Source of the DNA: Acidobacteria bacterium Ga0077553
Lineage (GTDB): Bacteria > Acidobacteriota > Terriglobia > Bryobacterales > Bryobacteraceae
DNA: 64,000 nucleotides
Direction: 5' to 3'
NCBI GenBank assembly: GCA_001464575.1
Contig: LNFE01000228.1
Coordinates: 1-64,000, forward strand
Shown here piece by piece: positions 1 to 64,000 of this stretch. The number at the start of each line of letters is the position of its first letter. Within the stretch, counting starts at the first letter, position 1. A program made the position numbers and the translations under genes. The notes under the pieces were generated by a model that was not told where the DNA came from, made no database searches, and saw only the letters and a program-made list of their open reading frames with translations.

Positions 1-1074
1 ACCAACCAGCCGGTCGAGGTCATGGTGCGGTCGTCGCATCTGTTTATGCCGATGCCTGAAGTGATCCGGGAGGATATGGCGTTCCTCGACCGAATCCACT
101 TCTACATCCCAGGCTGGGAGATGCCAAAGATGAAGGTGGATTTCTTCACCAATCATTACGGCTTCGTGGTGGACTATCTGGCGGAGGCCCTGCGAGAGCT
201 AAGGAAGCACACCTTCACCGAAGTTCTCGACCGGAATTTTTCGTTGGGATCGCATCTGAAATCACGAGATGTAAAGGCGGTTCGGAAGACCGTTTCCGGC
301 TTGGTCAAGCTGATCTACCCTAACGGCGAACTTTCCAAGGAAGAAGTTGCCGAACTGGTCGAGTTGTCCCTCGAAGGCCGCCGCCGGGTGAAGGAACAAC
401 TCAAGAAGATGGGTTCTTTCGAGTTCCATCAAACTTCGTTCTCGATGATCGACAACGAAACCCGAGAAGAGAAATTCGTCGGCGTCCCAGAGCAGGGTGG
501 ACGAGACATGATCTCGCTCGATCCGCTCGCCCCAGGATCGGTGTATACGTCCTCAGTGGACGATCACGCCAAGGTCGGCCTGTACCGTCTGGAGGTTGGA
601 TGCTCACCCGGCACTGGGAAGCTCAAGATCGCTGGAGGGGTTGAAGGGCTGATGCGAGAGTCCATCAACCGGGCCTTTGCATATCTGATGGGCCAGAAAG
701 TGAAGATGGGGATTGCCCAACAGGTTGACACCACCGATTTCCACGTTGAAGCGATCGACCTCCTCAGCAATCACGTTGCATGTGAGGCGGGAGTTGCCTT
801 GGTTGTGGCCCTCTACTCGGCTTTGAAGCGGCTTCCTGTCCAGGCGGGTCTCGTGATTCTAGGTGACCTGAGCATACAAGGAAACATCAAGGCGATGCGC
901 TCTTTGGCCGAACCTCTGCAGATAGGAATGGATAACGGAGCTCGAAAGGCATTGATTCCGCTAGAGAATAAGCGCAGCTTCCTCGAAGTTTCCGGGGACA
1001 TTATGGAGCGCGTCGATCCCGTGTTCTACTCCGATCCCATGATGGCGGCCGTAAAGGCACTCGGAACAGTCTAA
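1..1074 (+). CDS. brxL: BREX system Lon-like protein BrxL, C-terminal part (5' end outside window)
   Basis: The frame is open from the first base, so the N-terminal part, where the AAA+ core lies, is outside the window. What is visible matches the BrxL C-terminal region: a helical middle part, a segment with SVYTSSVDDHAKVGLYRLEV, a Lon-protease-fold part around CEAGVALVVALYSALKRLP, and the closing motif FYSDPMMAAVKALG. The canonical Lon catalytic Ser motif (GPSAG type) is replaced by CEAG, in line with BrxL being a DNA-binding AAA+ restriction factor rather than an active protease. BrxL works with the other BREX proteins in phage exclusion; those genes would lie to the left. A gap of about 60 bases to a clear promoter separates it from the next operon. 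Confidence 0.85.
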   Translation, partial: TNQPVEVMVRSSHLFMPMPEVIREDMAFLDRIHFYIPGWEMPKMKVDFFTNHYGFVVDYLAEALRELRKHTFTEVLDRNFSLGSHLKSRDVKAVRKTVSGLVKLIYPNGELSKEEVAELVELSLEGRRRVKEQLKKMGSFEFHQTSFSMIDNETREEKFVGVPEQGGRDMISLDPLAPGSVYTSSVDDHAKVGLYRLEVGCSPGTGKLKIAGGVEGLMRESINRAFAYLMGQKVKMGIAQQVDTTDFHVEAIDLLSNHVACEAGVALVVALYSALKRLPVQAGLVILGDLSIQGNIKAMRSLAEPLQIGMDNGARKALIPLENKRSFLEVSGDIMERVDPVFYSDPMMAAVKALGTV

Positions 1075-1135
1075 ACACTCTCGCCATCCTTAAGCGGTAA
1101 TCCTGACATTTTCCAGCTTCTCTTTCGATCCAATA

Positions 1136-1164
1136 TTGACATTGTCATGTTCTTGGCTTATTCT
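1136..1164 (+). promoter_or_regulatory. Sigma70-type promoter of the four-gene island operon
   Basis: TTGACA (1136-1141), a 17-base spacer, then TATTCT (1159-1164). This is close to the housekeeping consensus with ideal spacing. It sits 17 bases before the ATG at 1182 and is the only clear promoter seen for the four closely packed genes that follow. The short distance to the start codon implies a short leader. Confidence 0.6.
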
Positions 1165-1181
1165 CAGACTAGGAGTCCGAT

Positions 1182-1844
1182 ATGCCAGACGGTGACAGCC
1201 TGAATTGGAAAGTTCGCGGAAAATGGTCTCGGACGGTGCTCGCATTGGTCCGGTCTGGAACGGAAGTCCGACTGACTGCCGACGAAGCTGTAAAAATGTT
1301 CGTCAAGCAATGCAATGAGGGCAAATGGAAGTACCTCATAGTTGGGATCGACGCCATCTTGGCTAGATCGCTTCCTTTGTTGGCGCAAGAATTTGGATTT
1401 TCCGCCCGATCAGGAGTTATCCAATCGATCCGCGACGAAGTCCGCTCGCTCGTAGGTTCCCACACGGGAGAGTGCGCAAAGTGGATGATTTCTGCCACCT
1501 CAAGATGCGTCGAGAACCTCGCGGAGAGCCCTAGATCGATTGATCGCCAAGGTGTAAGGCGCGAGCTTTTAGCTTCAGTGGTCGAAGGACTACTCGACAA
1601 CAGAGTTCTTCAGCCAGTTCGTCAAGACCTGCTTAAAGAACTTGGGCGAGATCAAAGCGAACAGTATTTTTATGAACAAGGCCTTCGAGACGCAACGAGA
1701 CGGCAGGCAGCTAATCTAGTTAGTTCCTTCTTTAACTCAGCAGATGAAACGCCCGTCAGGTCGCCCAATCGGTCCGTTCCCCTTCGCGCCACCGACTACG
1801 CTCGCCTCGGTGAATCGCTGACCGTTCTCGAAGGTGCCCTGTGA
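1182..1844 (+). CDS. Hypothetical protein, first gene of the QueC-like operon
   Basis: A 220-residue soluble protein that I do not recognise. It has no signal peptide or membrane segment and looks mainly helical, with a central stretch of alternating hydrophobic and charged residues and a polar tail. Its last bases overlap the GTG of the next gene (GTGA), a sign of translational coupling, so it probably works with the QueC-like protein. In Qat defence systems the QueC-like protein is also preceded by proteins of unknown fold, but I cannot assign this one to QatA or QatB: it has no P-loop. Function unknown. Confidence 0.75.
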   Translation: MPDGDSLNWKVRGKWSRTVLALVRSGTEVRLTADEAVKMFVKQCNEGKWKYLIVGIDAILARSLPLLAQEFGFSARSGVIQSIRDEVRSLVGSHTGECAKWMISATSRCVENLAESPRSIDRQGVRRELLASVVEGLLDNRVLQPVRQDLLKELGRDQSEQYFYEQGLRDATRRQAANLVSSFFNSADETPVRSPNRSVPLRATDYARLGESLTVLEGAL

Positions 1845-3229
1845 GCCTTCCTCGATTCGTCTATAGATGCGACATCAATCGGAGAACGATCCTAGATCTC
1901 CAAGCTGCTAGTGCTGAGCAGATTGCGAAGACTTATCAAGTCGATGAAGATTCCGCTTGCCGACTGCTAGGAAAAGCTCTGAGCCCAATACATGCGGACA
2001 TGATTGATGTGGCGGTCGCCGTTTACATGGCCGACAGGATATCCCTGCGTCCGCAAGATCAAGAGGCTGGCCAGCGCCAATTCGAACTTGCGATCCCGGT
2101 GCGAGAGCTCTCTGCTTGGAATAGGCGAAGCGTGGCCGATTCGCTCGCACGATATCTTTGCTACTTAACTGAAGACGCATGGTCTATAGAGTTTTGTCAG
2201 GGACAATTTCACCCCAAGTCCTCTGAGCGGCAACAGTTCTTGGATCTGGTACCTGATGGTGCGCCAGTTTCAGTCAGCTTGTTTAGCGGGGGACTCGATT
2301 CCTTCGCGGGCACGGTTGCGGCGATCTCGGAGAATCGTGATCAGCATTACGTATGTGTTTCGAGCGTACCAAGTCCGCGCCAGGAATCGCTTCAAAGGCG
2401 ACAGCTTTCTGCGATTCGATCAGCGTTGACTCCAAGAACCCTCACCAGCGTTCGAGTTCATTCTCATCTCAATGGAACCGAAAGTAGGCGGGAGGAACCT
2501 ACTCGCCGCGCTCGAGGATTCTTGTTCCTCTCGCTAGGGACTGCGATCGCGGCTACTCTCGACGTTCGGCGCCTTTCAATATTCGAAAACGGGATAGGGG
2601 CTCTAAATCTCCCATACGAACGATTTCCCGGAGGCATCGCGAACTCCCGAGCAGTGCATCCGCATGCGCTCAAATTGTTCCAAAAGTTTGTATCGGAACT
2701 TCATGATATGGACTTCTCAGTGGACATCCCATGTTCATATCGGACAAAGGCGGAAATGTGTCTTCATCCTGGAATGGAGAAGCTTCGTCAGAAGATCGGT
2801 GAAACGTTTTCATGTGATGGATTTCCGGTCCGGCAAGCAAAAACATCTCATTGCGGCCTTTGCACTTCCTGCATTTTGAGGCGATTAGCGCTACAGCAGG
2901 CCGGATTCGCTGATTGCGACTCTCAGGGTTATCTGGTTGATCTTTTGTCCTTTCAGCCAGGAGTCAGTCCAGGTCGCCTTAAAGGTCTGTTCGCAATGGA
3001 TTGGCAAGTCGGTCGAATTGTGCGAGCGCTTCAAGCAGAATCTAAATGGGAATCTCTTATGAAAGAATTTCCAGAACTCCGCGATGCCTGCCTCGCCTCA
3101 ATGAACATGAAAAACGCATCAGAGTCTGAGACTCAACTTCAACTCATTCGACTGCTATCAAAACACTGTGCTGAATGGAATTCGTTCCCTGTTCAACGGT
3201 GGCTGCGAGAGCAAAGTAAGGCAGCTTAG
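1841..3229 (+). CDS. QueC-like PP-loop protein (7-cyano-7-deazaguanine synthase homologue, defence-type)
   Basis: 462 residues, GTG start overlapping the previous stop. The PP-loop ATP-pyrophosphatase motif SGGLDS lies at residues 149-154. A QueC-type zinc site is formed by Cys325, Cys338, Cys341 and Cys344 (CGLCTSC followed by RR). True QueC converts 7-carboxy-7-deazaguanine to preQ0 and is only about 220-240 residues long. This protein has about 140 extra N-terminal residues and a helical C-terminal extension, and no other queuosine gene is nearby. That pattern fits QueC-like proteins of anti-phage systems such as QatC, thought to modify proteins or nucleic acids. It is translationally coupled to the gene before and two bases from the gene after. 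The defence role is inferred from context. Confidence 0.75.
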   Translation: MSLPRFVYRCDINRRTILDLQAASAEQIAKTYQVDEDSACRLLGKALSPIHADMIDVAVAVYMADRISLRPQDQEAGQRQFELAIPVRELSAWNRRSVADSLARYLCYLTEDAWSIEFCQGQFHPKSSERQQFLDLVPDGAPVSVSLFSGGLDSFAGTVAAISENRDQHYVCVSSVPSPRQESLQRRQLSAIRSALTPRTLTSVRVHSHLNGTESRREEPTRRARGFLFLSLGTAIAATLDVRRLSIFENGIGALNLPYERFPGGIANSRAVHPHALKLFQKFVSELHDMDFSVDIPCSYRTKAEMCLHPGMEKLRQKIGETFSCDGFPVRQAKTSHCGLCTSCILRRLALQQAGFADCDSQGYLVDLLSFQPGVSPGRLKGLFAMDWQVGRIVRALQAESKWESLMKEFPELRDACLASMNMKNASESETQLQLIRLLSKHCAEWNSFPVQRWLREQSKAA

Positions 3230-3231
3230 CA

Positions 3232-4449
3232 ATGGAGAACTTTGATTTTGATCTAGCTGATCCTCGTGTTTTGGGACAGCGACTTCAGGATGCACGGCGT
3301 ATAACCGGCCACACTCAGCAGGCAGTGGCCGATGAGTTGGGCTTCGCGCGCACGACGATTGTTGCAATTGAAAAGGGTGAGCGAAAAATAAGCCCCAACG
3401 AGCTAATTCGCCTTGCAAAGCTATACCATCGGTCAGTCTCGGATTTTGTCGGTCGACGAACTGTGACCCAAGGATTTGTGGCGCAATTCCGATCGAACGA
3501 ACGGCAAGCCCTAGAGGCGAAGCCCGAGTACGAGCAGGTGGCGCTTGGGCTCCAACAAAGGGCAGAAGATTATGTGGAGCTAGAACGACTCGCTGATGCT
3601 CCTCTAACGCGAACCTACCCGCCCACGTACGAGACCACTGGCGGGACTTGGGAACAGGTCGCAATCGATATCGCTACCGCCGAACGCAATCGTTTAGGAC
3701 TCGGAGATGGTCCTCTTGGAAATTTGCGCGAACGCCTGGACGCTGAAGTCGGAATTCGGATTTTCTACTATCCGATGCCTTCAAAGATTGCCGGTGCATT
3801 CGCGTACAACGAGGATCTCGGTGCCTGTATCGGAATCAATTCCAATCATCCTCGTGATCGCAGGCAATGGTCATTGGCGCACGAGTTTGGGCACTTCCTA
3901 ATGCATCGATTTCAAGCTGAGATTACGATCCTTGAGACTCGGCATATTTCCGCGAGCAAAGAGAGATTAACGGATTTCTTCGCCGAGAATTTTCTGATGC
4001 CGGCATCAGGTTTGAATCGTAGGTTCAGTGAAATCCACCGCGGTTCACCAAAGGGCGTGACCCTTGCCGATATCGTCGGCCTAGCCGATCTCTACCGGGT
4101 CTCTGTGCAGGCATTGGTTCTTCGATTAGAAACGTTACGTCGCCTGCCCCCAGGAACTTGGCAGCGGCTTGTGACCGAGGGATTTGAAGTTCGTAAAGCG
4201 CAAGAGCTGCTAGGAATTGACGCGGTATCACCAGCGGAGGATGGCTTCCCGGCTCGATACTCCTCATTGGCGACCAGCGCTTTCAGGCGCGGTGACCTGA
4301 GCGAAGGGCAGTTGGCAAAGTTCCTCCGGACGGATCGACTCTCAGCGCGTTCAATCGCTGAAGCTTTGCAGCATCGAATTCAATCCGAGCATGAAGGAGA
4401 TTTCACTGACATCGAGATGGACCTCCTGCAGACGATTGGGAGCAAGTAG
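3232..4449 (+). CDS. XRE-family HTH protein with ImmA/IrrE metallopeptidase domain
   Basis: 405 residues. Residues about 14-70 form a lambda-repressor-like HTH (LGQRLQDARRITGHTQQAVA and following). Residues about 140-300 are an ImmA/IrrE (COG2856) zinc metallopeptidase with the HExxH motif HEFGH at 217-221 and the typical FFAENFLMP segment downstream. Such proteins act as DNA-binding repressors whose own or partner protease activity relieves repression on damage or infection. The gene starts two bases after the QueC-like stop and ends nine bases before the PIN-like gene. XRE-COG2856 genes followed by a PIN-type gene have been proposed as toxin-antitoxin-like pairs, with this protein as regulator or antitoxin. 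Confidence 0.85.
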   Translation: MENFDFDLADPRVLGQRLQDARRITGHTQQAVADELGFARTTIVAIEKGERKISPNELIRLAKLYHRSVSDFVGRRTVTQGFVAQFRSNERQALEAKPEYEQVALGLQQRAEDYVELERLADAPLTRTYPPTYETTGGTWEQVAIDIATAERNRLGLGDGPLGNLRERLDAEVGIRIFYYPMPSKIAGAFAYNEDLGACIGINSNHPRDRRQWSLAHEFGHFLMHRFQAEITILETRHISASKERLTDFFAENFLMPASGLNRRFSEIHRGSPKGVTLADIVGLADLYRVSVQALVLRLETLRRLPPGTWQRLVTEGFEVRKAQELLGIDAVSPAEDGFPARYSSLATSAFRRGDLSEGQLAKFLRTDRLSARSIAEALQHRIQSEHEGDFTDIEMDLLQTIGSK

Positions 4450-4458
4450 CTTCAAGCG

Positions 4459-5022
4459 ATGATTGCGCAGTCCGTAGTACTAGACGCCTCCACGCTGCTG
4501 AATCTGTTTGCAACTGGCAATGCTGGGGAGATCCTTGGTTGCCTGACTGGCACCCGCTTTGTCTGCTCTGTCGTTGAATCGGAGGTCCTTCACTTGAGGA
4601 GCGAGGAACCGACAAAACCGCCTGAACCTGTTTTAATCGATGATCTGGTTTCAACCGGTTTGCTCACGAGGACAGAGCCAGAGAATTCTCACGAGGAGTC
4701 GTTATACGTGGAGTTTGCCTCCATGCTTGACGATGGCGAAGCGATGTCTCTAGCGCTGTGTGTGTCGAGATCTTTTTGGCTAGCTACCGATGACAAAAAG
4801 GCCAGGCGAATTTCGGCATCACTATCTCCGCCAGTCCCTCTGCTTTCGACTTCCGAACTCGTAAAGGAATGGGCCCGAGAAACCGAGGTCAGCCGTGAAA
4901 CTCTCCGGAAAGCACTTCTGGCGATTGAACGGAGAGCTCGCTTCGTCCCGTGGCAAGGCTACCCGGAGAAAGAGTGGTGGTCCAGTGTGGTTTCGGCAGA
5001 AGGCAGTCGGACTGCAAAGTGA
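4459..5022 (+). CDS. PIN-like domain protein, probable toxin partner of the XRE-ImmA protein
   Basis: 187 residues. The arrangement of acids fits a PIN nuclease fold: Asp9 in VLDASTLLNL, a Glu around 37-40, the DDGEAMSLAL motif (Asp91, Asp92, Glu94) and ATDDKKARR (Asp111, Asp112). PIN toxins such as VapC cleave RNA with magnesium held by these acids. A basic, helical C-terminal extension follows. It is the last gene of the island operon and lies directly before the putative integrase-binding repeats and tRNA scar. The pairing with the XRE-ImmA gene supports a toxin-antitoxin or abortive-infection role. Nuclease activity is not demonstrated. Confidence 0.65.
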   Translation: MIAQSVVLDASTLLNLFATGNAGEILGCLTGTRFVCSVVESEVLHLRSEEPTKPPEPVLIDDLVSTGLLTRTEPENSHEESLYVEFASMLDDGEAMSLALCVSRSFWLATDDKKARRISASLSPPVPLLSTSELVKEWARETEVSRETLRKALLAIERRARFVPWQGYPEKEWWSSVVSAEGSRTAK

Positions 5023-5067
5023 TCAGCGTCGCGACGGGATTGCAGTACTTCCGCCTATCCGGCTTTG

Positions 5068-5108
5068 TGTAGGGACTTTTGTAGGGACACTCCCTCACAA
5101 TTCCTACA
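5068..5108. repeat. Short direct and inverted repeats next to the attachment site
   Basis: TGTAGGGAC occurs at 5068-5076 and again at 5080-5088, exactly 12 bases apart. A near-inverted copy (TTCCTACA) lies at 5101-5108. Regularly spaced short repeats just inside a tRNA attachment site are typical arm-type binding sites for an integrase or excisionase. The rest of 5023-5215 shows no gene; a 6-bp hairpin (CTGAGC/GCTCAG) lies at 5186-5207. Confidence 0.45.
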
Positions 5109-5215
5109 CATCCTGCAAATGAATCCGTCTCAACTGTTACTGGGATGTCCCGCAAGTGCATGAAAAAGCGTAATAAAGCGAAATCCTGAGCAATCCTGAA
5201 AGCTCAGCCCTCTCT

Positions 5216-5261
5216 GCTGTTAACCGAAGGGTTGTAGGTTCGAATCCTACCCGGGGAGCCA
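5216..5261 (+). other. Attachment-site remnant: 3' part of tRNA-Asn(GUU)
   Basis: The sequence has the Asn anticodon loop CTGTTAA (5217-5223), the 3' anticodon strand CCGAA, a T arm with stem GTAGG/CCTAC around TTCGAAT, a CCGGGGA acceptor strand, discriminator G and encoded CCA. Upstream bases do not pair with CCGAA and there is no D arm or 5' acceptor strand (TCCCCGG would be expected), so this is not a functional tRNA. The homology starts at the base before the anticodon loop, a usual crossover point for tyrosine integrases. Confidence 0.8.
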
Positions 5262-5933
5262 AATCGTTTCCAGGTCTTAGCGACCACCTCTTTCGCTACT
5301 CCCCCCACTCCGCCAGTCGAATGTCGGGAGTCTTCTTCAACAGGAGTACAAACGGGTCCACCTCGTGGAACGGTCTGCGTTTGAACTGGTGAGCCAACCA
5401 AACGCGGTTGGTGAGCATTTGGTTGCCTCAGTAAAACTCTAACTCTCCGTGGTCTTGCCTAGAGCATCGGAGCTGTCCGGTTGGGGTTCATTGCGATCAG
5501 CGAGACAGGTTCGCGTTCGCCGCTCGCACCCAGGGCCCATAATCCTTCAACGTCCGCCCGGAACCTAGCGAAACAGTCGACGAGATGCAAGCCGCCAGGG
5601 AGCGCTTTAGGGGTTGGCCCAATGTTGAGAGGAGCCATCATTCATCAGCTTCCATCGATGGATCTTCGCTTCGCGGGTCTGAACCCTAGCCTTTCGCGTC
5701 TTGCGGTTCCTCAAGTTGGGGCCGCCTGCTTTTTCTCAACGGTTGCAAGAGCGCAGGTTTGTTCGCCACCGTCTATTGCGTCGGCCAAACTTTCTCCATC
5801 ACGTCCCACTTTGCCTGAAGACGAAAATGGCGCTAGTGCTTCCCCATCTGCGGACTGCCGGTGAATACGGAATAGAGTTCCGGATTTATGGACGGGAGAC
5901 CGGCGGCCCAAGGTGATGGCTGACCGCCTCAAT
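5262..5933. other. Gene-poor stretch between island end and fdn operon
   Basis: No gene that I can support. Open frames exist on both strands (for example plus 5481-5864 and minus 5459-5641), but they lack ribosome-binding sites, recognisable domains and neighbours. Partial conservation on both strands could reflect a decayed repeat or insertion-element remnant. I could not identify one. Confidence 0.4.
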
Positions 5934-5979
5934 TCGTTGCAGCGCACTGCGCTAGGTCGTTGCAGCGCACTGCGCTAGG
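5934..5979. repeat. Tandem 23-bp duplication, each copy with a small hairpin
   Basis: Two identical adjacent 23-base units at 5934-5956 and 5957-5979. Each contains AGCGC-ACT-GCGCT, a 5-bp stem with a 3-base loop. The second unit covers the TAG stop codon of fdnI (minus strand), so the duplication sits exactly at the end of the formate dehydrogenase operon. There is no T-tract, so it is not a classical terminator. Confidence 0.75.
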
Positions 5980-6607
5980 AATGATGGGAGGCGCGCCAGG
6001 CCTTGTACCACTTGGGGTGGTGAAATCGGGCCCATTCCGGGACCACATAGCCGCGGAGCATGGCGCGCATCGACTGCGGTACTGCGGCCGTACCCATGTA
6101 GATGTGCACCAGAATATTGGTGATGGAGCCGATCGCCGCCAGCGGATGCAGGGCAATTGAGGCCAGCCGCAGCGACCGCGGCATCGACTCGGGAAACCAC
6201 AGCACGATGCCCGTGGCGAACAGCGCCAACGTCGTCGCCACCTGGCTCCAAAACAACATCTTCTGCCCGGCGTTGAATCGCCCCGAAGGCGGCAGCGCGC
6301 CGTGGTCGTGCGTCGCATACTTGTGCAGTCGGGTGAGCCACACACGGTCATCGGCATCTAGGCTCATCCCGGCCGCCCAACGCCGGAACATCACTCCGAT
6401 CATCACCGCGAAGACCACGCCGGACCACGGATGCGTACCGCGGACATGAAACCCGCCGCCGAGCACCGCCGCCATCCAATACAGCTTCGGCGACCAGATG
6501 GCGAGGCCCGTCAGCGTCGCATAGCCAAAGCTCAGAGCCGACATCCAGTGCATCACCCGCTCATAGGCGTCAAACCGGGGAATGCGAATCTCGTCAGAAT
6601 TTGTCAC
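5975..6607 (-). CDS. fdnI: Formate dehydrogenase cytochrome b556 (gamma) subunit
   Basis: 210 residues with four hydrophobic membrane segments and histidines placed for two b hemes (early H in YERVMHWM, GTHPWSG, LHPLAAIGS and LVHIYMG). It anchors the complex in the membrane and passes electrons from the FdnH clusters to quinone. The GTG at 6607 is chosen because AGGAGG lies about 8 bases upstream and the protein then begins just before the conserved RFDAYERVMHW; an ATG 30 bases earlier has no such site. It overlaps the end of fdnH by 14 bases and is the last gene of the operon. Confidence 0.9.
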   Translation of the reverse strand: MTNSDEIRIPRFDAYERVMHWMSALSFGYATLTGLAIWSPKLYWMAAVLGGGFHVRGTHPWSGVVFAVMIGVMFRRWAAGMSLDADDRVWLTRLHKYATHDHGALPPSGRFNAGQKMLFWSQVATTLALFATGIVLWFPESMPRSLRLASIALHPLAAIGSITNILVHIYMGTAAVPQSMRAMLRGYVVPEWARFHHPKWYKAWRASHHS

Positions 6608-7412
6608 TGGGTTCGTCCTCCTTCTCCGGATGCCCATGTTTGGCCGGGTCCTGCGGCCCGTAGATCACAAAGTGGAAGAACGCGCCCAGAATCGTACCCC
6701 AGAACATCAGCGAGCCCAGCCACTTCATCGGCCCTTTCCACAGACTCACCGTCCAGGGGATCTGCGGATCTTTCGGCAAACCGTACTGCTCCGGTTCGCT
6801 TGCGTGCTTCAGCACGTAGAGCACGTTGGTCCCGCCGACGCCCGGCGGATTGTACACCCCAGCGTCGGCGAACCCATCGGCCTTCAACTCTACGCTCCGG
6901 GCCTCGGCGATCCGGACCAGCTCGTCGCGCTCACCAAACGTCAGGCAGTTGGTGGGACAGGTCTTGATGCAGGCCGGCTCCAAGCCGACCGCCGTGCGAT
7001 CGGAACACAGCGAACACTTATAAACCTTCTTCGTTGTCGGGCTCAACCGCGGCACATCAAAGGGGCAACCCGTGATGCAGTATCCGCAGCCGATGCAATT
7101 CTCATGCACGAAATCGATGGTCCCGTTCGCGCGCGGCACAATCGCCCCTGGCGCCGGACAAGCCGCCAGGCAGCCCGCATCAGCGCAGTGCATGCACTGG
7201 TACTTCGACATCAGCCACGAAGTCCCGCCGTCCCGCTCCATCTCGTTGAACTTGATCAGATTCCAGAAATTATGCGAGAGATCGGGCATGGTCTGATACG
7301 TGCCGCCGAACGTCCCCAGCGTGTACTCCTGGTCGTTCCACTCCTGGCAGGCGACCTCGCAAGCCTTGCAGCCAATACACAGCGTAGTATCGATCAGCTT
7401 GGCGACAATCAT
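6594..7412 (-). CDS. fdnH: Formate dehydrogenase iron-sulfur (beta) subunit
   Basis: 272 residues. Four ferredoxin-type cysteine clusters are visible, beginning CIGCKACEVAC, then CMHCADAGCLAAC, CIGCGYCITGC and CSLCSDRT with a later CIKTCPTNC. One transmembrane helix near the C-terminus (LGSLMFWGTILGAFFHFVIY) matches the FdnH anchor. It carries electrons from the molybdenum/tungsten subunit to the cytochrome subunit. The ATG overlaps the fdnG stop (ATGA), so the two are translationally coupled. Confidence 0.95.
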   Translation of the reverse strand: MIVAKLIDTTLCIGCKACEVACQEWNDQEYTLGTFGGTYQTMPDLSHNFWNLIKFNEMERDGGTSWLMSKYQCMHCADAGCLAACPAPGAIVPRANGTIDFVHENCIGCGYCITGCPFDVPRLSPTTKKVYKCSLCSDRTAVGLEPACIKTCPTNCLTFGERDELVRIAEARSVELKADGFADAGVYNPPGVGGTNVLYVLKHASEPEQYGLPKDPQIPWTVSLWKGPMKWLGSLMFWGTILGAFFHFVIYGPQDPAKHGHPEKEDEPSDKF

Positions 7413-10400
7413 CCGATCTTCTCCAAATTCACGAGAAATCCCTTGTATTCCGGGGTACCGCAGTTCGGATCGTAGGCGCTCGGCGTCAGCTTGTTGATCA
7501 GCGGGCCGTGCACCTTGCCGACAAATCCCCAGTGAATCGGCAGGCCAATCTGATACACCTTCCGCCCGCTCACCTTCAAGGTCCGCAACCGCTTAGTCAC
7601 CAATGCCGGTCCCTCCAGGTCACCTCGCGCCGAGGATACCCGCACCTTCGTCCCGCTGACGATTCCCTTCTCCGTGGCCAACTCCTCGGGCACCTCGACG
7701 AAGAAATTCGATTGCAGCTCCGAGCTCGAACTCGTGTGTTTCGTCCAGTAGTGGAAGTGCTCCGTCAGCCGGTAAGTGATCGCGACAAATGGGAAATCCT
7801 TCGCCGTACCGAAGGCGTCCATGTCGCTCTTATAGGTCTTCAACATCGGATTAGCGTTCGCGTTCGGATGCAACGCGTTGTCCACGGGGCTTTCGGCTGG
7901 CTCGTAGTGTTCCGGGAAGGGCCCCTCCACCAAGTCCGGCGCGAACAGTCGCGCGACGCCTTCGGGCAGCATGATGAACGCCGCCATCGAATCCGGTTGC
8001 GCATCGGCTTTGTAGTCCGGCGTGTCTCCACTCCAGCGTTTCCCGTTCCAACGGATCGGCGCGCGCGTGCCATCCCACGGCTTGCCCTCATCGTCCGCGG
8101 ACGCCCGGTTATAAAGGATCCGCCGGTTCGCCGGCCAACTCCACGCCCACTCCGGATAGAGGCCGAGACCCGTCGGGTCCACCTGTCCGCGCCGCGCCAT
8201 CTGATTGCCCAACTCCGTCCACGATCCCGAGTAAACCCAGTTGCCGCAAGCAGTCGAGCCGTCGTCCTTCAACTCGCTAAACCCGTTCAGCTGCTTGCCG
8301 GTTTCGAGGTCAACGCCGTTCACTTCCCGCGCCACTTCCCGCAGCGTCGGCGCGTGCGGCTTGGCGAAGTTCCACTGCATATTCAGTACAGGCTCCGGCG
8401 ATTTGCCGCCCTCTTTCTCGTAGAGAGCGCGGACGGCCAGGAACAGGTCAGCGATGATCTCCTGATCCCGCCGCGCCTCGCCGGGTGGATCCACCGCCGC
8501 TTCCTTCCACTGCAGCCAGCGCGACGAGTTCACAAACGCGCCGTCTTTCTCGGCAAAGCAGGCGGCCGGTAACAGGAACACTTCGGTCTGAATGTCCTCC
8601 GCTTTCATCGACTGCGGATACTCGCTACCGGCCAGTTCCTTGGCCCTCCAGAAGGCCGCGGTCTCCGTCTCGAAGTTCTCGGCCACAATCATCCACTTCA
8701 ACTTCGAGAGCGCCCGGATCATCTTCGGCGTATTCGGGCCATTCGCAACCGGATTCATCCCGAAGCTGATTAAGCCCTCCATCTTTCCGGCGTGCATCTC
8801 GTCGAAGAATGTCCCCCAGGAATGGTCGGCGCCTTCCGCCACCTTCGGAATCCAATCGTAGCCATACCCGTTTGCTGCGGTAGCGTGGGGCCCGTAGTAA
8901 GCCTTCAGCAGACTGGTCATGAACTTCGGGGTGTTTCCCCAATAGTTCAAGCTATTAGGCCGCAGCGCCTTCGGCGTGTTCGCTTTCAAGTAGTCGGCCA
9001 GCGTCCCCTGGTTCGCCCGCGGAATCTTCAGATATCCGGGCAGGTTGTTCCAAGAGCCCATATCGGTCGAGCCTTGAATGTTGGCATGGCCCCGCTGCGC
9101 ATTCACGCCGCCGCCCGGCATGCCGATGTTCCCCATCAGCAGTTGCACCATCGCCGCGGCATGAATCAGTTGCACGGCAAAGCTATGGTGCGTCCACCCT
9201 AGCGCATAGAGCACGGTGCCGCTCTTGTCTTCGGCTGCCGCGATGGTAATCATCGCCGCGGCCTTCAAAAACTCTTCGGCCGTGCATCCGCAGATGTTCG
9301 CCACTACGTCAGGCGTGTAGCGCGAATAATGCGCCTTCATCAGTTGAAAGACGCAGCGCGGATGCTCGAGCGTCGGGTCCACCTTCGCATAGCCTTGCCC
9401 GTCGAGTTCGTACTGCCACGTCGTCTTATCGTACTTGCCGTCTTTCCAGCCTGAAAAATGCCCCTCGCTGAAGCCGAAGCCTTCCGCAATTAGAAAGGAC
9501 GCGTTCGTGTGCTGCTCGACGTACTTTCGCTGATACTTGTTTTCCGTCAGCGCATAGTGGATCAACCCACCCAGAAACGCGATATCGGTTCCCGAGCGAA
9601 TCGGCACATAGAGATCGCTCACCGCCGCCGTCCGGGTAAACCGCGGGTCCACGCAGACGATCTTTGCCTTCCGCAGCCGCTTCGCCTCCATCACAAAGCG
9701 GAAGCCCACCGGATGGTTCTCCGCGGGGTTACCACCCATCACCAGCACGACATCGGCATTCGACACGTCGGTCCAGCCATTCGTCATCGCGCCCCGCCCA
9801 AACGTGGCAGCCAAACTGGCTACCGTGGGGCCGTGTCAAAGCCGGCTTTGGTTCTCATAGGCGAGCAGTCCCAGCCCAAACCGGAACTTGCTTAGCAGGT
9901 AGTTAATCTCGTTGGTATCGGTGCAACCGCCGATCATGGCAATGTTGCCCAACCGGTTCACCGTGCGCCCCTGCGCATCGGTCGCCTCGAAACCCTGGTC
10001 CCGCGAATCCTTGATCCGCCGGGCCATCTTCGTCATCGCCTCGGCCCAAGTGATCCGCGTCCACTCGCGGCTTCCTGGCGCGCGATACTGCACTGTCGTC
10101 AACCGCCGGTCGCTCTGCACAAACTCTTCGAGCGACGCACCCTTCGGACAGAGCGTCCCCCGGTTGATCGGGCTGTCCGGATCGCCCTCAATGTGCACGA
10201 TCGCCGGCTTCACATTTCTGGACTTGTCGCCCAGTGTATGCACCACTACGCTGCAGCCCACCGCGCAGTACGGGCAGATGGAAGTCGACTGGTGAGTGTG
10301 TGCCGTTTTGAGAGGTTTCGGAGCACTTTCCGCCGCTGCGGCCGGCACGGCGACCGCCGTTACCCCGCCTACCGCCGCCCCCTTCGTCGAGCGCTTGATG

Positions 10401-10429
10401 AATTCCCGGCGCGAGCTTTCCTTCGGCAT
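7409..10429 (-). CDS. fdnG: Formate dehydrogenase major (alpha) subunit, selenocysteine-containing
   Basis: One 1006-residue protein read through an in-frame UGA at 9836-9838, which encodes Sec198; E. coli FdnG has Sec196 in a protein of similar length. Around the codon the protein reads ENQSRL-U-HGPTVASLAATFGRG, nearly the E. coli active site, so the UGA is selenocysteine and not a nonsense mutation. It starts with a twin-arginine signal (SRREFIKRS), followed by a 4Fe-4S site (CPYCAVGC and a later GTLCPKG) and the bis-MGD binding domains. It oxidises formate to CO2 on the outer face of the membrane. First gene of fdnGHI. No selABCD genes lie in the window; they must be elsewhere. Confidence 0.95.
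9791..9838 (-). promoter_or_regulatory. Bacterial SECIS element directing selenocysteine insertion
   Basis: In the mRNA, directly after the UGA, GGUAGCC and GGCUGCC form a perfect 7-bp apical stem around the loop AGUUU (9806-9824), which has the GU typical of SelB-binding loops. A second helix (GCCCC 9827-9831 with GGGGC 9791-9795) closes it towards the UGA. Distance and shape match the E. coli fdnG and fdhF elements. Confidence 0.85.
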
Positions 10430-10484
10430 AATCTTCCCTGTCTTATATCACAGGCGGTTGCATATACTAGGTTCTCAACGCTTC

Positions 10485-11723
10485 ATGAGCTTGACCGTTC
10501 GCATCCTCGCAGCGCTCCTCGTCGGCCTCGCCGGCGGCTTCCTCCTGGCTTCCGTGCAGCCTGGGGCCGTTCCAGCGGTCACCGCCACGACTGACGTCAT
10601 CGGCACACTGTGGCTCAACGGCATCCGGATGACCGTCATCCCCCTCGTCGTCGCGCTGCTTCTCTCCTCGGTCACTTCCGTCGCCGACCCGGCAACGCTG
10701 CAGCGGGTCGGCAGCCGCACCGGGCGCGTGTTCCTTTTCCTGATCATGGGAATCGTCGCGGTCACGATGGCCCTGGCCCTCACCGCCCTGCAGTTCTGGC
10801 CTCCCGCGCTAAGCCCGATTGCGAAAGCCGGGCCCGCCCTCGCTCCGCCTCCGCCCTTCTCGCAATGGCTGATCAGCCTGATCCCTGCAAACCCCCTGAA
10901 GGCGGCCACCGACGGCGCCATGCTCCCGCTCATTATCTTCACGCTGCTCGTCGCCTTCGCTCTCCTTCGTCTCCCTGTCGCACAGCGGCAACCGGTTGTT
11001 CAGCTCTTCCAAACGCTGGCCGACGTGATGCTCGTCATCCTCCGCTGGGTCCTGTGGGTGGCGCCGGCCGGAGTCTTCGCCGTCAGTCTTTCGCTCGCCG
11101 CCCGCCAAGGCCTTTCCGCTCTAGGCGCGCTCGCCTTCTATGTCGGCATGTTGGTCGCCATCGTCATCCTGATCACCATCGCTCTCTACGCCGTCGCCGT
11201 CTTCTGGTCCGGCATTCCTCTGCGCCGCTTCGCCGCCGCGCTCGCCCCCGCCCAGTCCGTCGCCGGCCCCACGCTCTCCTCGCTCGCCGCCCTGCCGCTC
11301 CTGGTCGATGGCGCTGAACGCATCCTCGGCTACCCGCGCGCGACAGCCGGCCTAGTGCTGCCCCTCACCGTCTCCATTCTCCGCCCGGCCGCGCCCGTCG
11401 CGCAGATCGTCGCGGCGCTCTTCACGGCCCAATGGAACGGCATCGTCCTCGTCCCCGTCGATCTGCTCACGCTCGGCGCTGTCGTTACCCTGATGAGCTT
11501 CGCCACCCCCGGCGTGCCCAACGCCAGCTTCCTCGTCATGATTCCCGTTTTCCAAGCGATCGGCCTGCCCATCGAAGGCATCGGCCTGATGCTCGCCGTC
11601 GATGTGTTTCCCGATTTCGCCAAAACCATCCTGAACGTTACCGGCCATCTCACGGCCCTCACCCTCATCCACCATGCGCCTGCTATTCCTCATCCTGCTG
11701 CTGAACCTGCCCCTCTCGGCTGA
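10485..11723 (+). CDS. Dicarboxylate/amino acid:cation symporter (SDF family)
   Basis: 412 residues, about eight to nine hydrophobic segments beginning MSLTVRILAALLVGLAGGF. The order of features matches the DctA/GltP (sodium:dicarboxylate) family: the LWLNGIRMTVIPLVVALLLSS motif in helix 2-3, an SLAALPLL serine-rich hairpin, and the late substrate-binding region VTLMSFATPGVPNASF. It takes up C4-dicarboxylates or acidic amino acids with cations; the exact substrate cannot be read. The ATG at 10485 gives a normal N-terminus, while the upstream in-frame extension overlaps fdnG. It is divergent from fdnG with 55 bases between them and overlaps the next gene by 50 bases. Confidence 0.85.
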   Translation: MSLTVRILAALLVGLAGGFLLASVQPGAVPAVTATTDVIGTLWLNGIRMTVIPLVVALLLSSVTSVADPATLQRVGSRTGRVFLFLIMGIVAVTMALALTALQFWPPALSPIAKAGPALAPPPPFSQWLISLIPANPLKAATDGAMLPLIIFTLLVAFALLRLPVAQRQPVVQLFQTLADVMLVILRWVLWVAPAGVFAVSLSLAARQGLSALGALAFYVGMLVAIVILITIALYAVAVFWSGIPLRRFAAALAPAQSVAGPTLSSLAALPLLVDGAERILGYPRATAGLVLPLTVSILRPAAPVAQIVAALFTAQWNGIVLVPVDLLTLGAVVTLMSFATPGVPNASFLVMIPVFQAIGLPIEGIGLMLAVDVFPDFAKTILNVTGHLTALTLIHHAPAIPHPAAEPAPLG

Positions 11724-12930
11724 GTTCCGCGCCGCCGTTGTCAAAGTCGACATCACGCCAGCCACGCCGAAGTGGCTCCTCGGCTACGCTGACCGCCAAT
11801 CCACCGGCGTTCACGACCCCATCCACCACCGTATCGTTGCCCTCGACGACGGACAGTCGAAGTTTGTTCTCGTCTCCACCGACCTCTGCCTCTTCTCCCC
11901 GTCTCTCTACGACGAAGCCGCCCGCCGCCTCCAAGCCGCCACCGGCGTCCCCGCCCTCAACTTCTGGTGGACCGTTACCCACACCCATTCCGCTCCCGAA
12001 ATCGGCCCGCCCGGCGTCTATGCCGTTCTTCTCAAGGGGCGCTCTCGCCATCCCGTCGACACCGAATACACCGAGTACATCGTGCAATCGCTCGTCTCCG
12101 GCGCGCAAAAGGCCCTCGCCCAACTCACCCCCGCCCGCCTTTCTACCGGCACCGGCATGTCCCTTGCGAACATCAACCGCCGCGCCCGCGACGTCGATGG
12201 GCGCATCTCGCTCGGTCTCAACCCCGACGGCCCCACGGACCGCCAGATCGGCTTGATCCGCCTCGAGAAGGCCGACGGCTCCCCCCTTGCCCTCATCGCC
12301 AACTACGCCATGCACGGCACCGTTCTCAACGGCCAGTTCCTGCAGATCTCGGGCGATGCCCCCGGCATCGTCGCCGCCTACGTCGAGCAGAAGCTCGGCG
12401 TCCCGATGCTATATATCAATGGCGCCGCGGGCGACCTCGCCCCCATCTACAGCGTCTACCCGGATCCGCGCAGCGGCCACCTCACCCAGTTCAACGTGCT
12501 TCTGGGCGACCGTATCCTCGCCGCCAACAGCAGCCTTCCCGCCTCGTCTCCCAACGTGAAACTGGCCGCCTACGAGCACTGGGTCGAAAGCCCCCGCAAG
12601 GCAAATACTGAATGGACGACGGAACTCCCCACCTACCAGCGAGGCGACCTCGTCCGGCTTCCCGTCCGCCTGCTCACCATCAACGACACCGCCATCTGGA
12701 GCGCGCCCGTCGAACTCTTCTGCGCCATCGCGCTCGAAGTCCGGCGCCAATCGCCCTTCCGGCATACGTTCTACTTCGGCTACACCAACGGCTGGATCGG
12801 CTACCTCCCCACCAAGGCAGGCTTTGCCGAAGGTGGCTACGAGCCCGCCACGTCCGTCTTCAGCGACCAGATCGAGGCCAACCTCACGGCTGGCCTCATC
12901 ACATTTCTACAAGGCTTACCCCGGCCTTAA
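11674..12930 (+). CDS. Neutral/alkaline ceramidase-like secreted hydrolase
   Basis: 418 residues. A signal peptide (MRLLFLILLLNLPLSA) is followed by FRAAVVKVDITPATPKWLLG, the hallmark start of the neutral ceramidase N-terminal domain. The zinc/active-site region VTHTHSAPEIGPPG and the GDAPG and INGAAGDLAP motifs are present. Neutral ceramidases cleave N-acyl sphingoid bases, but many bacterial members are shorter, lack the C-terminal domain and have unknown substrates, as here. Start overlaps the symporter end, so the two may be co-transcribed. Its stop overlaps the convergent TIM-barrel gene's stop. Confidence 0.8.
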   Translation: MRLLFLILLLNLPLSAEFRAAVVKVDITPATPKWLLGYADRQSTGVHDPIHHRIVALDDGQSKFVLVSTDLCLFSPSLYDEAARRLQAATGVPALNFWWTVTHTHSAPEIGPPGVYAVLLKGRSRHPVDTEYTEYIVQSLVSGAQKALAQLTPARLSTGTGMSLANINRRARDVDGRISLGLNPDGPTDRQIGLIRLEKADGSPLALIANYAMHGTVLNGQFLQISGDAPGIVAAYVEQKLGVPMLYINGAAGDLAPIYSVYPDPRSGHLTQFNVLLGDRILAANSSLPASSPNVKLAAYEHWVESPRKANTEWTTELPTYQRGDLVRLPVRLLTINDTAIWSAPVELFCAIALEVRRQSPFRHTFYFGYTNGWIGYLPTKAGFAEGGYEPATSVFSDQIEANLTAGLITFLQGLPRP

Positions 12931-13757
12931 GCCTGCATCCCCGCTAGCACGCCGCGCATATAGGCAAAGCTCTTCACCATGCCGGGCAGCGGATCCTTCA
13001 GGTTGATCTCGTACTCGAGATTCACGTTGCCCTTGTACTTCACCTGCCGCAGCAGTTTGAACATCGCCGGGACGGGAATTTTGCCGTCGCCCACCTCGCA
13101 CTGGCTGGCTTTGTCCGAAAGGTCCCGCAGGTCTTTCATATGGAAGTCGTGCAACCGCTTGCCGGCGCTCTTGATCGATTCCAACACATCCGCGCCCGTC
13201 CGCACCGTATGGCCCACGTCGATACAGCAGCCCATGCGTTCGTCCATGTTCTTCACGGCGTCGAGCACCGACTGCGGCGTCGGGAAGTTCTTATCTTCCG
13301 GACCATGATTGTGGATCATCGCCTTGATGTTGTACTTCTTCACGTACTTCTCAATCCGCGGCAGCACCGCCACGGTCGGCGCCATTACGATGCCGTCGGC
13401 CCCCAGCGCCTGCGCATACTTGAAGTTCAGCTCAATCTCTTCGTCGTTGTCGACGGTCATCGTGATGTTGCCGACGGAGGCAATCCGCAACCCCGCCGCT
13501 TCGCAATCCTTCCGCGCCTGGGCCCACTCCGCCGGATCGCTCTTGATCTTGGCGTGGAACTCCTTCAACGAGATGCTCTCGACGTCGAGCACCTTCAACA
13601 TCTCAATCGCCTTCGGCCGCAAAAAGCCCCGTAGCGAATAGGTCGCCACGCCCAACCGGAAACCGGCCGAGGAGTCGATCTTCGGCGCCGCCCCAAGGGG
13701 CAGCGATCCCGCGGCCACGGCGGCGGGCAACATCTGGAGAAGGTTACGTCGATTCAT
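12927..13757 (-). CDS. TAT-exported sugar phosphate isomerase/epimerase-like TIM barrel
   Basis: 276 residues from MNRRNLLQMLP, a twin-arginine-like signal; an ATG four codons earlier (13769) is an alternative. The body is an AP-endonuclease-2/xylose-isomerase-like TIM barrel (GVATYSLRGF, ISLKEFH, IMAPT-type strands, HNHG, CCIDVGHTVRTG, FHMKDL, VNLEYEI). The acids and histidines of the metal site (H in HNHG, D in DVGH, H in FHMKD, E in EYE) are present. Such proteins isomerise sugars or hydroxypyruvate; in Solibacter and Planctomycetes they travel with Gfo/Idh/MocA oxidoreductases. It lies nine or so bases after one, so the pair is probably one operon for sugar derivative breakdown. Confidence 0.8.
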   Translation of the reverse strand: MNRRNLLQMLPAAVAAGSLPLGAAPKIDSSAGFRLGVATYSLRGFLRPKAIEMLKVLDVESISLKEFHAKIKSDPAEWAQARKDCEAAGLRIASVGNITMTVDNDEEIELNFKYAQALGADGIVMAPTVAVLPRIEKYVKKYNIKAMIHNHGPEDKNFPTPQSVLDAVKNMDERMGCCIDVGHTVRTGADVLESIKSAGKRLHDFHMKDLRDLSDKASQCEVGDGKIPVPAMFKLLRQVKYKGNVNLEYEINLKDPLPGMVKSFAYMRGVLAGMQA

Positions 13758-13778
13758 ATTGCGTTCCATCCTATCGCA

Positions 13779-15128
13779 TTACACGAAATCCCAGCCCTTG
13801 CGGAAAGTAGGCCGCAAGTGCCGGTTCGCTTCGTTGTTGTTCGAGAAGCGGCCCTTGGCCGCGTCCCATTCGAGCTTGCCTTCGTACTTCATCGCGATCA
13901 CGCCCAACAGCATCCACTGCACAAACGGCCCGGCGACACTGAAGTTCGAACATGCTGGCTCGCCGCCCTTGGCCGCCCGGATCCAATCCCGGTAGTGTCC
14001 CGGAGACCGCGTGAGAGACTGCGCGGGCAACTTGTAATCCTTCATCCGCGCATCCGGCATCAGTCGCGTCCGTTCGCCGTAACACCCCGTCGTCACCATG
14101 CCTTTTTCCCCGATGAACAGGCTGCCGTTCACGTCCTTATCCCCAATCAATTCGCCCTGCGGAATCCCCTCAAACTTTGGGAACTCGCTCAACCCATCGT
14201 GCCAGAACACCTTCACCGGACCCATTGCCCCCCGCGCCGGAAAGTCGAACCGGATCACGGCCTGTTGCGGAAACGTGTGCGGTCCCTTGCCCACCTGCTT
14301 GACACATTCCACGCTTTCCGGTGCACCTAACCGCAGCGCCATGTTCGGTGTGCCCATGATGTGGCACGCCATATCCCCAATCGCGCCACAGCCGAAGTCC
14401 GGGAACCCACGCCAAGTGCGTGGCGCATACGCCGGGCTGAACGGCCGCTCGGCCGCGGGGCCTAACCATAAGTCCCAATCGAGCGTCGATGGCACTGGCC
14501 CCGGCTTCGGCTCCACCTCCGGACCCTGCGGCCAATACTTCATCGGCCGGTTGGTCCAGGCGTGCACCTCTTTCACCTGCCCGATCTCCCCGCTCCAAAT
14601 GATCTCGGCGCACTGGCGTGCCCCTTCGTTCGAATACCCCTGGTTGCCCATCTGCGTCGCGACACCGTACTTCGCCGCGCCCTTGGCCAGTTCCCCGGCT
14701 TCCCACACGGTGCGCGTCAGCGGCTTCTGGCAGTAGACATGCTTCCCGCGCGACATCGCCCACATCGCGGCCATGCCGTGGACATGGTCGGGGGTCGACA
14801 CCGTCACCGCATCGATGTTGTTCAGCTCCTTATCCAACATCTGCCGGAAGTCCTTATACCGCGCCGCCTTTCGAAACTCCTTGAAGCCCCGCGCCCCCCG
14901 CTCCTCGTCCGGGTCCGCGAGCGCGACGATGTTCTCGCCCTGGCAACCCATCAGGTCTGTATAGCCCTTTCCCCCGGCACCAATCCCGGCAATATTCAGC
15001 TTTTCATTGGGCGACTTGAAGCCCAAAGCCTTCAGCGACGCCACGCTGCCGAAGCCCCCCAAGGGCACCGCCCCGGCCAACAAAGATCCCTGAAAAAAGT
15101 ACCGCCGCGAAACACCGTTTCTGGACAT
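13779..15128 (-). CDS. TAT-exported Gfo/Idh/MocA-family oxidoreductase
   Basis: 449 residues. A twin-arginine signal (VSRRYFFQGSLLAGAVPLG) precedes a Rossmann fold (IAGIGAGGKGYTDL), the STPDHVHGMAA segment and the catalytic-lysine motif in the variant form YCQKPLTRT (EKP in most members). The long C-terminal part (DWDLWLGPA, GDMACHIM) is typical of the secreted Acidobacteria/Planctomycetes branch. It probably oxidises or reduces a sugar or inositol-type substrate with NAD(P). First gene of a two-gene operon with the TIM-barrel protein; divergent from the lasso/exopolysaccharide locus. Confidence 0.85.
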   Translation of the reverse strand: MSRNGVSRRYFFQGSLLAGAVPLGGFGSVASLKALGFKSPNEKLNIAGIGAGGKGYTDLMGCQGENIVALADPDEERGARGFKEFRKAARYKDFRQMLDKELNNIDAVTVSTPDHVHGMAAMWAMSRGKHVYCQKPLTRTVWEAGELAKGAAKYGVATQMGNQGYSNEGARQCAEIIWSGEIGQVKEVHAWTNRPMKYWPQGPEVEPKPGPVPSTLDWDLWLGPAAERPFSPAYAPRTWRGFPDFGCGAIGDMACHIMGTPNMALRLGAPESVECVKQVGKGPHTFPQQAVIRFDFPARGAMGPVKVFWHDGLSEFPKFEGIPQGELIGDKDVNGSLFIGEKGMVTTGCYGERTRLMPDARMKDYKLPAQSLTRSPGHYRDWIRAAKGGEPACSNFSVAGPFVQWMLLGVIAMKYEGKLEWDAAKGRFSNNNEANRHLRPTFRKGWDFV

Positions 15129-15196
15129 ATGCCCGTATCGTACCGGAATTCCAGAGAGGATTTCCCCCAGAGCCGCACTATCGCTTCACAAAAGCC

Positions 15197-15970
15197 ATGG
15201 TTGCAAACTGGTTCACGGATAATCTGACTCGCTGGCAGCTCAACTCGCGCAAATGGGACCTGCTCCATCTGCTCGGTACCCCCCTCCGCCGTCACCGCTA
15301 CGCCGCGGAGCGCCGGCGGTTGCTCCATCCGCCCATCGACACCGGCAACGTCGAGGTCCTTCACGAGCCGGCCTACCAAGCGTCCATCGCCGAGGTCAAA
15401 TTCCACACGCTGCTCGATCACGCCCGCCTCGCCAACCTCTGGAACTACACGCGCCAAGTGGGCCCCGGCGCCTTCCTCGAGGTCGGCTCCATGCGCGGTG
15501 GCAGCGCCCTCCATCTCTGCAACGCCATCGCCTCCGGTTCCACCCCGCGGGAGTTCCACTGCTTCGATCCCTTTGAAACCGGGGGCTTCTCCGCCCTCAC
15601 CCCGGACGACGACCTCTTCCGGATGGACGACTTCCTCGATACCTCCTACGATCGCGTCCGCAATCTACTGGCCCCCTTTCCGTTCGCCCACGTCCACCGC
15701 GGCTTCTTCCCCGCCGCCGCCGAAGGCATCGAAGTTGGTCCCGTCGCCCTCTGCCACCTTGATGTCGACGTCTATCTCGCCACCTGCGAATCGCTTGCCT
15801 GGCTCCGTCCCCGTCTTGCGCCCCGCAGCGCCATCGTGATCGACGACGTCAATCGTCGCTGCCGGGGTGTTGATCGTGCCCTGGCGGAGTTCACCGCCGC
15901 CTACCCCGAATTCACCCTGCTCCCCCTTTTCCCGAGCCAAGGTCTTCTCATCAACCGGAATCTCTGGTAG
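15197..15970 (+). CDS. TylF/MycF-family class I methyltransferase
   Basis: 257 residues. The motifs FLEVGSMRGGSAL (SAM binding), FDPFETGGFS, HLDVDVYLATCESLAWLRPRL (metal-binding Asp) and AIVIDDVNR match the macrocin O-methyltransferase (TylF) family, which methylates sugar hydroxyls with SAM and magnesium. It is the first gene of a long plus-strand run and ends six bases before the lasso cyclase. Candidate roles are methylation of the lasso peptides or of a sugar in the adjoining exopolysaccharide. The sequence does not decide between them. Confidence 0.75.
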   Translation: MVANWFTDNLTRWQLNSRKWDLLHLLGTPLRRHRYAAERRRLLHPPIDTGNVEVLHEPAYQASIAEVKFHTLLDHARLANLWNYTRQVGPGAFLEVGSMRGGSALHLCNAIASGSTPREFHCFDPFETGGFSALTPDDDLFRMDDFLDTSYDRVRNLLAPFPFAHVHRGFFPAAAEGIEVGPVALCHLDVDVYLATCESLAWLRPRLAPRSAIVIDDVNRRCRGVDRALAEFTAAYPEFTLLPLFPSQGLLINRNLW

Positions 15971-15976
15971 TCCACC

Positions 15977-17764
15977 ATGACCTCCATCTGCGCCGCTCTC
16001 CTCGAAGGCCCGTCCCCGCTCGCCGGCATGTTGGCGAACGTCGCCCCAGTTGGCACGCCCGGTGACCAGCACGTTAGCCCCGACGGCATCTCGCTGGGCT
16101 TCGTCCAACCGGCCGGCGGGCGCAATTCCGGCCTGTTCTCCGATGTGGCCAGCGGTTGGACCTGGGTGGGCAACGCCCGCCTGGACTATCGCGAAGAACT
16201 GCTCCTCGCCCTCCACCTCCCCGCCACCATCTCCGACGCAGCCCTCGCCTTTCAGGCATTCCTCCGCCACGAACTCCAATGCCTCACCCGGCTCCACGGC
16301 GACTGGCAGTTCGCCGCTTGGAACTCCCGCACTCGCCGCATGATCGTGGCCCGCGACCCCTTCGGCAGCGCCGGTCTCTACTACCATCACATCCCCGGCC
16401 GCTTCGCCTGCGCGGGACACATTGATGGCGTGCTCGCCGTCCCCACCGTGCCCCGCGAAGTCAACTGGGAGAGCCTGGCCCTCTCCCTCAGCATCCTCGC
16501 CAACCAGTCGGCCGACACCGGCTTTCGCGGCATCCATCGGCTCATTGCCGGACACGCCCTCGAAGTCACCGCTGCCTCCTGCCGCCAGATCCGCTACTGG
16601 GATCTCCACGAACCAGTCGAACCGCTGCGCGGCTCCGCCGACGACCTGCAACTCCAGTTTGAAGATACCTTCCGGCGTGCCGTCGACTCCCGCGTCCGCA
16701 CAGTACTCAAGCCCGCCTCCACCTTGAGCGGCGGACTCGATTCCGGCGCCGTCACCGCCACGGCCGCCCGCCTTCTCGCCGGCTCCGGCCAGCGTCTCGG
16801 CGCCTTCACTTCCGTCCCGGCCCACCGCCCCGTTGGAAAGTTCGATCCCTTTCGGTTTCTCGATGAAGGCCCCGCCGCCGCCGCCGTCGCGAAGTGGCAC
16901 CCGAACATCGATCACCACCTCATCTCTGCTGCCGACCGTTGCCCGATCGCCGCCATCCAACGGGCGGTCGTCCTGACGGGCGCCGCTGGCGCGACGGCGA
17001 ACGCGGTGTGGCTGCTCGCCATCTTTGAAGAGTCCCAGGCCTATGGCCACCATGCCATCTTCAATGGTCAGGGCGGCAACGCCACCCTCTCCTGGCATGG
17101 CCCGCCTACGTGGCGCAATATCCTCAAGGCCACGCTGCAGCAAGTTACCGGCCGCAGCTTTCGCCGGCGCGGCGCCTGGCAGCAGTTCTGCTTGCTCCGC
17201 CCCTCCACCATCACCGCCCAGGGCCTGGCGCCGCTGCTGTTTGACGCGGAAGAGCAATACCGGCAAGCGCGCGACTTCCGCCGCTTCTCGCTGCAGGCCA
17301 CGCTCAACTTCTCCGGGTTCCTCTGGACCTCGCTCGCCGGGGCCTACGGCCTCCAGGCTCTTGACCCCACTGTCGACCCCCGCTTCATCCGCCTCTGCCA
17401 AGCGCTGCCCCCGCGCCTCTTTGCCGGCCGTGAACCCGCTCGCCGTGCGATGGAAGGTCTACTGCCGGATGTCGTTCGACTCAATCGCCGACGCGGTCTC
17501 CAGTGCGCCGACTTCGTTCAACGGCTGCAGGCCAACCAGCCGGCGGCCATGGAGGCCCTCGAACGCTTCGGCCGCCAACCCGCCGTCGCCGAGATCCTCG
17601 ACGTGCCCAGACTGCGCCGGACGATTGTCGACGCCTGTTCGGCCACCGACCCGCGGACCCGCCAGAGTCTCACGACCCAAATCTGTTGCGGCCTCGCTGG
17701 TGGGTTCTTCCTCGAACACGCCACGGCTTCACCGCAAAGTCTCGTGAGCAAAACTGCGGCTTGA
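15977..17764 (+). CDS. Lasso peptide cyclase-like asparagine synthetase homologue (C protein)
   Basis: 595 residues. The C-terminal half is an asparagine-synthetase domain with the ATP-pyrophosphatase motif SGGLDSG at 251-257. The N-terminal half resembles the Ntn glutaminase domain but starts MTSICAALLE, so it lacks the Cys2 nucleophile needed to use glutamine. This is the usual state of lasso cyclases (McjC type), which adenylate a side-chain carboxylate of the core peptide and close a macrolactam on the core N-terminus. Five precursor genes with lasso-type leaders start 51 bases downstream. It differs clearly from the complete AsnB at 24957. Confidence 0.85.
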   Translation: MTSICAALLEGPSPLAGMLANVAPVGTPGDQHVSPDGISLGFVQPAGGRNSGLFSDVASGWTWVGNARLDYREELLLALHLPATISDAALAFQAFLRHELQCLTRLHGDWQFAAWNSRTRRMIVARDPFGSAGLYYHHIPGRFACAGHIDGVLAVPTVPREVNWESLALSLSILANQSADTGFRGIHRLIAGHALEVTAASCRQIRYWDLHEPVEPLRGSADDLQLQFEDTFRRAVDSRVRTVLKPASTLSGGLDSGAVTATAARLLAGSGQRLGAFTSVPAHRPVGKFDPFRFLDEGPAAAAVAKWHPNIDHHLISAADRCPIAAIQRAVVLTGAAGATANAVWLLAIFEESQAYGHHAIFNGQGGNATLSWHGPPTWRNILKATLQQVTGRSFRRRGAWQQFCLLRPSTITAQGLAPLLFDAEEQYRQARDFRRFSLQATLNFSGFLWTSLAGAYGLQALDPTVDPRFIRLCQALPPRLFAGREPARRAMEGLLPDVVRLNRRRGLQCADFVQRLQANQPAAMEALERFGRQPAVAEILDVPRLRRTIVDACSATDPRTRQSLTTQICCGLAGGFFLEHATASPQSLVSKTAA

Positions 17765-17815
17765 TCCCACAACTCACGAGAAACCCACATTACTCAACCA
17801 AAGGAAACCAAACAA

Positions 17816-17971
17816 ATGAATCTTCCCGAAACTGAGTCTCACGACCGAGCCACCACGAACGAACCAGCTTCCGCCTCGCCATGGACGCCCCCGCAACTCG
17901 ACAAGCTCTCCATCGAAGACACTGCCTCCGCCTCACCGACCGACTTTGTCGACGGCGGATTTTTGTCCTAG
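17816..17971 (+). CDS. Lasso precursor peptide 1
   Basis: 51 residues, with AGGA about 10 bases before the ATG. The leader motif is W23-T-P-P-Q-L-D-K-L-S-I-E-D-T36-A37. Its Trp, Pro, Leu and Thr spacing fits the B1-binding motif of paeninodin-type lasso leaders. If cleavage is after Thr-Ala, the core is SASPTDFVDGGFLS, with Ser first and Asp at position 9, allowing a nine-residue macrolactam ring and a five-residue tail ending in Ser. Assignment rests on the shared motif in five tandem copies and the neighbouring cyclase and kinase. The exact cleavage site is inferred. Confidence 0.8.
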   Translation: MNLPETESHDRATTNEPASASPWTPPQLDKLSIEDTASASPTDFVDGGFLS

Positions 17972-18045
17972 AGGCCTTCGGTGCCGAACGCAACCATCTC
18001 TCTCGAAGAAGACACCCCCGGCTCCAAAGGTCGCGACCTAAACTT

Positions 18046-18204
18046 ATGAACCATCCCGACAAGCAGAACCAAACTCCCGACGCCCTCCCCGCCACCGAGG
18101 TTGCTCCAGCTGAGTGGGTGCCGCCCCACATCGACAAGCTCCCCATCGACGACACCGCCGCCGCATCGCCGGGCGACGTCGTCGACGCCGGAATCTTCTC
18201 CTAG
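18046..18204 (+). CDS. Lasso precursor peptide 2
   Basis: 52 residues. Leader motif W24-V-P-P-H-I-D-K-L-P-I-D-D-T37-A38. Predicted core AASPGDVVDAGIFS: Ala first, Asp at position 9, C-terminal Ser. The core is clearly a sister of peptide 1 (shared ASP, D at 6 and 9, G at 11, final S), while the N-terminal part of the leader differs. It lies 74 bases after peptide 1, and no strong ribosome-binding site is seen. Confidence 0.8.
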   Translation: MNHPDKQNQTPDALPATEVAPAEWVPPHIDKLPIDDTAAASPGDVVDAGIFS

Positions 18205-18213
18205 GAACCCTTG

Positions 18214-18363
18214 ATGAACGACCTGTCCCCCCACCTACCCGAAGAAGCTAGCGCCGAAGCCGCGCTGGACGACTGGAAAACTCCAGAACTCGAAAAGTTG
18301 CCGGTCTCGGAAACGGCCGATCGCAAGAAGCTCATCGATACCGAAGGACTCGAACTGTCGTAA
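18214..18363 (+). CDS. Lasso precursor peptide 3 (divergent core)
   Basis: 49 residues, starting nine bases after peptide 2. Leader motif W21-K-T-P-E-L-E-K-L-P-V-S-E-T34-A35. Predicted core DRKKLIDTEGLELS: Asp at position 1 and Glu at position 9. It is the most divergent member, basic near the start, with Glu rather than Asp as ring acceptor. Asp at position 1 is unusual for lasso peptides, so either the cyclase is permissive, the cleavage site is shifted, or this copy is decaying. The leader and final Ser are intact. Confidence 0.72.
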   Translation: MNDLSPHLPEEASAEAALDDWKTPELEKLPVSETADRKKLIDTEGLELS

Positions 18364-18440
18364 GCGGCCAGCCGACCGATGGGAACGCCTCACCGTCCCC
18401 ATCGGCTGACTCACCACTTTCCACTGAGGCACGAAAACTC

Positions 18441-18593
18441 ATGACCCACCCACTCAACTCACCCAACGAAAAGAAGACGCCTCTCGAGTCGCCACGCGAA
18501 CCCTGGACACCACCCGAGCTCCAGAAGCTGCCCGTCGCCGATACCGCGGCTACAGGCAGCCAGAACGGCGACGACGGCATTTTTTTCTCCTGA
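18441..18593 (+). CDS. Lasso precursor peptide 4
   Basis: 50 residues. Leader motif W22-T-P-P-E-L-Q-K-L-P-V-A-D-T35-A36. Predicted core ATGSQNGDDGIFFS: Ala first, Asp at 8 and 9, Gly at 10 and a hydrophobic tail IFF before Ser. The bulky Phe pair in the tail could act as the plug residues that hold the thread. It follows peptide 3 after a 77-base gap, the largest in the array. Confidence 0.8.
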   Translation: MTHPLNSPNEKKTPLESPREPWTPPELQKLPVADTAATGSQNGDDGIFFS

Positions 18594-18625
18594 CCCCCTG
18601 TGTCCCGAGAACCAACAGGAACTGA

Positions 18626-18775
18626 ATGCCCAATCCCCTAGCCCAAAGCCCAACACCGGAACAACCGGTCACTCCTGCAGAGTGGATTCCGCCTCAACTC
18701 GACAAACTTCCCATTGCTGACACTGCCGTTGCCTCCGTTGGAAACATCGCTGACGGCATCGACTTCAGTTCGTAA
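18626..18775 (+). CDS. Lasso precursor peptide 5
   Basis: 49 residues with AGGA before the ATG. Leader motif W20-I-P-P-Q-L-D-K-L-P-I-A-D-T33-A34. Predicted core VASVGNIADGIDFSS, 15 residues: Val first, Asp at position 9, ending Ser-Ser. Val at position 1 is uncommon for a lasso ring. The kinase gene starts eight bases after the stop, which links the precursor array to the tailoring enzyme. Confidence 0.78.
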   Translation: MPNPLAQSPTPEQPVTPAEWIPPQLDKLPIADTAVASVGNIADGIDFSS

Positions 18776-18782
18776 CCCTCTA

Positions 18783-19670
18783 ATGCGCTACCAAGCCTTT
18801 GGACTCCAAATCCGCTCCACCCTCGACCTCGGCTCTCTGCCCGCCATGGCCTCCGGCCCGAGCGATGTCCAGGTGCTAGTCGGGCCTACCCCCAACCAAC
18901 TCGACGATGTCCGTCAGTCCGGCCTCTGCTACCAGGCTGGGCCGCAAGGCTATCTCTTCCACCTCGACTCTGTCGGTCGCTACTTCGTCAGTAGCGGTCG
19001 CCAGATCATCATCGAACCGGCTGCGAACGCCGACCCGCAGTCGATTCGCCTCTTTCTGTTCGGCTCCGTGTTCGGTGCGCTGTTGCACCAGCGCGGCGCG
19101 CTCGTCCTCCATGCCAGCGCCGTCGCTACCCCCTCCGGCGCCATCCTTGTCGCCGGCCCCTCGGGCGCCGGTAAGTCCACCCTCTGTGCCGAACTGCGCC
19201 GCCGCGGTATGCCCGTCATCGCCGACGATATCTGCGCCCTCGGCCCCGACGAAGCTGGCGCCATCACGGTCTACCCCGGCTACCCCCGCCTCAAACTCTG
19301 GGCCGACGCCGCCTCCCAGCTCTCCATCGCCACCGACAGCCTGCTCCCCGTCCGCCCCCACCTCCCCAAGTTCGAAGTGCCCGTGGCCGACGCGCACCTC
19401 ACCCCCCTGCCCGTCGGCGCGGTCATCCTCCTCACCCCCGACGCTCCCCGCGAACTCTGCCTCACCCCGGTCACCGGCTTTGCCAAGCTCGGGGCCCTTG
19501 CCGATCAGGTCTATCGCGCCAACCTCGTGCCCGCTTTCCGCGGCGCCGGCGCCTCCCCGCCCCACTTGGCCCCGCTGGCGCAACAAGCGCACGTCCTCCG
19601 CATCTCCCGCCCCAAAAGTCCCTTCCCCGTCGGTCAACTCGCCGACGCCGTCCTCGCCCAAATCCCATGA
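18783..19670 (+). CDS. HPr kinase-like serine kinase, probable lasso peptide kinase
   Basis: 295 residues. The P-loop GPSGAGKST is at 125-133, followed by VIADDICAL (Asp148, Asp149), as in HprK/serine kinases. In paeninodin clusters a homologous kinase phosphorylates the C-terminal Ser of the precursor. All five precursors here end in Ser, which fits the same reaction. The start at 18783 is chosen because it follows the peptide 5 stop and begins the conserved MRYQAFGLQIRS. The stop overlaps the sulfotransferase ATG (ATGA). The HPr and PTS partners of true HprK are absent from the window. Confidence 0.85.
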   Translation: MRYQAFGLQIRSTLDLGSLPAMASGPSDVQVLVGPTPNQLDDVRQSGLCYQAGPQGYLFHLDSVGRYFVSSGRQIIIEPAANADPQSIRLFLFGSVFGALLHQRGALVLHASAVATPSGAILVAGPSGAGKSTLCAELRRRGMPVIADDICALGPDEAGAITVYPGYPRLKLWADAASQLSIATDSLLPVRPHLPKFEVPVADAHLTPLPVGAVILLTPDAPRELCLTPVTGFAKLGALADQVYRANLVPAFRGAGASPPHLAPLAQQAHVLRISRPKSPFPVGQLADAVLAQIP

Positions 19671-20491
19671 GACGCCGCCTCACCTGGATCGCGTCCTACC
19701 CCAAATCCGGCAACACCTGGGTCCGCGCGTTCTTGCTGAACTATCTCGCCCCCGCCGGCGCCACGGTCCCCCTCAACGACATTAAGGCCATCCCGATCGC
19801 TTCTTCCCGCCCGCTCTTCGACCATGCCCTCGGCTGCGAAAGCGACCTGCTCCTCCCCCACGAAATTCCCGTGCTCCGCAGCGCTTGGTATGACCTCATC
19901 GCCCATCGCCAGCCCGGCCATTTCTTCAAAGTTCACGATCAATACGATCCGCAACTGCATACCCCGGCCAACACAAGCTTCGTCCTCTACCTCATCCGCA
20001 ATCCATGGGATGTCGCCGTCTCTTACGCCGCCCATCGTGGAGGCTCCGTCGCCGACACCATCCCCGTCCTCGCCGACGAGACTTATGTCGCCTCCCGCTC
20101 CACGGCCGAACGCCAGCCTCAACTCCCCCAGTTCTATGGCTCCTGGTCGGGCCATGTCTCTTCCTGGGTCGACCAGAATGCAATCCCCGTACACGTCACC
20201 CGCTACGAAGACCTCTTAGCCAGCCCCTGCCCCACCTTCGCCGCCCTGCTCCAAGCCTGCGGCTACTCCATCGACGAAGCCCGTCTGCACGCCGCCATTG
20301 AAGCCTGCTCCTTTGCGAACCTGCGCGCGCAGGAAGACGCGACGGGCTTCCATGAGAAACCAGCCACCGCCGAGAAATTCTTCCGCCAAGGTCGCGTCGG
20401 CGCTTGGCGGGACGTCCTCACACCCGATCAATTCGGGCAGATCGCCCACGATCACGCCGCCACCATCGCCCGCTTCGGCTACACCCAATGA
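19667..20491 (+). CDS. Sulfotransferase
   Basis: 274 residues. The PAPS 5'-phosphosulfate loop YPKSGNTW is at 11-18, and the 3'-phosphate motif YLIRNPWDVAVSYAAH lies in the first half, as in cytosolic-type sulfotransferases. It moves sulfate from PAPS to a hydroxyl. It is coupled by ATGA overlap to the kinase before and to the polymerase after, so it stands exactly between the peptide genes and the sugar genes. Sulfotransferase genes occur in some lasso clusters next to kinase genes; the substrate could equally be the exopolysaccharide. Confidence 0.85.
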   Translation: MRRRLTWIASYPKSGNTWVRAFLLNYLAPAGATVPLNDIKAIPIASSRPLFDHALGCESDLLLPHEIPVLRSAWYDLIAHRQPGHFFKVHDQYDPQLHTPANTSFVLYLIRNPWDVAVSYAAHRGGSVADTIPVLADETYVASRSTAERQPQLPQFYGSWSGHVSSWVDQNAIPVHVTRYEDLLASPCPTFAALLQACGYSIDEARLHAAIEACSFANLRAQEDATGFHEKPATAEKFFRQGRVGAWRDVLTPDQFGQIAHDHAATIARFGYTQ

Positions 20492-21849
20492 GCCCACTCT
20501 TCGCCCTTCTCGCCGCCGCGATCGCCGCGGGTGGTTTCTTCCATCCCGCTCGCCAAGCCGCCATTCTCCTGGTCTGGCTGCCCTTCTCCAACTTCGTCCC
20601 GCCCCTGCTCTACGCTCAGTTCGCTGTCGGAGCGGAAACGGTTCGCGGCCTCATCGCCATCAAGGACGGCCTCCTCGGCATGAGCCTGGCCGGCAATGCC
20701 CTCCGCCAACGCACCCGCCTCGGCGACTGGCAACTGGCCGATCTCTTTCTTTGCTGCTACACCGTCCTCCTCACTCTGTATTTCGCCCTCGGCATCGGCG
20801 ACGGCGAAACGCAAATCGGCTTCGAGACGCAACTCGGCGCCTTTCGGAATTTGGCCACGCCGCCGCTGGCGTACTTCGCCGGCCGCCTGCTTCAAGTCGA
20901 CGCCACGCCCTCCCTGCTCCGCGTCTTCCTCATCACCCATGCCGTCGTCTGCGCTTTCGGCTTCTTTGAACTCTTCTTCCTCCCCCTTGAGTTCTGGAGC
21001 CTCGTCGTCCAGATTGGCGGCTTCCTCGTCGATGTCAAAGGCCTTCAGCCTGATCAGAACAGCAACCATCTCGGCCTCTGGGCCAACCACATCATGCACG
21101 GCATGCGCCGCATGGTCTCCTTCTATGGCGACCCCCACTCGCTCGGCCAGGCCAGCGTTGTCCCGGTGGTCTATGTGTCGGCTTTGGTCGCTTCCGGCCG
21201 CCGCCAGTGGCTTCCCCTCCTCGCTCTATTCATGGGGGCTCTCGCGCTTTCCGTCCACCGCGAGTCCATCTTTGCCACGCTTCTCGCTCTCGGCTTACTC
21301 GCCTGGATTCGTCGCGATCACCATGCGCAGATAGGCTCTGTCGCTTTGTGGCTGCTCTTTGGGGGGCTAGTACTAAGTACTCTTGGCTCGGAGTTACTGA
21401 CAAATACTGTAACTGGTCAAGAGAGTTCCGCCTCCGTCCGCACACAGTTCATGCAGGAGGCTGTGGAGAACTTGGATCAATACTGGTTAGGACGCGGCAT
21501 CGGAAAGGCGGGCGGATACTCCAATAGCGAAGGCGTAGTCGCCGAGGGCGTGGGAGAAAACAGCTATATGGCCCTGATGGGCCAAGCGGGCCTTCTCTCC
21601 GTTCTTCTGTTCGCCGGCTTCCTTGGCAGCACGGTAGTTACCCTTGCCCGTGGCTCCATGTCCCTCCAGAACGTCTTTGCGGCCGCCGTAGCCGCCGCTC
21701 TCTTCGGCCGCTGCTGCGGGGCAATGTTCTCGGAAAGCCTCTTCGGCTTTACCGGCACTGCCCCACTCTTCCTCTTCGCGGGCCTCGCCATGCGGACGAT
21801 TTCAATTTCCACGCAGGAGCCCCATGCGGATCGCCCTGGTAACCAGTAG
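20488..21849 (+). CDS. O-antigen ligase/polymerase-like membrane protein
   Basis: 453 residues with about ten to twelve hydrophobic segments and a periplasmic-type loop between about 270 and 340 (SSASVRTQFMQEAVENLDQYW). That layout fits the Wzy/WaaL superfamily. The ATG at 20488 overlaps the sulfotransferase stop. Likely role: polymerising repeat units flipped by the Wzx-like protein encoded at 23648. The segment around 21360-21500 is less G/C-rich than its surroundings. Confidence 0.75.
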   Translation: MSPLFALLAAAIAAGGFFHPARQAAILLVWLPFSNFVPPLLYAQFAVGAETVRGLIAIKDGLLGMSLAGNALRQRTRLGDWQLADLFLCCYTVLLTLYFALGIGDGETQIGFETQLGAFRNLATPPLAYFAGRLLQVDATPSLLRVFLITHAVVCAFGFFELFFLPLEFWSLVVQIGGFLVDVKGLQPDQNSNHLGLWANHIMHGMRRMVSFYGDPHSLGQASVVPVVYVSALVASGRRQWLPLLALFMGALALSVHRESIFATLLALGLLAWIRRDHHAQIGSVALWLLFGGLVLSTLGSELLTNTVTGQESSASVRTQFMQEAVENLDQYWLGRGIGKAGGYSNSEGVVAEGVGENSYMALMGQAGLLSVLLFAGFLGSTVVTLARGSMSLQNVFAAAVAAALFGRCCGAMFSESLFGFTGTAPLFLFAGLAMRTISISTQEPHADRPGNQ

Positions 21850-22924
21850 TTTCTTCCCGCTTCGCGGAGGCCTCGAACAACACGTCGGTAATCTCGCCCG
21901 CGAACTGCGCGCCCACGGCGACGAGGTCTGCATCCTTACCCGCACCCCAGGGCCGGACCTTTGGAACGATGTCCCCGTTCACCGCCTTGGTTCGGCTTTC
22001 GCCCTGCCTTCGGCTCTGCGCCGATTTGCCCCCGACGTAGTCCACGCGCACGGCGCGCGCCGGCCCTTTGCCTCCTGCGCCCTTCTCGCTGCCCGCCAGC
22101 TCCACGTTCCCTCGGTCTTTACCGCCCACTGCTACTACCCCGCCCATTCTTGGGCATCGGCACTCAAGAAAGGATTGTTTGACTCGACGCTCGGCTGGCT
22201 CGGGCTCCACGCCGCCAGCACCTTGATCGCGCTGACCGACAACGACAAACGCGACGCCATCCTGCTCGGCGCCCCCGCCGATAACTTTCGTGTCATCCCC
22301 AACGCGCTCCGGCTGCCGGAAGCGGCGCCCTCGCCCCTTCCCGGCTCTCCGCAATCCCTGCTCTTCGTCGGCCGTCTCGACCCCGTCAAGCGCGTCGATT
22401 TCCTTCTCGCGGCCCTCGCCGAACTCCCTGGCTTTACCCTCACGCTCATCGGTCCCGACGGGGGCCACCGGGCCACCCTCGAAGCCCTCACCAAATCGCT
22501 CGGCCTCGCCGGTCGCGTCCATTTCCTGGGGGAGGTCGACGATGAGACTCTCGCCGCGGCCTATTCCCGCTGTGGCCTCTTCGTCCTGCCCTCCGCCTAT
22601 GAAGGCTTGCCGACAGTGGCCCTCGAAGCCATGGCAGCCGGACGGCCCGTCCTCGCCGCCTCAAGCGGTGGCACCCGTTACCTCATTCGCCCTGGCGAAA
22701 ACGGATTTCTCTTCGATCCTCACAATCTCCCCGAACTCATCTCGCTGATCCGCCGTTGCTCTTCGGCCGATCTCGCCCGCCTCGGCGCCGTCGCCCGCCA
22801 AACCATTCTTGAAAACTTTACGTGGGAGGTGAACGGTGCGCGCATCCGTTCCATCTATCACCACTTCCAATCCGGCGCGATCGGAAGCGGCACTGGCCGC
22901 ACGGCTACTTGCTCCAGCAGTTGA
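21824..22924 (+). CDS. Family 4 glycosyltransferase
   Basis: 366 residues. GT-B fold with RGGLEQHVGNLARELRAHGDEV at the N-terminus, DVVHAHGARRPFASCALLA, FVGRLDPVKRVDFLLAAL, and the family signature YEGLPTVALEAMAAGRPVLA with the EX7E-type acids. It transfers a sugar from a nucleotide donor with retention. Its first 26 bases overlap the polymerase gene and its last 89 overlap the WecG-like gene, typical of this tightly packed operon. Confidence 0.88.
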   Translation: MRIALVTSSFFPLRGGLEQHVGNLARELRAHGDEVCILTRTPGPDLWNDVPVHRLGSAFALPSALRRFAPDVVHAHGARRPFASCALLAARQLHVPSVFTAHCYYPAHSWASALKKGLFDSTLGWLGLHAASTLIALTDNDKRDAILLGAPADNFRVIPNALRLPEAAPSPLPGSPQSLLFVGRLDPVKRVDFLLAALAELPGFTLTLIGPDGGHRATLEALTKSLGLAGRVHFLGEVDDETLAAAYSRCGLFVLPSAYEGLPTVALEAMAAGRPVLAASSGGTRYLIRPGENGFLFDPHNLPELISLIRRCSSADLARLGAVARQTILENFTWEVNGARIRSIYHHFQSGAIGSGTGRTATCSSS

Positions 22925-23651
22925 ACTCTTCGGCCTGCCCGTGGCAGCCATCTCGCTCAATGAAGCCTTAACGTACCTTGCCGGAGCCCTGCGCCGGCCC
23001 TTTCCGACGTTCGTCTGCACCTTGAACGCCGACCACATCACGCGCACCCGCCAGGATGCTGACTTCGCCAGCGCCTACGCCGCCGCGGACCTCATCGTCG
23101 CCGATGGCCAGTCGGTCGTCCTCGCCGCGCGAGCTCTCGGCAAACCGCTGCCCGGACGCGTCACCGGCATCGACCTCACCTGGGCCCTCCTAGCTCATTG
23201 CGCCTCCCAGGGCCACCGCGTCTTCCTCCTCGGCAGCACCGAGTCCACCGTCGCCCGCTGCGCGGCCGAGTTGAAAAAGCAAAACCCCGCCCTGCAGATC
23301 GTTGGCACCCATCACGGCTACTTTGCCGACCCGATGTTCATTCGCGCCGCCATTGCCGCCTCCGGCGCCGAACTTCTCATCGCGGGCCTAGGCTCACCGC
23401 GCCAGGAACTTTTCCTGGCCGAACACCTCCCGGCTACCGGATGCCGCGTCGGCATCGGCGTCGGCGGCGCCATGGACGTTTGGGCTGGCAACGTCGACCG
23501 CGCCCCCGTCTGGATGCAACGCGCCGGGCTCGAATGGTCCTGGCGTTTGATCCAGGAACCCCGCCGCCTTCTCTGGCGCTACATCGCCAGCAACAGCGCC
23601 TTTCTCTTCCTCCTCTTTCGTGAACTCCTCGGTGGGGCTCGCCGCGGATGA
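22836..23651 (+). CDS. WecG/TagA/CpsF-family glycosyltransferase
   Basis: 271 residues. The motifs VCTLNADHI, ADLIVADGQSVVLAARALG, RVTGIDLTW, LLGST and GLGSPRQELFLAEH are those of the GT26 family (WecG, TagA), which adds ManNAc-type sugars to a lipid-linked acceptor. GTG at 22836 gives a long overlap with the previous gene; an internal GTG near 22939 is possible. No initiating polyprenyl-phosphate sugar-phosphate transferase is seen, so the first step must be encoded elsewhere. Confidence 0.88.
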   Translation: MRASVPSITTSNPARSEAALAARLLAPAVELFGLPVAAISLNEALTYLAGALRRPFPTFVCTLNADHITRTRQDADFASAYAAADLIVADGQSVVLAARALGKPLPGRVTGIDLTWALLAHCASQGHRVFLLGSTESTVARCAAELKKQNPALQIVGTHHGYFADPMFIRAAIAASGAELLIAGLGSPRQELFLAEHLPATGCRVGIGVGGAMDVWAGNVDRAPVWMQRAGLEWSWRLIQEPRRLLWRYIASNSAFLFLLFRELLGGARRG

Positions 23652-24952
23652 TCGCTTCGGCCGGCATCTTCTGGTTGGCGGTCCGCTATGGCGGAGCCAT
23701 GCTGGTGAATTTCATCGGCGGAGTGTTGCTACTCCGCCTCCTCACCCCGGAAGAATGGGGCCAGTTCGCCGTTCCGCTGCTCCTCTACGTCAGCGCTTCG
23801 GAATTGGCCACTCGCGGCTTTGCCACCTGGCTGGTCCGCGAGCCCGACGAATGGGACCTCGAAAGCCTCTTCGCCCTCCAACACTGTACCGCCATCGTCC
23901 TGGCGCTTCTCTTGTTCGCCCTCTCTCCCGGCGACATCGACTTGCGGCTCTCCTCCGCCGCCGCGGTCTACTTCCTCAGTTGGCGCGCCGTGCCCGTTGC
24001 CCTCCTCGAACGCGATCTGGCGTTCCAGCTTGTGATGCTGGTCGAACTCCTGGAAACGGTTCTGTTCACCGTCCTCGCCGTCGGCGGGGCCTGGTGGGGA
24101 GAGACGCGGCTGGCCGTCTCCTCCGCCCTGGTCCTCCGCGGAGCGTTGCCGAGCGCACTCGCCTTCCTGCTCCGCCCCGTACCCGTCAGCCTGGTATTTC
24201 GTTACGCGACCTGGCGCCGGGTTCGCGGCTTTGCCTTCGCGACAATCGGCAACAGTCTCCTCGGGGCGCTCTCCGGCTCCATCGCCTCCGTCATCGGCGC
24301 CCGGTTTTCGACTCCCGTCCATCTGGCCTTTGTCGAACTGGCTTTTCGGCTCTATCGGCAGGTCCTCTTTCTCACCGCCGCCATCCCGCGCCTCGGCCTC
24401 CCCCTCTATGGCCGCCAGCGGCAAGTCGATCCCGACCTTCTGCCCATCACTCTGACGCACGTCGAGCAGCTCACCCTGCTCACCGGCTTCCCGCTCGCGC
24501 TCTTTGCCGGGTGGAGCCCGCTCTGGCTCCCCGTCCTGTTCAGTGACGTCTGGAAAGATGCCTCCTGGACCATCATTCTCTTTCTGCCCGGCTTCCTCCT
24601 TTCGTCCTGTTGCTGGGGCATCATCTCGTCGGCGATGCTCGCCGCCCATCGCCATCGCGCGGTCTTCGGCTGGAAGCTCGCCTTCACGGTCCTGTACGCC
24701 GCCGCCACACCGCTGCTGGGCGTCGCGGGCGCTTGGTCCGTGGCCAACGTCGTTCTCTTTCCGTGGCTCCTGCAACTCTGGTTCGCGCGGATTCCTGCCG
24801 CCTTGGCCATGCGTCTACTCGCCTCGTGGATCATTGGCGTCGCCGTCTACGAACTCGTTCACCGCGGCTGGTATCCCGCCGCCCTTGGCACCAGCATCGT
24901 CATTGGGTTCGTTTGGTTCTGGCGTCCTCAGCTCTGGAGAAAGGCCTACTAA
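23648..24952 (+). CDS. Polysaccharide flippase-like membrane protein (Wzx type)
   Basis: 434 residues with about 12 hydrophobic segments, beginning IFWLAVRYGGAMLVNFIGGV and ending in a short cytoplasmic WRPQLWRKAY tail. The length and segment pattern match oligosaccharide flippases (RfbX/Wzx), which move lipid-linked repeat units across the inner membrane. It overlaps the WecG-like gene by four bases (ATGA). A distant relation to other MOP transporters cannot be excluded. Confidence 0.78.
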   Translation: MIASAGIFWLAVRYGGAMLVNFIGGVLLLRLLTPEEWGQFAVPLLLYVSASELATRGFATWLVREPDEWDLESLFALQHCTAIVLALLLFALSPGDIDLRLSSAAAVYFLSWRAVPVALLERDLAFQLVMLVELLETVLFTVLAVGGAWWGETRLAVSSALVLRGALPSALAFLLRPVPVSLVFRYATWRRVRGFAFATIGNSLLGALSGSIASVIGARFSTPVHLAFVELAFRLYRQVLFLTAAIPRLGLPLYGRQRQVDPDLLPITLTHVEQLTLLTGFPLALFAGWSPLWLPVLFSDVWKDASWTIILFLPGFLLSSCCWGIISSAMLAAHRHRAVFGWKLAFTVLYAAATPLLGVAGAWSVANVVLFPWLLQLWFARIPAALAMRLLASWIIGVAVYELVHRGWYPAALGTSIVIGFVWFWRPQLWRKAY

Positions 24953-24956
24953 TTTT

Positions 24957-26858
24957 ATGTGTGGATTCGTTACTGTCAGCAGCGCCTGCCCGCTCGGCCG
25001 CGCCGACTACGCCCGCCTCGAGCGAGCCACCAACCTCCTGCGCCATCGCGGTCCGGACGACGAGGGCTACCTCGCCCTCTCTGCCACGGCCTCGCGTTTT
25101 CGTGGCCGCGACACCATCGCCTCTCTCGGCCATCTGCCTTTCGTCGCGACGGCTGATGAGCCGGCCGTGGCGGCCATGGGCTTCCGCCGCCTCTCCATCC
25201 TGGACCTCTCCGCCGCTGGCCATCAACCCATGGTCGATGCCGCTTCCGGCCACGCTCTCGTCTTCAATGGCGAGATTTACAACTACCAGGAGCTTCGCGA
25301 AACGCTCCCCGGCCCGTACCGTTCCGGCTTGGATACGGAGGTGCTGCTCCGCGCCGGCGCCATGTGGGCGGAGGACGCACTGCCCCGCCTCAACGGCATG
25401 TTCGGCTTCGCGCTTTGGGATCCCGCGTCCCAGTCGATGCTCCTCGCCCGCGACCGTTTCGGAGAAAAGCAGGTCTACCTTCGCAGTCTCCCCAACGGCC
25501 AACTTTGGGCCGCCTCCGAAATCCGTCCGCTCCTCTCCCTAGGCCCTCTGCCCGATGGCGACACCGACGCTCTCACCTGGGACTTTCTCCTGTTCGGCCT
25601 CGCCGACCATACCGAGGAAACGTTCTACCCCGGCATCCGCCAACTGCTGCCGGGCCATTGCGCCCGCGTACAAGCGGGGAAACTCCAAACGCCTCGCCGC
25701 TGGTATCGCATCCCGCGCCTCGCCGAAGCCGACCGCACGCAACTCGGCCACCACCTCGCCGAGTCCGTCCGCCTTCGGCTGCGCAGCGATGTGCCCGTGG
25801 CCAGTTTCCTCAGCGGGGGCCTCGACTCCTCCGCTATCGTTTCCTTCGCCGACGAGATGCTTGGCGCCCAGGGTCAGCGCCTCCGCACCTATTCGAGCGT
25901 CTATCCCGCCGGCCATCGCTACGACGAAACGCCCCGCATCCAAGCGATTCTCGCGAAGCTTCGCCACACCGAGCCTCACCTCATCCCCGCCGACCGGAAC
26001 CGCTTTGAGTCCGGCCTCGCCGAACTCGTCCGCTGCCAGGAGCAGCCCTTCCACAACGCCTCCATCTTCGCTTCGTTCTCTCTGCTTGCCCACATTCGCG
26101 AGCGGGACGGCATCAAGGTGATCCTCACCGGCGAAGGCAGCGACGAACTCCTCGGCGGCTATATCCGTGTCCATCTCCCCGTCCTGCTGCGGAACGCCGG
26201 ACCACTCGCTCTCTGGAACAACGCCCGTTCCCTGGGCCTCTCCTCTACCGTCCACCACCTCGCCAAAGGCGCCGCCGCGTGGCTCCCCGCGCCCCTCCGC
26301 TTCGGCCTGCTCCGGCGCCTGCGTCCCGTCGCCGGGCTCCTCCGTCCGGACTTCTTCCACGCCTACCGCGATCGCGCCGCCGCCTGGCACGAGCAGTGGA
26401 CCGGCGGCTCGCTGCGAGATCGGCTGGAAGCCGACCTCACCCGCTTCAATCTCCCGCAACTGCTCCGCCATCTCGACCGTAACTCGATGCGCGTCTCGAT
26501 GGAGGCCCGCGTCCCCTTCCTCGATCATCGGCTGGTCGAGTACGCCCTCAACCTGCCCGACACCCACCGCTTTCGCGACGGCTACAGCAAATACGCCCTC
26601 CGCGCTGCCATGGCCGGACGCCTGCCCGATGAGGTCGTCTGGAACCCCACGAAGCTTGGCTTCGGCATGGCCGAACAGACTTGGTTCGCTTCCGCCGCCC
26701 GGCAAGTGGAAGGCAACCCGCTCCTCCAACGCTACTTGCAGCCGGGGCCGTGGCGCGCCGTTCTGGGCGCGCCGATCACCGAACAGAGCTACTGGCTCCC
26801 CGTATCCCTGGCCCTTTGGCAGCAGCAACTCACCACCTACAAGGAACAAGCCGCATGA
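24957..26858 (+). CDS. asnB: Asparagine synthase (glutamine-hydrolysing), AsnB type
   Basis: 633 residues. It begins MCGFVTV, giving the Cys2 nucleophile of a working glutaminase domain, with LRHRGPDDEG and the LVFNGEIYNY motif. The synthetase PP-loop SGGLDSS is at 286-292. Complete enzymes like this inside polysaccharide loci usually amidate sugar uronic acids or related groups rather than free aspartate. ATG chosen so that Cys2 is exposed. It has normal catalytic residues, unlike the lasso cyclase at 15977. Confidence 0.88.
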   Translation: MCGFVTVSSACPLGRADYARLERATNLLRHRGPDDEGYLALSATASRFRGRDTIASLGHLPFVATADEPAVAAMGFRRLSILDLSAAGHQPMVDAASGHALVFNGEIYNYQELRETLPGPYRSGLDTEVLLRAGAMWAEDALPRLNGMFGFALWDPASQSMLLARDRFGEKQVYLRSLPNGQLWAASEIRPLLSLGPLPDGDTDALTWDFLLFGLADHTEETFYPGIRQLLPGHCARVQAGKLQTPRRWYRIPRLAEADRTQLGHHLAESVRLRLRSDVPVASFLSGGLDSSAIVSFADEMLGAQGQRLRTYSSVYPAGHRYDETPRIQAILAKLRHTEPHLIPADRNRFESGLAELVRCQEQPFHNASIFASFSLLAHIRERDGIKVILTGEGSDELLGGYIRVHLPVLLRNAGPLALWNNARSLGLSSTVHHLAKGAAAWLPAPLRFGLLRRLRPVAGLLRPDFFHAYRDRAAAWHEQWTGGSLRDRLEADLTRFNLPQLLRHLDRNSMRVSMEARVPFLDHRLVEYALNLPDTHRFRDGYSKYALRAAMAGRLPDEVVWNPTKLGFGMAEQTWFASAARQVEGNPLLQRYLQPGPWRAVLGAPITEQSYWLPVSLALWQQQLTTYKEQAA

Positions 26859-27847
26859 CCTCCCGCTGGCAACCCATCCTCGAGACCACCGGCTGCAACG
26901 CTTGCGGCTCGCGCAAAGGCCGCACGCTCTTCCCGCAGGACCGCCACGGGCTGGGCCTGGCCACCGAACTTTGCCTTCGCTGCGGCCTCCTCTACCTCAA
27001 CCCACGCCCCACCGCCGGGGCCTACGCCGATTTCTACCAACACGCCTACGAGAGCTACTTCCCTTCCCGCGCCCGCCTCATCTCCCAGCAGAGCATACCC
27101 ACGGAGACCGCCAACCGCCGCATCGACGCCTACCGTACGCTGCTCCCTCCCGGCTCCCGCTTGCTCGAGCTCGGCGCAGGCGACGGGGCATTTCTCCGGG
27201 CTCTCACGTCGCTGCCGCAAGTCGAAGCCGCCGGCATCGAGCCGTCGACCCTCTGCCAGAGCGTCTGTGAGAAGCTGGGCGGCCACATCGTCGCCAACTC
27301 GCTCGAGGAGATGAAGGAGCCGGCCGTGCCGTACACCCACGCGGCCGCGTTCCACGTTCTCGAACACTGCGTCAACCCTGTCGAAACGCTGCGGGCCCTC
27401 GGTGCGCAACTCGCCGAAGGCGGCACTCTCTTTGTCGAGGTCCCCAACCTCCGCGGCCAGTGGCGCGGCCTGGGCATGATCCATTTGGCGCATCCCATGA
27501 TGTTTCTGCCGGACTCGCTCCGTTACGTCGTCGAACGCGCCGGCTTTGCCGTCGAGAAGCTCGAAGAGCTGGAAACCCCGCTGCTCGAGTGCAGCCTCCG
27601 CGTCGTCGCCCGGAAGCAGCCCGGCATCGCTGCCGAGCCCACGGCGCCGGACCTCGCGACCCTCGAATCTCTCTTTCGCCAGCGTCTGCGCTGGTGGCGG
27701 CTGGAACGCTGCCGCTACCAAGTCCAGGCCTGGTTCATTGCCGTAAAGGAGCATTATGCGAATCATGATCACCGGGGGGGCCGGCTTCGTCGGCTCCCAT
27801 CTGACCCACCGTCTGGCCGCAGCCGGGCACGAAGTGCTGGTCTATGA
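26855..27847 (+). CDS. Class I SAM-dependent methyltransferase with N-terminal zinc ribbon
   Basis: 330 residues. CNACGSRKG and CLRCGLLYLNPRP near the start form a four-cysteine zinc site, followed by LLELGAGDGAFLRAL (SAM binding) and AAFHVLEHCVNPVETL. This is the usual form of methyltransferases in sugar-modification loci (C-methyltransferase-like). Its last 92 bases overlap the epimerase gene, and the final 30 or so residues there (rich in Arg, Ser, Pro) look like out-of-frame reading of the epimerase rather than conserved protein. Confidence 0.8.
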   Translation: MTSRWQPILETTGCNACGSRKGRTLFPQDRHGLGLATELCLRCGLLYLNPRPTAGAYADFYQHAYESYFPSRARLISQQSIPTETANRRIDAYRTLLPPGSRLLELGAGDGAFLRALTSLPQVEAAGIEPSTLCQSVCEKLGGHIVANSLEEMKEPAVPYTHAAAFHVLEHCVNPVETLRALGAQLAEGGTLFVEVPNLRGQWRGLGMIHLAHPMMFLPDSLRYVVERAGFAVEKLEELETPLLECSLRVVARKQPGIAAEPTAPDLATLESLFRQRLRWWRLERCRYQVQAWFIAVKEHYANHDHRGGRLRRLPSDPPSGRSRARSAGL

Positions 27848-28691
27848 CAATCTCTCCACCGGACGCCCCGGCCCCTTCTGCACGGTCGGCGACCTGCTCG
27901 ACGCCCCGCTATTGAACACCACAATGCGCGGATTCCGTCCGGATGCCGTCGTGCATCTGGCGGCCCTGCACTTCATTCCGGACTGCGAACGCGAACCCTC
28001 GCGCACCCTTCGCATCAACGTCGAAGGGACCCAAAACGTGCTCGCCGCGGCAACACTTTGCGAAACGAAGCCAAACTTCGTCTTCGCCTCCACGGCCGCC
28101 GTGTATAACACCTCGGACCGCGTCCACCACGAAGAAGATCGTCCGGCGCCGAGCGAGATTTACGGCATCACGAAGCTCTTTGGCGAGCAACTGGTGCAGG
28201 CCTCCGGCCTCCGCTACTCCATCGCCCGCCTTTTCAACGTGTACGGACCCGGCGAAACGAACCCACACCTGATTCCGGTTCTCTGCGAGCAGCTCCGCGC
28301 GGGCGCCGACCGGATTCAACTCGGCAACACGTCCACCTATCGCAGCTACGTTTATGTCACCGACGTCGCCGAGGCGCTCGCGCGGATGGCGCTTTCGCCC
28401 GTCCCCGCCCGCATCTGCAACGTTCCCGGCCCGGACGAGTGGAACGCTGCCGACATCGTAAACACCCTCGCCCGGCTCACCGGCCGGGACATCACGGTGG
28501 AAGTCGACCCGGCCCGCGTTCGCGCCTCGGACCGTCCTCATCTCCGCGGTGATTTCACCGCCGCCCAGCGCCTGCTGGGCTGGCTGCCGGCCGTTTCACT
28601 CGACGAAGGCCTCTCCCGGCTGCTGGCCGTCGAACCGGTTCATTCTCCACTCGAGGTTCTCCATGCCACCGCTGCCATGGCAGCAAGCTAA
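27756..28691 (+). CDS. NAD-dependent sugar epimerase/dehydratase (SDR family)
   Basis: 311 residues. Rossmann motif GGAGFVGSHL, the FASTAAVYN strand, and the YGITK catalytic Tyr-x3-Lys motif of extended SDR enzymes such as UDP-glucose 4-epimerase. It supplies or converts a nucleotide sugar for the adjoining glycosyltransferases. A run of seven G at 27774-27780 lies at codons 7-9, inside the overlap with the methyltransferase. Confidence 0.88.
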   Translation: MRIMITGGAGFVGSHLTHRLAAAGHEVLVYDNLSTGRPGPFCTVGDLLDAPLLNTTMRGFRPDAVVHLAALHFIPDCEREPSRTLRINVEGTQNVLAAATLCETKPNFVFASTAAVYNTSDRVHHEEDRPAPSEIYGITKLFGEQLVQASGLRYSIARLFNVYGPGETNPHLIPVLCEQLRAGADRIQLGNTSTYRSYVYVTDVAEALARMALSPVPARICNVPGPDEWNAADIVNTLARLTGRDITVEVDPARVRASDRPHLRGDFTAAQRLLGWLPAVSLDEGLSRLLAVEPVHSPLEVLHATAAMAAS

Positions 28692-29991
28692 CGCCATCTT
28701 CGCCCCGTTCCGCGGCAGTGCGCTGTACTCCATCCGCCTGCCGCTGTTCTATCTCTGGAACAAAGTCCAAACCCGGCCATTGCACGCGGCGCTCCACCCG
28801 TTCGCCTTGGCCGGCCGCGGACTTTCTCTGGCCCGCTCCCTTCCCATCCCTCGAAACCTCCGCTACCTCTTCGTCACCGACTATGCCGCCGAGGGTGGCT
28901 ACGGCACCCTCCGACCCCTCCTCCAGACCTGCCCCGAACCAGCACTGCTCGCCGTTCCCGAAGCGGTGGGCAAGCTGCACGCCGGTCCCTACCTCAACGT
29001 CGATCAGTTGGCTCTGCGCCTGCTTTCGCCCCGCGATTTATCCCGCGCCCGCGCGGATTGGAAAAAGCTCCACGGGCAGACGCCGGAGGCCCTTCGCGCC
29101 GGTCTTCTGCGCCTGGCGCCGTCCATTTGCGCGCTCCTGTGCCGGGCATATGCCTACGAGCGGTTGGCGCTGTCCATCCGCGACCAATGCTCCGGCCCGC
29201 TTACGGTTGTGACGCCGAACGATTTCTCGGGCCTGTGCCTCAACTTCGGGCAGGTGGCCGATCGCTGGATTACGCTGCAGCACGGCCTGCCAAGCCTGGA
29301 GTACTTCCCTACCAGCGCCACCGAGTATCTCCTCTGGGGCGAGGCTTTCCGGGAACGCTTCCTTGCCGAAGGGGCTGCTTCGGGCACCCTCCACGTTGTC
29401 GGGGCCCCGCGCCTCGACCGCTACGCTGTTCCTGTCCCTCCCCCACCGCCCGGCCGGACTCTACTCTTTCTCTCCCAAACGCACGCCGCCACGCTCTCCC
29501 CGGCCCAACACCGTCAAGTGGTCGCCCTTCTCCTTGCCGCCGCGCAAGCGACCGGACTCCCGCTTCGCATCCGGCTCCATCCGCTCGAGGATCGTTCCTG
29601 CTTCACCCAGTTCGGTGACGACGCAACGTTCACGCAACGGGGGGTCTCGCTCGCCGAGGATCTGGCCGGAGCTTCTTTAGTGGCTTCGTTTGGTTCTACA
29701 GCAATGCTCGAGGCCATGCTCGCGCAGCGCCCTGTGCTGCAGTTGCTCCCCCCCGGAATCGACCCGCCGGGCGGATTCTATGCCCGATGGACGCCGGCCA
29801 CCCCCGAGGAGCTGGCCGAGTTGTGGCGGAACCTCGACCCCAACGAAGCTCTCGCCGAACAGCAGCCCTGGCTCGAACGGTACCTGGCCAACCCCGGCGA
29901 GGGATCCGCCGCCGCTTGGCGGCAGATCGATCGGCGGGAGGGGACTAGGCCGCCGCAGCCATCGCCGCGGGAGCCTCTGGCGCATGTGTAA
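28663..29991 (+). CDS. GT-B-like surface polysaccharide protein (putative glycosyltransferase)
   Basis: 442 residues. The C-terminal half has a GT-B-type nucleotide-binding layout (TLLFLSQTHAATL, LRIRLHPLEDRS, ASLVASFGSTAMLEAMLAQRPVLQLLPPG), resembling capsule or teichoic-acid type transferases and 2-epimerases. The mid-part has WITLQHGLPSLEYFPTSATEYLLWG, seen in carbohydrate biosynthesis proteins. The exact reaction is not recognisable. ATG at 28663 overlaps the epimerase by 29 bases; the end overlaps the convergent wzz-like gene by 47 bases. Confidence 0.7.
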   Translation: MPPLPWQQANAIFAPFRGSALYSIRLPLFYLWNKVQTRPLHAALHPFALAGRGLSLARSLPIPRNLRYLFVTDYAAEGGYGTLRPLLQTCPEPALLAVPEAVGKLHAGPYLNVDQLALRLLSPRDLSRARADWKKLHGQTPEALRAGLLRLAPSICALLCRAYAYERLALSIRDQCSGPLTVVTPNDFSGLCLNFGQVADRWITLQHGLPSLEYFPTSATEYLLWGEAFRERFLAEGAASGTLHVVGAPRLDRYAVPVPPPPPGRTLLFLSQTHAATLSPAQHRQVVALLLAAAQATGLPLRIRLHPLEDRSCFTQFGDDATFTQRGVSLAEDLAGASLVASFGSTAMLEAMLAQRPVLQLLPPGIDPPGGFYARWTPATPEELAELWRNLDPNEALAEQQPWLERYLANPGEGSAAAWRQIDRREGTRPPQPSPREPLAHV

Positions 29992-31105
29992 GCGCGGCCG
30001 CTGGCCGGCGCCGCAGCAAACCGGCGGCCCCACCGCATACCGCTCCTGAAACCAGTCCCAGTAACGTGATAATTGTCCGCTGCGGTCCCGACTTCAAGTC
30101 GGGAGGGGTGGCCAGGTCCACCACTTGCAGCACCGGCGCCTGCTTGGCCTCATCCACCTTGGCGGCCTCATACTGCCGCGTCAGCAGGTCCAACAGCGTC
30201 TCGTGGTACTTCATCTCCCGCATCGTCCGCAGATAGTCAATCCCCGCGGCCGGCATGGAGCGCGCCGGAATCAAAGGATCTCCCGCGGAGCGGCTGCCGT
30301 CGTTTTGTTCAAGGCGGCGGAGTTGCCCGCGCAAGGCCTGCAGTTCGGTGGATACTCGAACGTAGTCGGGGTTCTGCTCCGTCACGCTCTCCGCCATACT
30401 CCGTAGCGCCACCTCGCGCCCGGCGATCTCCGCACGCACTTGGCCCATGGCCCGGATGCTGGCATCCATCTGGCTCGAGATTTGGACGACGCCGGTCCGC
30501 TCCTGCGTCTGGCGCAGGGAGCTTTCGGCCTGATTCAAGGCCTCCTTCTCACCCTCGAGTTGCTTCTCAAAGAAGAGCCGGCGGCTGGACGCTTCGGTCA
30601 ATGCCAGCCGGCTGTTCTGCCGGTAAAGCTCATCGACGTAGGCGTTGGCCAGGGTCGCCGCCATCTGTGGGTCGGCGTCTTCGACGGCGATCCGGATGAG
30701 CGTATCCTTACCGGCGGAGAACCGCGACTTCGCCGCCAAGCGCTTCCGCGCGGCCGTCATCGTCTTCGCTTGGTAACGCTCCTGCAAGTGGTAGCGGGCG
30801 ATCAAGGCGTCGGCGATTGTCCGGCTGGCCAGGATGCCAATGTACAAGTCGGCCGGACTCCGCAGGCCGAACTCCGGCATACTGATCCCGGTCGACGCCC
30901 CGACCTGGCCCAATGCGGCCAGCGCTGAAGAGCGGGCCTGCTGCGGGGCCATCACCACTGCCGTCGCCGTAAAGCTATCCTGGCGCGACAGGGCATATCC
31001 TGCCGCCAGGAGAGCGCCCAATAGGGCGCCGCCGGCGATCATCATCCATCGCTGCCGCAGGACACTCAGCAGCTCGCTCACCGAAAGCAATTCCGTCTTC
31101 TTCAT
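29945..31105 (-). CDS. Wzz-type polysaccharide chain-length determinant
   Basis: 386 residues from MKKTELLSVSELLSVLRQRW. Two membrane segments (MMIAGGALLGALLAAGYAL near the start and TIITLLGLVSGAVCGGAAGLL near the end) flank a long helical periplasmic domain with coiled-coil character, the PCP family layout. It lacks a fused tyrosine kinase domain. It sets chain length of the exopolysaccharide and is the last gene of the minus-strand wzi-wza-wzz operon. Confidence 0.88.
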   Translation of the reverse strand: MKKTELLSVSELLSVLRQRWMMIAGGALLGALLAAGYALSRQDSFTATAVVMAPQQARSSALAALGQVGASTGISMPEFGLRSPADLYIGILASRTIADALIARYHLQERYQAKTMTAARKRLAAKSRFSAGKDTLIRIAVEDADPQMAATLANAYVDELYRQNSRLALTEASSRRLFFEKQLEGEKEALNQAESSLRQTQERTGVVQISSQMDASIRAMGQVRAEIAGREVALRSMAESVTEQNPDYVRVSTELQALRGQLRRLEQNDGSRSAGDPLIPARSMPAAGIDYLRTMREMKYHETLLDLLTRQYEAAKVDEAKQAPVLQVVDLATPPDLKSGPQRTIITLLGLVSGAVCGGAAGLLRRRPAAALTHAPEAPAAMAAAA

Positions 31106-31112
31106 GGTTCCT

Positions 31113-33365
31113 CTATTGCAAAATCCGGACCGCGGCCGCGCCCAACGCCAACTGCCCAAACACTTGGCTCCAATCCCGCAGTGACCGGACGAAGGAACCC
31201 TTGAGTGGTGTCTCGGGCACCACCAGCGCGTCTCCCGGCATTAGGGGAAGCCGTTCAAACCCGCCCCGCGCCAGCCGCACCGCCGATGCCTGATGCGGAA
31301 CCACGGTGCCATCGGCGCGGACGAGAAACGCCCGTTTCCAGTCCGCATTTCTCGTTTGGCCCCCAACGCGGCGCAGATAGTCGCCCACCCGGAGATCCTT
31401 CTGGTACAGAATCGCGTTGGGGTTATAGACCGCGCCGACCACCGTTACCGTCGCTGGACGGGCCGGCACGTAGAGGGAGTCGCCATCTTCCAGTTCCTGG
31501 TCCAGCAGCAGTTCCAGGCCGCCTCCCTCTGGCGTCATCGACGCGACGATCCTCCCGCTCACCTCTAGATTCCGCATCGCCTCCAGTTGCTGCCGACTGG
31601 CCTCGACTTGCGCGGCAAATGCCGCACTGTCTGCCGGCTCGAGAGTGGACTGGCGGTTTTGCGCCGCGCGCGCGAGTTCCCGCTCGTACTCGTCCAAAAG
31701 CTGCTGTTTCCGGATCGCCTGCTCCCGCCGCGTCGATTCCCGGCGGAAGACGATGCCATAAAGATAGGCGTCCGAAGTGAATCCCCCGGCGCGGGCGATC
31801 AGTTGGCGGAGCGTCTCGCCCCGTTCCGGGGTATACGTGCCCGGCCCCTTCAATTCGCCTTCCAGCTTCACCTGCCGGGTCTGCTCTGCTCGTGGTACCC
31901 GCAGGTCTGTCTGCGAGTAGAACGTGACAACATCTCCCGCCTCGAGCGGCAGGTTCTCGCGCTCGTCGTTTTCGAGCAAGAGCCTTCCGGGATGAAACGG
32001 CACCAGCTTGACACTCAAATCCTTCGCGCTCCGCCGTTCAATGACAGCGTGCGACCAGTTGATAGGAACGCTGGCCGCATCCGGCCGCGTCTCGGCCGGC
32101 AGAGGAGTAGCCACCCCGGGTGCGCCGGGCGTGCGCTTGGCTGGCGCGGTGTATCCCACCTGGTTCCGGCGTTCCCAATCCCTCCGTGGGATGAGGGTAT
32201 CGACCGATGGAACCACTTCCCGCAGCTTCATCCCGGCTCGCCAGGGTAAGCGGCCCGGGGTGGACACATGTCCGCGCAGCGTCACCACCCGGTCAAACTT
32301 CGGCGTGACGGTTGCCACGCGCACCAGGTCCCCATCGCGGAGCACGGTCTTCCGATACGCTCCGTCCAGCGCCAGCACCTCGCGTCCCGCCGGACCGGAC
32401 ACGCGTTCAATTTGCGTCTGGGCCGGATCCGCAGTTGGAGTCAACCCTCCGGCCAACTCCAACAGATCGCCTAGCTCATTTTCATCCCGCAGTTCGTACA
32501 CCGCCGGCGTCTTAACGCTTCCTGTCAGAGCCACCTGGGGGCCGATCGGCGGGAAGTACAACACATCACCGGGTTCGAGCGCCGCATCGCCCACGGCGTC
32601 TCCGCGTAACAAGAGCTGATAGAGATCCAGCTCGCTGACGGTTCGTCCGCGCCGCCGCAGTTGAATCCGCCGTAGGGAACCTTGCGCATTTGGCCCTCCC
32701 GCGGCGAAGAGCGCATTCACCAACGTGCTGAGCGAACTCACCGTGAAGGCGCCGGGCCGCCGGGCGTGCCCCATGACAAAGATCTGGACGCTACGCAGTT
32801 GCCCCAGCGTCACATTCAAATCGAAATTCCGATAAACCCTGCCCAGCTGCGACCGCAGAAACTCCGGCATCTCCCGGTACGCCAGACCCGCCACGCGAAT
32901 CGCCCCGGCCTGCGGCAGGTGGATGGAACCCGTGCGGTCCACCGTGAGGTCCTGATTCATCGTCACCTGGCCCCACATCCGCACCAGCAGCTCGTCGCCA
33001 GGGCCGACGACGTAGCCAGCCGGAACCGGCGCGCGGTCCGTTGGGGCGAACGTTGAAGGGACTTTTTCGAATAGACGCGCGCCGAATATGGGCAGGGTCT
33101 CACCCGTCGACGACAGGACAAACTTCTGGAACTCCGTCGGCGGCTCCGGCGGAAGCTCGACCAGCGGCGTCTCCCGCGGCAAATTCGCTGGCGGGGGCGC
33201 CGGTGCCTTGCGTTCGAGGAAGGCGGGCACTTGCCGGCACTCCGGCAGGGAGGCACCTAATGGCCCCCGGCAGCGGTCTGCCAACGCCGGCAAGCCCTCC
33301 GCCGCCTGCCCGAAGGCAGCCGCTGCGAAAATCAAAACTCCAACGAACATTCTTACTTGCGCCAT
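31113..33365 (-). CDS. Polysaccharide export outer-membrane protein (Wza-like, SLBB domains)
   Basis: 750 residues from MAQVRMFVGVLIFAAAAFG, a signal peptide. The polysaccharide-export domain begins at VPAGYVVGPGDELLVRMWGQ and is followed by several SLBB units (QIFVMGHARRPGAF, VALTGSVKTPAVYEL, VTLRGHVSTPGRLPW, VKLEGELKGPGTY, VTVVGAVYNPNAI). More SLBB repeats than E. coli Wza (about 380 residues) make it a long outer-membrane export channel protein. It lies seven bases before wzz and overlaps the wzi-like gene by 13 bases. Confidence 0.9.
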   Translation of the reverse strand: MAQVRMFVGVLIFAAAAFGQAAEGLPALADRCRGPLGASLPECRQVPAFLERKAPAPPPANLPRETPLVELPPEPPTEFQKFVLSSTGETLPIFGARLFEKVPSTFAPTDRAPVPAGYVVGPGDELLVRMWGQVTMNQDLTVDRTGSIHLPQAGAIRVAGLAYREMPEFLRSQLGRVYRNFDLNVTLGQLRSVQIFVMGHARRPGAFTVSSLSTLVNALFAAGGPNAQGSLRRIQLRRRGRTVSELDLYQLLLRGDAVGDAALEPGDVLYFPPIGPQVALTGSVKTPAVYELRDENELGDLLELAGGLTPTADPAQTQIERVSGPAGREVLALDGAYRKTVLRDGDLVRVATVTPKFDRVVTLRGHVSTPGRLPWRAGMKLREVVPSVDTLIPRRDWERRNQVGYTAPAKRTPGAPGVATPLPAETRPDAASVPINWSHAVIERRSAKDLSVKLVPFHPGRLLLENDERENLPLEAGDVVTFYSQTDLRVPRAEQTRQVKLEGELKGPGTYTPERGETLRQLIARAGGFTSDAYLYGIVFRRESTRREQAIRKQQLLDEYERELARAAQNRQSTLEPADSAAFAAQVEASRQQLEAMRNLEVSGRIVASMTPEGGGLELLLDQELEDGDSLYVPARPATVTVVGAVYNPNAILYQKDLRVGDYLRRVGGQTRNADWKRAFLVRADGTVVPHQASAVRLARGGFERLPLMPGDALVVPETPLKGSFVRSLRDWSQVFGQLALGAAAVRILQ

Positions 33366-35020
33366 GGTTGTATCTTCATCCGCGGCTCCCATTGCATCTG
33401 GAACCAGCCGCTCATATTTCTCTGCGGACCCCCGAGCACGGGAATCCAAAAACGTTCCGCTTGCAGGAAGACCGATGCGTGCCAGTTCTCTCCGATCGGC
33501 CGAGAGTACCGGATGGTCCCCGCCGTCTGGGTACCCCCGCCAGGCAGCATCCGGTTGCTGATTTTCAAGTGGCGGTAGCCGAACTCCCACCGCTCGCGCG
33601 GCGAGGCCCAGAAGGCCGTCCGCACTTGCATTTGCCGTCCGTTCCGGCCAACGGGCGAACCGAGGATTCGGCCCAAGTGCGTGTTCCCGCTCCGATACTG
33701 ATTGTTGTAGTAGGTGTACTGCGGGCCCATGTCCAGGCCGATCGGCGTCGTCGACGTCGCCTCCAGCCGCAGGTCCATGCGACGCAGGCGCGGCAGCGAC
33801 TCGAAGTAGAGGCCGGGGCTGATCGCTGCCCGCCGGGGCGCTGCGAGCGGATTCACGTCGTCATCGGCGTAAGAGTCGCTGTATAGCTGCACCCGACGCC
33901 CGAAAACAGGCAGCCGATAGCGGAAATCGAACCCCGTCTTCCGATCCCCCGGATCGCGCGCGTAACGAATCCCCACCGCGCTCCCGCTGCGGATGGAAGC
34001 GATATGCCGCCACAAGTTTTCGAAGGTCACCGGATGACCGGCGCCAAGAAAAAGCGACCACCGCGTCGCCCCGATTTCAAAGTTTTCGGTCAACTGCAGG
34101 GAGATCTTTTGCCCGTTGTAGTAGGGCCTCTCGGTATATTGATGGCCCAGCAGTTTTCCCACCACGAACTCGCCGCGAATCGTCCCGAGGAAACGGAACC
34201 ATCCGCCTAAGCGGATCGGCTCCCGCAGCGATAGCTTCACATTGGCAGTGGGTGCGGCATTGGTCGAAAACGACAAAGGCGCATCGGCCGTGGGCCCCCA
34301 GAATAGCTCCTGCCGCCCTACCGAGATGGCCACATTCCGGATGCGCATGCCCGCATAGGCTTCGAGCGTTTTCCAACCGTTCGCGGGGGCAATCTCCGTT
34401 GACGGCAACGTGGGCCAGTCGTCTAACCGCGCCATTAACTGCCGCAGCTCCAGCGGATGCGCAGCCCGGCCCGGCGCTCGTTGATGCTCTCCGCGGATGG
34501 AGGCGAAAAAGCGGCCCGCTTCGGCCCGCATGCGGAATCCGAACACCGCATTGTAGCCCCGGCCAAAGGGCCGCCCGGAGTCGTTTTGCCAGGTCGTTCC
34601 AAAGTGATAGCTGTCGTTCAGGTAAGGCCCGGCCAGCCAGCCGTTCCTTCCGTAGATCGCCTCGAGCACAACGGTCGCTCCTTGACCCGGATCGGGTGCA
34701 AACTCCCGCTCCAGTTCGACGACCATCGCCTCTAGCGCCGCCCGCTCCGGGGCTTCCAGTCCTTCCGCGTCCTGCAACTGCCGGCGCGCTTCCCGCACCT
34801 GCGCCGTGCATTCGTGGCGGCTCCACGGCCGCAAGGTCAACCCCTGCAGCGTGACCAAGCCCCGCACGGCCAACCGCTCGAGCGCCGGGTAAACCCAGCT
34901 ATCCATGGGTACGTAGGTCAATCCGGCGCCCGCCCGTTGCGCGAGAAGGTCCGCCGAGACCAGGCATAGAATCAGCGCACATCGAATTGGCAGGCTCCGC
35001 AAAGTGTTCCGCAAGTTCAC
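33353..35020 (-). CDS. Capsule assembly Wzi-family outer-membrane protein
   Basis: 555 residues. A signal peptide (IRCALILCLVSADLLAQ) is followed by VPMDSWVYPALERLAVRG, the N-terminal motif of Wzi-type barrels, and an alternating beta pattern to the C-terminus (VGRQELFWGPT, MDMGPQYTYYNNQY-type strands). Wzi binds surface polysaccharide and organises capsule at the outer membrane. First gene of the minus-strand export operon. It is divergent from the lasso B1 gene with 92 bases between, so the two share a regulatory region. Confidence 0.85.
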   Translation of the reverse strand: MNLRNTLRSLPIRCALILCLVSADLLAQRAGAGLTYVPMDSWVYPALERLAVRGLVTLQGLTLRPWSRHECTAQVREARRQLQDAEGLEAPERAALEAMVVELEREFAPDPGQGATVVLEAIYGRNGWLAGPYLNDSYHFGTTWQNDSGRPFGRGYNAVFGFRMRAEAGRFFASIRGEHQRAPGRAAHPLELRQLMARLDDWPTLPSTEIAPANGWKTLEAYAGMRIRNVAISVGRQELFWGPTADAPLSFSTNAAPTANVKLSLREPIRLGGWFRFLGTIRGEFVVGKLLGHQYTERPYYNGQKISLQLTENFEIGATRWSLFLGAGHPVTFENLWRHIASIRSGSAVGIRYARDPGDRKTGFDFRYRLPVFGRRVQLYSDSYADDDVNPLAAPRRAAISPGLYFESLPRLRRMDLRLEATSTTPIGLDMGPQYTYYNNQYRSGNTHLGRILGSPVGRNGRQMQVRTAFWASPRERWEFGYRHLKISNRMLPGGGTQTAGTIRYSRPIGENWHASVFLQAERFWIPVLGGPQRNMSGWFQMQWEPRMKIQPWRK

Positions 35021-35112
35021 TGAATTGGTGCGCCACCCTCGGATTTCTCTCAGGCTGGGACCAGCATTCCTGGGAGATTTATCTCATCCGGGCCCACTAT
35101 CGTTCTGTCATC

Positions 35113-35409
35113 ATGCCTGCCTTTTCCTTAGATACCGTCTTCACACAACGCCCCGGCTTGCTCACCAACATCGTCGACGGAGAAACCATTCTGATGCGGC
35201 TCGATCCGGCCGTTTACTACGGCCTCGCCGGCTCCGCCCATCAGATTTGGCAACTCCTCGCCGAGCCCCGCTCGGGCCGTGCCATCTGCACGCGGCTCGA
35301 ATCCATGTACGCCGTCGATCCGGAAACCTGCCGCACCCAAGTCGGCCAGTTTCTCGAGACACTGGCCGACGAAGACTTGCTCTGCGTGGTCGCCCGTGCT
35401 GCCGCCTAA
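35113..35409 (+). CDS. PqqD-like leader-recognition protein (lasso B1 / RRE)
   Basis: 98 residues. The pattern RLDPAVYYGLAGSAHQIWQLLAE with ARxAxxIW-like spacing, plus the helix-turn ending QVGQFLETLADEDLL, is the PqqD/RRE fold that binds RiPP leader peptides. In lasso systems this protein (B1) captures the leader and presents it to the protease B2 encoded next. ATG at 35113 begins the conserved part; upstream frame extension lacks a ribosome-binding site. It lies about 16 kb from the precursor genes, yet no other RRE is visible near them. Confidence 0.88.
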   Translation: MPAFSLDTVFTQRPGLLTNIVDGETILMRLDPAVYYGLAGSAHQIWQLLAEPRSGRAICTRLESMYAVDPETCRTQVGQFLETLADEDLLCVVARAAA

Positions 35410-35803
35410 CGCGCTGCTCTGCGGTGAGGCCATCCTCTTGCTAACCCTCGCCACCCTCGGCCAGCGTCTCGCGCCCTTCCGATACCTTGCCCTGACCCTC
35501 GGCGAAAGCCAGCGGGAACTCCCGGACACGCATCCTCCTCGCGCCGCTAATCTCAGCCTCCGGGTTTCGCGAGGAGTACAGCGCGCCGCAAACGGCCTCC
35601 CTTGGCACACCACTTGCCTCGAACGCGCCGTGGCCGCCAAATGGATGCTGCGCCGACGGCGGGTACCGAGCACGCTCTACCTGGGAGTCCGGCGTTCCGG
35701 CCCCGGACTCATCGCTCATGCCTGGCTCCGCAGCGGTCCCGCGATTGTTACCGGCGGGATCGAAGAGTCCGCCACCTATCCACCTATCGCCTGGTTCTCC
35801 TAA
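35396..35803 (+). CDS. Lasso peptide leader protease B2 (transglutaminase-like)
   Basis: 135 residues from a GTG overlapping the B1 stop by 14 bases. The catalytic Cys74 (TTCLERAVAAKWMLRRR) and His108 (LIAHAWLRSG) sit in the family pattern, with LYLGV between. The third catalytic acid is not obvious in the IVTGG segment. B2 proteases cut the leader two residues after the conserved Thr. Size and order B1-B2 match split lasso systems of Firmicutes and Actinobacteria. Confidence 0.88.
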   Translation: MLPPNALLCGEAILLLTLATLGQRLAPFRYLALTLGESQRELPDTHPPRAANLSLRVSRGVQRAANGLPWHTTCLERAVAAKWMLRRRRVPSTLYLGVRRSGPGLIAHAWLRSGPAIVTGGIEESATYPPIAWFS

Positions 35804-35809
35804 CCTTCC

Positions 35810-36841
35810 ATGGATCTCCTGCACCGTCTCACTACTACCTGCCACGACGCCACGGCCGTCGCCAAACTGCGCGCCGAGGGCCTGGCGCCGCTGGCGTTTC
35901 ACTCGCTCACGAATCTGCCTCCGGTTGATCCCGCCATCCGCCAACTCCTGGCCCACGAACACCGGCGCAGTGCTCGCCTGAATCTATCGGCCCTGGCGGA
36001 CCTTCATTCGCTGGTCCCCGCCCTCGCTGCCGCGCAGGTTCCCGTGCTGCTCATGAAAGGCGCCGCCTTGGCCACCCGCCTCTATCCCGCGCCGAGCTTG
36101 CGCCCCATGCGCGATCTTGACCTGCTCGTACGCCCGGAACACGCCACCCTCGCCCACGATGTGCTCATCGGCCTCGGATACACGCCTGCCGCGGAACGCC
36201 GCCCCGGTGCACAACTTGCCTTCGGCACCGAGCGATCCTACCGCCGGCCCGGCCATCTGCCGGTCGAGCTCCATTGGCACGTGCTCAACCTGACCAGCTA
36301 TCAACAGCTCGCCCCCGCGGCTTGGTTCTGGCAACAGGCGGAACGTATCGAAATCGCCTCGGCTCCGGCCTTCGTTCTCCGGCCCACGGCACAACTGCTC
36401 CACCTCGCGGCGCACCTCAGCCTGCACCACTTCGAGGCTCGCGGCATATGGACGCACGATATCGCGCTCCTGCTCTCCAGCTGGCAGATTGAACCGCACC
36501 TGCTGCAGTACGCCGCCCGCCAGTTTGCCCTCGGCCCCGCGCTCCTCGCCGCCGACGACGCCACCCGCGCCCATTGGGACATCGGCCTTTCTCCCGATTT
36601 GCGGCAACAGATTGAAGGCACCATCGACTGGCCGGCCCGTTGGCGCTGGGCCCTGGCGGCGGAACGTTGGCAACCGCTCCGCCCCCTCTGGAACATTACC
36701 GCTCAGCCCACGCTACAGCAGCGTCTCGGCGCCGCCCGCGCCGCGCTGCTGCCCAACGCCGAGTACCTCCGCGCCTGGCATGGTGACGCTTCCCAACTCG
36801 ACCGCTGGCTTACCAAAACCCGTCGCCTGCTTCTATCCTAA
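35810..36841 (+). CDS. Nucleotidyltransferase-family protein associated with lasso clusters
   Basis: 343 residues. The motif VLLMKGAALATRLYP followed by LRPMRDLDLLVRPE (Asp-x-Asp metal site) identifies the NTP_transf_5 family, often found beside lasso B1/B2 and HprK-like kinase genes. It could nucleotidylate the peptide or act on a sugar; no activity can be read from sequence. It starts six bases after B2, so the three genes form one operon, continuing six bases later into the PLP enzyme. Confidence 0.82.
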   Translation: MDLLHRLTTTCHDATAVAKLRAEGLAPLAFHSLTNLPPVDPAIRQLLAHEHRRSARLNLSALADLHSLVPALAAAQVPVLLMKGAALATRLYPAPSLRPMRDLDLLVRPEHATLAHDVLIGLGYTPAAERRPGAQLAFGTERSYRRPGHLPVELHWHVLNLTSYQQLAPAAWFWQQAERIEIASAPAFVLRPTAQLLHLAAHLSLHHFEARGIWTHDIALLLSSWQIEPHLLQYAARQFALGPALLAADDATRAHWDIGLSPDLRQQIEGTIDWPARWRWALAAERWQPLRPLWNITAQPTLQQRLGAARAALLPNAEYLRAWHGDASQLDRWLTKTRRLLLS

Positions 36842-36847
36842 GGAAGC

Positions 36848-38023
36848 ATGTCTGTCTACGCCGCACTCGGGGTTACCCCGATCATCAACGCCAAAGGCTC
36901 GTCCACGCGGGTCTCTGGTGGCCTACTTTCCCCCGTCGTCACCGCAGCCATGGCCGAGGCGGCGGGACTGTGTGTGGACATGGCCGATCTCCAGGCCGGC
37001 GCCAGCCGCGTCATCGCCCGCGTGACCGGCGCGGAGGCCGGCCTGGCCACCTCCGGAGCGGCCGCTGGCCTGCTGCTCGGAGCTGCGGCGTGTCTCACGC
37101 GGCTGGATCCCGCCCGCATGGCGCGGCTTCCGGATGCGTCCGGCTTCCCCAACGAAATCATTGTCGTCCGCAGCCAGCGCAACGCTTACGACCATGCCGT
37201 CCGCGCCGCCGGCGCCCGTTTGGTGGAGGTCGGGCTGCCGGATCGCTATGCCGGGGCGGGTATCCGCGACGCCGAACTCTGGGAGATCGAAGCGGCCATT
37301 ACGCCCGCCACCGCGGCCATCCTCTACGTGCTCACCCCGCAAGCGGAACCCCCGCTGGCCGAAGTCGTCGCCTTGGCTCACCGCCATGCTCTTCCTGTTT
37401 TGGTCGACGCCGCCGCGCAACTCCCCCCGGCCTCGAACCTCCGCGCTCTCCCGGCTACAGGCGCCGATCTCGTCGCGTTCTCCGGAGGCAAGGCCATCAA
37501 CGGCCCCCAAGGCTCCGGCATCCTTTGCGGACGCCGTGACTTGATCATGTCCGCCGCGCTCCAGAACCTTGACCTCGATCTTGACTGGAAGTCCTGGAAC
37601 CCGCCGGCCAACCTGATCGACAAAGATCGCCTGCCCGGACTCCCGGCCCACGGCATCGGACGCTCCGCCAAAATCGGAAAGGAAACCATCGTCGGCCTGC
37701 TTACCGCTTTGGAGCTATTCGCCGCCGAGCCGGACGACGCACGCACCGCCCGCCACTTGCACATCCTGAACCAGCTTCGCCAACTCGCGCCCGACCTTGC
37801 CTTCACGCTCCGCCCCGGCCCGGTCCCTCTCCTCGCCCTTGCCGCCGCCAATGCTCGCGAAGCTCTCGCGGAACTGCAGAACGGGAAGCCCGCCATCCAT
37901 CTCGATCCCTCTGCTCTCCCCGACGGCGTGCTGCGCATCAACCCCACCTGCCTGCGTCCGGACGACCTGCCGATTCTGGCTTCCCGGCTCCGCGCCGTCG
38001 TGATACCGTCATCGGAAGCATGA
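36848..38023 (+). CDS. SelA-like PLP-dependent enzyme
   Basis: 391 residues of the fold-type I SelA/DgaE family: GVTPIINAKGSSTRVSGGLLS at the start, LATSGAAAGLLLGAAACLT, VLVDAAAQLPP (Asp binding PLP nitrogen) and AFSGGKAINGPQGSGIL with the Schiff-base lysine. Such proteins include ammonia lyases acting on sugar acids or amino acids. It is not a convincing selenocysteine synthase: the N-terminal SelA domain is missing. It follows the nucleotidyltransferase by six bases and overlaps the next gene (ATGA). Confidence 0.78.
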   Translation: MSVYAALGVTPIINAKGSSTRVSGGLLSPVVTAAMAEAAGLCVDMADLQAGASRVIARVTGAEAGLATSGAAAGLLLGAAACLTRLDPARMARLPDASGFPNEIIVVRSQRNAYDHAVRAAGARLVEVGLPDRYAGAGIRDAELWEIEAAITPATAAILYVLTPQAEPPLAEVVALAHRHALPVLVDAAAQLPPASNLRALPATGADLVAFSGGKAINGPQGSGILCGRRDLIMSAALQNLDLDLDWKSWNPPANLIDKDRLPGLPAHGIGRSAKIGKETIVGLLTALELFAAEPDDARTARHLHILNQLRQLAPDLAFTLRPGPVPLLALAAANAREALAELQNGKPAIHLDPSALPDGVLRINPTCLRPDDLPILASRLRAVVIPSSEA

Positions 38024-38994
38024 CCCGCCGCCAAGCCGCCACCCTTGTAGCCTCCGCTGCCCTCGCCCGCGCTGCCGCGCCGCCGTTATTCAATCTGCGG
38101 TCTCGCGAGGCCACCGTCTCCTTTGACCTCCGGGGCGGCGCCCTGGTGGATTTTCGGCTGACGGGAAACCCGGTGAACCCGTTCAACTGGGTGCAGAACG
38201 TGACGGCGAAAGTCGAGCCCCTTCGCGGCCACTTCGTCTGCTGCGACCGCTGGGGCGCTCCCTCGGAAGCCGAGATTGCCCGTGGCGTCCCTTATCACGG
38301 CGAGGCGCCCCGGGTTCTGTGGAAGGCTACCGGACAGCGTTCCCTCAGCGCCCATCTGCCCATCGCCAACTTCTCCATCGCCCGCGACGTGGAGTTAGTG
38401 GGGGATACGCTGCACGTTCGCGAACGCCTGACCAACCGCAACGCTACCGGCCGCATCTATAACATCGTGCAGCACCCCACCATCGCCCCGCCGTTCCTCG
38501 ACGAAAAGACCTTCGTCGATGCCAACGCGGGCCCGGGGTTTGCGCAGTCCACTCCCGACCACGACCCGGTCCCCTGGCCCCGCGCCCACTCCGCCGATCT
38601 GCGGCACCTCAATAACGACCCGCTCCCGAACGTCGTCTCTTACATCGTTGAGGGAGACACCGGCTGGGTCACCGCCGCCAGTCCTACCGCCGGACTGGTC
38701 CTCGGCTACGTGTGGAAGACCAGCGAATACCCGTGGCTCAATCTCTGGCGCGATGTCGCCAACGGCCGCCCGGCCGCTCGCGGGCTCGAGTTCGGGTCGA
38801 CCGGCCTTCACCAACCCTACCCGGAACTCGTGCGCCGCGGGAAAATGCTGGGCCGGCCGCTCTTCTGCTTCCTGGACGCCGGACAGACCGTCGAACGCAG
38901 TTATTCGCTCTTTCTGCGCGCACTCCCCGCTAACTGCACGCGGATTACCGGGGTATCTCGCCGTGAGGGACGAATCGAGTTCCAATCCAGCTAA
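38020..38994 (+). CDS. Secreted hypothetical protein with mutarotase-like features
   Basis: 324 residues. TAT-like start ([20 protein letters not shown]), then an all-beta protein with [15 protein letters not shown] and [19 protein letters not shown], reminiscent of galactose-mutarotase-fold proteins that bind sugars; the catalytic residues of aldose epimerases are not evident. It is translationally coupled to the PLP enzyme, suggesting a shared role in breakdown of a sugar or amino-sugar acid. Confidence 0.6.
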
Positions 38995-39026
38995 CATTTA
39001 AAGATCTGTTGTCGATAACCCGATCG

Positions 39027-42000
39027 ATGTCCGGTCTCCGGATTTGGATTACCGCGCTGGCAGCCGGCCTCGGCCTGCAAGCACAACACCTCCCGGTGCG
39101 ACACTACGGCGCCGCCGAAGGGCTATATAGTCTCGGCGCCCAAGCGTTGGTGCGCGATCGCATTGGTTTTCTTTGGGTCGGCACCCAGAACGGGCTGTTC
39201 TACTTTAATGGACGAACGTTTGTCGAACACCTTGTGGACGGCAAACCGATTACTCGCGATTACATCGACACCCTCTTTGAAGACCCGTCGGGCGCCATCT
39301 GGATCGGTACGCGGTCGGAGGTCGTCCGGATGGTTAATTTCAAACCGGAGGCAGTTTCGCTCGGCACGCGGGTCGGCGCCAAGGGGTCACAACCGTTCGC
39401 GGCGGGTCCGCGGGGCGTGGTCTACATTGCCACTAAATCTGGCCTGGCCATCTGGGCCGGACCTGGACAGCCCATTCAGTGGGAACGGCGAGGGGCGCCG
39501 GTGGATGGGGTCTTCTATGACTCCCAACAACAGGCGTTGTGGTGGGGACAGTCCGGAAAGCTTTGGCGGCAGACCGGCGAAGGCACCGTTGGTTTCGGCT
39601 CGGCGGACGGCTTGCCCGAAGCGGACTGGGAGAGCATCGCGATTGGCCCGGACGGGGCAATCTGGGTGCGGAGCAACCAGTTGCTTCGCTACCGCCCGGT
39701 TGGCGCGACGCGATTCGAAGACCCGTTTCCGGGACTCGGCCTCAAGTCGCTACGGGCCGGCCGGCTGCACTGGGACCAGGCAGGCCGCATCCTCTTGAGC
39801 GACCGCCGGGGACTCATCGAGTGCCTTAGGCCTCCGGCCGGGGCCTGCCGCGTCCTGGGCCGCGCGCAGGGGATTTGGGGCGAGGTCTCCTCCACCGTCG
39901 AAGGGCAAGGAAGTTTATGGATGGCGGTGCCCGGGGCGGGCGTCCTGCGGCAGATTGGCCGCGATGCGTGGGAGAACTTCGACGATCGCTCCGGCCTAGA
40001 ATCCACCAGCATCTGGAAGTTCATTCCGGACGGCCCAGACCGCATGTGGGTGGCCACCAGCGGGGGACTCCATCGTGGACAGTTGACGCAAGGGCAATGG
40101 CGATTCACTCTCGAACCGAGCACCGGTCAAGATCTGATCCGTTCGATGGCCCGCACCGCCGATGGCGCCCTGTGGCTCGCCCTGATGCCGAACGGACTAC
40201 TGCGGTTTGACCCGCGCACCCGCGCCATGGCCCCATTTCCCCTCCGGTCAAACCAGGCCCGCTTTAAGTCCCTGCTGGTCGACCGCGACGATCAGCTCTG
40301 GGCCGCGGGAGGTCCCGACGGTTTGTTCCGCGTCGATCGTGTTCGCCGCGTCCTCATTCCGGTGCCGCTCCCTGTTCCGTCCATCGACGCTCGTTTGCTA
40401 CGGCAGGACTCCGCAGGCCGAATTTGGCTTACGGCGGTCGGGGGGCTCTACCGCTGGGACGGCCAGCAGTGGACCCATTTCGGGAAGAAGGACGGCCTGA
40501 TTGATGACGATCTCTTCGCCATTGCCGTCGAAGACGCGCGCCTTTCCGGCTCCGCCCCGTCGAATGAGATCTGGGTTGGCTACGGCGCCGCCCTCGGACT
40601 TACGCGGCTTCGCTTCTCTGCCTCCGGCCCACCCCGGGCGGAGCACTTCAAGGCAGGGCACGGCCCGGCTTCCACCTTTGCCTACTTTCTCCACTACGAC
40701 TCTCGCGGTCACCTCTGGGTTGGCACCGATCGCGGGGCCGAAACCTTTGACGGAAAGACATGGGGCCATTTCGACCAGCGCGATGGCTTGGTCTGGGATG
40801 ATACGAATGCCGAGGCGATTCACTCCGAAAAGGACGGTAGTGTTTGGATTGGCACCAGCCGGGGTATCTCCCGCTATCGCCCGCCTCCCTCGCAGCCCTA
40901 CGTGGCTCCGGTGGCCACCGTCACGCACGCGCGGCTCGGCGCCGAAATTTGGCAGCTTGGCCAAACCGAGCTCCGGGCGCCCGCCGGCGCCAATTCGCTG
41001 ACCCTGCAGCTGGCCACCCCCAACTATGGGCGGGAGCACCGAGTCCAATTCCGGTACCGCCTCAACCAGAGTGACTCCTGGTCGGAGACAGCCAATCCGG
41101 ACGTGACCGTTTCGAACCTGCCCTCCGGAAGCCATATCTTTGAGGTCCAGGCTACCGACCGGCCGGGCGCGTGGACCGGGCCCCGCACCGCCTTGGCGTT
41201 TCATATCGCTACGCCATGGTGGCAGGCTCTCTGGTTCCGTTGGCTCGCCGCCGCCGCCCTCGCCGTAGCTGGCCTTCACGCCGTCCGTTCGTGGAACAAC
41301 CACAACAGGCAGGTCCGCTTGCGGCTCGAGCAAGCCGTCGCCGAACGCACCGCCCAGCTCGAGGCCGAGAAACTGCGCGCCGAAGCCGCCAGCCGCTTCA
41401 AGAGTGAGTTTCTGGCCAACATGAGCCACGAGATTCGAACCCCAATGAACGGCATTCTTGGCATGACCGGACTGGCTCTCGACCGTGCGGAGTCCCCGGA
41501 ACTGCAGGACCACCTTCGCATCATTAAGGACTCGGCGGAAGGTCTCCTCACCATTCTCAACGATATTCTCGATCTGTCCAAGATCGAAGCCGGCCGCCTG
41601 GAGCTTACGCCGGTCGCCTTCTCGCCGCGTCTTCTGGCGCAACGAGTCAGCCGCACCATGCAGTTGCGCGCCGCCGAAAAGGGCCTGACGTTCACCTGCG
41701 AGATTCACGACTCGGTGCCGGCCGAGATCTTCGCCGACGATACCCGCATCCGCCAAATCCTTGTCAACCTCATTGGCAACGCCATTAAGTTCACGGCCTC
41801 CGGCTTCGTCCGCCTGACCGTCTGCTCAGAACGTAACACCGCTGGTTTGCCCGTTCTGCGCTGCGAGGTCGCCGACTCCGGCCCCGGCATTCCGATCGAG
41901 AAGCAGGAGGAGATCTTCGAAGCCTTCCGCCAACTGGATGGCTCCATCTCGCGCAGCTTCGGCGGCACTGGGCTCGGGCTCACCATCTGCCGTCAGTTGG

Positions 42001-42512
42001 TCAGGCTGCTGGGTGGTGAGATCACGCTGGCCAGCACGCCGGGAGCAGGCAGCCGCTTCGCGTTCACGGCCCGCTATGCCGACCCTCCGGCCCTCGAACC
42101 ACCCGCCAGCCCGAGCGGGACGACGGCCGCTCCCGCCGGGGCACTGCGCATCCTCGGCGCCGAGGATAACGCCGTCAACCGCCGGGTCATCCGCGCGATG
42201 GCGGAGAAACTCGGCCACCATGTCGAACTCGTCAATGATGGCCAAGCCGCCCTCGATCTTCTCGCCGAACGCGAAGCGGACTTCGACGTGCTTTTGATGG
42301 ACATTCAAATGCCCGTTCTCGACGGCCTCGAAGCCACCCGGCAATACCGCGCCCGCGGAGGCAGGCTGCCCGTCATCGCGATGACCGCCCATGCCATGGC
42401 CGGCGACCGCGAACAGTGTCTCGCCGCCGGCATGAACGCTTACATGCCGAAGCCCCTATCCTCCGCTCTCCTGGCGGAAACTCTGGAGGCACACGCCCTG
42501 CATCGCCGGTGA
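39027..42512 (+). CDS. Hybrid sensor histidine kinase with two-component-regulator propeller and receiver
   Basis: 1161 residues from the ATG at 39027 (a TTG 18 bases earlier is in frame). Signal peptide, then a large beta-propeller of reg_prop repeats (repeated W-x-G-T/T-x-x-G and DxxGxxW motifs), a Y_Y_Y domain, a membrane segment at about 727-750, HisKA with His801 in [12 protein letters not shown], an HATPase domain (NAIKF, DSGPGIP, GTGLGL), and a receiver with Asp1092 in LLMDIQMP. This is the layout of polysaccharide-sensing hybrid two-component systems. Unlike Bacteroides HTCS it lacks a C-terminal AraC-type output, so a separate partner is needed. Confidence 0.92.
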
Positions 42513-42525
42513 TAGCATCGGAGGC

Positions 42526-45500
42526 ATGTTCCGTTGGTGTTTCTCCTCGCTGGCCCTCGGCCTGACGACGCTTCCGCTCTTAGCCCAGGTCGAGGACGGT
42601 TCTGCATTCTTTGAGAAGAACATCCGTCCCCTCCTTGTCGCGCAATGCTTCGGTTGCCATTCCGCCGCTAGCCAACCGGTAATGGGTGGCCTCCGGCTGG
42701 ACTCCCGCGAACTCGCGCTGCAGGGCGGTTCCCGCGGCCCTTCGCTCATCCCCGGCAACCCGGCCGATAGTCTGCTGTTGAAAGTGGTCCGCCACACCGC
42801 CGGCCCTCTAAAAATGCCGCCGGGACCCAAGATGAAGGATGCCGACGCCGCCCTCTTCGCCCAGTGGATTCAGATGGGCGCCCCCTGGGGTAACGCGGCC
42901 GTCTCCTCCGTGCCCGCCGCCCCGCAAAAGTATTGGGCCTTCGTGCCTCCGCGGGAACCTGTCCCTCCCATGGTCAAGAACAGCACCTGGCCCCGCTCCC
43001 CAATCGATCAGTTCCTGCTGGCCGCCCTCGAAGCCAAAGGCCTGTCCCCTGCGCCGCCCGCCGATAAGCGCACCCTGCTGCGCCGCGCCACTTACGATCT
43101 CACCGGCCTTCCGCCCACCCCGACCGAAGTCCAGGCCTTCCTCGCCGACAACTCGCCCGATGCGTTCGCCAAAGTGGTTGACCGCCTGCTCGCCTCCCCT
43201 CGCTACGGCGAGCGCTGGGCCCGCCATTGGCTCGACGTCGCCCGCTATGCGGATTCGAACGGCCTCGACGAAAACCTCGTCTACAAGAACGCCTTCCGCT
43301 ACCGTGACTACGTCATCGCCGCCCTCAATAAAGACAAGCCGTACAACCAATTTCTGACCGAACAGCTCGCCGGCGATCTGCTGCCCGGCACCGACGACCT
43401 CTCTACCACCTTCGAACGCTGGACCGCCACCGGCTTCCTCTCCCTCGGCGCCAAGATGCTTGCCGAAGACGACCCGATGAAGATGCAGATGGACATCGTC
43501 GACGAACAACTGGATACCACTGCCCGCGCCTTCCTCGGCCTCACGGTCGGCTGCGCCCGCTGCCACGATCATAAGTTCGATCCCATCTCCCACGCCGACT
43601 ACTACTCCCTCGCCGGCATCTTCAAATCCTCGAAGACCATGGAAAACTTCAAGGTCGTCGCCAAGTGGCATGAATACGTTCTCGCCCCGCAAGAAGACCG
43701 CGATCGCTTGGCCGCCCACGAAGCCACCACCGAGGCCAAGCGCCGCCTCATCGCCGCTATCGCCAAACGGGAAAACAACCGCCTCGCTGATATCGCCCGC
43801 CGTCGCGTCGGCGTTTACCTCCGCGCCGCTGCCCATCTGCAACGCGACTCGCAAATTCAAATTGCCCCCCTTGAGAGTGTCCCCTCAGCGATTACCCGGA
43901 AAGCATCCTCCTTCGACTCCGGCAACATCCCCCGCACGCTCGAAAAGAACAGTCCGAATACACCCAAGGGCTCCACTGGCCCCTACTTCGCCGAGTACAC
44001 GATTCAGATCCGCAACCCCGGCAACTATCAAATCGACATCCTCGACCTCGAACGCGGCGCCGGCACCGCCGACCTCCACGTCAATGGCGTGTGGGCCAAA
44101 CGAGGATTGCCCCCGGTGCAAAACCGCGCTGCCTCGCCCGAAACGCCCGGCTGGAGCTATGTCGCCATCGTCCCGCTGAAGGCTGGCGCCAATACCCTCC
44201 GCCTGGAGCATGCCACCCGCTTCCCCTACTTCGCTGAACTGCTCGTTGCCCGGCATACCTTGCCGCACACCCCGCTCACCGGGGTCCAGGTCGCCGCCCG
44301 CTATAACGTTCATCCTGGCTTCCTTGATCAACTCGTCGACTACTTCGATCGTTCGAGCGGCGCTCCCGCCAGTGTTCTCTATCTGTGGGAGAGCCAAGGA
44401 ACGGGGGCTCCGGTCTCGGCCTGGGTCTCGCCCGCCGCCAAGCTCTTTCCCACCGTTCCCGCTACCCCCGAAGCCCTTGCCGCCCGCTATGAAACGCTGT
44501 TCCAGCAGTCGCTCGAACCCAACCTCACTGACCCCGGGCTCAAGGCCCTCAACGAGTTTCTCCACGAGAAATTCGGCCCCTTCCGCGCCCCTCCGGATGC
44601 CCGCCGCTATTTTGCCCCCGCCATCCAGGCCCGCCTCAAAGCTCTTGATGCTGAAGTCAAAGCCCTCGAGGCGGCCACCCCAGTTCTCCCCCGCGCGATG
44701 GGTGTCCGAGAAGGGAGCCGCATCGAGGACCTCGCCATTCACCTGCGCGGCAGCCACTGGACCCTAGGCCAGAAAGTGCCCCGGAACTTCCTCAAGGTCC
44801 TCGCCGGATCCAACCCGCCCACGATCGGCCCCTCCGAAAGCGGCCGCCTCCAATTGGCACAATGGCTCACCCAGCCCGATCACCCGCTTACCAGCCGCGT
44901 CATGGTCAATCGCCTCTGGCGCTGGCACTTCGGCCGCGGCATCGTCCCCACCGTTGACAACTTTGGCCGCCTCGGGGAAAAGCCGTCGAACCAGCCGCTG
45001 CTCGATTGGCTGGCCCTCCGATTCATCGCCAACGGCTGGTCGATGAAAGCGATGCACCGCGAAATGATGCTCTCTGCCACCTACCAGATGAGCAGCGACT
45101 ACAACGCCAAAGCCGCCGAAACCGACCCCGAAAACGTTCTCCTCTGGCGCATGCCGCGGCGGCGTCTCGAAGGCGAAGCCATTCGCGACGCCATCATGTC
45201 CACTTCCGGCGCTCTCTCCCACGATCATCCCGGCGGCTCCATCCTCTCCTACAAGGACCGCCAGTACGTCGCCAACACCGCCAAGGGCTCGACGGTCGAC
45301 TACGACCGCCCCATTCGAGCCATCTACGTCCCCGTCCTCCGCAGTTCCCTCTACGAAGTCTTCCAGGCCTTCGATCTGCCGGATCCTGCCGCCTCGAACG
45401 GTGACCGGGATTCCACCGTCGTCGCTCCGCAGGCCCTCTTCATGATGAACAGCTCCGTCATGCTGCAACAGTCGCGCCGCCTGGCCGAGTTCCTCCTCGC

Positions 45501-45702
45501 GCAAAAGGATCTCGACGACCCCGCCCGCATCCGCCTCGCCTATGAACGCGCCCTCTCCCGGCCGCCCTCTCCCGGCGAAATCGACAGAGCCCAAACCTTC
45601 ATCGCCCAAATCCAGCCGGACTGGGCCAACGATCCCGTCAAAGCCTGGCAGAGCTTCGCCAAGTCCCTGCTCTCCTCAAACGAATTCATCTACTTGAACT
45701 AA
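42526..45702 (+). CDS. PSD1/DUF1549/DUF1553 cytochrome-like secreted protein
   Basis: 1058 residues with signal peptide (MFRWCFSSLALGLTTLPLLA). An atypical cytochrome c motif CFGCH at 41-45 lies in the PSD1 domain, followed by DUF1549 (RRATYDLTGLPPTP) and C-terminal DUF1553 (HPLTSRVMVNRLWRWHFGRG, LLDWLA, MSATYQMSS-type motif). Domains are interrupted by a carbohydrate-binding-like insert. The family is expanded in Planctomycetes and Solibacter, nearly always paired with a DUF1501 gene as here (eight bases apart); a role in polysaccharide or sulfated-glycan use is suspected but unproven. Confidence 0.9.
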   Translation: MFRWCFSSLALGLTTLPLLAQVEDGSAFFEKNIRPLLVAQCFGCHSAASQPVMGGLRLDSRELALQGGSRGPSLIPGNPADSLLLKVVRHTAGPLKMPPGPKMKDADAALFAQWIQMGAPWGNAAVSSVPAAPQKYWAFVPPREPVPPMVKNSTWPRSPIDQFLLAALEAKGLSPAPPADKRTLLRRATYDLTGLPPTPTEVQAFLADNSPDAFAKVVDRLLASPRYGERWARHWLDVARYADSNGLDENLVYKNAFRYRDYVIAALNKDKPYNQFLTEQLAGDLLPGTDDLSTTFERWTATGFLSLGAKMLAEDDPMKMQMDIVDEQLDTTARAFLGLTVGCARCHDHKFDPISHADYYSLAGIFKSSKTMENFKVVAKWHEYVLAPQEDRDRLAAHEATTEAKRRLIAAIAKRENNRLADIARRRVGVYLRAAAHLQRDSQIQIAPLESVPSAITRKASSFDSGNIPRTLEKNSPNTPKGSTGPYFAEYTIQIRNPGNYQIDILDLERGAGTADLHVNGVWAKRGLPPVQNRAASPETPGWSYVAIVPLKAGANTLRLEHATRFPYFAELLVARHTLPHTPLTGVQVAARYNVHPGFLDQLVDYFDRSSGAPASVLYLWESQGTGAPVSAWVSPAAKLFPTVPATPEALAARYETLFQQSLEPNLTDPGLKALNEFLHEKFGPFRAPPDARRYFAPAIQARLKALDAEVKALEAATPVLPRAMGVREGSRIEDLAIHLRGSHWTLGQKVPRNFLKVLAGSNPPTIGPSESGRLQLAQWLTQPDHPLTSRVMVNRLWRWHFGRGIVPTVDNFGRLGEKPSNQPLLDWLALRFIANGWSMKAMHREMMLSATYQMSSDYNAKAAETDPENVLLWRMPRRRLEGEAIRDAIMSTSGALSHDHPGGSILSYKDRQYVANTAKGSTVDYDRPIRAIYVPVLRSSLYEVFQAFDLPDPAASNGDRDSTVVAPQALFMMNSSVMLQQSRRLAEFLLAQKDLDDPARIRLAYERALSRPPSPGEIDRAQTFIAQIQPDWANDPVKAWQSFAKSLLSSNEFIYLN

Positions 45703-45710
45703 CGACGACC

Positions 45711-47096
45711 ATGACCCGCCGCCAACTCCTCCACTCCGCCTCCGCCGGCTTTGGCTCTCTCGCGCTCTCCGGCCTGCTCGGTCTCGAACAGGCTCGCGCC
45801 GCGGCCTCGGACCCGCTCGCCGTCCGTGCGCCCCACTTCCCTGCCCGCGCCAAGCGCGTTATTTTTCTCTTCATGCACGGCGGCCCCTCGCAGGTCGATA
45901 CCTTCGACTACAAGCCGCTACTCAAGCGCGACCACGGCAAGCCTCTGCCCTTCGCCCGCCCCAAGGTCGTCTCGAGTGAAACCTTCAACCTCCTCCAATC
46001 CCCTTGGGGATTCAAGCAGTATGGTCAGTCCGGCGCCTGGGTCAGTGACCTGTTTCCGGAACTCACGAAGTGCGTTGACGACTTGTGCTTCATCAAGTCA
46101 ATGCACGGCTCCAACTCGCGTCATGGCGGCGCGTTGCTCGAACTCCACACGGGCTCGGATACGTTCATCCGTCCGGCGATGGGCTCCTGGATCACTTACG
46201 GCCTCGGCACGGAAAACTCAAACATGCCGGGCTTTCTCACCATTTGCCCTACGCAGAGCCATGGCGGCGCGAATAACTTCGGCTCCGCCTTTCTGCCCGC
46301 TCCCTACGCCGGCACGGCCATCGGCTCCGTTGGCATTCCCGCCCGCGACGCCCGCATCCCGTTCATCACGAACACAGAAACGCCGCGAGCCATCCAACGC
46401 AAAGAGATCGACTATTCGCAGGCGCTCAACCGGCAGCAGCTTGCGCTCACCGGCCCGGACCGCGCGCTCGAAGGCCGGATCGAGTCGTTTGAACTCGCTT
46501 TCCGCATGCAGGCCGAAGCGCCGGATCTGCAGGATCTCGGCCAGGAGTCCGAGGCGACCAAAAAGCTCTACGGCCTCGACAACCCGATTACGGAAGACTT
46601 CGGCCGCCAGTGCCTGATGGCCCGCCGGTTCTCGGAAAAAGGCGTCCGCTTCGTTCAGGTGTCGCACACCTACAAGTGGGACCAGCACGAGCACCTCAAG
46701 CGCGACCACGCGCAGAATGCGGCCGAAGTGGACAAGCCCATCGCGGGCCTGCTGCAGGACCTCAAGTCCCGCGGCCTCCTCGAGGATACGCTCGTTCTCT
46801 GGGGCGGCGAGTTTGGCCGGACGCCCACGGCGCAGGGTTCGGACGGCCGCGACCACAACCCGGAAGCGTTCACGATGTGGATGGCCGGCGGTGGCGTGAA
46901 ACCCGGATTATCGTACGGGGCGACTGACGACTACAGCTACTACTCGGTCGAAAACAAGGTCCATTTCCACGACCTCCATGCGACCATCCTGCACTTGTTG
47001 GGTCTTGATCATCTCAAGCTGACCTACAAGTACGCCGGCCGCGACTTCCGCCTTACTGACGTGCACGGGAACGTCGTGAAAGGCATTTTGGCTTAA
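45711..47096 (+). CDS. DUF1501 (sulfatase-like fold) TAT-exported protein
   Basis: 461 residues. TAT signal (MTRRQLLHSASAGFGSLAL), FLFMHGGPSQVDTFDYKP, GAWVSDLFPELTKCVDDL, LTICP and LWGGEFGRTPTAQGSDGRDHNP are family hallmarks. The fold is related to alkaline phosphatase/sulfatase enzymes. It is partner of the DUF1549/DUF1553 protein and probably exported with it through the Tat system. Function unproven. Confidence 0.92.
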   Translation: MTRRQLLHSASAGFGSLALSGLLGLEQARAAASDPLAVRAPHFPARAKRVIFLFMHGGPSQVDTFDYKPLLKRDHGKPLPFARPKVVSSETFNLLQSPWGFKQYGQSGAWVSDLFPELTKCVDDLCFIKSMHGSNSRHGGALLELHTGSDTFIRPAMGSWITYGLGTENSNMPGFLTICPTQSHGGANNFGSAFLPAPYAGTAIGSVGIPARDARIPFITNTETPRAIQRKEIDYSQALNRQQLALTGPDRALEGRIESFELAFRMQAEAPDLQDLGQESEATKKLYGLDNPITEDFGRQCLMARRFSEKGVRFVQVSHTYKWDQHEHLKRDHAQNAAEVDKPIAGLLQDLKSRGLLEDTLVLWGGEFGRTPTAQGSDGRDHNPEAFTMWMAGGGVKPGLSYGATDDYSYYSVENKVHFHDLHATILHLLGLDHLKLTYKYAGRDFRLTDVHGNVVKGILA

Positions 47097-47229
47097 GCCG
47101 CAGCAGATCCTGTTCAATCCGGTCGCCGATCCGGTCGGCGCGTTTCTCGTCTTCCCAAAGGCGGCGCAGGGAGATCGCGGCCATACGGATCAGAACGTCA
47201 TCGGTAGGAATCGTTTGGTTGGAAGGCAT
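47053..47229 (-). CDS. Small hypothetical protein (58 residues)
   Basis: Starts ATG with AGGAG eight bases upstream. Acidic-basic helical sequence (RMAAISLRRLWEDEKRADR and following) with a basic tail. Convergent with the DUF1501 gene and overlapping its last 44 bases. No family recognised. The good ribosome-binding site and amphipathic composition favour a real gene, but its shortness makes this tentative. The remaining 47230-47391 has no other gene. Confidence 0.4.
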   Translation of the reverse strand: MPSNQTIPTDDVLIRMAAISLRRLWEDEKRADRIGDRIEQDLLRLKPKCLSRRSRARQ

Positions 47230-47391
47230 TGCATTTTCTCCTAACCCTAACGCGCCAATTCCTTCGAAAACCGATCACGCGCCCTCGACAAAATTTTCGC
47301 CGCATGGCAGTGAGCCACGCGGCCCTCGCACGTTCGGGGGACCTCTGAAACGGACCGGCGGCCCTGGGCACAGTTCCATCGAGGTGACCCT

Positions 47392-49776
47392 ATGGCTAAG
47401 AAAGGACCGCAAGATCCGAACGCCCGCCGGCCCAAACCGGCCACAGAGAATGAAGACGCGACGCCCGAGGTCGCGGAGACCACCGATCCAACCCAACACA
47501 GCAAACTGGATCCTGGTCTGAGAATGATTGCCATGACCGCCGCCACGGAGATGGCGGAACTCGACTCCGAGTCGGCCTTCAGCGTCGCTGCGTCCACGGC
47601 AGCTCCGCCAGAAGTGAGCTTGTTCGTCCAGTTCACTGGCGACATTGCGGAGATCGAAAAGGCCGGATTCCAAACCCGCACCGTCGCTGGCGATGTCGCC
47701 TGCGGCGATATCGCTGTCAGCCAACTCGCCGCCCTCGAAGCCATCCCCTCCATCACCCGCATGGAAGTCTCGCGGGTGATGAACAACGAACTCGACCTCG
47801 CCGCCGCCGATGTCCGCGTCGCTCCGGTCCACACCGGGCCGCCGGGCCATCGCGGCGCCGGCGTCATCGTCGGCATCATCGACTCCGGCATCGACTATCG
47901 CCACCAGAGTTTCCGGGCGCCAGACGGCCGTTCCCGCATCCTCGCGATTTGGGATCAGGGCCTCGGCCGCGTTGGCACGGAAACCTCACCCGCCGGCTTT
48001 GGTTACGGCGTCGAATACCAGCAAGCGCAGATCAACACAGCGCTCGCCGCCGCCAACCCACTCGCCATCGTCCGGCATCAGGATTCGGCCGGCGCGCAGT
48101 TCCACGGCACCCACGTCACGGGTATTGCCGCCGGTGATGGCTCCGTCGCCGGACAAGGCCGCCCGGCGTTCACCTTCGTGGGGATCGCTCCGGAAGCCGA
48201 CATCATTGTCGTCGCTAACAACCGCGGCCGCGCGGCTGGCGAGCGCGGACTCGGCGACTCGGCCGATACCCTCGACGCCGTCCGCTATATCTTCAACTTC
48301 GCCCAGTCCCTCGGGCGCCCTGTTGTCATCAACCAGAGCCAGGGTGACAATGTCGGTCCGCACGACGGCACCAGCCTGCTCGAGCGTGGTCTCGACAACC
48401 TACTGGGCGGCGCCGGCCGGGCATTCGTGAAGTCGGCGGGCAACGAGGGCGCCCGCAACCGTCACGCCAGCGGCACGTTGACGGCCAGTGGCGTCCAGAC
48501 CGTCCAGTTCAATGTGCCTGGCGGAGTGCCGCAGGTCACCATCGATCTCTGGTATCGCGGCGCGGACCGCATCGGCGTGGCCGTCACTCGCCCTGGCGGC
48601 GTACCCACCGCCAACGTCAACCCACCCGCCTCCACGACCATCAATTTGCCGGGCGGCAACCAGTTGTTCATCGACTCCTCGCTCAACGACCCCGGCAACG
48701 CTGACAACCGTATCTTCATCACGATCTCCCGTGGTACCTCGGCCCAGGTCCAGTCCGGCAACTGGTCGCTGACCTTGCGTGGCAACACCATCTCCTTCGG
48801 CCAATGGGACGCTTGGATCCAACGGAACTCGGGCAGTCAGTTCCTGGCGCCCTTCGTGAACGCCGCGCGCACCATCTCCGTTCCCGGCACGGCGCGGGAG
48901 ATCATCACTGTCGGCAGCTACATTACCCGCGGAGCTGGCGTCGGCGCCATCTCCAGCTTCTCGAGTCTTGGACCAACCCGCGACGGCCGCCCCGCTCCCA
49001 CGCTCTCAGCGCCCGGACAAACACTCTTCTCCGCCAACGTCACCACGGCCGCCGATCAGTATCAAGGCATGATGGGTACCTCCATGGCCGCACCCATGGT
49101 GACCGGCGCGGTCGCACTCATGCTGCAACGCCGGCCCACGATGACCGCCGAGCAGATCCGCAACTGCCTCATCAGCTCCGCGCGATCGGATGCCAACACC
49201 GGCGCCACGCCGAACAACGCCTGGGGGGCGGGTAAGCTGGACGTTCAGGCCGCCTTCGCCTGCGCCGCCCCAGAGATCCGGCGTACCCTCCTGCCCCCGT
49301 GCACCATCCGGACGCTCACACCCTCCTGCACCCTCCGGACCGTTGCTCCACCGTGCAACATTCAGACCCTGGTGGCCTCGCAGTGCCTGCCCCGCACGGT
49401 GACTCCGCCTTGTGTGATCCAATCCGTCACGGCGCCTTGCCCCATCCAGACGCTGGTTGCCCCGTGCAACATTCAGACCGTCGCCCCGGCCTGCGGCTTC
49501 CAAACGCAGAACCCGGCCTGCTTCCCAACCCAGACGCTTTCCGCCGGATGTGGTGTGCTAGTGCCGAATCCCACCGTGGTCGTCAACCCGGGCACCAATC
49601 CCGCGGTCCTGACGGCTCGGTCAGGGCAAAGCGAGGCCACGGAGACTTGGCAGGCGGCAACCGCCAACGCGGATTGGACCGCCGATTGGTCCACCACCGC
49701 GCCGGAGAGCGGTCCGGCCGATCCTCCGGACGAAGACGGCATCATGTCCTTCTGGTACGGCAACCCCGGCTACTAG
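47392..49776 (+). CDS. S8 (subtilisin-like) peptidase with Cys/Thr repeat tail
   Basis: 794 residues, ATG preceded by GAGGTG. No signal peptide: the N-terminus is a polar, low-complexity region of about 45 residues. An inhibitor-like prodomain (VSLFVQFTGDIAEIEKAGFQ to about residue 125) follows. The catalytic triad is intact: Asp164 (GIIDSGIDYRH), His241 (FHGTHVTG) and Ser564 (GTSMAAPM). A jelly-roll-like insert lies between His and Ser, as in Csp-type subtilases. Residues about 632-720 form a repeat tail with ten Cys, and the last 70 residues are acidic. Kinase-like, HopA1-like and LanC genes follow at once, suggesting that this protein, or its tail, is their substrate or processing protease. 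Confidence 0.9.
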   Translation: MAKKGPQDPNARRPKPATENEDATPEVAETTDPTQHSKLDPGLRMIAMTAATEMAELDSESAFSVAASTAAPPEVSLFVQFTGDIAEIEKAGFQTRTVAGDVACGDIAVSQLAALEAIPSITRMEVSRVMNNELDLAAADVRVAPVHTGPPGHRGAGVIVGIIDSGIDYRHQSFRAPDGRSRILAIWDQGLGRVGTETSPAGFGYGVEYQQAQINTALAAANPLAIVRHQDSAGAQFHGTHVTGIAAGDGSVAGQGRPAFTFVGIAPEADIIVVANNRGRAAGERGLGDSADTLDAVRYIFNFAQSLGRPVVINQSQGDNVGPHDGTSLLERGLDNLLGGAGRAFVKSAGNEGARNRHASGTLTASGVQTVQFNVPGGVPQVTIDLWYRGADRIGVAVTRPGGVPTANVNPPASTTINLPGGNQLFIDSSLNDPGNADNRIFITISRGTSAQVQSGNWSLTLRGNTISFGQWDAWIQRNSGSQFLAPFVNAARTISVPGTAREIITVGSYITRGAGVGAISSFSSLGPTRDGRPAPTLSAPGQTLFSANVTTAADQYQGMMGTSMAAPMVTGAVALMLQRRPTMTAEQIRNCLISSARSDANTGATPNNAWGAGKLDVQAAFACAAPEIRRTLLPPCTIRTLTPSCTLRTVAPPCNIQTLVASQCLPRTVTPPCVIQSVTAPCPIQTLVAPCNIQTVAPACGFQTQNPACFPTQTLSAGCGVLVPNPTVVVNPGTNPAVLTARSGQSEATETWQAATANADWTADWSTTAPESGPADPPDEDGIMSFWYGNPGY
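49285..49557 (+). repeat. Coding repeat: ten Cys units in the tail of the S8 peptidase
   Basis: About nine imperfect units of roughly 9-11 residues with the consensus [AP]-x-C-x-[IL]-[QR]-[TS]-[LV]-x-x, for example PPCTIRTLT, PPCNIQTLVA and APCPIQTLVA. First Cys is residue 637, last Cys 720. Each Cys has a Thr or Ser four residues after it and therefore about four to six before the next Cys, spacing that would allow thioether rings after dehydration. Confidence 0.85.
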
Positions 49777-49785
49777 AGGAACCGC

Positions 49786-50709
49786 ATGATTCCCCAGGAA
49801 CTCGTCTCCTATCTCGCAACTGCGGGGCTTCTTTCGAAGCCCTGCAGTTGCCTGATCCTTCACGCAGTAGACCGCTCCAGTTCCCACTCCGTCGTCGAAC
49901 TTAAGCTTCGGAGTGGGGAACACTGGATCGTCAAACGAGCCCGAGAGCGCCGGGAGTCACCCGGCGCCCCCACCCTGGGCGCGGAGTTCGCCGTTTATGA
50001 ACTCGCCGCCTCGACCCCCGCCCTCGCCCGCCTGCTTCCAGAGTGCCTTCACCGCGACGAGGCTACCCAAACTCTCGTCGTCCGTGCTGCCGGGGAAGCG
50101 TATCGCCCTGAACCCGGTGGAGCGGCTGCCTTGGGCATCGATCTCGCGGCGCTCCACCGCGCCACGGAAGCCAATCTTCACCTGCCGATGCGCCGGCCCT
50201 GGATCCTGGATGTATTGGAGCCCTATGGCTTTCAAAATCCGGCCACCGGCGCCCTCATTCCAGATCGCTCCGCTGTGGCAGCTCGTCTGCGACTCCTCGG
50301 CGCGGCCATTGAAACCACCTGCCTCGTGCACAATGACTTGAAGTTCGATAACTGCGTCCAGCAGGACCGCGTCCGCCTGATCGATTGGGAGATCGCCGGC
50401 TCCGGCGATCCGGCCTGGGATGTCGCCGGCATCGTTCAAGACCATCTGAAACTGGCCCTGCAAGGCGCCGGCGGCCAGGAAGCCCTCGCGGCCTTCCTCC
50501 GCGCCTATCTGGATCACTACGCCCCTTCTGATCCTCGCGCCTTCCGCATGCGCCTTTCTGGACTTGCCGCCGTTCGCCTGCTGCAGAGCGCCCATGAAGT
50601 GGCTTTGGCGGGCGGCCCCGTCCCCATCGCGCGCCGCATGGCCGACCACGCGACTGGGCTGCTCAGTGCCCCCGAAAGCCTTTTCGCGGTCTACCGGAGC
50701 GCCGCTTGA
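49786..50709 (+). CDS. APH-like kinase, probable Ser/Thr dehydration kinase (LanK/TvaC type)
   Basis: 307 residues of the aminoglycoside-phosphotransferase/protein-kinase-like fold. The catalytic loop LVHNDLKFDN holds His182 and Asp184; the metal-binding LIDWEIAGSGDPAWDVA has Asp200. In class V lanthipeptide and thioamitide clusters a kinase of this family phosphorylates Ser/Thr of the precursor and a HopA1-like protein eliminates phosphate. Here that HopA1-like gene follows with a four-base overlap. It starts nine bases after the protease. Antibiotic phosphotransferase activity is unlikely in this setting. Confidence 0.8.
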   Translation: MIPQELVSYLATAGLLSKPCSCLILHAVDRSSSHSVVELKLRSGEHWIVKRARERRESPGAPTLGAEFAVYELAASTPALARLLPECLHRDEATQTLVVRAAGEAYRPEPGGAAALGIDLAALHRATEANLHLPMRRPWILDVLEPYGFQNPATGALIPDRSAVAARLRLLGAAIETTCLVHNDLKFDNCVQQDRVRLIDWEIAGSGDPAWDVAGIVQDHLKLALQGAGGQEALAAFLRAYLDHYAPSDPRAFRMRLSGLAAVRLLQSAHEVALAGGPVPIARRMADHATGLLSAPESLFAVYRSAA

Positions 50710-51536
50710 ACTTCCGCGAACAACTCTCCGGCGCCGCTCGCCTCGCGGCCGCGGTAGCGCCCGAGCTCCGGGCCGCGGCACTCTACGCGGAGTGGTACGC
50801 CCCAGCCCGCCGTGGCACAGCGCCGCGCCTCAGCCCGCCGGTCGCGCTGGCCCACTATCGCGCCGCCGATGCCAATGGCCTGCGCTTCACTTCCGGTTGG
50901 CAACCCGCCGGATGGGACCCGTCCTCTGGCCACTCGGTCGTCCGCCGCGGCGAACAGATGCGCATCATCCATCCCATCGACTTTTGCCCCGTAGGAGGCC
51001 AAGTGGCCGAGCGCACGGAGTCCACCGAACTGGCGGGCTGGTGGGCTGCGTTCGTCCCCCCCGCGCCGGAAGGTGAGGCCGCCGTCCGCGTCTATTGGGC
51101 CGTGCAACCGGAGGCCGTCTTCCGCCTCATTCGCGCCATTACCGAACAGATGCCCCCATCCGCTCGCTACGCCGTCAAGGCGCCGCTCGACCTCCACCGC
51201 TGCCTTCGGCCGGACGGCGTCGTGCTCTATCTCGAACGTCACCGCTGGAACGATCTCGCCGCGGCTCTCCACTCCATCGCAGAGTGCGCGGCGCCGTGGC
51301 TCCACGCTTCGCATCCTGCATTCACGTTGCCGCTCGCCCCGGGCATTTCGCTCGCGGAGGACGTGCCCGGCGAAAGCTTCGGCGGGCAACGCTGCCGTTG
51401 GCTTGCCGAAGCCTTTACCAGTCACACGGACGAATCGGCGATGCGGGCCGCGGCGTTGAGTCTGCTGGAGCAACGAGGCGTCAGCCTGGAAACGCCGTAT
51501 CGAAATCCCGGCAGCCAACAGGAGTACCCATGGTGA
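50706..51536 (+). CDS. HopA1-family protein, probable phospho-Ser/Thr lyase (LanY/TvaD type)
   Basis: 276 residues. VRVYWAVQPEAVFRLIRAITE, ARYAVKAPLDLHRCLRPDGVVLYLERHRW and SFGGQRCRWLAEAF follow the pattern of bacterial HopA1-like proteins in RiPP clusters (LxmY, TvaD). These eliminate phosphate from phosphorylated Ser/Thr to give dehydro-amino acids, related to OspF-type lyases. The recognisable Lys/His residues in YAVKAPLDLHR fit a lyase active site; this is inference from family patterns. It is coupled to kinase and LanC genes on both sides. Confidence 0.75.
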   Translation: MNFREQLSGAARLAAAVAPELRAAALYAEWYAPARRGTAPRLSPPVALAHYRAADANGLRFTSGWQPAGWDPSSGHSVVRRGEQMRIIHPIDFCPVGGQVAERTESTELAGWWAAFVPPAPEGEAAVRVYWAVQPEAVFRLIRAITEQMPPSARYAVKAPLDLHRCLRPDGVVLYLERHRWNDLAAALHSIAECAAPWLHASHPAFTLPLAPGISLAEDVPGESFGGQRCRWLAEAFTSHTDESAMRAAALSLLEQRGVSLETPYRNPGSQQEYPW

Positions 51537-52585
51537 ACCCTGTCGCCGCCGAAATGGCCGCGAGGATTTTGGCCCTGCCGCCGCCCGCATCCGGGGACTT
51601 GTACGAGGGCGCGGCGGGTATCGCCGTCTTCTTCGCTGAACTCGCCGGACGCGACTCGTCGTATCGGGCGCCGGCCCTGCGTTTTACCGAACAGGCCGCC
51701 GCGTGGGCCGCGGCGAACGGCGCCTTGCCCGGTTTCCATGGCGGCGCTCCGGGAGCCCACTGGGCCGTCCGTCGAGCCTGTCAACTCCTCGCTGACTCCC
51801 CGCCAGCCGTGCCCGTTCTCGAGCCCGGTCCCGGGCGCGGCGATATCGTGGCGGGTGATGCTGGAACTCTGATTGCATTCATAGCGCTCGGTCTGCGGCA
51901 GCAGGCGGCAGTCATCGCTCATCGCATCCGCTCGACCGGCGGCGAGACGGCGTTGGGCCGCGCTTGGCCTGCCAGTCATCCCGCGCCCGGCCTCGCCCAC
52001 GGCGCCTCGGGCGTAGCGTGGGCCCTGCTCGAGGCGGACCCCGGCCATCCTTCAGCCCATGAGGGCTTCCTCTTCGAACGCGCCTGGTTCGATCGGCCGG
52101 CGCGCACCTGGCGGTCGAATCAGCCACCGCACGGAACGGTGCCGCTCTCCTGGTGCCACGGGCTTACCGGCATCGCCCTTACGCGTCTCCGGGCGTTCGT
52201 CCTCACCGGGCGCCCCGAGTGCGGTGCAGAGGCTGCAGTTGCCGCCGCCTGGCTGTCTGCTTCCGCCGAGCGAGTTCTCGCCGGGAGGCCCGAGGCCTGG
52301 GAAGAGCGCAACAGTTCCGTCTGCCACGGGATCGCCGGCACGGTCGATGCTCTGCTGTATGCCGGACAAATCCTCGCGGATACGAGGTACATTCAATCGG
52401 CGCAAAGGCTCTGGTCCGCCGCGATCGCCACCGGCACATGGCTCTGCGGCACGGAGGATCAAACGCCCGACCCCGGCTTTATGCTGGGCTACGCAGGCAT
52501 CGGGCTGATGGCGCTCCGGGTTGAAGCGCCGGAGGTCACGCCGCCCCTGGGCCTCTGGCCCACCGGCTACTCGACATCCGAGTAG
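51530..52585 (+). CDS. LanC-like lanthionine cyclase
   Basis: 351 residues, ATG with AGGAG upstream. Alpha-toroid GxxG repeats are visible (YEGAAGIA, LAHGASGVAWALL, SWCHGLTGIALTRL, SVCHGIAGTVDALL, LGYAGIGLMAL). The zinc ligands Cys209, Cys265 and His266 and the catalytic His157 of LanC enzymes are all present, so it should be able to add Cys thiols to dehydro-residues. At about 350 residues it is slightly shorter than NisC (about 415). Overlaps the HopA1-like gene by seven bases; its end overlaps the convergent propeptide-like gene by 19 bases. Confidence 0.88.
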   Translation: MVNPVAAEMAARILALPPPASGDLYEGAAGIAVFFAELAGRDSSYRAPALRFTEQAAAWAAANGALPGFHGGAPGAHWAVRRACQLLADSPPAVPVLEPGPGRGDIVAGDAGTLIAFIALGLRQQAAVIAHRIRSTGGETALGRAWPASHPAPGLAHGASGVAWALLEADPGHPSAHEGFLFERAWFDRPARTWRSNQPPHGTVPLSWCHGLTGIALTRLRAFVLTGRPECGAEAAVAAAWLSASAERVLAGRPEAWEERNSSVCHGIAGTVDALLYAGQILADTRYIQSAQRLWSAAIATGTWLCGTEDQTPDPGFMLGYAGIGLMALRVEAPEVTPPLGLWPTGYSTSE

Positions 52586-52869
52586 TTAGTTGGCTCCTCG
52601 CCCGGCGATTCCATGTACAGCGGAGCCGAAGCTTCCACCGACAAGACAAAGGCCTCATCCGTAAGTACAGGCAAGACGGCCGGATCGGCGTCGGCGGTGA
52701 GAACGTCCCCCGCCAGCGAACGGACGCGAACGCCCAAATCCGCTAACCGCGAGAGTTCCGCATCACTCGGTTCCGCCCGCAGCCGCAGCATCAGCCCGAC
52801 GGAATCCGGGAGATTGTCCGAAGTCAATAAGTGCCGGGCCGGTGCAGAGAGTTTTGTAAGATCGGGCAT
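52567..52869 (-). CDS. Free-standing subtilisin propeptide-like protein (possible inhibitor)
   Basis: 100 residues with GGAGG before the ATG. Residues about 25-85 (SVGLMLRLRAEPSDAELSRL, RVRSLAGDVLTADADPA, LSVEASAPLY) follow the same pattern as the prodomain of the nearby S8 peptidase (VSLFVQFTGDIAEIEKAGF, RTVAGDVACGDIAVSQLAAL, MEVSRVM). Propeptides of this kind fold the protease and inhibit it. A separate copy would be a cognate inhibitor, or a stand-alone leader-type peptide. It is convergent with the lanC gene. Confidence 0.7.
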   Translation of the reverse strand: MPDLTKLSAPARHLLTSDNLPDSVGLMLRLRAEPSDAELSRLADLGVRVRSLAGDVLTADADPAVLPVLTDEAFVLSVEASAPLYMESPGEEPTNYSDVE

Positions 52870-52927
52870 AGATCCTCCGGCCTAAGTGTACCGCTTGCGG
52901 GGCCGCCCACCAAGGGCAGACCTAGCG

Positions 52928-55198
52928 CTACCGCGGCCCGGGCGGCAAGTGTTGTTCCACGTACCGGGCGATTAGGCGGTAAATATGAAGCGTAGTGCCT
53001 TTCCCCTCCGAAATCGAGTGCGACCGGTTGGGATAGTCCATGTAGTCGAACGGCTTACCTAACTCAATCAGGCGGTTGACCAGCTTTTGCGTCCCCTGGA
53101 TATGCACGTTGTCATCGCCAGACCCGTGCACCAACAGCAACTTTCCCCGGAGACCTTCGGCGAAGTTGATCGGCGATCCACTCCGGTACCCCTCCGCGTT
53201 CTCATCTGGTAGCCCCATGTAGCGCTCCTGATAAATCGTGTCGTACAGCCGCTGGTCCGGCACCGGCGCTACCGAGACTCCCACCCGGAACAAGTCCGGG
53301 GATCGGAACAGCAGGTTCAACGTATTGGACCCGCCCCCGCTCCAACCCCAGACCCCCACCCGCGACAGATCGACATAACTCCGCGCCCGGGCCAACGCCG
53401 TCACGGCCTCCGTCTGCTCCTGCGCCGAAATCACCCCCACCGCGCCATAAATTGACTTCCTCCATGCCCGGCCCTTCGGCGAAGGTGTACCGCGATTGTC
53501 GAAACTCGCCACCAGGTAACCCTCGGCAGCCAAAGCCCGATGGAACATTCCGCGGGCCCCTGGCCAAGCGTCCACCACCGTCACCCCGGCCGGCTCCCCG
53601 TACACATGCACCAGCAGCGGATACTTCTTCGCCGGGTCGAACGCCCGCGGCTTAAGTAGCCACCCATCGACCACCGTGCCATTATCCAGGTGAAGTTGCA
53701 GAAACTCCACCGGCGGATCCAGCGCAGACGCGGTATTCGCCCGCAGTACCGCGTTGTCCTCGAGGATACGGGCCTGCTTATGATCCGGCAGACTCACCAG
53801 GTCCACGATGGGCGGCCGATCAAAACGCGAGTGGGTATGGAACGCCCATCGGCCATCAGGGGAGATGTCGTAAGCATGCGTCCCCAGTTGATCCACCGGA
53901 GTAAGACGCACCGCCGGGCCGGGACGGTCCGCGGAGGAACGGTAAAGATATCGTTGCGTCGCATTCTCGGGCGAAGCCGTATAGTAAATCCAATCGCTGC
54001 CGGGAGACACCGTTTCCAGGGACACAATATCGGCCTCGCCCGGCGTCAGCAGCACCGGTGCGCCCCCGTCGCGGGGGACGGCATAGGCATGGTTCCACCC
54101 ATCGCGCTCGCTCAACCACAAAAGGCTCTTGCCCTTATGTAGCCAGTCGAACCCGCTACCCTGAGCGCCCCGATGCTGTACGTCGACCCACGCAGCGTCC
54201 TGATCCTCAAAGATCAGCCTGGCCACGCCGGAGCGGGGATCCGCCACGAACACCTTCGCAATATTCTGCAGCCGATTGAGTTGACCAATCGCCAACCCCC
54301 CTCCGTCCGCGAGCCACTCAATCCGGAAGATGTAGTGTTCGCGGGGATCGCCGGGAACTTGCATCCACCGGGGTGTGCCGCCCTCTGCGGCGATCACCCC
54401 CACTCGCACCGCGGAGTTCTTCGTTCCGGTCTTCGGGTAGGGGATGTTGGTCACTTTCGGGTAGAGCGCGCTGGTGTTGTCAATCAGCGCGAACTGCTCG
54501 ACGCCGGTAACATCGAACTGCCAGAACGCAAGGCTCTTGCCGTCCGGCGCCCAGCGAAAACCGTCGCGGACGTTCAACTCCTCCTCGTATACCCAATCGG
54601 AAGCGCCATTGACCAACGAGGCTGACCCATCGGTCGTCAGCGCGCGAACGGCGCCACTCGTCAGGTCTTCGACATAGAGGTTGTTGGCTCGGACGTATGC
54701 GGCGCGGGAACCATCGGGCGAGAACTTGGCGAAGCTCAACGAAGAAGCCGGCGCATCGCCTCCGAGTTTCTTCAGGGACCCGGTCGCCCGATCCAAGACC
54801 CAGTAATCACCGCGCGAATTCGTCCGCCATACCTTGCGCGATTCGGTATAGATCAGCAGGCGCTTGGCGTCGTTGCTCCAATGATAGTCATCCACGGTAA
54901 GTGGCTTCGACGCTTTGGGCGGCGTCAGTTGCCGATGGGAAACCAGAATCGACCGTTTGCCGGTGGCCGTTTCATACTCGACGACTTCCTTTGCCCCATC
55001 GGTCGACGGCGCCGTTTCGAGCGTCGTGAAGGCCGCGCCGCCACGGATCCAGCGGGCCGGTCCGAATCGCTTCGGCTGCAGGGCGGGCGAATCGAAGATG
55101 CGTTGTAACCGCTGATCTAAATCTTCCGAGGCGGCCAGCCCCCATGGCAATAGGCCGAGAAAGACAACCGCAGTGAAGCTGGGCGCACAACGAAGCAT
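52928..55198 (-). CDS. S9 prolyl peptidase, dipeptidyl peptidase IV type
   Basis: 756 residues. Signal peptide (TAVVFLGLLPWGLAAS), beta-propeller with the DWVYEEEL Glu pair that binds the substrate amino terminus, and C-terminal alpha/beta-hydrolase domain with nucleophile GWSGGGSN, Asp in GSGDDNVH and His in NRSHSI. Releases X-Pro dipeptides from peptide N-termini in the periplasm or outside. Single gene; no terminator-like hairpin immediately after it. Confidence 0.92.
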   Translation of the reverse strand: MLRCAPSFTAVVFLGLLPWGLAASEDLDQRLQRIFDSPALQPKRFGPARWIRGGAAFTTLETAPSTDGAKEVVEYETATGKRSILVSHRQLTPPKASKPLTVDDYHWSNDAKRLLIYTESRKVWRTNSRGDYWVLDRATGSLKKLGGDAPASSLSFAKFSPDGSRAAYVRANNLYVEDLTSGAVRALTTDGSASLVNGASDWVYEEELNVRDGFRWAPDGKSLAFWQFDVTGVEQFALIDNTSALYPKVTNIPYPKTGTKNSAVRVGVIAAEGGTPRWMQVPGDPREHYIFRIEWLADGGGLAIGQLNRLQNIAKVFVADPRSGVARLIFEDQDAAWVDVQHRGAQGSGFDWLHKGKSLLWLSERDGWNHAYAVPRDGGAPVLLTPGEADIVSLETVSPGSDWIYYTASPENATQRYLYRSSADRPGPAVRLTPVDQLGTHAYDISPDGRWAFHTHSRFDRPPIVDLVSLPDHKQARILEDNAVLRANTASALDPPVEFLQLHLDNGTVVDGWLLKPRAFDPAKKYPLLVHVYGEPAGVTVVDAWPGARGMFHRALAAEGYLVASFDNRGTPSPKGRAWRKSIYGAVGVISAQEQTEAVTALARARSYVDLSRVGVWGWSGGGSNTLNLLFRSPDLFRVGVSVAPVPDQRLYDTIYQERYMGLPDENAEGYRSGSPINFAEGLRGKLLLVHGSGDDNVHIQGTQKLVNRLIELGKPFDYMDYPNRSHSISEGKGTTLHIYRLIARYVEQHLPPGPR

Positions 55199-55220
55199 TG
55201 GGGCATCCTACCAGACCGGC

Positions 55221-55264
55221 AAATAGCAAAGGCCCGAGTCCCCCCTCGCGGAGGGACGCGGGCC
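55221..55264 (-). terminator. Rho-independent terminator after the TonB-receptor gene
   Basis: On the minus strand a long GC hairpin (outer GGCCCG pairing, inner GTCCC/GGGAC; 55231-55264) is followed by TTTGCTATTT. It begins 18 bases beyond the stop of the Oar-like gene and ends transcription before the S9 peptidase gene. Confidence 0.75.
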
Positions 55265-55282
55265 TCGTGGGATCAGACTCAG

Positions 55283-58200
55283 TTAGAACTGGAACCGGCC
55301 AATGATCAGCAGGTTCGAGTTCGCGGTCCCGATGTCGGAGAATGCGCCGCGGGTCCCGCTGCCGATCCGGGCAAACGCCCCCGGCTGGTTCGCGTTGAAG
55401 GAACCGTTAGGGTCGCCATACTGCGGCTGCTTGAACGGCATGTTGTTCCCGTCCAAACGGATCTGGAAGCGATAGCGCTCCTTGAGCGTCCACCACTTGG
55501 CAATGGAGAACTGCGTCCACGCCAAGCCCGGACCTTCAAATACGTTGCGCCCCAGGTTCCCTGCGGTGAACGCAGCCGGATAGGCAAACGAGTTGAAATT
55601 GAGATATGGGTTCTGCGCTTGCGTAGGGAATCGGTTATCGCCGAGGGTCCAGTTCTGCACCTGCGCATCCTGATGCGAAGTCAGGATATTCGGCCGCGAT
55701 TCGCCTGGCAGATAGCGGTTCGGACTGCCCGCAAACGAAACGTTGAACGGCGGACCGGATTGCAGGGTCTGCGTCAGCGTAAATTGCCAGCCGCCCAGAA
55801 CCGCGTTGGCCACGCCGCCCGTGTTCATGAATTTCCGGCCCCGGCCGAACGGCAGGTCATACGACATTACGGTTACGAATCGGTGCCGCACGTCGTAACT
55901 CGCACGCGCCTTTTCGAGGCGCCGGTTGTAGTACGTGATCCCGTTATCGCCCGTCTCTCCTTCGTTCTCGGTGATCGTCTTGCTCCAGGTGTAGAAGCTG
56001 TTAAACATCAAACCAGCCGACATCCGCTTCTCTACCCGTACCGTCCCCCCGTGATACGAGTTGTGACCAAAGTTCGAGAACAGCCGGATTTCGCCAAAGT
56101 GCGGATACGGCAAATAGTTTTGCACCCCGGTGAAAATAGTATTGAGCGTGGCCAGGTCGCGGGAAACATCCAGCGGCAGTACGTTCATGTTCCAGTTGTT
56201 GAGTAACCCAACGCCCGATTGGCCCTGATACTGTCCTTCCAACACCCAATTATCCCGGAAGCTCCACTGCAAGCCGCCCGACCAGCTGGTCACATAGGGC
56301 ATCCGCATATTCGGATCCCACATGTGCGCCTGCCGCGCACTGAAGTTCGTACCCACAAACGGCACCGACCCATCCGGCTGCACATTGTACGTAATGTTCC
56401 CCGGCCCTTGCGACAGCCGGAATACATGGCGCGGATCGCCCACCGGAGCTTGCAGGTTTGCTGTCGCCAGATACTCCTGGAACATGCTGTTCCGGTCCGT
56501 GGCAAAAATGTCCTGATGGACTAAACCAAGCGAAGCGCGGAATACGATCTTCGGATGGAAATTCCAGGCTAGACCTAGGCGCGGTGCAAAGTTGTTGAGG
56601 TCCTTTCTCGCCAACGGGCCCGGTCGGTGAACAATCGCGCCCATGCGTCCGGTCAGCGGATCGGTTGCCGTCGGATCAAACTGCGACTGTTGTCCATACT
56701 TGGTCTGGAACGGGCTCTCGTAGGAATACCGGATACCCAGATTTAACGTAAGGTTCCGCAACGGCTTCCAGTCGTCCTGGAAGTAAGCTTGATGCGACCA
56801 CCACCGCGGCAGCCAACTGGCGAAATCGCTGCTAAACGTAGCGCTGGAAACCGTTCCCAACAGGAACGACGCAAATGGATTGCCTGTGTTTGGAGTGAAC
56901 GGCGCGGCCGTCGCGGTCCCGCCGCCAGTAAAGTTATACGTGCCGCCCGGAAGCGCCGAGGCCGTTGCGTTGTAACGCGTCCGCATGAGTTCATATCCGA
57001 ACTTGATGGTGTGTTTGCCTGCCACCTTCGAAACGTTGTTCTGCAGCGTGAAGTCTTCGCCAATATTCTGGAAGCTTGGCAACGCGCCAAGGCTGTATCC
57101 GAAGTTAAACAGCGGGAACGTCTCGCCCGAAACATTCGGAATCCCCAACGTCTTCGCCCAGTCGCCTCCCCGCGTAATTGCCGTCTCCTTCAGAACGCGA
57201 CGGTTAAACCCGACGCGGAACTCATTACTCACCGTCGGCGACAGAATCATCATGTCGGCAAACACCATGTTGTAGTGATCCACCAACTGCGGCTGCGCGT
57301 TCGGGTCAATGTCCAGCCACGCGAACTGCGCCTGATGGTCGCCCTTCCAAGCCCGGTGAATGGACTGCGAGTACCGGCCATAGGCCTTGTGGTTCGAGTT
57401 GAACTGATGGTCCACCTTGAAATCGATACGAGTACGGTAGATCTCCTTCGGTTGGTTCTGCACCAGATTCTCCGTCGGATTCGTCGCGCCGGGAATGCCG
57501 GCCTGGTTGGGTTTAGCAAACGGCGTCCGCCCCAGGAAGTTCACCGCCACAGGATCAAACAGCGAACGCGGAACAATGTTGCCAGGGAACGGATCCCGCA
57601 CCCAAGCACCATTCTCCTGTCGCGTCGTGAACGGGTTATAGACCGGCAATACGCGGGGCGTGGTCTGGCCGCCGAACGAAAAGTCACCGTTCATCATGCC
57701 TTCCGTCGGCACGAAGGTCCGTGCCGATGCCGTACCGGCAATCTCGGCATGCCGCGCAATGCCGGCGAGGAAGAACGTCTTGTCTTTGCCGCGATAGAGT
57801 TTCGGGATGTTAATCGGTCCGTTGATCAAACCCGTCGACTCGTTGTAAGTGAACGGATTCGTTCGCGCCAGTTGTTCCAGGGCCGTCCGATGCACCATGT
57901 TCTTATTGATGTACCGGTTTTCCACCGCGCCGTGCAGTTGGTTGGTCCCGGACTTCATGACCATCGACATCAAGCCACCCGCCGAGTGCCCATATTCAGC
58001 CGGCATGCCCGTCGTATGAATCTTCACTTCTTCAAAGGCGTCCTGGGTGGGAGAGACCTGTTCGTTCGGGCCGCCGATGTTGCCGATGCCTGGCTCCTTG
58101 CCGTTCACGCCGTCGACCTGGTAGCCGATCGCGCGCGACCGCTGCCCCAGCACGTGGTACCCGTTCATCGAGTTCGTGCCCGGGTAGTAGTACATCATCC

Positions 58201-58672
58201 GTACGGGCCGCTTCTGGCTCACCGGGATTGCCACCAGGGTGTCGCCGGAAAGCACCAAGCCCGAAGCCGACGTCTCGGTGTCCAGCAGCGGAGCACCGCC
58301 GGAAACCTGCACCGTCTCCGTCACGCCGCCCAACTGCATCTCGATGTCGATACGCGGAATCTCGCCCGTGCGGATAGTCACGCCCTCCCGAACATACTTC
58401 TTGAAACCCGCCATTTCCACTGTAATCCGGTAGGTTGCCGGCGCCAGGTAGGGAATGTAGTAGCTCCCCTCCCCTGTGGTCATGACTTCGGAAGTGAATG
58501 CGGTTGCCGGGTTCACCACCACCACCTTTGCGCCCACGACAACGGCGCCGGTCGAATCGACTACGGTGCCTACTAGCGTCCCGGTTCCGGTCGTCTGCGC
58601 GGACAGGGCGCTAAGGCAGAAAGCAACGCCTATGGCCCATCGAGATATCTGGCTGGCAAAGGGTAACGACAC
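55283..58672 (-). CDS. Oar-like TonB-dependent receptor with carboxypeptidase-regulatory-like domain
   Basis: 1129 residues. Signal peptide, then the CarboxypepD_reg domain (TGTLVGTVVDSTGAVVVGAKV to about residue 110), a plug-like region, and a very large beta-barrel ending in Phe-Gln-Phe, the terminal aromatic pattern for outer-membrane insertion. Such receptors are heavily expanded in Acidobacteria and are thought to import or secrete large substrates. No obvious TonB box or partner SusD is nearby. Confidence 0.92.
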   Translation of the reverse strand: MSLPFASQISRWAIGVAFCLSALSAQTTGTGTLVGTVVDSTGAVVVGAKVVVVNPATAFTSEVMTTGEGSYYIPYLAPATYRITVEMAGFKKYVREGVTIRTGEIPRIDIEMQLGGVTETVQVSGGAPLLDTETSASGLVLSGDTLVAIPVSQKRPVRMMYYYPGTNSMNGYHVLGQRSRAIGYQVDGVNGKEPGIGNIGGPNEQVSPTQDAFEEVKIHTTGMPAEYGHSAGGLMSMVMKSGTNQLHGAVENRYINKNMVHRTALEQLARTNPFTYNESTGLINGPINIPKLYRGKDKTFFLAGIARHAEIAGTASARTFVPTEGMMNGDFSFGGQTTPRVLPVYNPFTTRQENGAWVRDPFPGNIVPRSLFDPVAVNFLGRTPFAKPNQAGIPGATNPTENLVQNQPKEIYRTRIDFKVDHQFNSNHKAYGRYSQSIHRAWKGDHQAQFAWLDIDPNAQPQLVDHYNMVFADMMILSPTVSNEFRVGFNRRVLKETAITRGGDWAKTLGIPNVSGETFPLFNFGYSLGALPSFQNIGEDFTLQNNVSKVAGKHTIKFGYELMRTRYNATASALPGGTYNFTGGGTATAAPFTPNTGNPFASFLLGTVSSATFSSDFASWLPRWWSHQAYFQDDWKPLRNLTLNLGIRYSYESPFQTKYGQQSQFDPTATDPLTGRMGAIVHRPGPLARKDLNNFAPRLGLAWNFHPKIVFRASLGLVHQDIFATDRNSMFQEYLATANLQAPVGDPRHVFRLSQGPGNITYNVQPDGSVPFVGTNFSARQAHMWDPNMRMPYVTSWSGGLQWSFRDNWVLEGQYQGQSGVGLLNNWNMNVLPLDVSRDLATLNTIFTGVQNYLPYPHFGEIRLFSNFGHNSYHGGTVRVEKRMSAGLMFNSFYTWSKTITENEGETGDNGITYYNRRLEKARASYDVRHRFVTVMSYDLPFGRGRKFMNTGGVANAVLGGWQFTLTQTLQSGPPFNVSFAGSPNRYLPGESRPNILTSHQDAQVQNWTLGDNRFPTQAQNPYLNFNSFAYPAAFTAGNLGRNVFEGPGLAWTQFSIAKWWTLKERYRFQIRLDGNNMPFKQPQYGDPNGSFNANQPGAFARIGSGTRGAFSDIGTANSNLLIIGRFQF

Positions 58673-59008
58673 AAGGTTCTCCAGTGAGTAAGAAAGGGTG
58701 AGGGTACAGCGCGCCGTAGTCCATCACATTCCCCGACCGGTGTCAACCGCCCAGACCCGGTAGGGTCGGCACCGTGTGAACAAGCAGCTTGTTCGGTTTG
58801 CGAGGGCCGAAGCGGTAGAAGCTTCTGCAGATTTCGTGGATTTGCTGCTTCCAGGCCCAGGGCGCAGACGGTCTATCCGGCTCCAAGTGGGCCGGGTGGG
58901 CGGCGATGGCGGTACGGGCCCGGCGCCTGCCGAAGACGGTCCGAGGTTCTAAACGAGCTCCAGTTCGCCATAGAGTCCTCCGGCGGCGCCCGCGGCGCGC
59001 ACTAACGG
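58673..59008. other. Intergenic stretch, no supported gene
   Basis: No start codon with ribosome-binding site or recognisable domain. One minus-strand frame at about 58740-58940 gives protein-like sequence (WKQQIHEICRSFYRFGPRKP) without a start, possibly the remnant of a gene. Confidence 0.4.
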
Positions 59009-59764
59009 CTAGGCGGGGCGGGATGGCCGCTTGAAGACGGGGAAGAAGGCCGGTTCTGGTTGGCTTCGGTCGGAGGAGACGGGTTGGCTTCGGTCGCTGG
59101 GCTTGTGGCTCGCTTGCGCTGTCTTTTCAACGACTTCGAGAGGGTTGGTGTCGCGCTTTTCCGTGGTTGGTTCGGGTGTTCCGGTGATGTATTCGATCCG
59201 GCGGCGCACGGGCGGCGGGGGCTGCGGATTGAACTTGCGGATCTGATTGAGTTCGCGGGAGCTCATGTTGATGATGCGGAGGAGCGTGACTTCTTCCTGC
59301 GGGAGGCGCTTGGTGTACTTGGTATCGATGACGCCGCTGTTGGCCGAGATCATGTCCATGTCGGCGGCATTTTTTCCGAGCAGTTCGTGGTCGTCGGCGT
59401 GGCGCACCTCGACGAGGCTCGCTTCCATTTCGAGGGTCTGCAGCCGGGCGTTGCGCAGGAGGCGCCACTGGGCGTCGATGATGCGCTGGACGATGGTGAC
59501 TTCGGCGCGGCCGTTGGGTGCGATGGCGCGATTGTGTTCGGCGACCATTCCGCGGTACTCATTCGCGTCGTCGCAGGAGAGGACGGACACCCATGGGGAA
59601 CCGCTGAGGTCGATGATGACGGTGCGGGAGCCGTTTTTGAGGCTGTTGAGACGGGAGGTTGCTTTCCCGGCATCGGTTTCGGGGCCGGTGCTTTTCTAAG
59701 CGTTCTAGCGGTTGATTTCGGCGCGGCGGGCCATTTTCTCTTCGGGGGATAGCTGGTTGGGCAT
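59009..59764 (-). pseudogene. Solibacter-type hypothetical gene with two in-frame amber codons
   Basis: A 251-codon frame begins ATG with AGGAGA upstream (MPNQLSPEEKMARRAEINR) and continues through TAG at codons 20 (59705-59707) and 23 (59696-59698) into a long intact frame (KSTGPETDAGKATSRLNSLK). The family motif at this point is N-R-x-N-A-Q-K-S-T-G-P, so at least the second stop replaces a Gln codon (CAG to TAG) and the first may too. The downstream 190 codons are undamaged, which is odd for an old pseudogene. A GTG at 59590 could start a shortened protein. Function unknown. The C-terminal part is Pro- and Ser-rich. Confidence 0.7.
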
Positions 59765-59787
59765 GGAATTCTCCTGGGGAAAAAGAA

Positions 59788-59819
59788 AACGCCCTGACGG
59801 GGATGCCGGTCAGGGCGTT
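59788..59819 (-). terminator. Strong hairpin with U-tract just upstream of the amber gene
   Basis: AACGCCCTGAC pairs perfectly with GTCAGGGCGTT around a 10-base loop. On the minus strand it is followed by TTTTCTTTTT, a textbook intrinsic terminator; on the plus strand T-rich bases also follow. On the minus strand its end lies only about 24 bases before the ATG at 59764, with no room for a promoter between, so it may act as an attenuator of that gene. Confidence 0.8.
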
Positions 59820-60190
59820 GTTTTCACTTTCTGATTGGAGTGTAGCAGAGGGGGACCAAATTTCCGGGGGTAGAGAGGGGGCAAAAAGCGGGGTCAATAG
59901 TAACGGAATGAGTGGGATGCGATTTATTTTCTTAGGTCGTTACGATGGCTTTTCGTCAATCGGCTTCGGAGCTTGTCCGGCTGGCCGACTGGGCGGCCGG
60001 CCTGGAAGTGTGAACGCGCTTTTGGTTTCGGGGAACCCGGCGACACGGAGTGGTCCGCACTCGGGGAACCGATTCGTGCCTAGCTGGAGGCGCCGCTACC
60101 CCAGCCGGCGTCTCAGCGTTCCATTGACAGGATAGATATCCCATCGTTGCCGCTTTTCGAGGCAGCGCAGTTTCTTGCGTGGAGGGAGCC
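59820..60190. other. Intergenic stretch, no supported gene
   Basis: Apart from a 22-codon plus-strand reading frame at 59944 (MAFRQSASELVRLADWAAGL and two more residues, then stop) I see nothing that looks like a gene or RNA. It may hold the promoter for the hairpin transcript on the minus strand. Confidence 0.4.
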
Positions 60191-61201
60191 TTAACGGGCC
60201 GCGAGCTTGCCGGTGAAGAAGGGCATGACGTGTTTTTCGATGCGGCCGGCGACGCCGTTGATGTGATTGCCGGGGTAGGTGGCAAAGCTATGCTCGATCC
60301 CGTAATTGGTGAGCAGGCGGCTGTATTCCTTTGAGCCACCCAGCAGCCCGTCGGCATCGCCGCAATCGAGGGCGATGCCCTTGAGTTGCTTCAGGCGAGG
60401 CACGTATTGATCGAACATCGCCACCGGGGCGTTCGCCGCCCAGCGGGCGAGAACGGAGGGCTGGGGTTCGCCATTCTTCGTGGGCAGGTCGAGGTAGAGA
60501 GGCGGATTCTTCGGGTTGGGGGCCCAGGCGGCCGAACTGGCGAGTTGCGCCTTGGTGCCGAAGTCGGCGGCGGCGATTTCGGAAAGAGCGGTGATCTGCT
60601 CCGCGCGCGAGGGGCGGGCCGGACCGCCGCCGGGGGGCAGCAGGCAGCAGGAGCTCATGGCGTAGACGGCGGAGAAGACGTCGGGGAACTTCATGGCGAT
60701 GCGGAGTGCGCCGTAGCCGCCGAAGGAGTGGCCGGCCAGGCCGCGGCTGTTGCGCGTGGGCAGCGTGCGGTAGTGGGAGTCGATGTAGGCGACCAGTTCG
60801 CGGGCGATGAAGGTTTCCCAGTCGCCGGTGGTGACCGAGGAGGAATAGCCGCTGCCGCCGAAGACATTGAGGGCGTTGGGCATGACGACGATCATTTCGG
60901 CGGCTCCGGCGGCAGTGGCGCGGTCGAGGACTTGGGGCAGGTGGATCCAGTGTTTGCGGAGGCCGAACCACTGGTCATCGCTGTCGGTGAAGCCGTGGAG
61001 CATATAGACCACGGGGAAGCGGCGTTGGGGGTTCTTGGCATAGCTGGGCGGCAGGTAGACGGAGACGTCGCGGGTGGGCGAGTCGCCGATGAGGTTGCCT
61101 TCGAGGCTGCGGCCGTGGACGCGGAGGCGCTCGGCGGATCCGGTGGGCGGGTCGGCGGCGAAGGCCAGAGTGGTGAGGAGCAGAGCGCTGAGTCGCAGCA
61201 T
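60191..61201 (-). CDS. Secreted esterase (putative esterase/Ag85 family)
   Basis: 336 residues. Signal peptide (MLRLSALLLTTLAFA), SVYLPPSYAKNPQRRFPVVY, then MLHGFTDSDDQW and the nucleophile elbow GHSFGGYGALR; DCGDADGLL and GNHING supply the likely Asp and His. The family (PF00756) contains feruloyl esterases, S-formylglutathione hydrolases and trehalose-related enzymes. The signal peptide points to an extracellular carbohydrate ester substrate. Single gene. Confidence 0.9.
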   Translation of the reverse strand: MLRLSALLLTTLAFAADPPTGSAERLRVHGRSLEGNLIGDSPTRDVSVYLPPSYAKNPQRRFPVVYMLHGFTDSDDQWFGLRKHWIHLPQVLDRATAAGAAEMIVVMPNALNVFGGSGYSSSVTTGDWETFIARELVAYIDSHYRTLPTRNSRGLAGHSFGGYGALRIAMKFPDVFSAVYAMSSCCLLPPGGGPARPSRAEQITALSEIAAADFGTKAQLASSAAWAPNPKNPPLYLDLPTKNGEPQPSVLARWAANAPVAMFDQYVPRLKQLKGIALDCGDADGLLGGSKEYSRLLTNYGIEHSFATYPGNHINGVAGRIEKHVMPFFTGKLAAR

Positions 61202-61229
61202 GGGTCGATGATACGCGATCGGAACGGTT

Positions 61230-61296
61230 GGGGGGGGAAGTGGCGACGCCCGACTCCAGACAGGCGGCTACGGGTCTGTCGTAGGTTGGGGGGGGG
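61230..61296. repeat. Two long G homopolymers in the divergent intergenic region
   Basis: Runs of eight G (61230-61237) and nine G (61288-61296) lie between the esterase start and the lectin-like pseudogene. Such runs slip during replication and could alter promoter spacing or expression. The rest of 61202-61325 has no gene. Confidence 0.6.
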
Positions 61297-61325
61297 TGGT
61301 GTTACCAGGGCGCATTTCGCAAGAG

Positions 61326-61870
61326 ATGGGGTGGCGGTCCTTGGCCGGCCGGACACTGAGGGTCTCCGCGATGCTGGCAGTCTCGGCCTTTCTGGCTGCT
61401 GGGCAGGCGATGGATCAGAAGCAACTTCCTCTATTGGACGCTGCGGAGTGGCGGGGCAACGCATGCCCCCAATGCCCGCTCCACTGCAGACGGTAGGGGC
61501 GGTATGGGCCCCGCAGAAGCAGCGGGTCCGCGACGGCTGCGAAACGGAGTTTCGGTTTCCGATCACCTACGCGGGGAGCACGGACAATGGCGCCGATGGG
61601 TTTGGGTTCGTTCTGCAGAAGTAGGGACCCCATTCTACGGCGGGCCATGGTTTCGCCGGCGGATTCGCCGTTGGGGATGGTGAAAAGGACGGGCAGAAGC
61701 CGGGCGTTGCCGCGGGCCTCGCGATCTTCTTCGGCGTTCACCGCAATGGCAGGGCAGGACCCTCCGATCGCTCCATCGCCGTTGGCACGCATGGAGCGTC
61801 TGGGCCCATCAGGTGGCCACCGGAAAGAATGGGCATTACTCGCCGCCTGGAAGTACGTCTAGAGTACGGG
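61326..61870 (+). pseudogene. Decayed L-type lectin-like secreted protein
   Basis: A signal-peptide-like start (MGWRSLAGRTLRVSAMLAVS) runs to about 61480. The frame then shifts, and lectin-like sequence continues (VWAPQKQRVRDG, ITYAGSTDNGADGFGFVLQ), hits TAG at 61622-61624 and goes on in the same frame (GFAGGFAVGDGEKDG, LAIFFGVHRN, IRWPPERMGITRRLEVRLEYG). The segments fit a bacterial legume-type lectin domain, which packs as a beta sandwich that binds sugars. One frameshift and one stop make it non-functional as written. The frame stays open into the convergent gene's 3' end. Confidence 0.55.
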
Positions 61871-61984
61871 GCCTTTGCGACTAAAGCACCCCGCCGCGTG
61901 ATAGGAGATGCGCCGGGCAAAACCGCCTCGGCGAGTCTAGTCTGCCGAACTTTTCTGCTCGGAGCCCAAACTGCGGAGGCCAAG

Positions 61985-64000
61985 CTAGCGCATGTTCACG
62001 CGTACTGGGTTTGCGTCGACGTCGCAGGCTTTCAGACTGAGATCCGATTCACCTTTTCCGGTTAGCGATGGCGGCAGCAGAACGTTGATTTGATCCAGTC
62101 CTGGGAATTGTCCCTGCGGCCCCGCGCTCTGCACCGGAGCGGCAACTCCGCCGATGAGGACGTTGACGCCCCACGCGCCGCATTCCCCCAAGCCGGTACC
62201 ATAGAGCGTCAAGAACACCTGCTCCGCCGCATTGCCAACTTCGATGGCCATCGGGACACAACTTCCCGGGCCTTGTGCGCAACGATAGACGGGCTCGATA
62301 GAGCGGGTGCCGTCAGCCTTAACGCGCAGGACTTGTGCCGCAGGGACCCCCTTGCCATCTGCGTTCGCGGTGAACAGCGCCAGTGAAACTCGCCCCGCAT
62401 TGATTATGCCCTGGGCGACGGTGCGGCCGTTTGAGATCACCGTGATAGTGCTGCTACTCCAGGGGAACTCACCGGAGGGCAGATAACTGCCCCATGGCAC
62501 CGCCGGAATCAATGCATTGATCTGTCTCGGGGAGACGAAGAACAGCGATACGGGCCAGTCCTGGCCATTCACATCCGTCAGGATCACACTGGTTTCCCCC
62601 AGCATTGTCGGTAGTGCGGTTGAAGAGGCGGCTTCCGTGGAGGAACTCAGGCCATCTCCGAAGAGAGCGACGATTGATCGCCGCGCAATCCGGCCAGGCT
62701 TGAAACTCGCGGCGGAAACGATATCCAGACGGCCGGGTGGCGTGTTCGGAATCGTATTGCGGAAGAGCGTTATTTGCAGCTTACCAGTCTGGCGAGAGCT
62801 AGAGGTGTTGTCGGCGATGTTCTCGAGAAGTACGAGACGAGAGCGAGAGTTGCCGCTCGGTAGGACGGGCTGCAACTCCAGAAGCCTTGGCCACCTTACA
62901 ACGGCCGACTCGCGAAACGTACCATCACCTTTGCCTAGAAGCAACCGGCCAATTCCTCCGTCCTCTTCACTTCCCTTGTATACGCTGACAGCGATGATGT
63001 CCGCCTTACCATCGCCGTCGAAGTCGCTGAGGGCGACGGCCCCGGGCCGGAAACCAGCCACAACGGTGGCTCTATCTCGAAAGGTGCCAGTTCCGGAGTT
63101 GGTAAGCAACTGGACTCGGCCATCGTCACACGCCACTATCAAGTCCGGTTTTCGATCTTCATTGATATCACCGGCGACTCCGGCCGTAATCGCTCTGCAA
63201 ACGCCCGGATAGGACCCGAGCAGGTTCAAGCCAGCTGCCGACCCGGAGAAGATATCTACCTCGCCGTCAGAGCGGAGCATGGCAACGTCCTGGATCCCAT
63301 CGGAGTTCAGATCTACGGCCATCATCCGCAAGACGTTCGAGGCGGCGAAACTGGCTACCCGCGTGAATGTGCCGGTCCCGCTTCCTCGATATAGGTCGAG
63401 TGTGCCTGTGCTGTTGTTCGCGACCACCGCGCCGATAGCACCGCTGCCCGTGAAGTCGCCCACTGCCAAGGCGAGTGGTAGTGTGTAGATGTCGCCGGTC
63501 ATGGACTTTCCGATCGCCGTAGGGATCGGCGCTTCAAAACCGCCGTCGCCTCGCCCGAGGAGTACTGCCAGTTCATGACTCGAATCCAAGCTCTCGCGCC
63601 CGGTGGCGATCTGGCTGGCCGTGACTGCGACCAGATCCGGAATCCGGTCGGCATTCACATCCATGAGTGCGACGTCAAGCGGATAACCGGAGGCGAATAC
63701 GAGTCGTCTCCTCCCGGACGAACCGTCGACGGTTACGATCGTCTGGCGATAGGGCAGCGCCACTGCGAAATCCTCCGTGCCGTCCCCGTTCAGATCCGCA
63801 ACGTGCAAAGGAACTTTTCCGCTCCAGCCGAAAGCGATCGGCCCCGAGAATTGGGCATCTCCAGATCCAAAGGCGGCCACCACGGAAGCTGCGGAGAAAC
63901 TGGCGAGCACCAGGTCTGGCTTGGCGTCTCCGTTAATGTCTGAGGTCACGACCTGGGATACATCTCCAAGACTTGAGACGCGGGCTACCGGCGCGAACGT
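61985..64000 (-). CDS. FG-GAP/VCBS repeat protein with Solibacter C-terminal domain (5' end outside window)
   Basis: The frame is open to the right edge; at least 671 residues are visible. The N-terminal part is a run of FG-GAP/VCBS-type repeats (DINGDAKPDLVLASF, DLNGDGTEDFAVAL, DVNADRIPDLVAV, DFDGDGKADIIAVS) that bind calcium and fold as a beta-propeller. From about 62740 down to the stop comes the domain characteristic of Solibacter secreted proteins (TIGR03437-like: IVSAASFKPGRIA, IVALFGDGLS, INALIPAVP, LTLYGTGLGE, GLDQINVLLPPSL). Probably surface-attached or secreted. It is the best lineage marker in the window. Confidence 0.88.
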   Translation of the reverse strand, partial: TFAPVARVSSLGDVSQVVTSDINGDAKPDLVLASFSAASVVAAFGSGDAQFSGPIAFGWSGKVPLHVADLNGDGTEDFAVALPYRQTIVTVDGSSGRRRLVFASGYPLDVALMDVNADRIPDLVAVTASQIATGRESLDSSHELAVLLGRGDGGFEAPIPTAIGKSMTGDIYTLPLALAVGDFTGSGAIGAVVANNSTGTLDLYRGSGTGTFTRVASFAASNVLRMMAVDLNSDGIQDVAMLRSDGEVDIFSGSAAGLNLLGSYPGVCRAITAGVAGDINEDRKPDLIVACDDGRVQLLTNSGTGTFRDRATVVAGFRPGAVALSDFDGDGKADIIAVSVYKGSEEDGGIGRLLLGKGDGTFRESAVVRWPRLLELQPVLPSGNSRSRLVLLENIADNTSSSRQTGKLQITLFRNTIPNTPPGRLDIVSAASFKPGRIARRSIVALFGDGLSSSTEAASSTALPTMLGETSVILTDVNGQDWPVSLFFVSPRQINALIPAVPWGSYLPSGEFPWSSSTITVISNGRTVAQGIINAGRVSLALFTANADGKGVPAAQVLRVKADGTRSIEPVYRCAQGPGSCVPMAIEVGNAAEQVFLTLYGTGLGECGAWGVNVLIGGVAAPVQSAGPQGQFPGLDQINVLLPPSLTGKGESDLSLKACDVDANPVRVNMR

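What the first reader, a model, noticed from the sequence alone, without database searches (positions are those of the whole stretch)
47392..52869. Subtilisin with a lanthionine-forming toolkit: a possible undescribed RiPP-like system
Four tightly packed genes encode an S8 peptidase, an APH-like kinase, a HopA1-like protein and a zinc-complete LanC. The last three match the split dehydratase plus cyclase of class V lanthipeptide/thioamitide chemistry. No separate small precursor gene is visible, but the peptidase itself ends in ten Cys units with regularly placed Thr/Ser. The plausible substrate is therefore the protease's own tail, giving thioether-crosslinked protein, or a peptide released from it by autolysis.
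Basis: partly seen in the sequence, partly recalled or inferred. Interest (0 to 1): 0.93.

Follow-up and report, generated by a model that had tools for sequence, protein, structure and literature searches.

The report
Protease carrying its own lanthipeptide tail
A bacterium encodes a protein-cutting enzyme whose own repetitive tail appears to be the target of a neighbouring three-enzyme kit that makes sulfur-bridged rings, a chemistry known from small antibiotic-like peptides, so one protein may be both the raw material and the cutter of an unusual peptide.

Summary
In detail: an S8 protease with a ten-Cys repeat tail (47392-49776), then a LanK-type kinase, HopA1-type lyase and zinc LanC (49786-52585), nearly overlapping. 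The enzyme trio itself is known: class Vb lanthipeptides. The unusual part is the substrate. Evidence that the protease tail is the substrate: (1) kinase/lyase pairs beside a tailed S8 form one clade (100/99), spanning two classes of Acidobacteriota; (2) the tail follows the enzymes: Cys/Thr tail with LanC (window, L008, L045), Thr-rich Cys-free tail without LanC (L010, L073), although the L045 and L010 proteases are about 56% identical; (3) profiles of the two recurring precursor types find nothing in these five genomes; (4) 14 readable S8 homologues with no such enzymes beside them lack Cys-rich tails; (5) Thr/Ser sits five residues before Cys in 9 of 10 units, and in 9 of 12 in the distant L045 tail. 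A Deinococcus cassette looks like the unfused state: separate precursor, tail-less S8. The window also has a propeptide-like gene (52567-52869, minus). Modification, ring pattern and self-release are untested. I rate tail-as-substrate about 0.75, self-release about 0.4: a new variant of class V lanthipeptide biosynthesis.

The parts
47392..49776 (+). S8 (subtilisin-like) protease, 794 aa, no signal peptide seen; prodomain about 47572-47841, catalytic part about 47842-49257
   Evidence: Pfam PF00082 E 6e-39; closest solved relatives CspB-type germination proteases 9sj6, 4i0w; triad D164/H241/S564; no hydrophobic N-terminal stretch, max KD19 0.67
49273..49566 (+). tail, residues 628-725: ten units of about nine residues, roughly T-x4-C-x2-[QR]; proposed substrate of the three enzymes
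   Evidence: 10 Cys, Ser/Thr at Cys-5 in 9 of 10; 9 of 9 aligned Cys kept in L008, dN/dS about 0.17
49567..49773 (+). C-terminal acidic/aromatic segment, residues 726-794, ending WYGNPGY; possible enzyme-binding follower segment (inference)
   Evidence: last 20 residues differ at one position in L008 while the stretch before them varies
49786..50709 (+). LanK-type (APH-fold) Ser/Thr kinase
   Evidence: PF01636 E 2e-14; NCBIfam LxmK E 3e-8, below that model's cut-off; member of the tailed-S8 clade
50706..51536 (+). LanY-type (HopA1-like) phospho-Ser/Thr lyase
   Evidence: PF17914 E 3e-20; R128, K158, R168 in 37 of 37 and Y175 in 35 of 37 cassettes; family profile A2 matches the LxmY structure 9dk1 chain B, E 8e-33
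51530..52585 (+). LanC cyclase with complete zinc site
   Evidence: PF05147 E 3e-29; WCHG (C209), CHG (C265, H266), H157
52567..52869 (-). 100-aa protein with the likely fold of a subtilisin propeptide; proposed separate inhibitor or folding helper of the S8 protease (inference)
   Evidence: 89% identical in L008; AlphaFold model pLDDT 82.7; at least 9 of the top 15 PDB fold matches are S8 propeptides or S8 chains with propeptide, but no E-value is below 0.039; small ORFs of similar pattern just downstream of S8 in L020, L021, L082, L083; profile match to S8 prodomains E 2.5e-4, probability 43%; pairwise BLASTP E 0.15

Best explanation
The cassette is a class Vb-like lanthipeptide pathway in which the precursor is fused to the C-terminus of a protease. 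The LanK-like kinase phosphorylates Thr/Ser of the tail repeats, the LanY-like lyase removes phosphate to leave dehydro-residues, and LanC joins each to the Cys five residues on, giving a string of about nine or ten (methyl)lanthionine rings of T-x4-C type. The protease, held inactive in the cytoplasm by its prodomain and perhaps by the separate propeptide-like protein, then probably cuts itself or the tail to release the ringed tail as one chain or as units. Shown: gene content, intact catalytic residues, tail regularity and conservation, co-phylogeny with tailed S8, tail composition tracking LanC, absence of the two recurring precursor types. Inferred: that the tail is modified, the ring pattern, the inhibitor role, and release.
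For: Kinase/lyase pairs of tailed S8 cassettes form one clade: 99/98 in the 37-row tree, kinase alone 95/89, lyase alone 96/98, 100/99 with other phyla added, 98/95 to 100/99 when any one S8 lineage is dropped; 0 of 500 label shuffles reach one change, also with sister pairs collapsed. Tail tracks LanC: L045 (LanC) 12 tail Cys; L010 and L073 (no LanC in the locus) 0 tail Cys, proteases 55-58% identical to that of L045. Of 34 cassettes with an assigned substrate, 28 have LanC and at least 3 Cys, 6 have no LanC and at most 1 Cys, exceptions 0. No match for the small-precursor or large-leader profile in G000, G069, G029, G734, G587. 14 of 14 readable S8 homologues without the enzymes beside them: 0 to 3 tail Cys. 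T/S at Cys-5 again in 9 of 12 in the distant L045 tail; 1 of 5000 shuffles as good.
Against: No chemistry. The Cys-LanC association has only 3 phylogenetically independent pairs (3 of 3 agree, p 0.25), and the threshold of 3 Cys was chosen after seeing the data. The tailed-S8 clade has long branches (1.4-1.6). BLAST extends weakly from the catalytic part into the tail between window and L045, so the shared register may be inherited and is not independent evidence. Deinococcus shows S8 beside a separate precursor. The window S8 shows neither of the leader types of other substrates, so recognition is unexplained. The genomes are not all complete (G000 92.9%, G734 87%), and a precursor of another type would be missed: several cassettes (L040, L041, L042) have substrates without the shared leaders. 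A second kinase/lyase cassette in the same genome (contig C9) has its own precursor, so cross-talk is possible. No cleavage site was identified, and no exporter among six neighbouring genes.
Confidence: 0.75

Rival explanations
1. S8 is only the maturation protease of a separate precursor encoded elsewhere; its tail is an unrelated repeat.
For: Deinococcus L095 has a separate precursor and a tail-less S8 in one cassette; the S8 protease NisP removes a lanthipeptide leader (PMC10885120, passage).
Against: Neither precursor profile matches in the five tailed-S8 genomes; no small Cys/Thr ORF on the cassette's strand beside it in window or L008 (one minus-strand frame overlapping the S8 start, 47247-47444 with 4 Cys, has a counterpart in L008 4560-4739 and I take it as antisense noise); tail Cys follow LanC; S8 homologues without the enzymes lack such tails.
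Confidence: 0.14
2. The tail is modified but never released: a thioether-cross-linked, protease-resistant stalk or domain that is part of the working protease. (A sub-reading of the favoured substrate claim; its odds overlap with it.)
For: The tail is a uniform repeat with changing unit number (10 against 9); other cassettes have candidate substrates that are protein-scale repeats of up to 40 Cys; no cleavage motif or exporter seen.
Against: No signal peptide by simple hydropathy, so an outside anchor is unlikely; many related cassettes have ordinary-looking small precursors; the Deinococcus S8 lacks a tail.
Confidence: 0.3
3. In the tailed-S8 clade the enzymes only phosphorylate or dehydrate the tail; thioether rings are not the point and the Cys serve disulfides or metal binding.
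For: L010/L073 have kinase and lyase with a Cys-free Thr-rich tail and no LanC in the locus; L040 likewise has Thr-rich repeats without Cys or LanC.
Against: Window, L008 and L045 keep a LanC with complete zinc site in the operon, and only these tails have Cys.
Confidence: 0.08
4. The tail regularity is a by-product of tandem duplication and the gene neighbourhood is coincidental.
For: The unit number differs between window and L008, so the repeat does duplicate or delete.
Against: Conserved order in three genera of two classes, the one-clade result, purifying selection on the tail.
Confidence: 0.04

Closest known systems
Class Vb lanthipeptides (SmoA/SmoC; LanK + LanY + LanC)
   Same: Same three enzyme families with matching catalytic residues, in one operon (class definition read in passages of PMC12291118, and PMC12328550).
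   Different: Known precursors are peptides with an N-terminal leader; here the only candidate is the tail of a 794-aa protease. The original SmoC paper (PMC9621591) is not held, so its details are second-hand.
Class Va lanthipeptides (cacaoidin CaoK/CaoY, lexapeptide LxmK/LxmY) and thioamitides
   Same: Kinase and HopA1-like lyase; nearest solved structures are LxmKY, 9dk1-9dk3.
   Different: Class Va uses LanD and LanX and has no LanC (passage); the window has a LanC, and neither was detected among the ten genes scanned.
NisP/EpiP-type S8 leader peptidases
   Same: S8 protease in a lanthipeptide-type cassette.
   Different: NisP is secreted, anchored and acts on a separate peptide (PMC10885120 passage); here no signal peptide was seen, and the protease itself carries the Cys/Thr units.
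CspB-type germination subtilisins
   Same: Best sequence match of the catalytic part.
   Different: No Cys/Thr tail known to me (recalled); cassette context is different.

Membership tests
Class Vb lanthipeptide pathway | stand-alone LanK kinase (PF01636) | tested here: met
   motifs
Class Vb lanthipeptide pathway | stand-alone LanY lyase (PF17914) with catalytic Arg/Lys/Arg/Tyr | tested here: met
Class Vb lanthipeptide pathway | LanC cyclase with zinc ligands Cys, Cys, His | tested here: met
Class Vb lanthipeptide pathway | small separate precursor peptide with N-terminal leader | tested here: not met
   no small Cys/Thr ORF on the cassette's strand beside it; profiles A8 and A7 match nowhere in the held genome, 92.9% complete. 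A precursor of a wholly different type is not excluded
Class Vb lanthipeptide pathway | (methyl)lanthionine in the product | not testable with these tools
   needs expression and mass spectrometry
Class Va lanthipeptide / thioamitide | LanD decarboxylase and LanX, no LanC | tested here: not met
   LanC present; no LanD or LanX detected by Pfam among the four genes and six neighbours scanned
NisP-type extracellular leader peptidase | signal peptide and export | tested here: not met
   no hydrophobic N-terminal stretch (simple hydropathy only)
Subtilisin (S8) propeptide-type inhibitor (100-aa ORF) | propeptide fold and inhibition of the cognate protease | tested here: inconclusive
   fold matches are led by S8 propeptides but no E below 0.039; inhibition not testable here

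The most novel reading that the evidence does not exclude
The S8 enzyme is a self-contained lanthipeptide precursor: carrier, maturation protease and source of a ten-ring thioether peptide in one polypeptide, regulated by a separate propeptide-like protein. It belongs to a wider, apparently undescribed branch of class V chemistry in Acidobacteriota that acts on protein-scale repetitive substrates (up to 40 Cys), including Cys-free Thr-repeat proteins that would become chains of dehydrobutyrine where LanC is missing.
Probability: 0.38. Interest if true: 0.92.

Novelty: new variant of a known kind. Interest (0 to 1): 0.8.

Why it matters
Lanthipeptide precursors are thought of as short peptides, and the one class V mining study whose method I read kept only ORFs under 110 residues (PMC9486802, section read). 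If the tail is modified, precursor and maturation protease can be one molecule, a whole size range of substrates has been overlooked, and the natural pair L045 (LanC, Cys tail) against L010 (no LanC, Cys-free tail) makes the roles of dehydration and cyclisation directly testable on related proteases. It would also offer long, genetically encoded strings of nearly identical thioether rings.

Tried and rejected
Searching genome contigs with the single HopA1-like protein found only L008, so profiles were used instead. S8 homologues L015-L019 and L081-L091 were examined as possible further tailed cassettes and rejected: 14 of 16 could be read, L084 and L089 could not, and L017 runs off its contig; kinase, lyase and LanC were sought only in the fetched 3-5 kb around each, and the genomes of L088 and L089 do hold the trio elsewhere. 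Locus L044 (HopA1 hit in G345) showed no kinase-lyase cassette and is in no count. A search for the 100-aa ORF itself in 19 genomes found only window and G069, plus one weak match at E 0.07, so its wider kinship rests on profile and fold. The large-leader proteins tested have no Pfam match, and the model of the leader domain (pLDDT 67) no credible PDB match. Two last profile searches for more tailed-S8 cassettes found none new (6 of 191 and 2 of 185 genomes, all known). The first HopA1 alignment had one row in a wrong frame and was replaced.

Limits of the controls. The genomes that rang had themselves given rows to the profiles, so they show that the searches work, not how far they reach; the one held-out hit is the second copy in G412 (E 3e-39). 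Whether a LanC lies elsewhere in the genomes of L010, L073, L040, L043, L075, L078 or L079 was not tested (only the fetched loci). Literature statements rest on nine full-text searches of an open-access library; the key class Vb paper is not held. Of PMC9486802 I read part 1 of 5 of the text, passages and two sections; of PMC7794033 passages and one section; of PMC10885120, PMC12141560, PMC12291118 and PMC12328550 passages only; all others as search listings.
Full report
WHAT IS THERE. Four genes on the plus strand encode a subtilisin-like (S8) protease (47392-49776), an APH-fold kinase (49786-50709), a HopA1-like protein (50706-51536) and a LanC (51530-52585); all four are over the Pfam cut-offs. 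They are 9 bp apart or overlap by 4 and 7 bp, which suggests translation as one unit. The catalytic residues I looked for are present: S8 triad, kinase HxDxxxxN and DWE, lyase Arg/Lys/Arg/Tyr as reported for CaoY (PMC9486802, section read), LanC zinc ligands. After the catalytic part the protease carries residues 628-725, ten units with one Cys each; Ser or Thr lies five residues before the Cys in nine. A 69-residue acidic and aromatic segment ends the protein. On the other strand, converging on LanC, lies a 100-aa ORF (52567-52869). The window is contig C228 of genome G000; the nearest relative with a name is a Candidatus Sulfopaludibacter genome (Acidobacteriota, Bryobacterales). Neighbouring genes are a histidine kinase, DUF1549/DUF1553 and DUF1501 proteins, a DPP-IV-like peptidase, a TonB-type outer membrane protein and one without a match, with no obvious link.

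CLOSE RELATIVE. L008 (82% identity in the lyase) has the same order and the same 100-aa ORF. The tail differs by one whole nine-residue unit, keeps 9 of 9 aligned Cys, and has dN/dS about 0.17, against about 0.05 in the catalytic part. So the tail evolves faster than the enzyme but is constrained.

THE WIDER FAMILY. The Pfam HopA1 family hits 9 of 396 genomes drawn over the phylum; a profile of the cassette lyases hits 23 of 200 in the window's family and 3 of 193 in the class of G587. I read 37 kinase-lyase cassettes in Acidobacteriota, plus four on plasmids of other phyla (a fifth, Runella L096, was viewed but not used). In 33 of the 37 I could assign a candidate substrate, usually just upstream of the kinase. 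Three kinds recur: small precursors of 80-180 aa, most with an N-terminal FLxGxI-type motif and a C-terminal GWSxPP-like motif; large proteins, seven of them with a shared leader domain, with up to 40 Cys; and S8 proteases with a Thr-rich tail (window, L008, L045, L010, L073). The kinase-HopA1 pair itself is reported from many phyla (PMC7794033, section read).

THE TAILED-S8 LINEAGE. In a tree of concatenated kinase and lyase the five tailed-S8 cassettes form one clade: 99/98, each enzyme alone 95/89 and 96/98, 100/99 with other phyla added, and the remaining members stay together when any one S8 lineage, or four other divergent rows, are dropped. No shuffle of five labels in 500 gives fewer than three changes; the observed number is one; with sister pairs collapsed none of 500 gives one. 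The branches are long, so long-branch attraction is not fully excluded. In the 41 cassette loci an S8 gene was detected in six: these five and Deinococcus, which lies outside the clade.

TAIL FOLLOWS LANC. L045 (G587, another class, one-contig genome) has an S8 whose tail holds 12 Cys, and a LanC. L010 and L073 have an S8 55-58% identical to that of L045 over the catalytic region, kinase and lyase of the same clade, no LanC in the locus even at E 1, and a tail of Thr-Pro-Arg repeats without any Cys. Of 34 cassettes with an assigned substrate, 28 have LanC and at least 3 Cys, 6 have no LanC and at most 1 Cys, and there is no exception (Fisher 7e-7; 3e-5 for 27 against 4, that is without L036, L079 and L075). 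Seven of 41 were not scored: L067 and L069 (LanC, no precursor found), L077 (LanC, contig edge), L078 (no LanC, no substrate found), L097, L106 and L107 (substrates not analysed). Substrates of L036 and L079 are assigned by position only; LanC of L039 is cut by the contig end. The rows are related: only three independent pairs exist, all in the expected direction (p 0.25). The threshold was set after inspection.

NO SEPARATE PRECURSOR FOUND. A profile of the small precursors and one of the large leader domain find nothing in G000, G069, G029, G734 and G587 at E 1, while three further genomes in each search match at E 1e-29 or better; those had contributed rows to the profiles, so the control is of function, not of reach, apart from one held-out second copy in G412. 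There is no small Cys/Thr ORF on the cassette's strand in the stretches beside it in window or L008; a minus-strand frame over the S8 start (47247-47444, 4 Cys) has a counterpart in L008 and looks like antisense noise. The window's genome does hold a second kinase-lyase cassette on contig C9 with its own 157-aa, one-Cys precursor and no LanC in the locus, also present in G069.

CONTROLS ON THE PROTEASE. Of 16 S8 homologues with no kinase, lyase or LanC in the 3-5 kb around them, 14 could be read; their tails hold 0 to 3 Cys and none has the repeat.

THE UNFUSED STATE. On a Deinococcus plasmid the same set appears in pieces: an unannotated 201-aa ORF with (by eye) the large-leader pattern and five Cys, kinase, a HopA1-LanC fusion, a tail-less S8 of 472 aa and an 84-aa ORF that may be a propeptide, though it is only 11% identical to the window's 100-aa protein. 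This fits S8 as a maturation protease, to which the core became fused in the acidobacterial lineage. The direction of change is inference.

THE 100-AA ORF. AlphaFold gives a compact alpha/beta fold (pLDDT 82.7); the PDB matches are led by S8 propeptides (Tk-SP, PC1/3, prosubtilisin, CspB, BPN' prosegment), though none has a significant E-value. Small ORFs with a similar pattern lie just downstream of S8 in L020, L021, L082 and L083. A separate inhibitor or folding helper is the natural guess.

HOW IT PROBABLY WORKS. Kinase and lyase dehydrate tail Thr/Ser, as shown for CaoK/CaoY and LxmK/LxmY (passage); LanC closes T-x4-C rings; the protease, restrained by its prodomain and perhaps by the 100-aa protein, then releases the tail. 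The first two steps follow from studied enzyme families but are not shown on this substrate; the release step is a guess supported by the Deinococcus arrangement and by the self-cleavage of a C-terminal part in NisP (PMC10885120 passage).

KNOWN OR NEW. The trio is class Vb, so the enzymes are not new. A lanthipeptide precursor fused to a protease did not come up in nine searches of an open-access library, which lacks most subscription journals. I file it as a new variant of class V lanthipeptide biosynthesis; it fails one usual defining feature, the small separate precursor, so it works like class Vb rather than being a plain member.

Noticed in passing
L040 (G511:C1), 11510-12514 minus: A 334-aa protein of PTTTAVGEEQG-type repeats without Cys, near an ATP-grasp-like gene (family by eye) and a HopA1-kinase fusion, no LanC in the locus: would become rich in dehydrobutyrine if modified.
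   Followed up: partly
L012, L037, L038, L039, L060, L074, L080; by eye also L095: Large candidate substrates share a leader domain (three tested without Pfam match, no credible fold match) followed by Cys/Thr-rich stretches of up to 40 Cys.
   Followed up: partly
L038 4608-5615 and L041 (oriented) 4501-5385: A papain-like protease (family by eye) is encoded just upstream of two large candidate substrates; possibly another maturation protease.
   Followed up: no
L009, L059, L061, L063-L066, L068, L071, L072, L076 small precursors: Small precursors share an N-terminal FLxGxI-type motif and a C-terminal GWSxPP-like motif, which suggests enzyme contacts at both ends.
   Followed up: partly
L043 (G000:C9) 5417-5890; L075: Second kinase-lyase cassette in the window's own genome and in G069, with a 157-aa precursor ending in a Thr-rich, one-Cys stretch and no LanC in the locus.
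   Followed up: partly
L067, L069: Complete kinase-lyase-LanC sets with no visible precursor next to them; it may lie elsewhere.
   Followed up: partly
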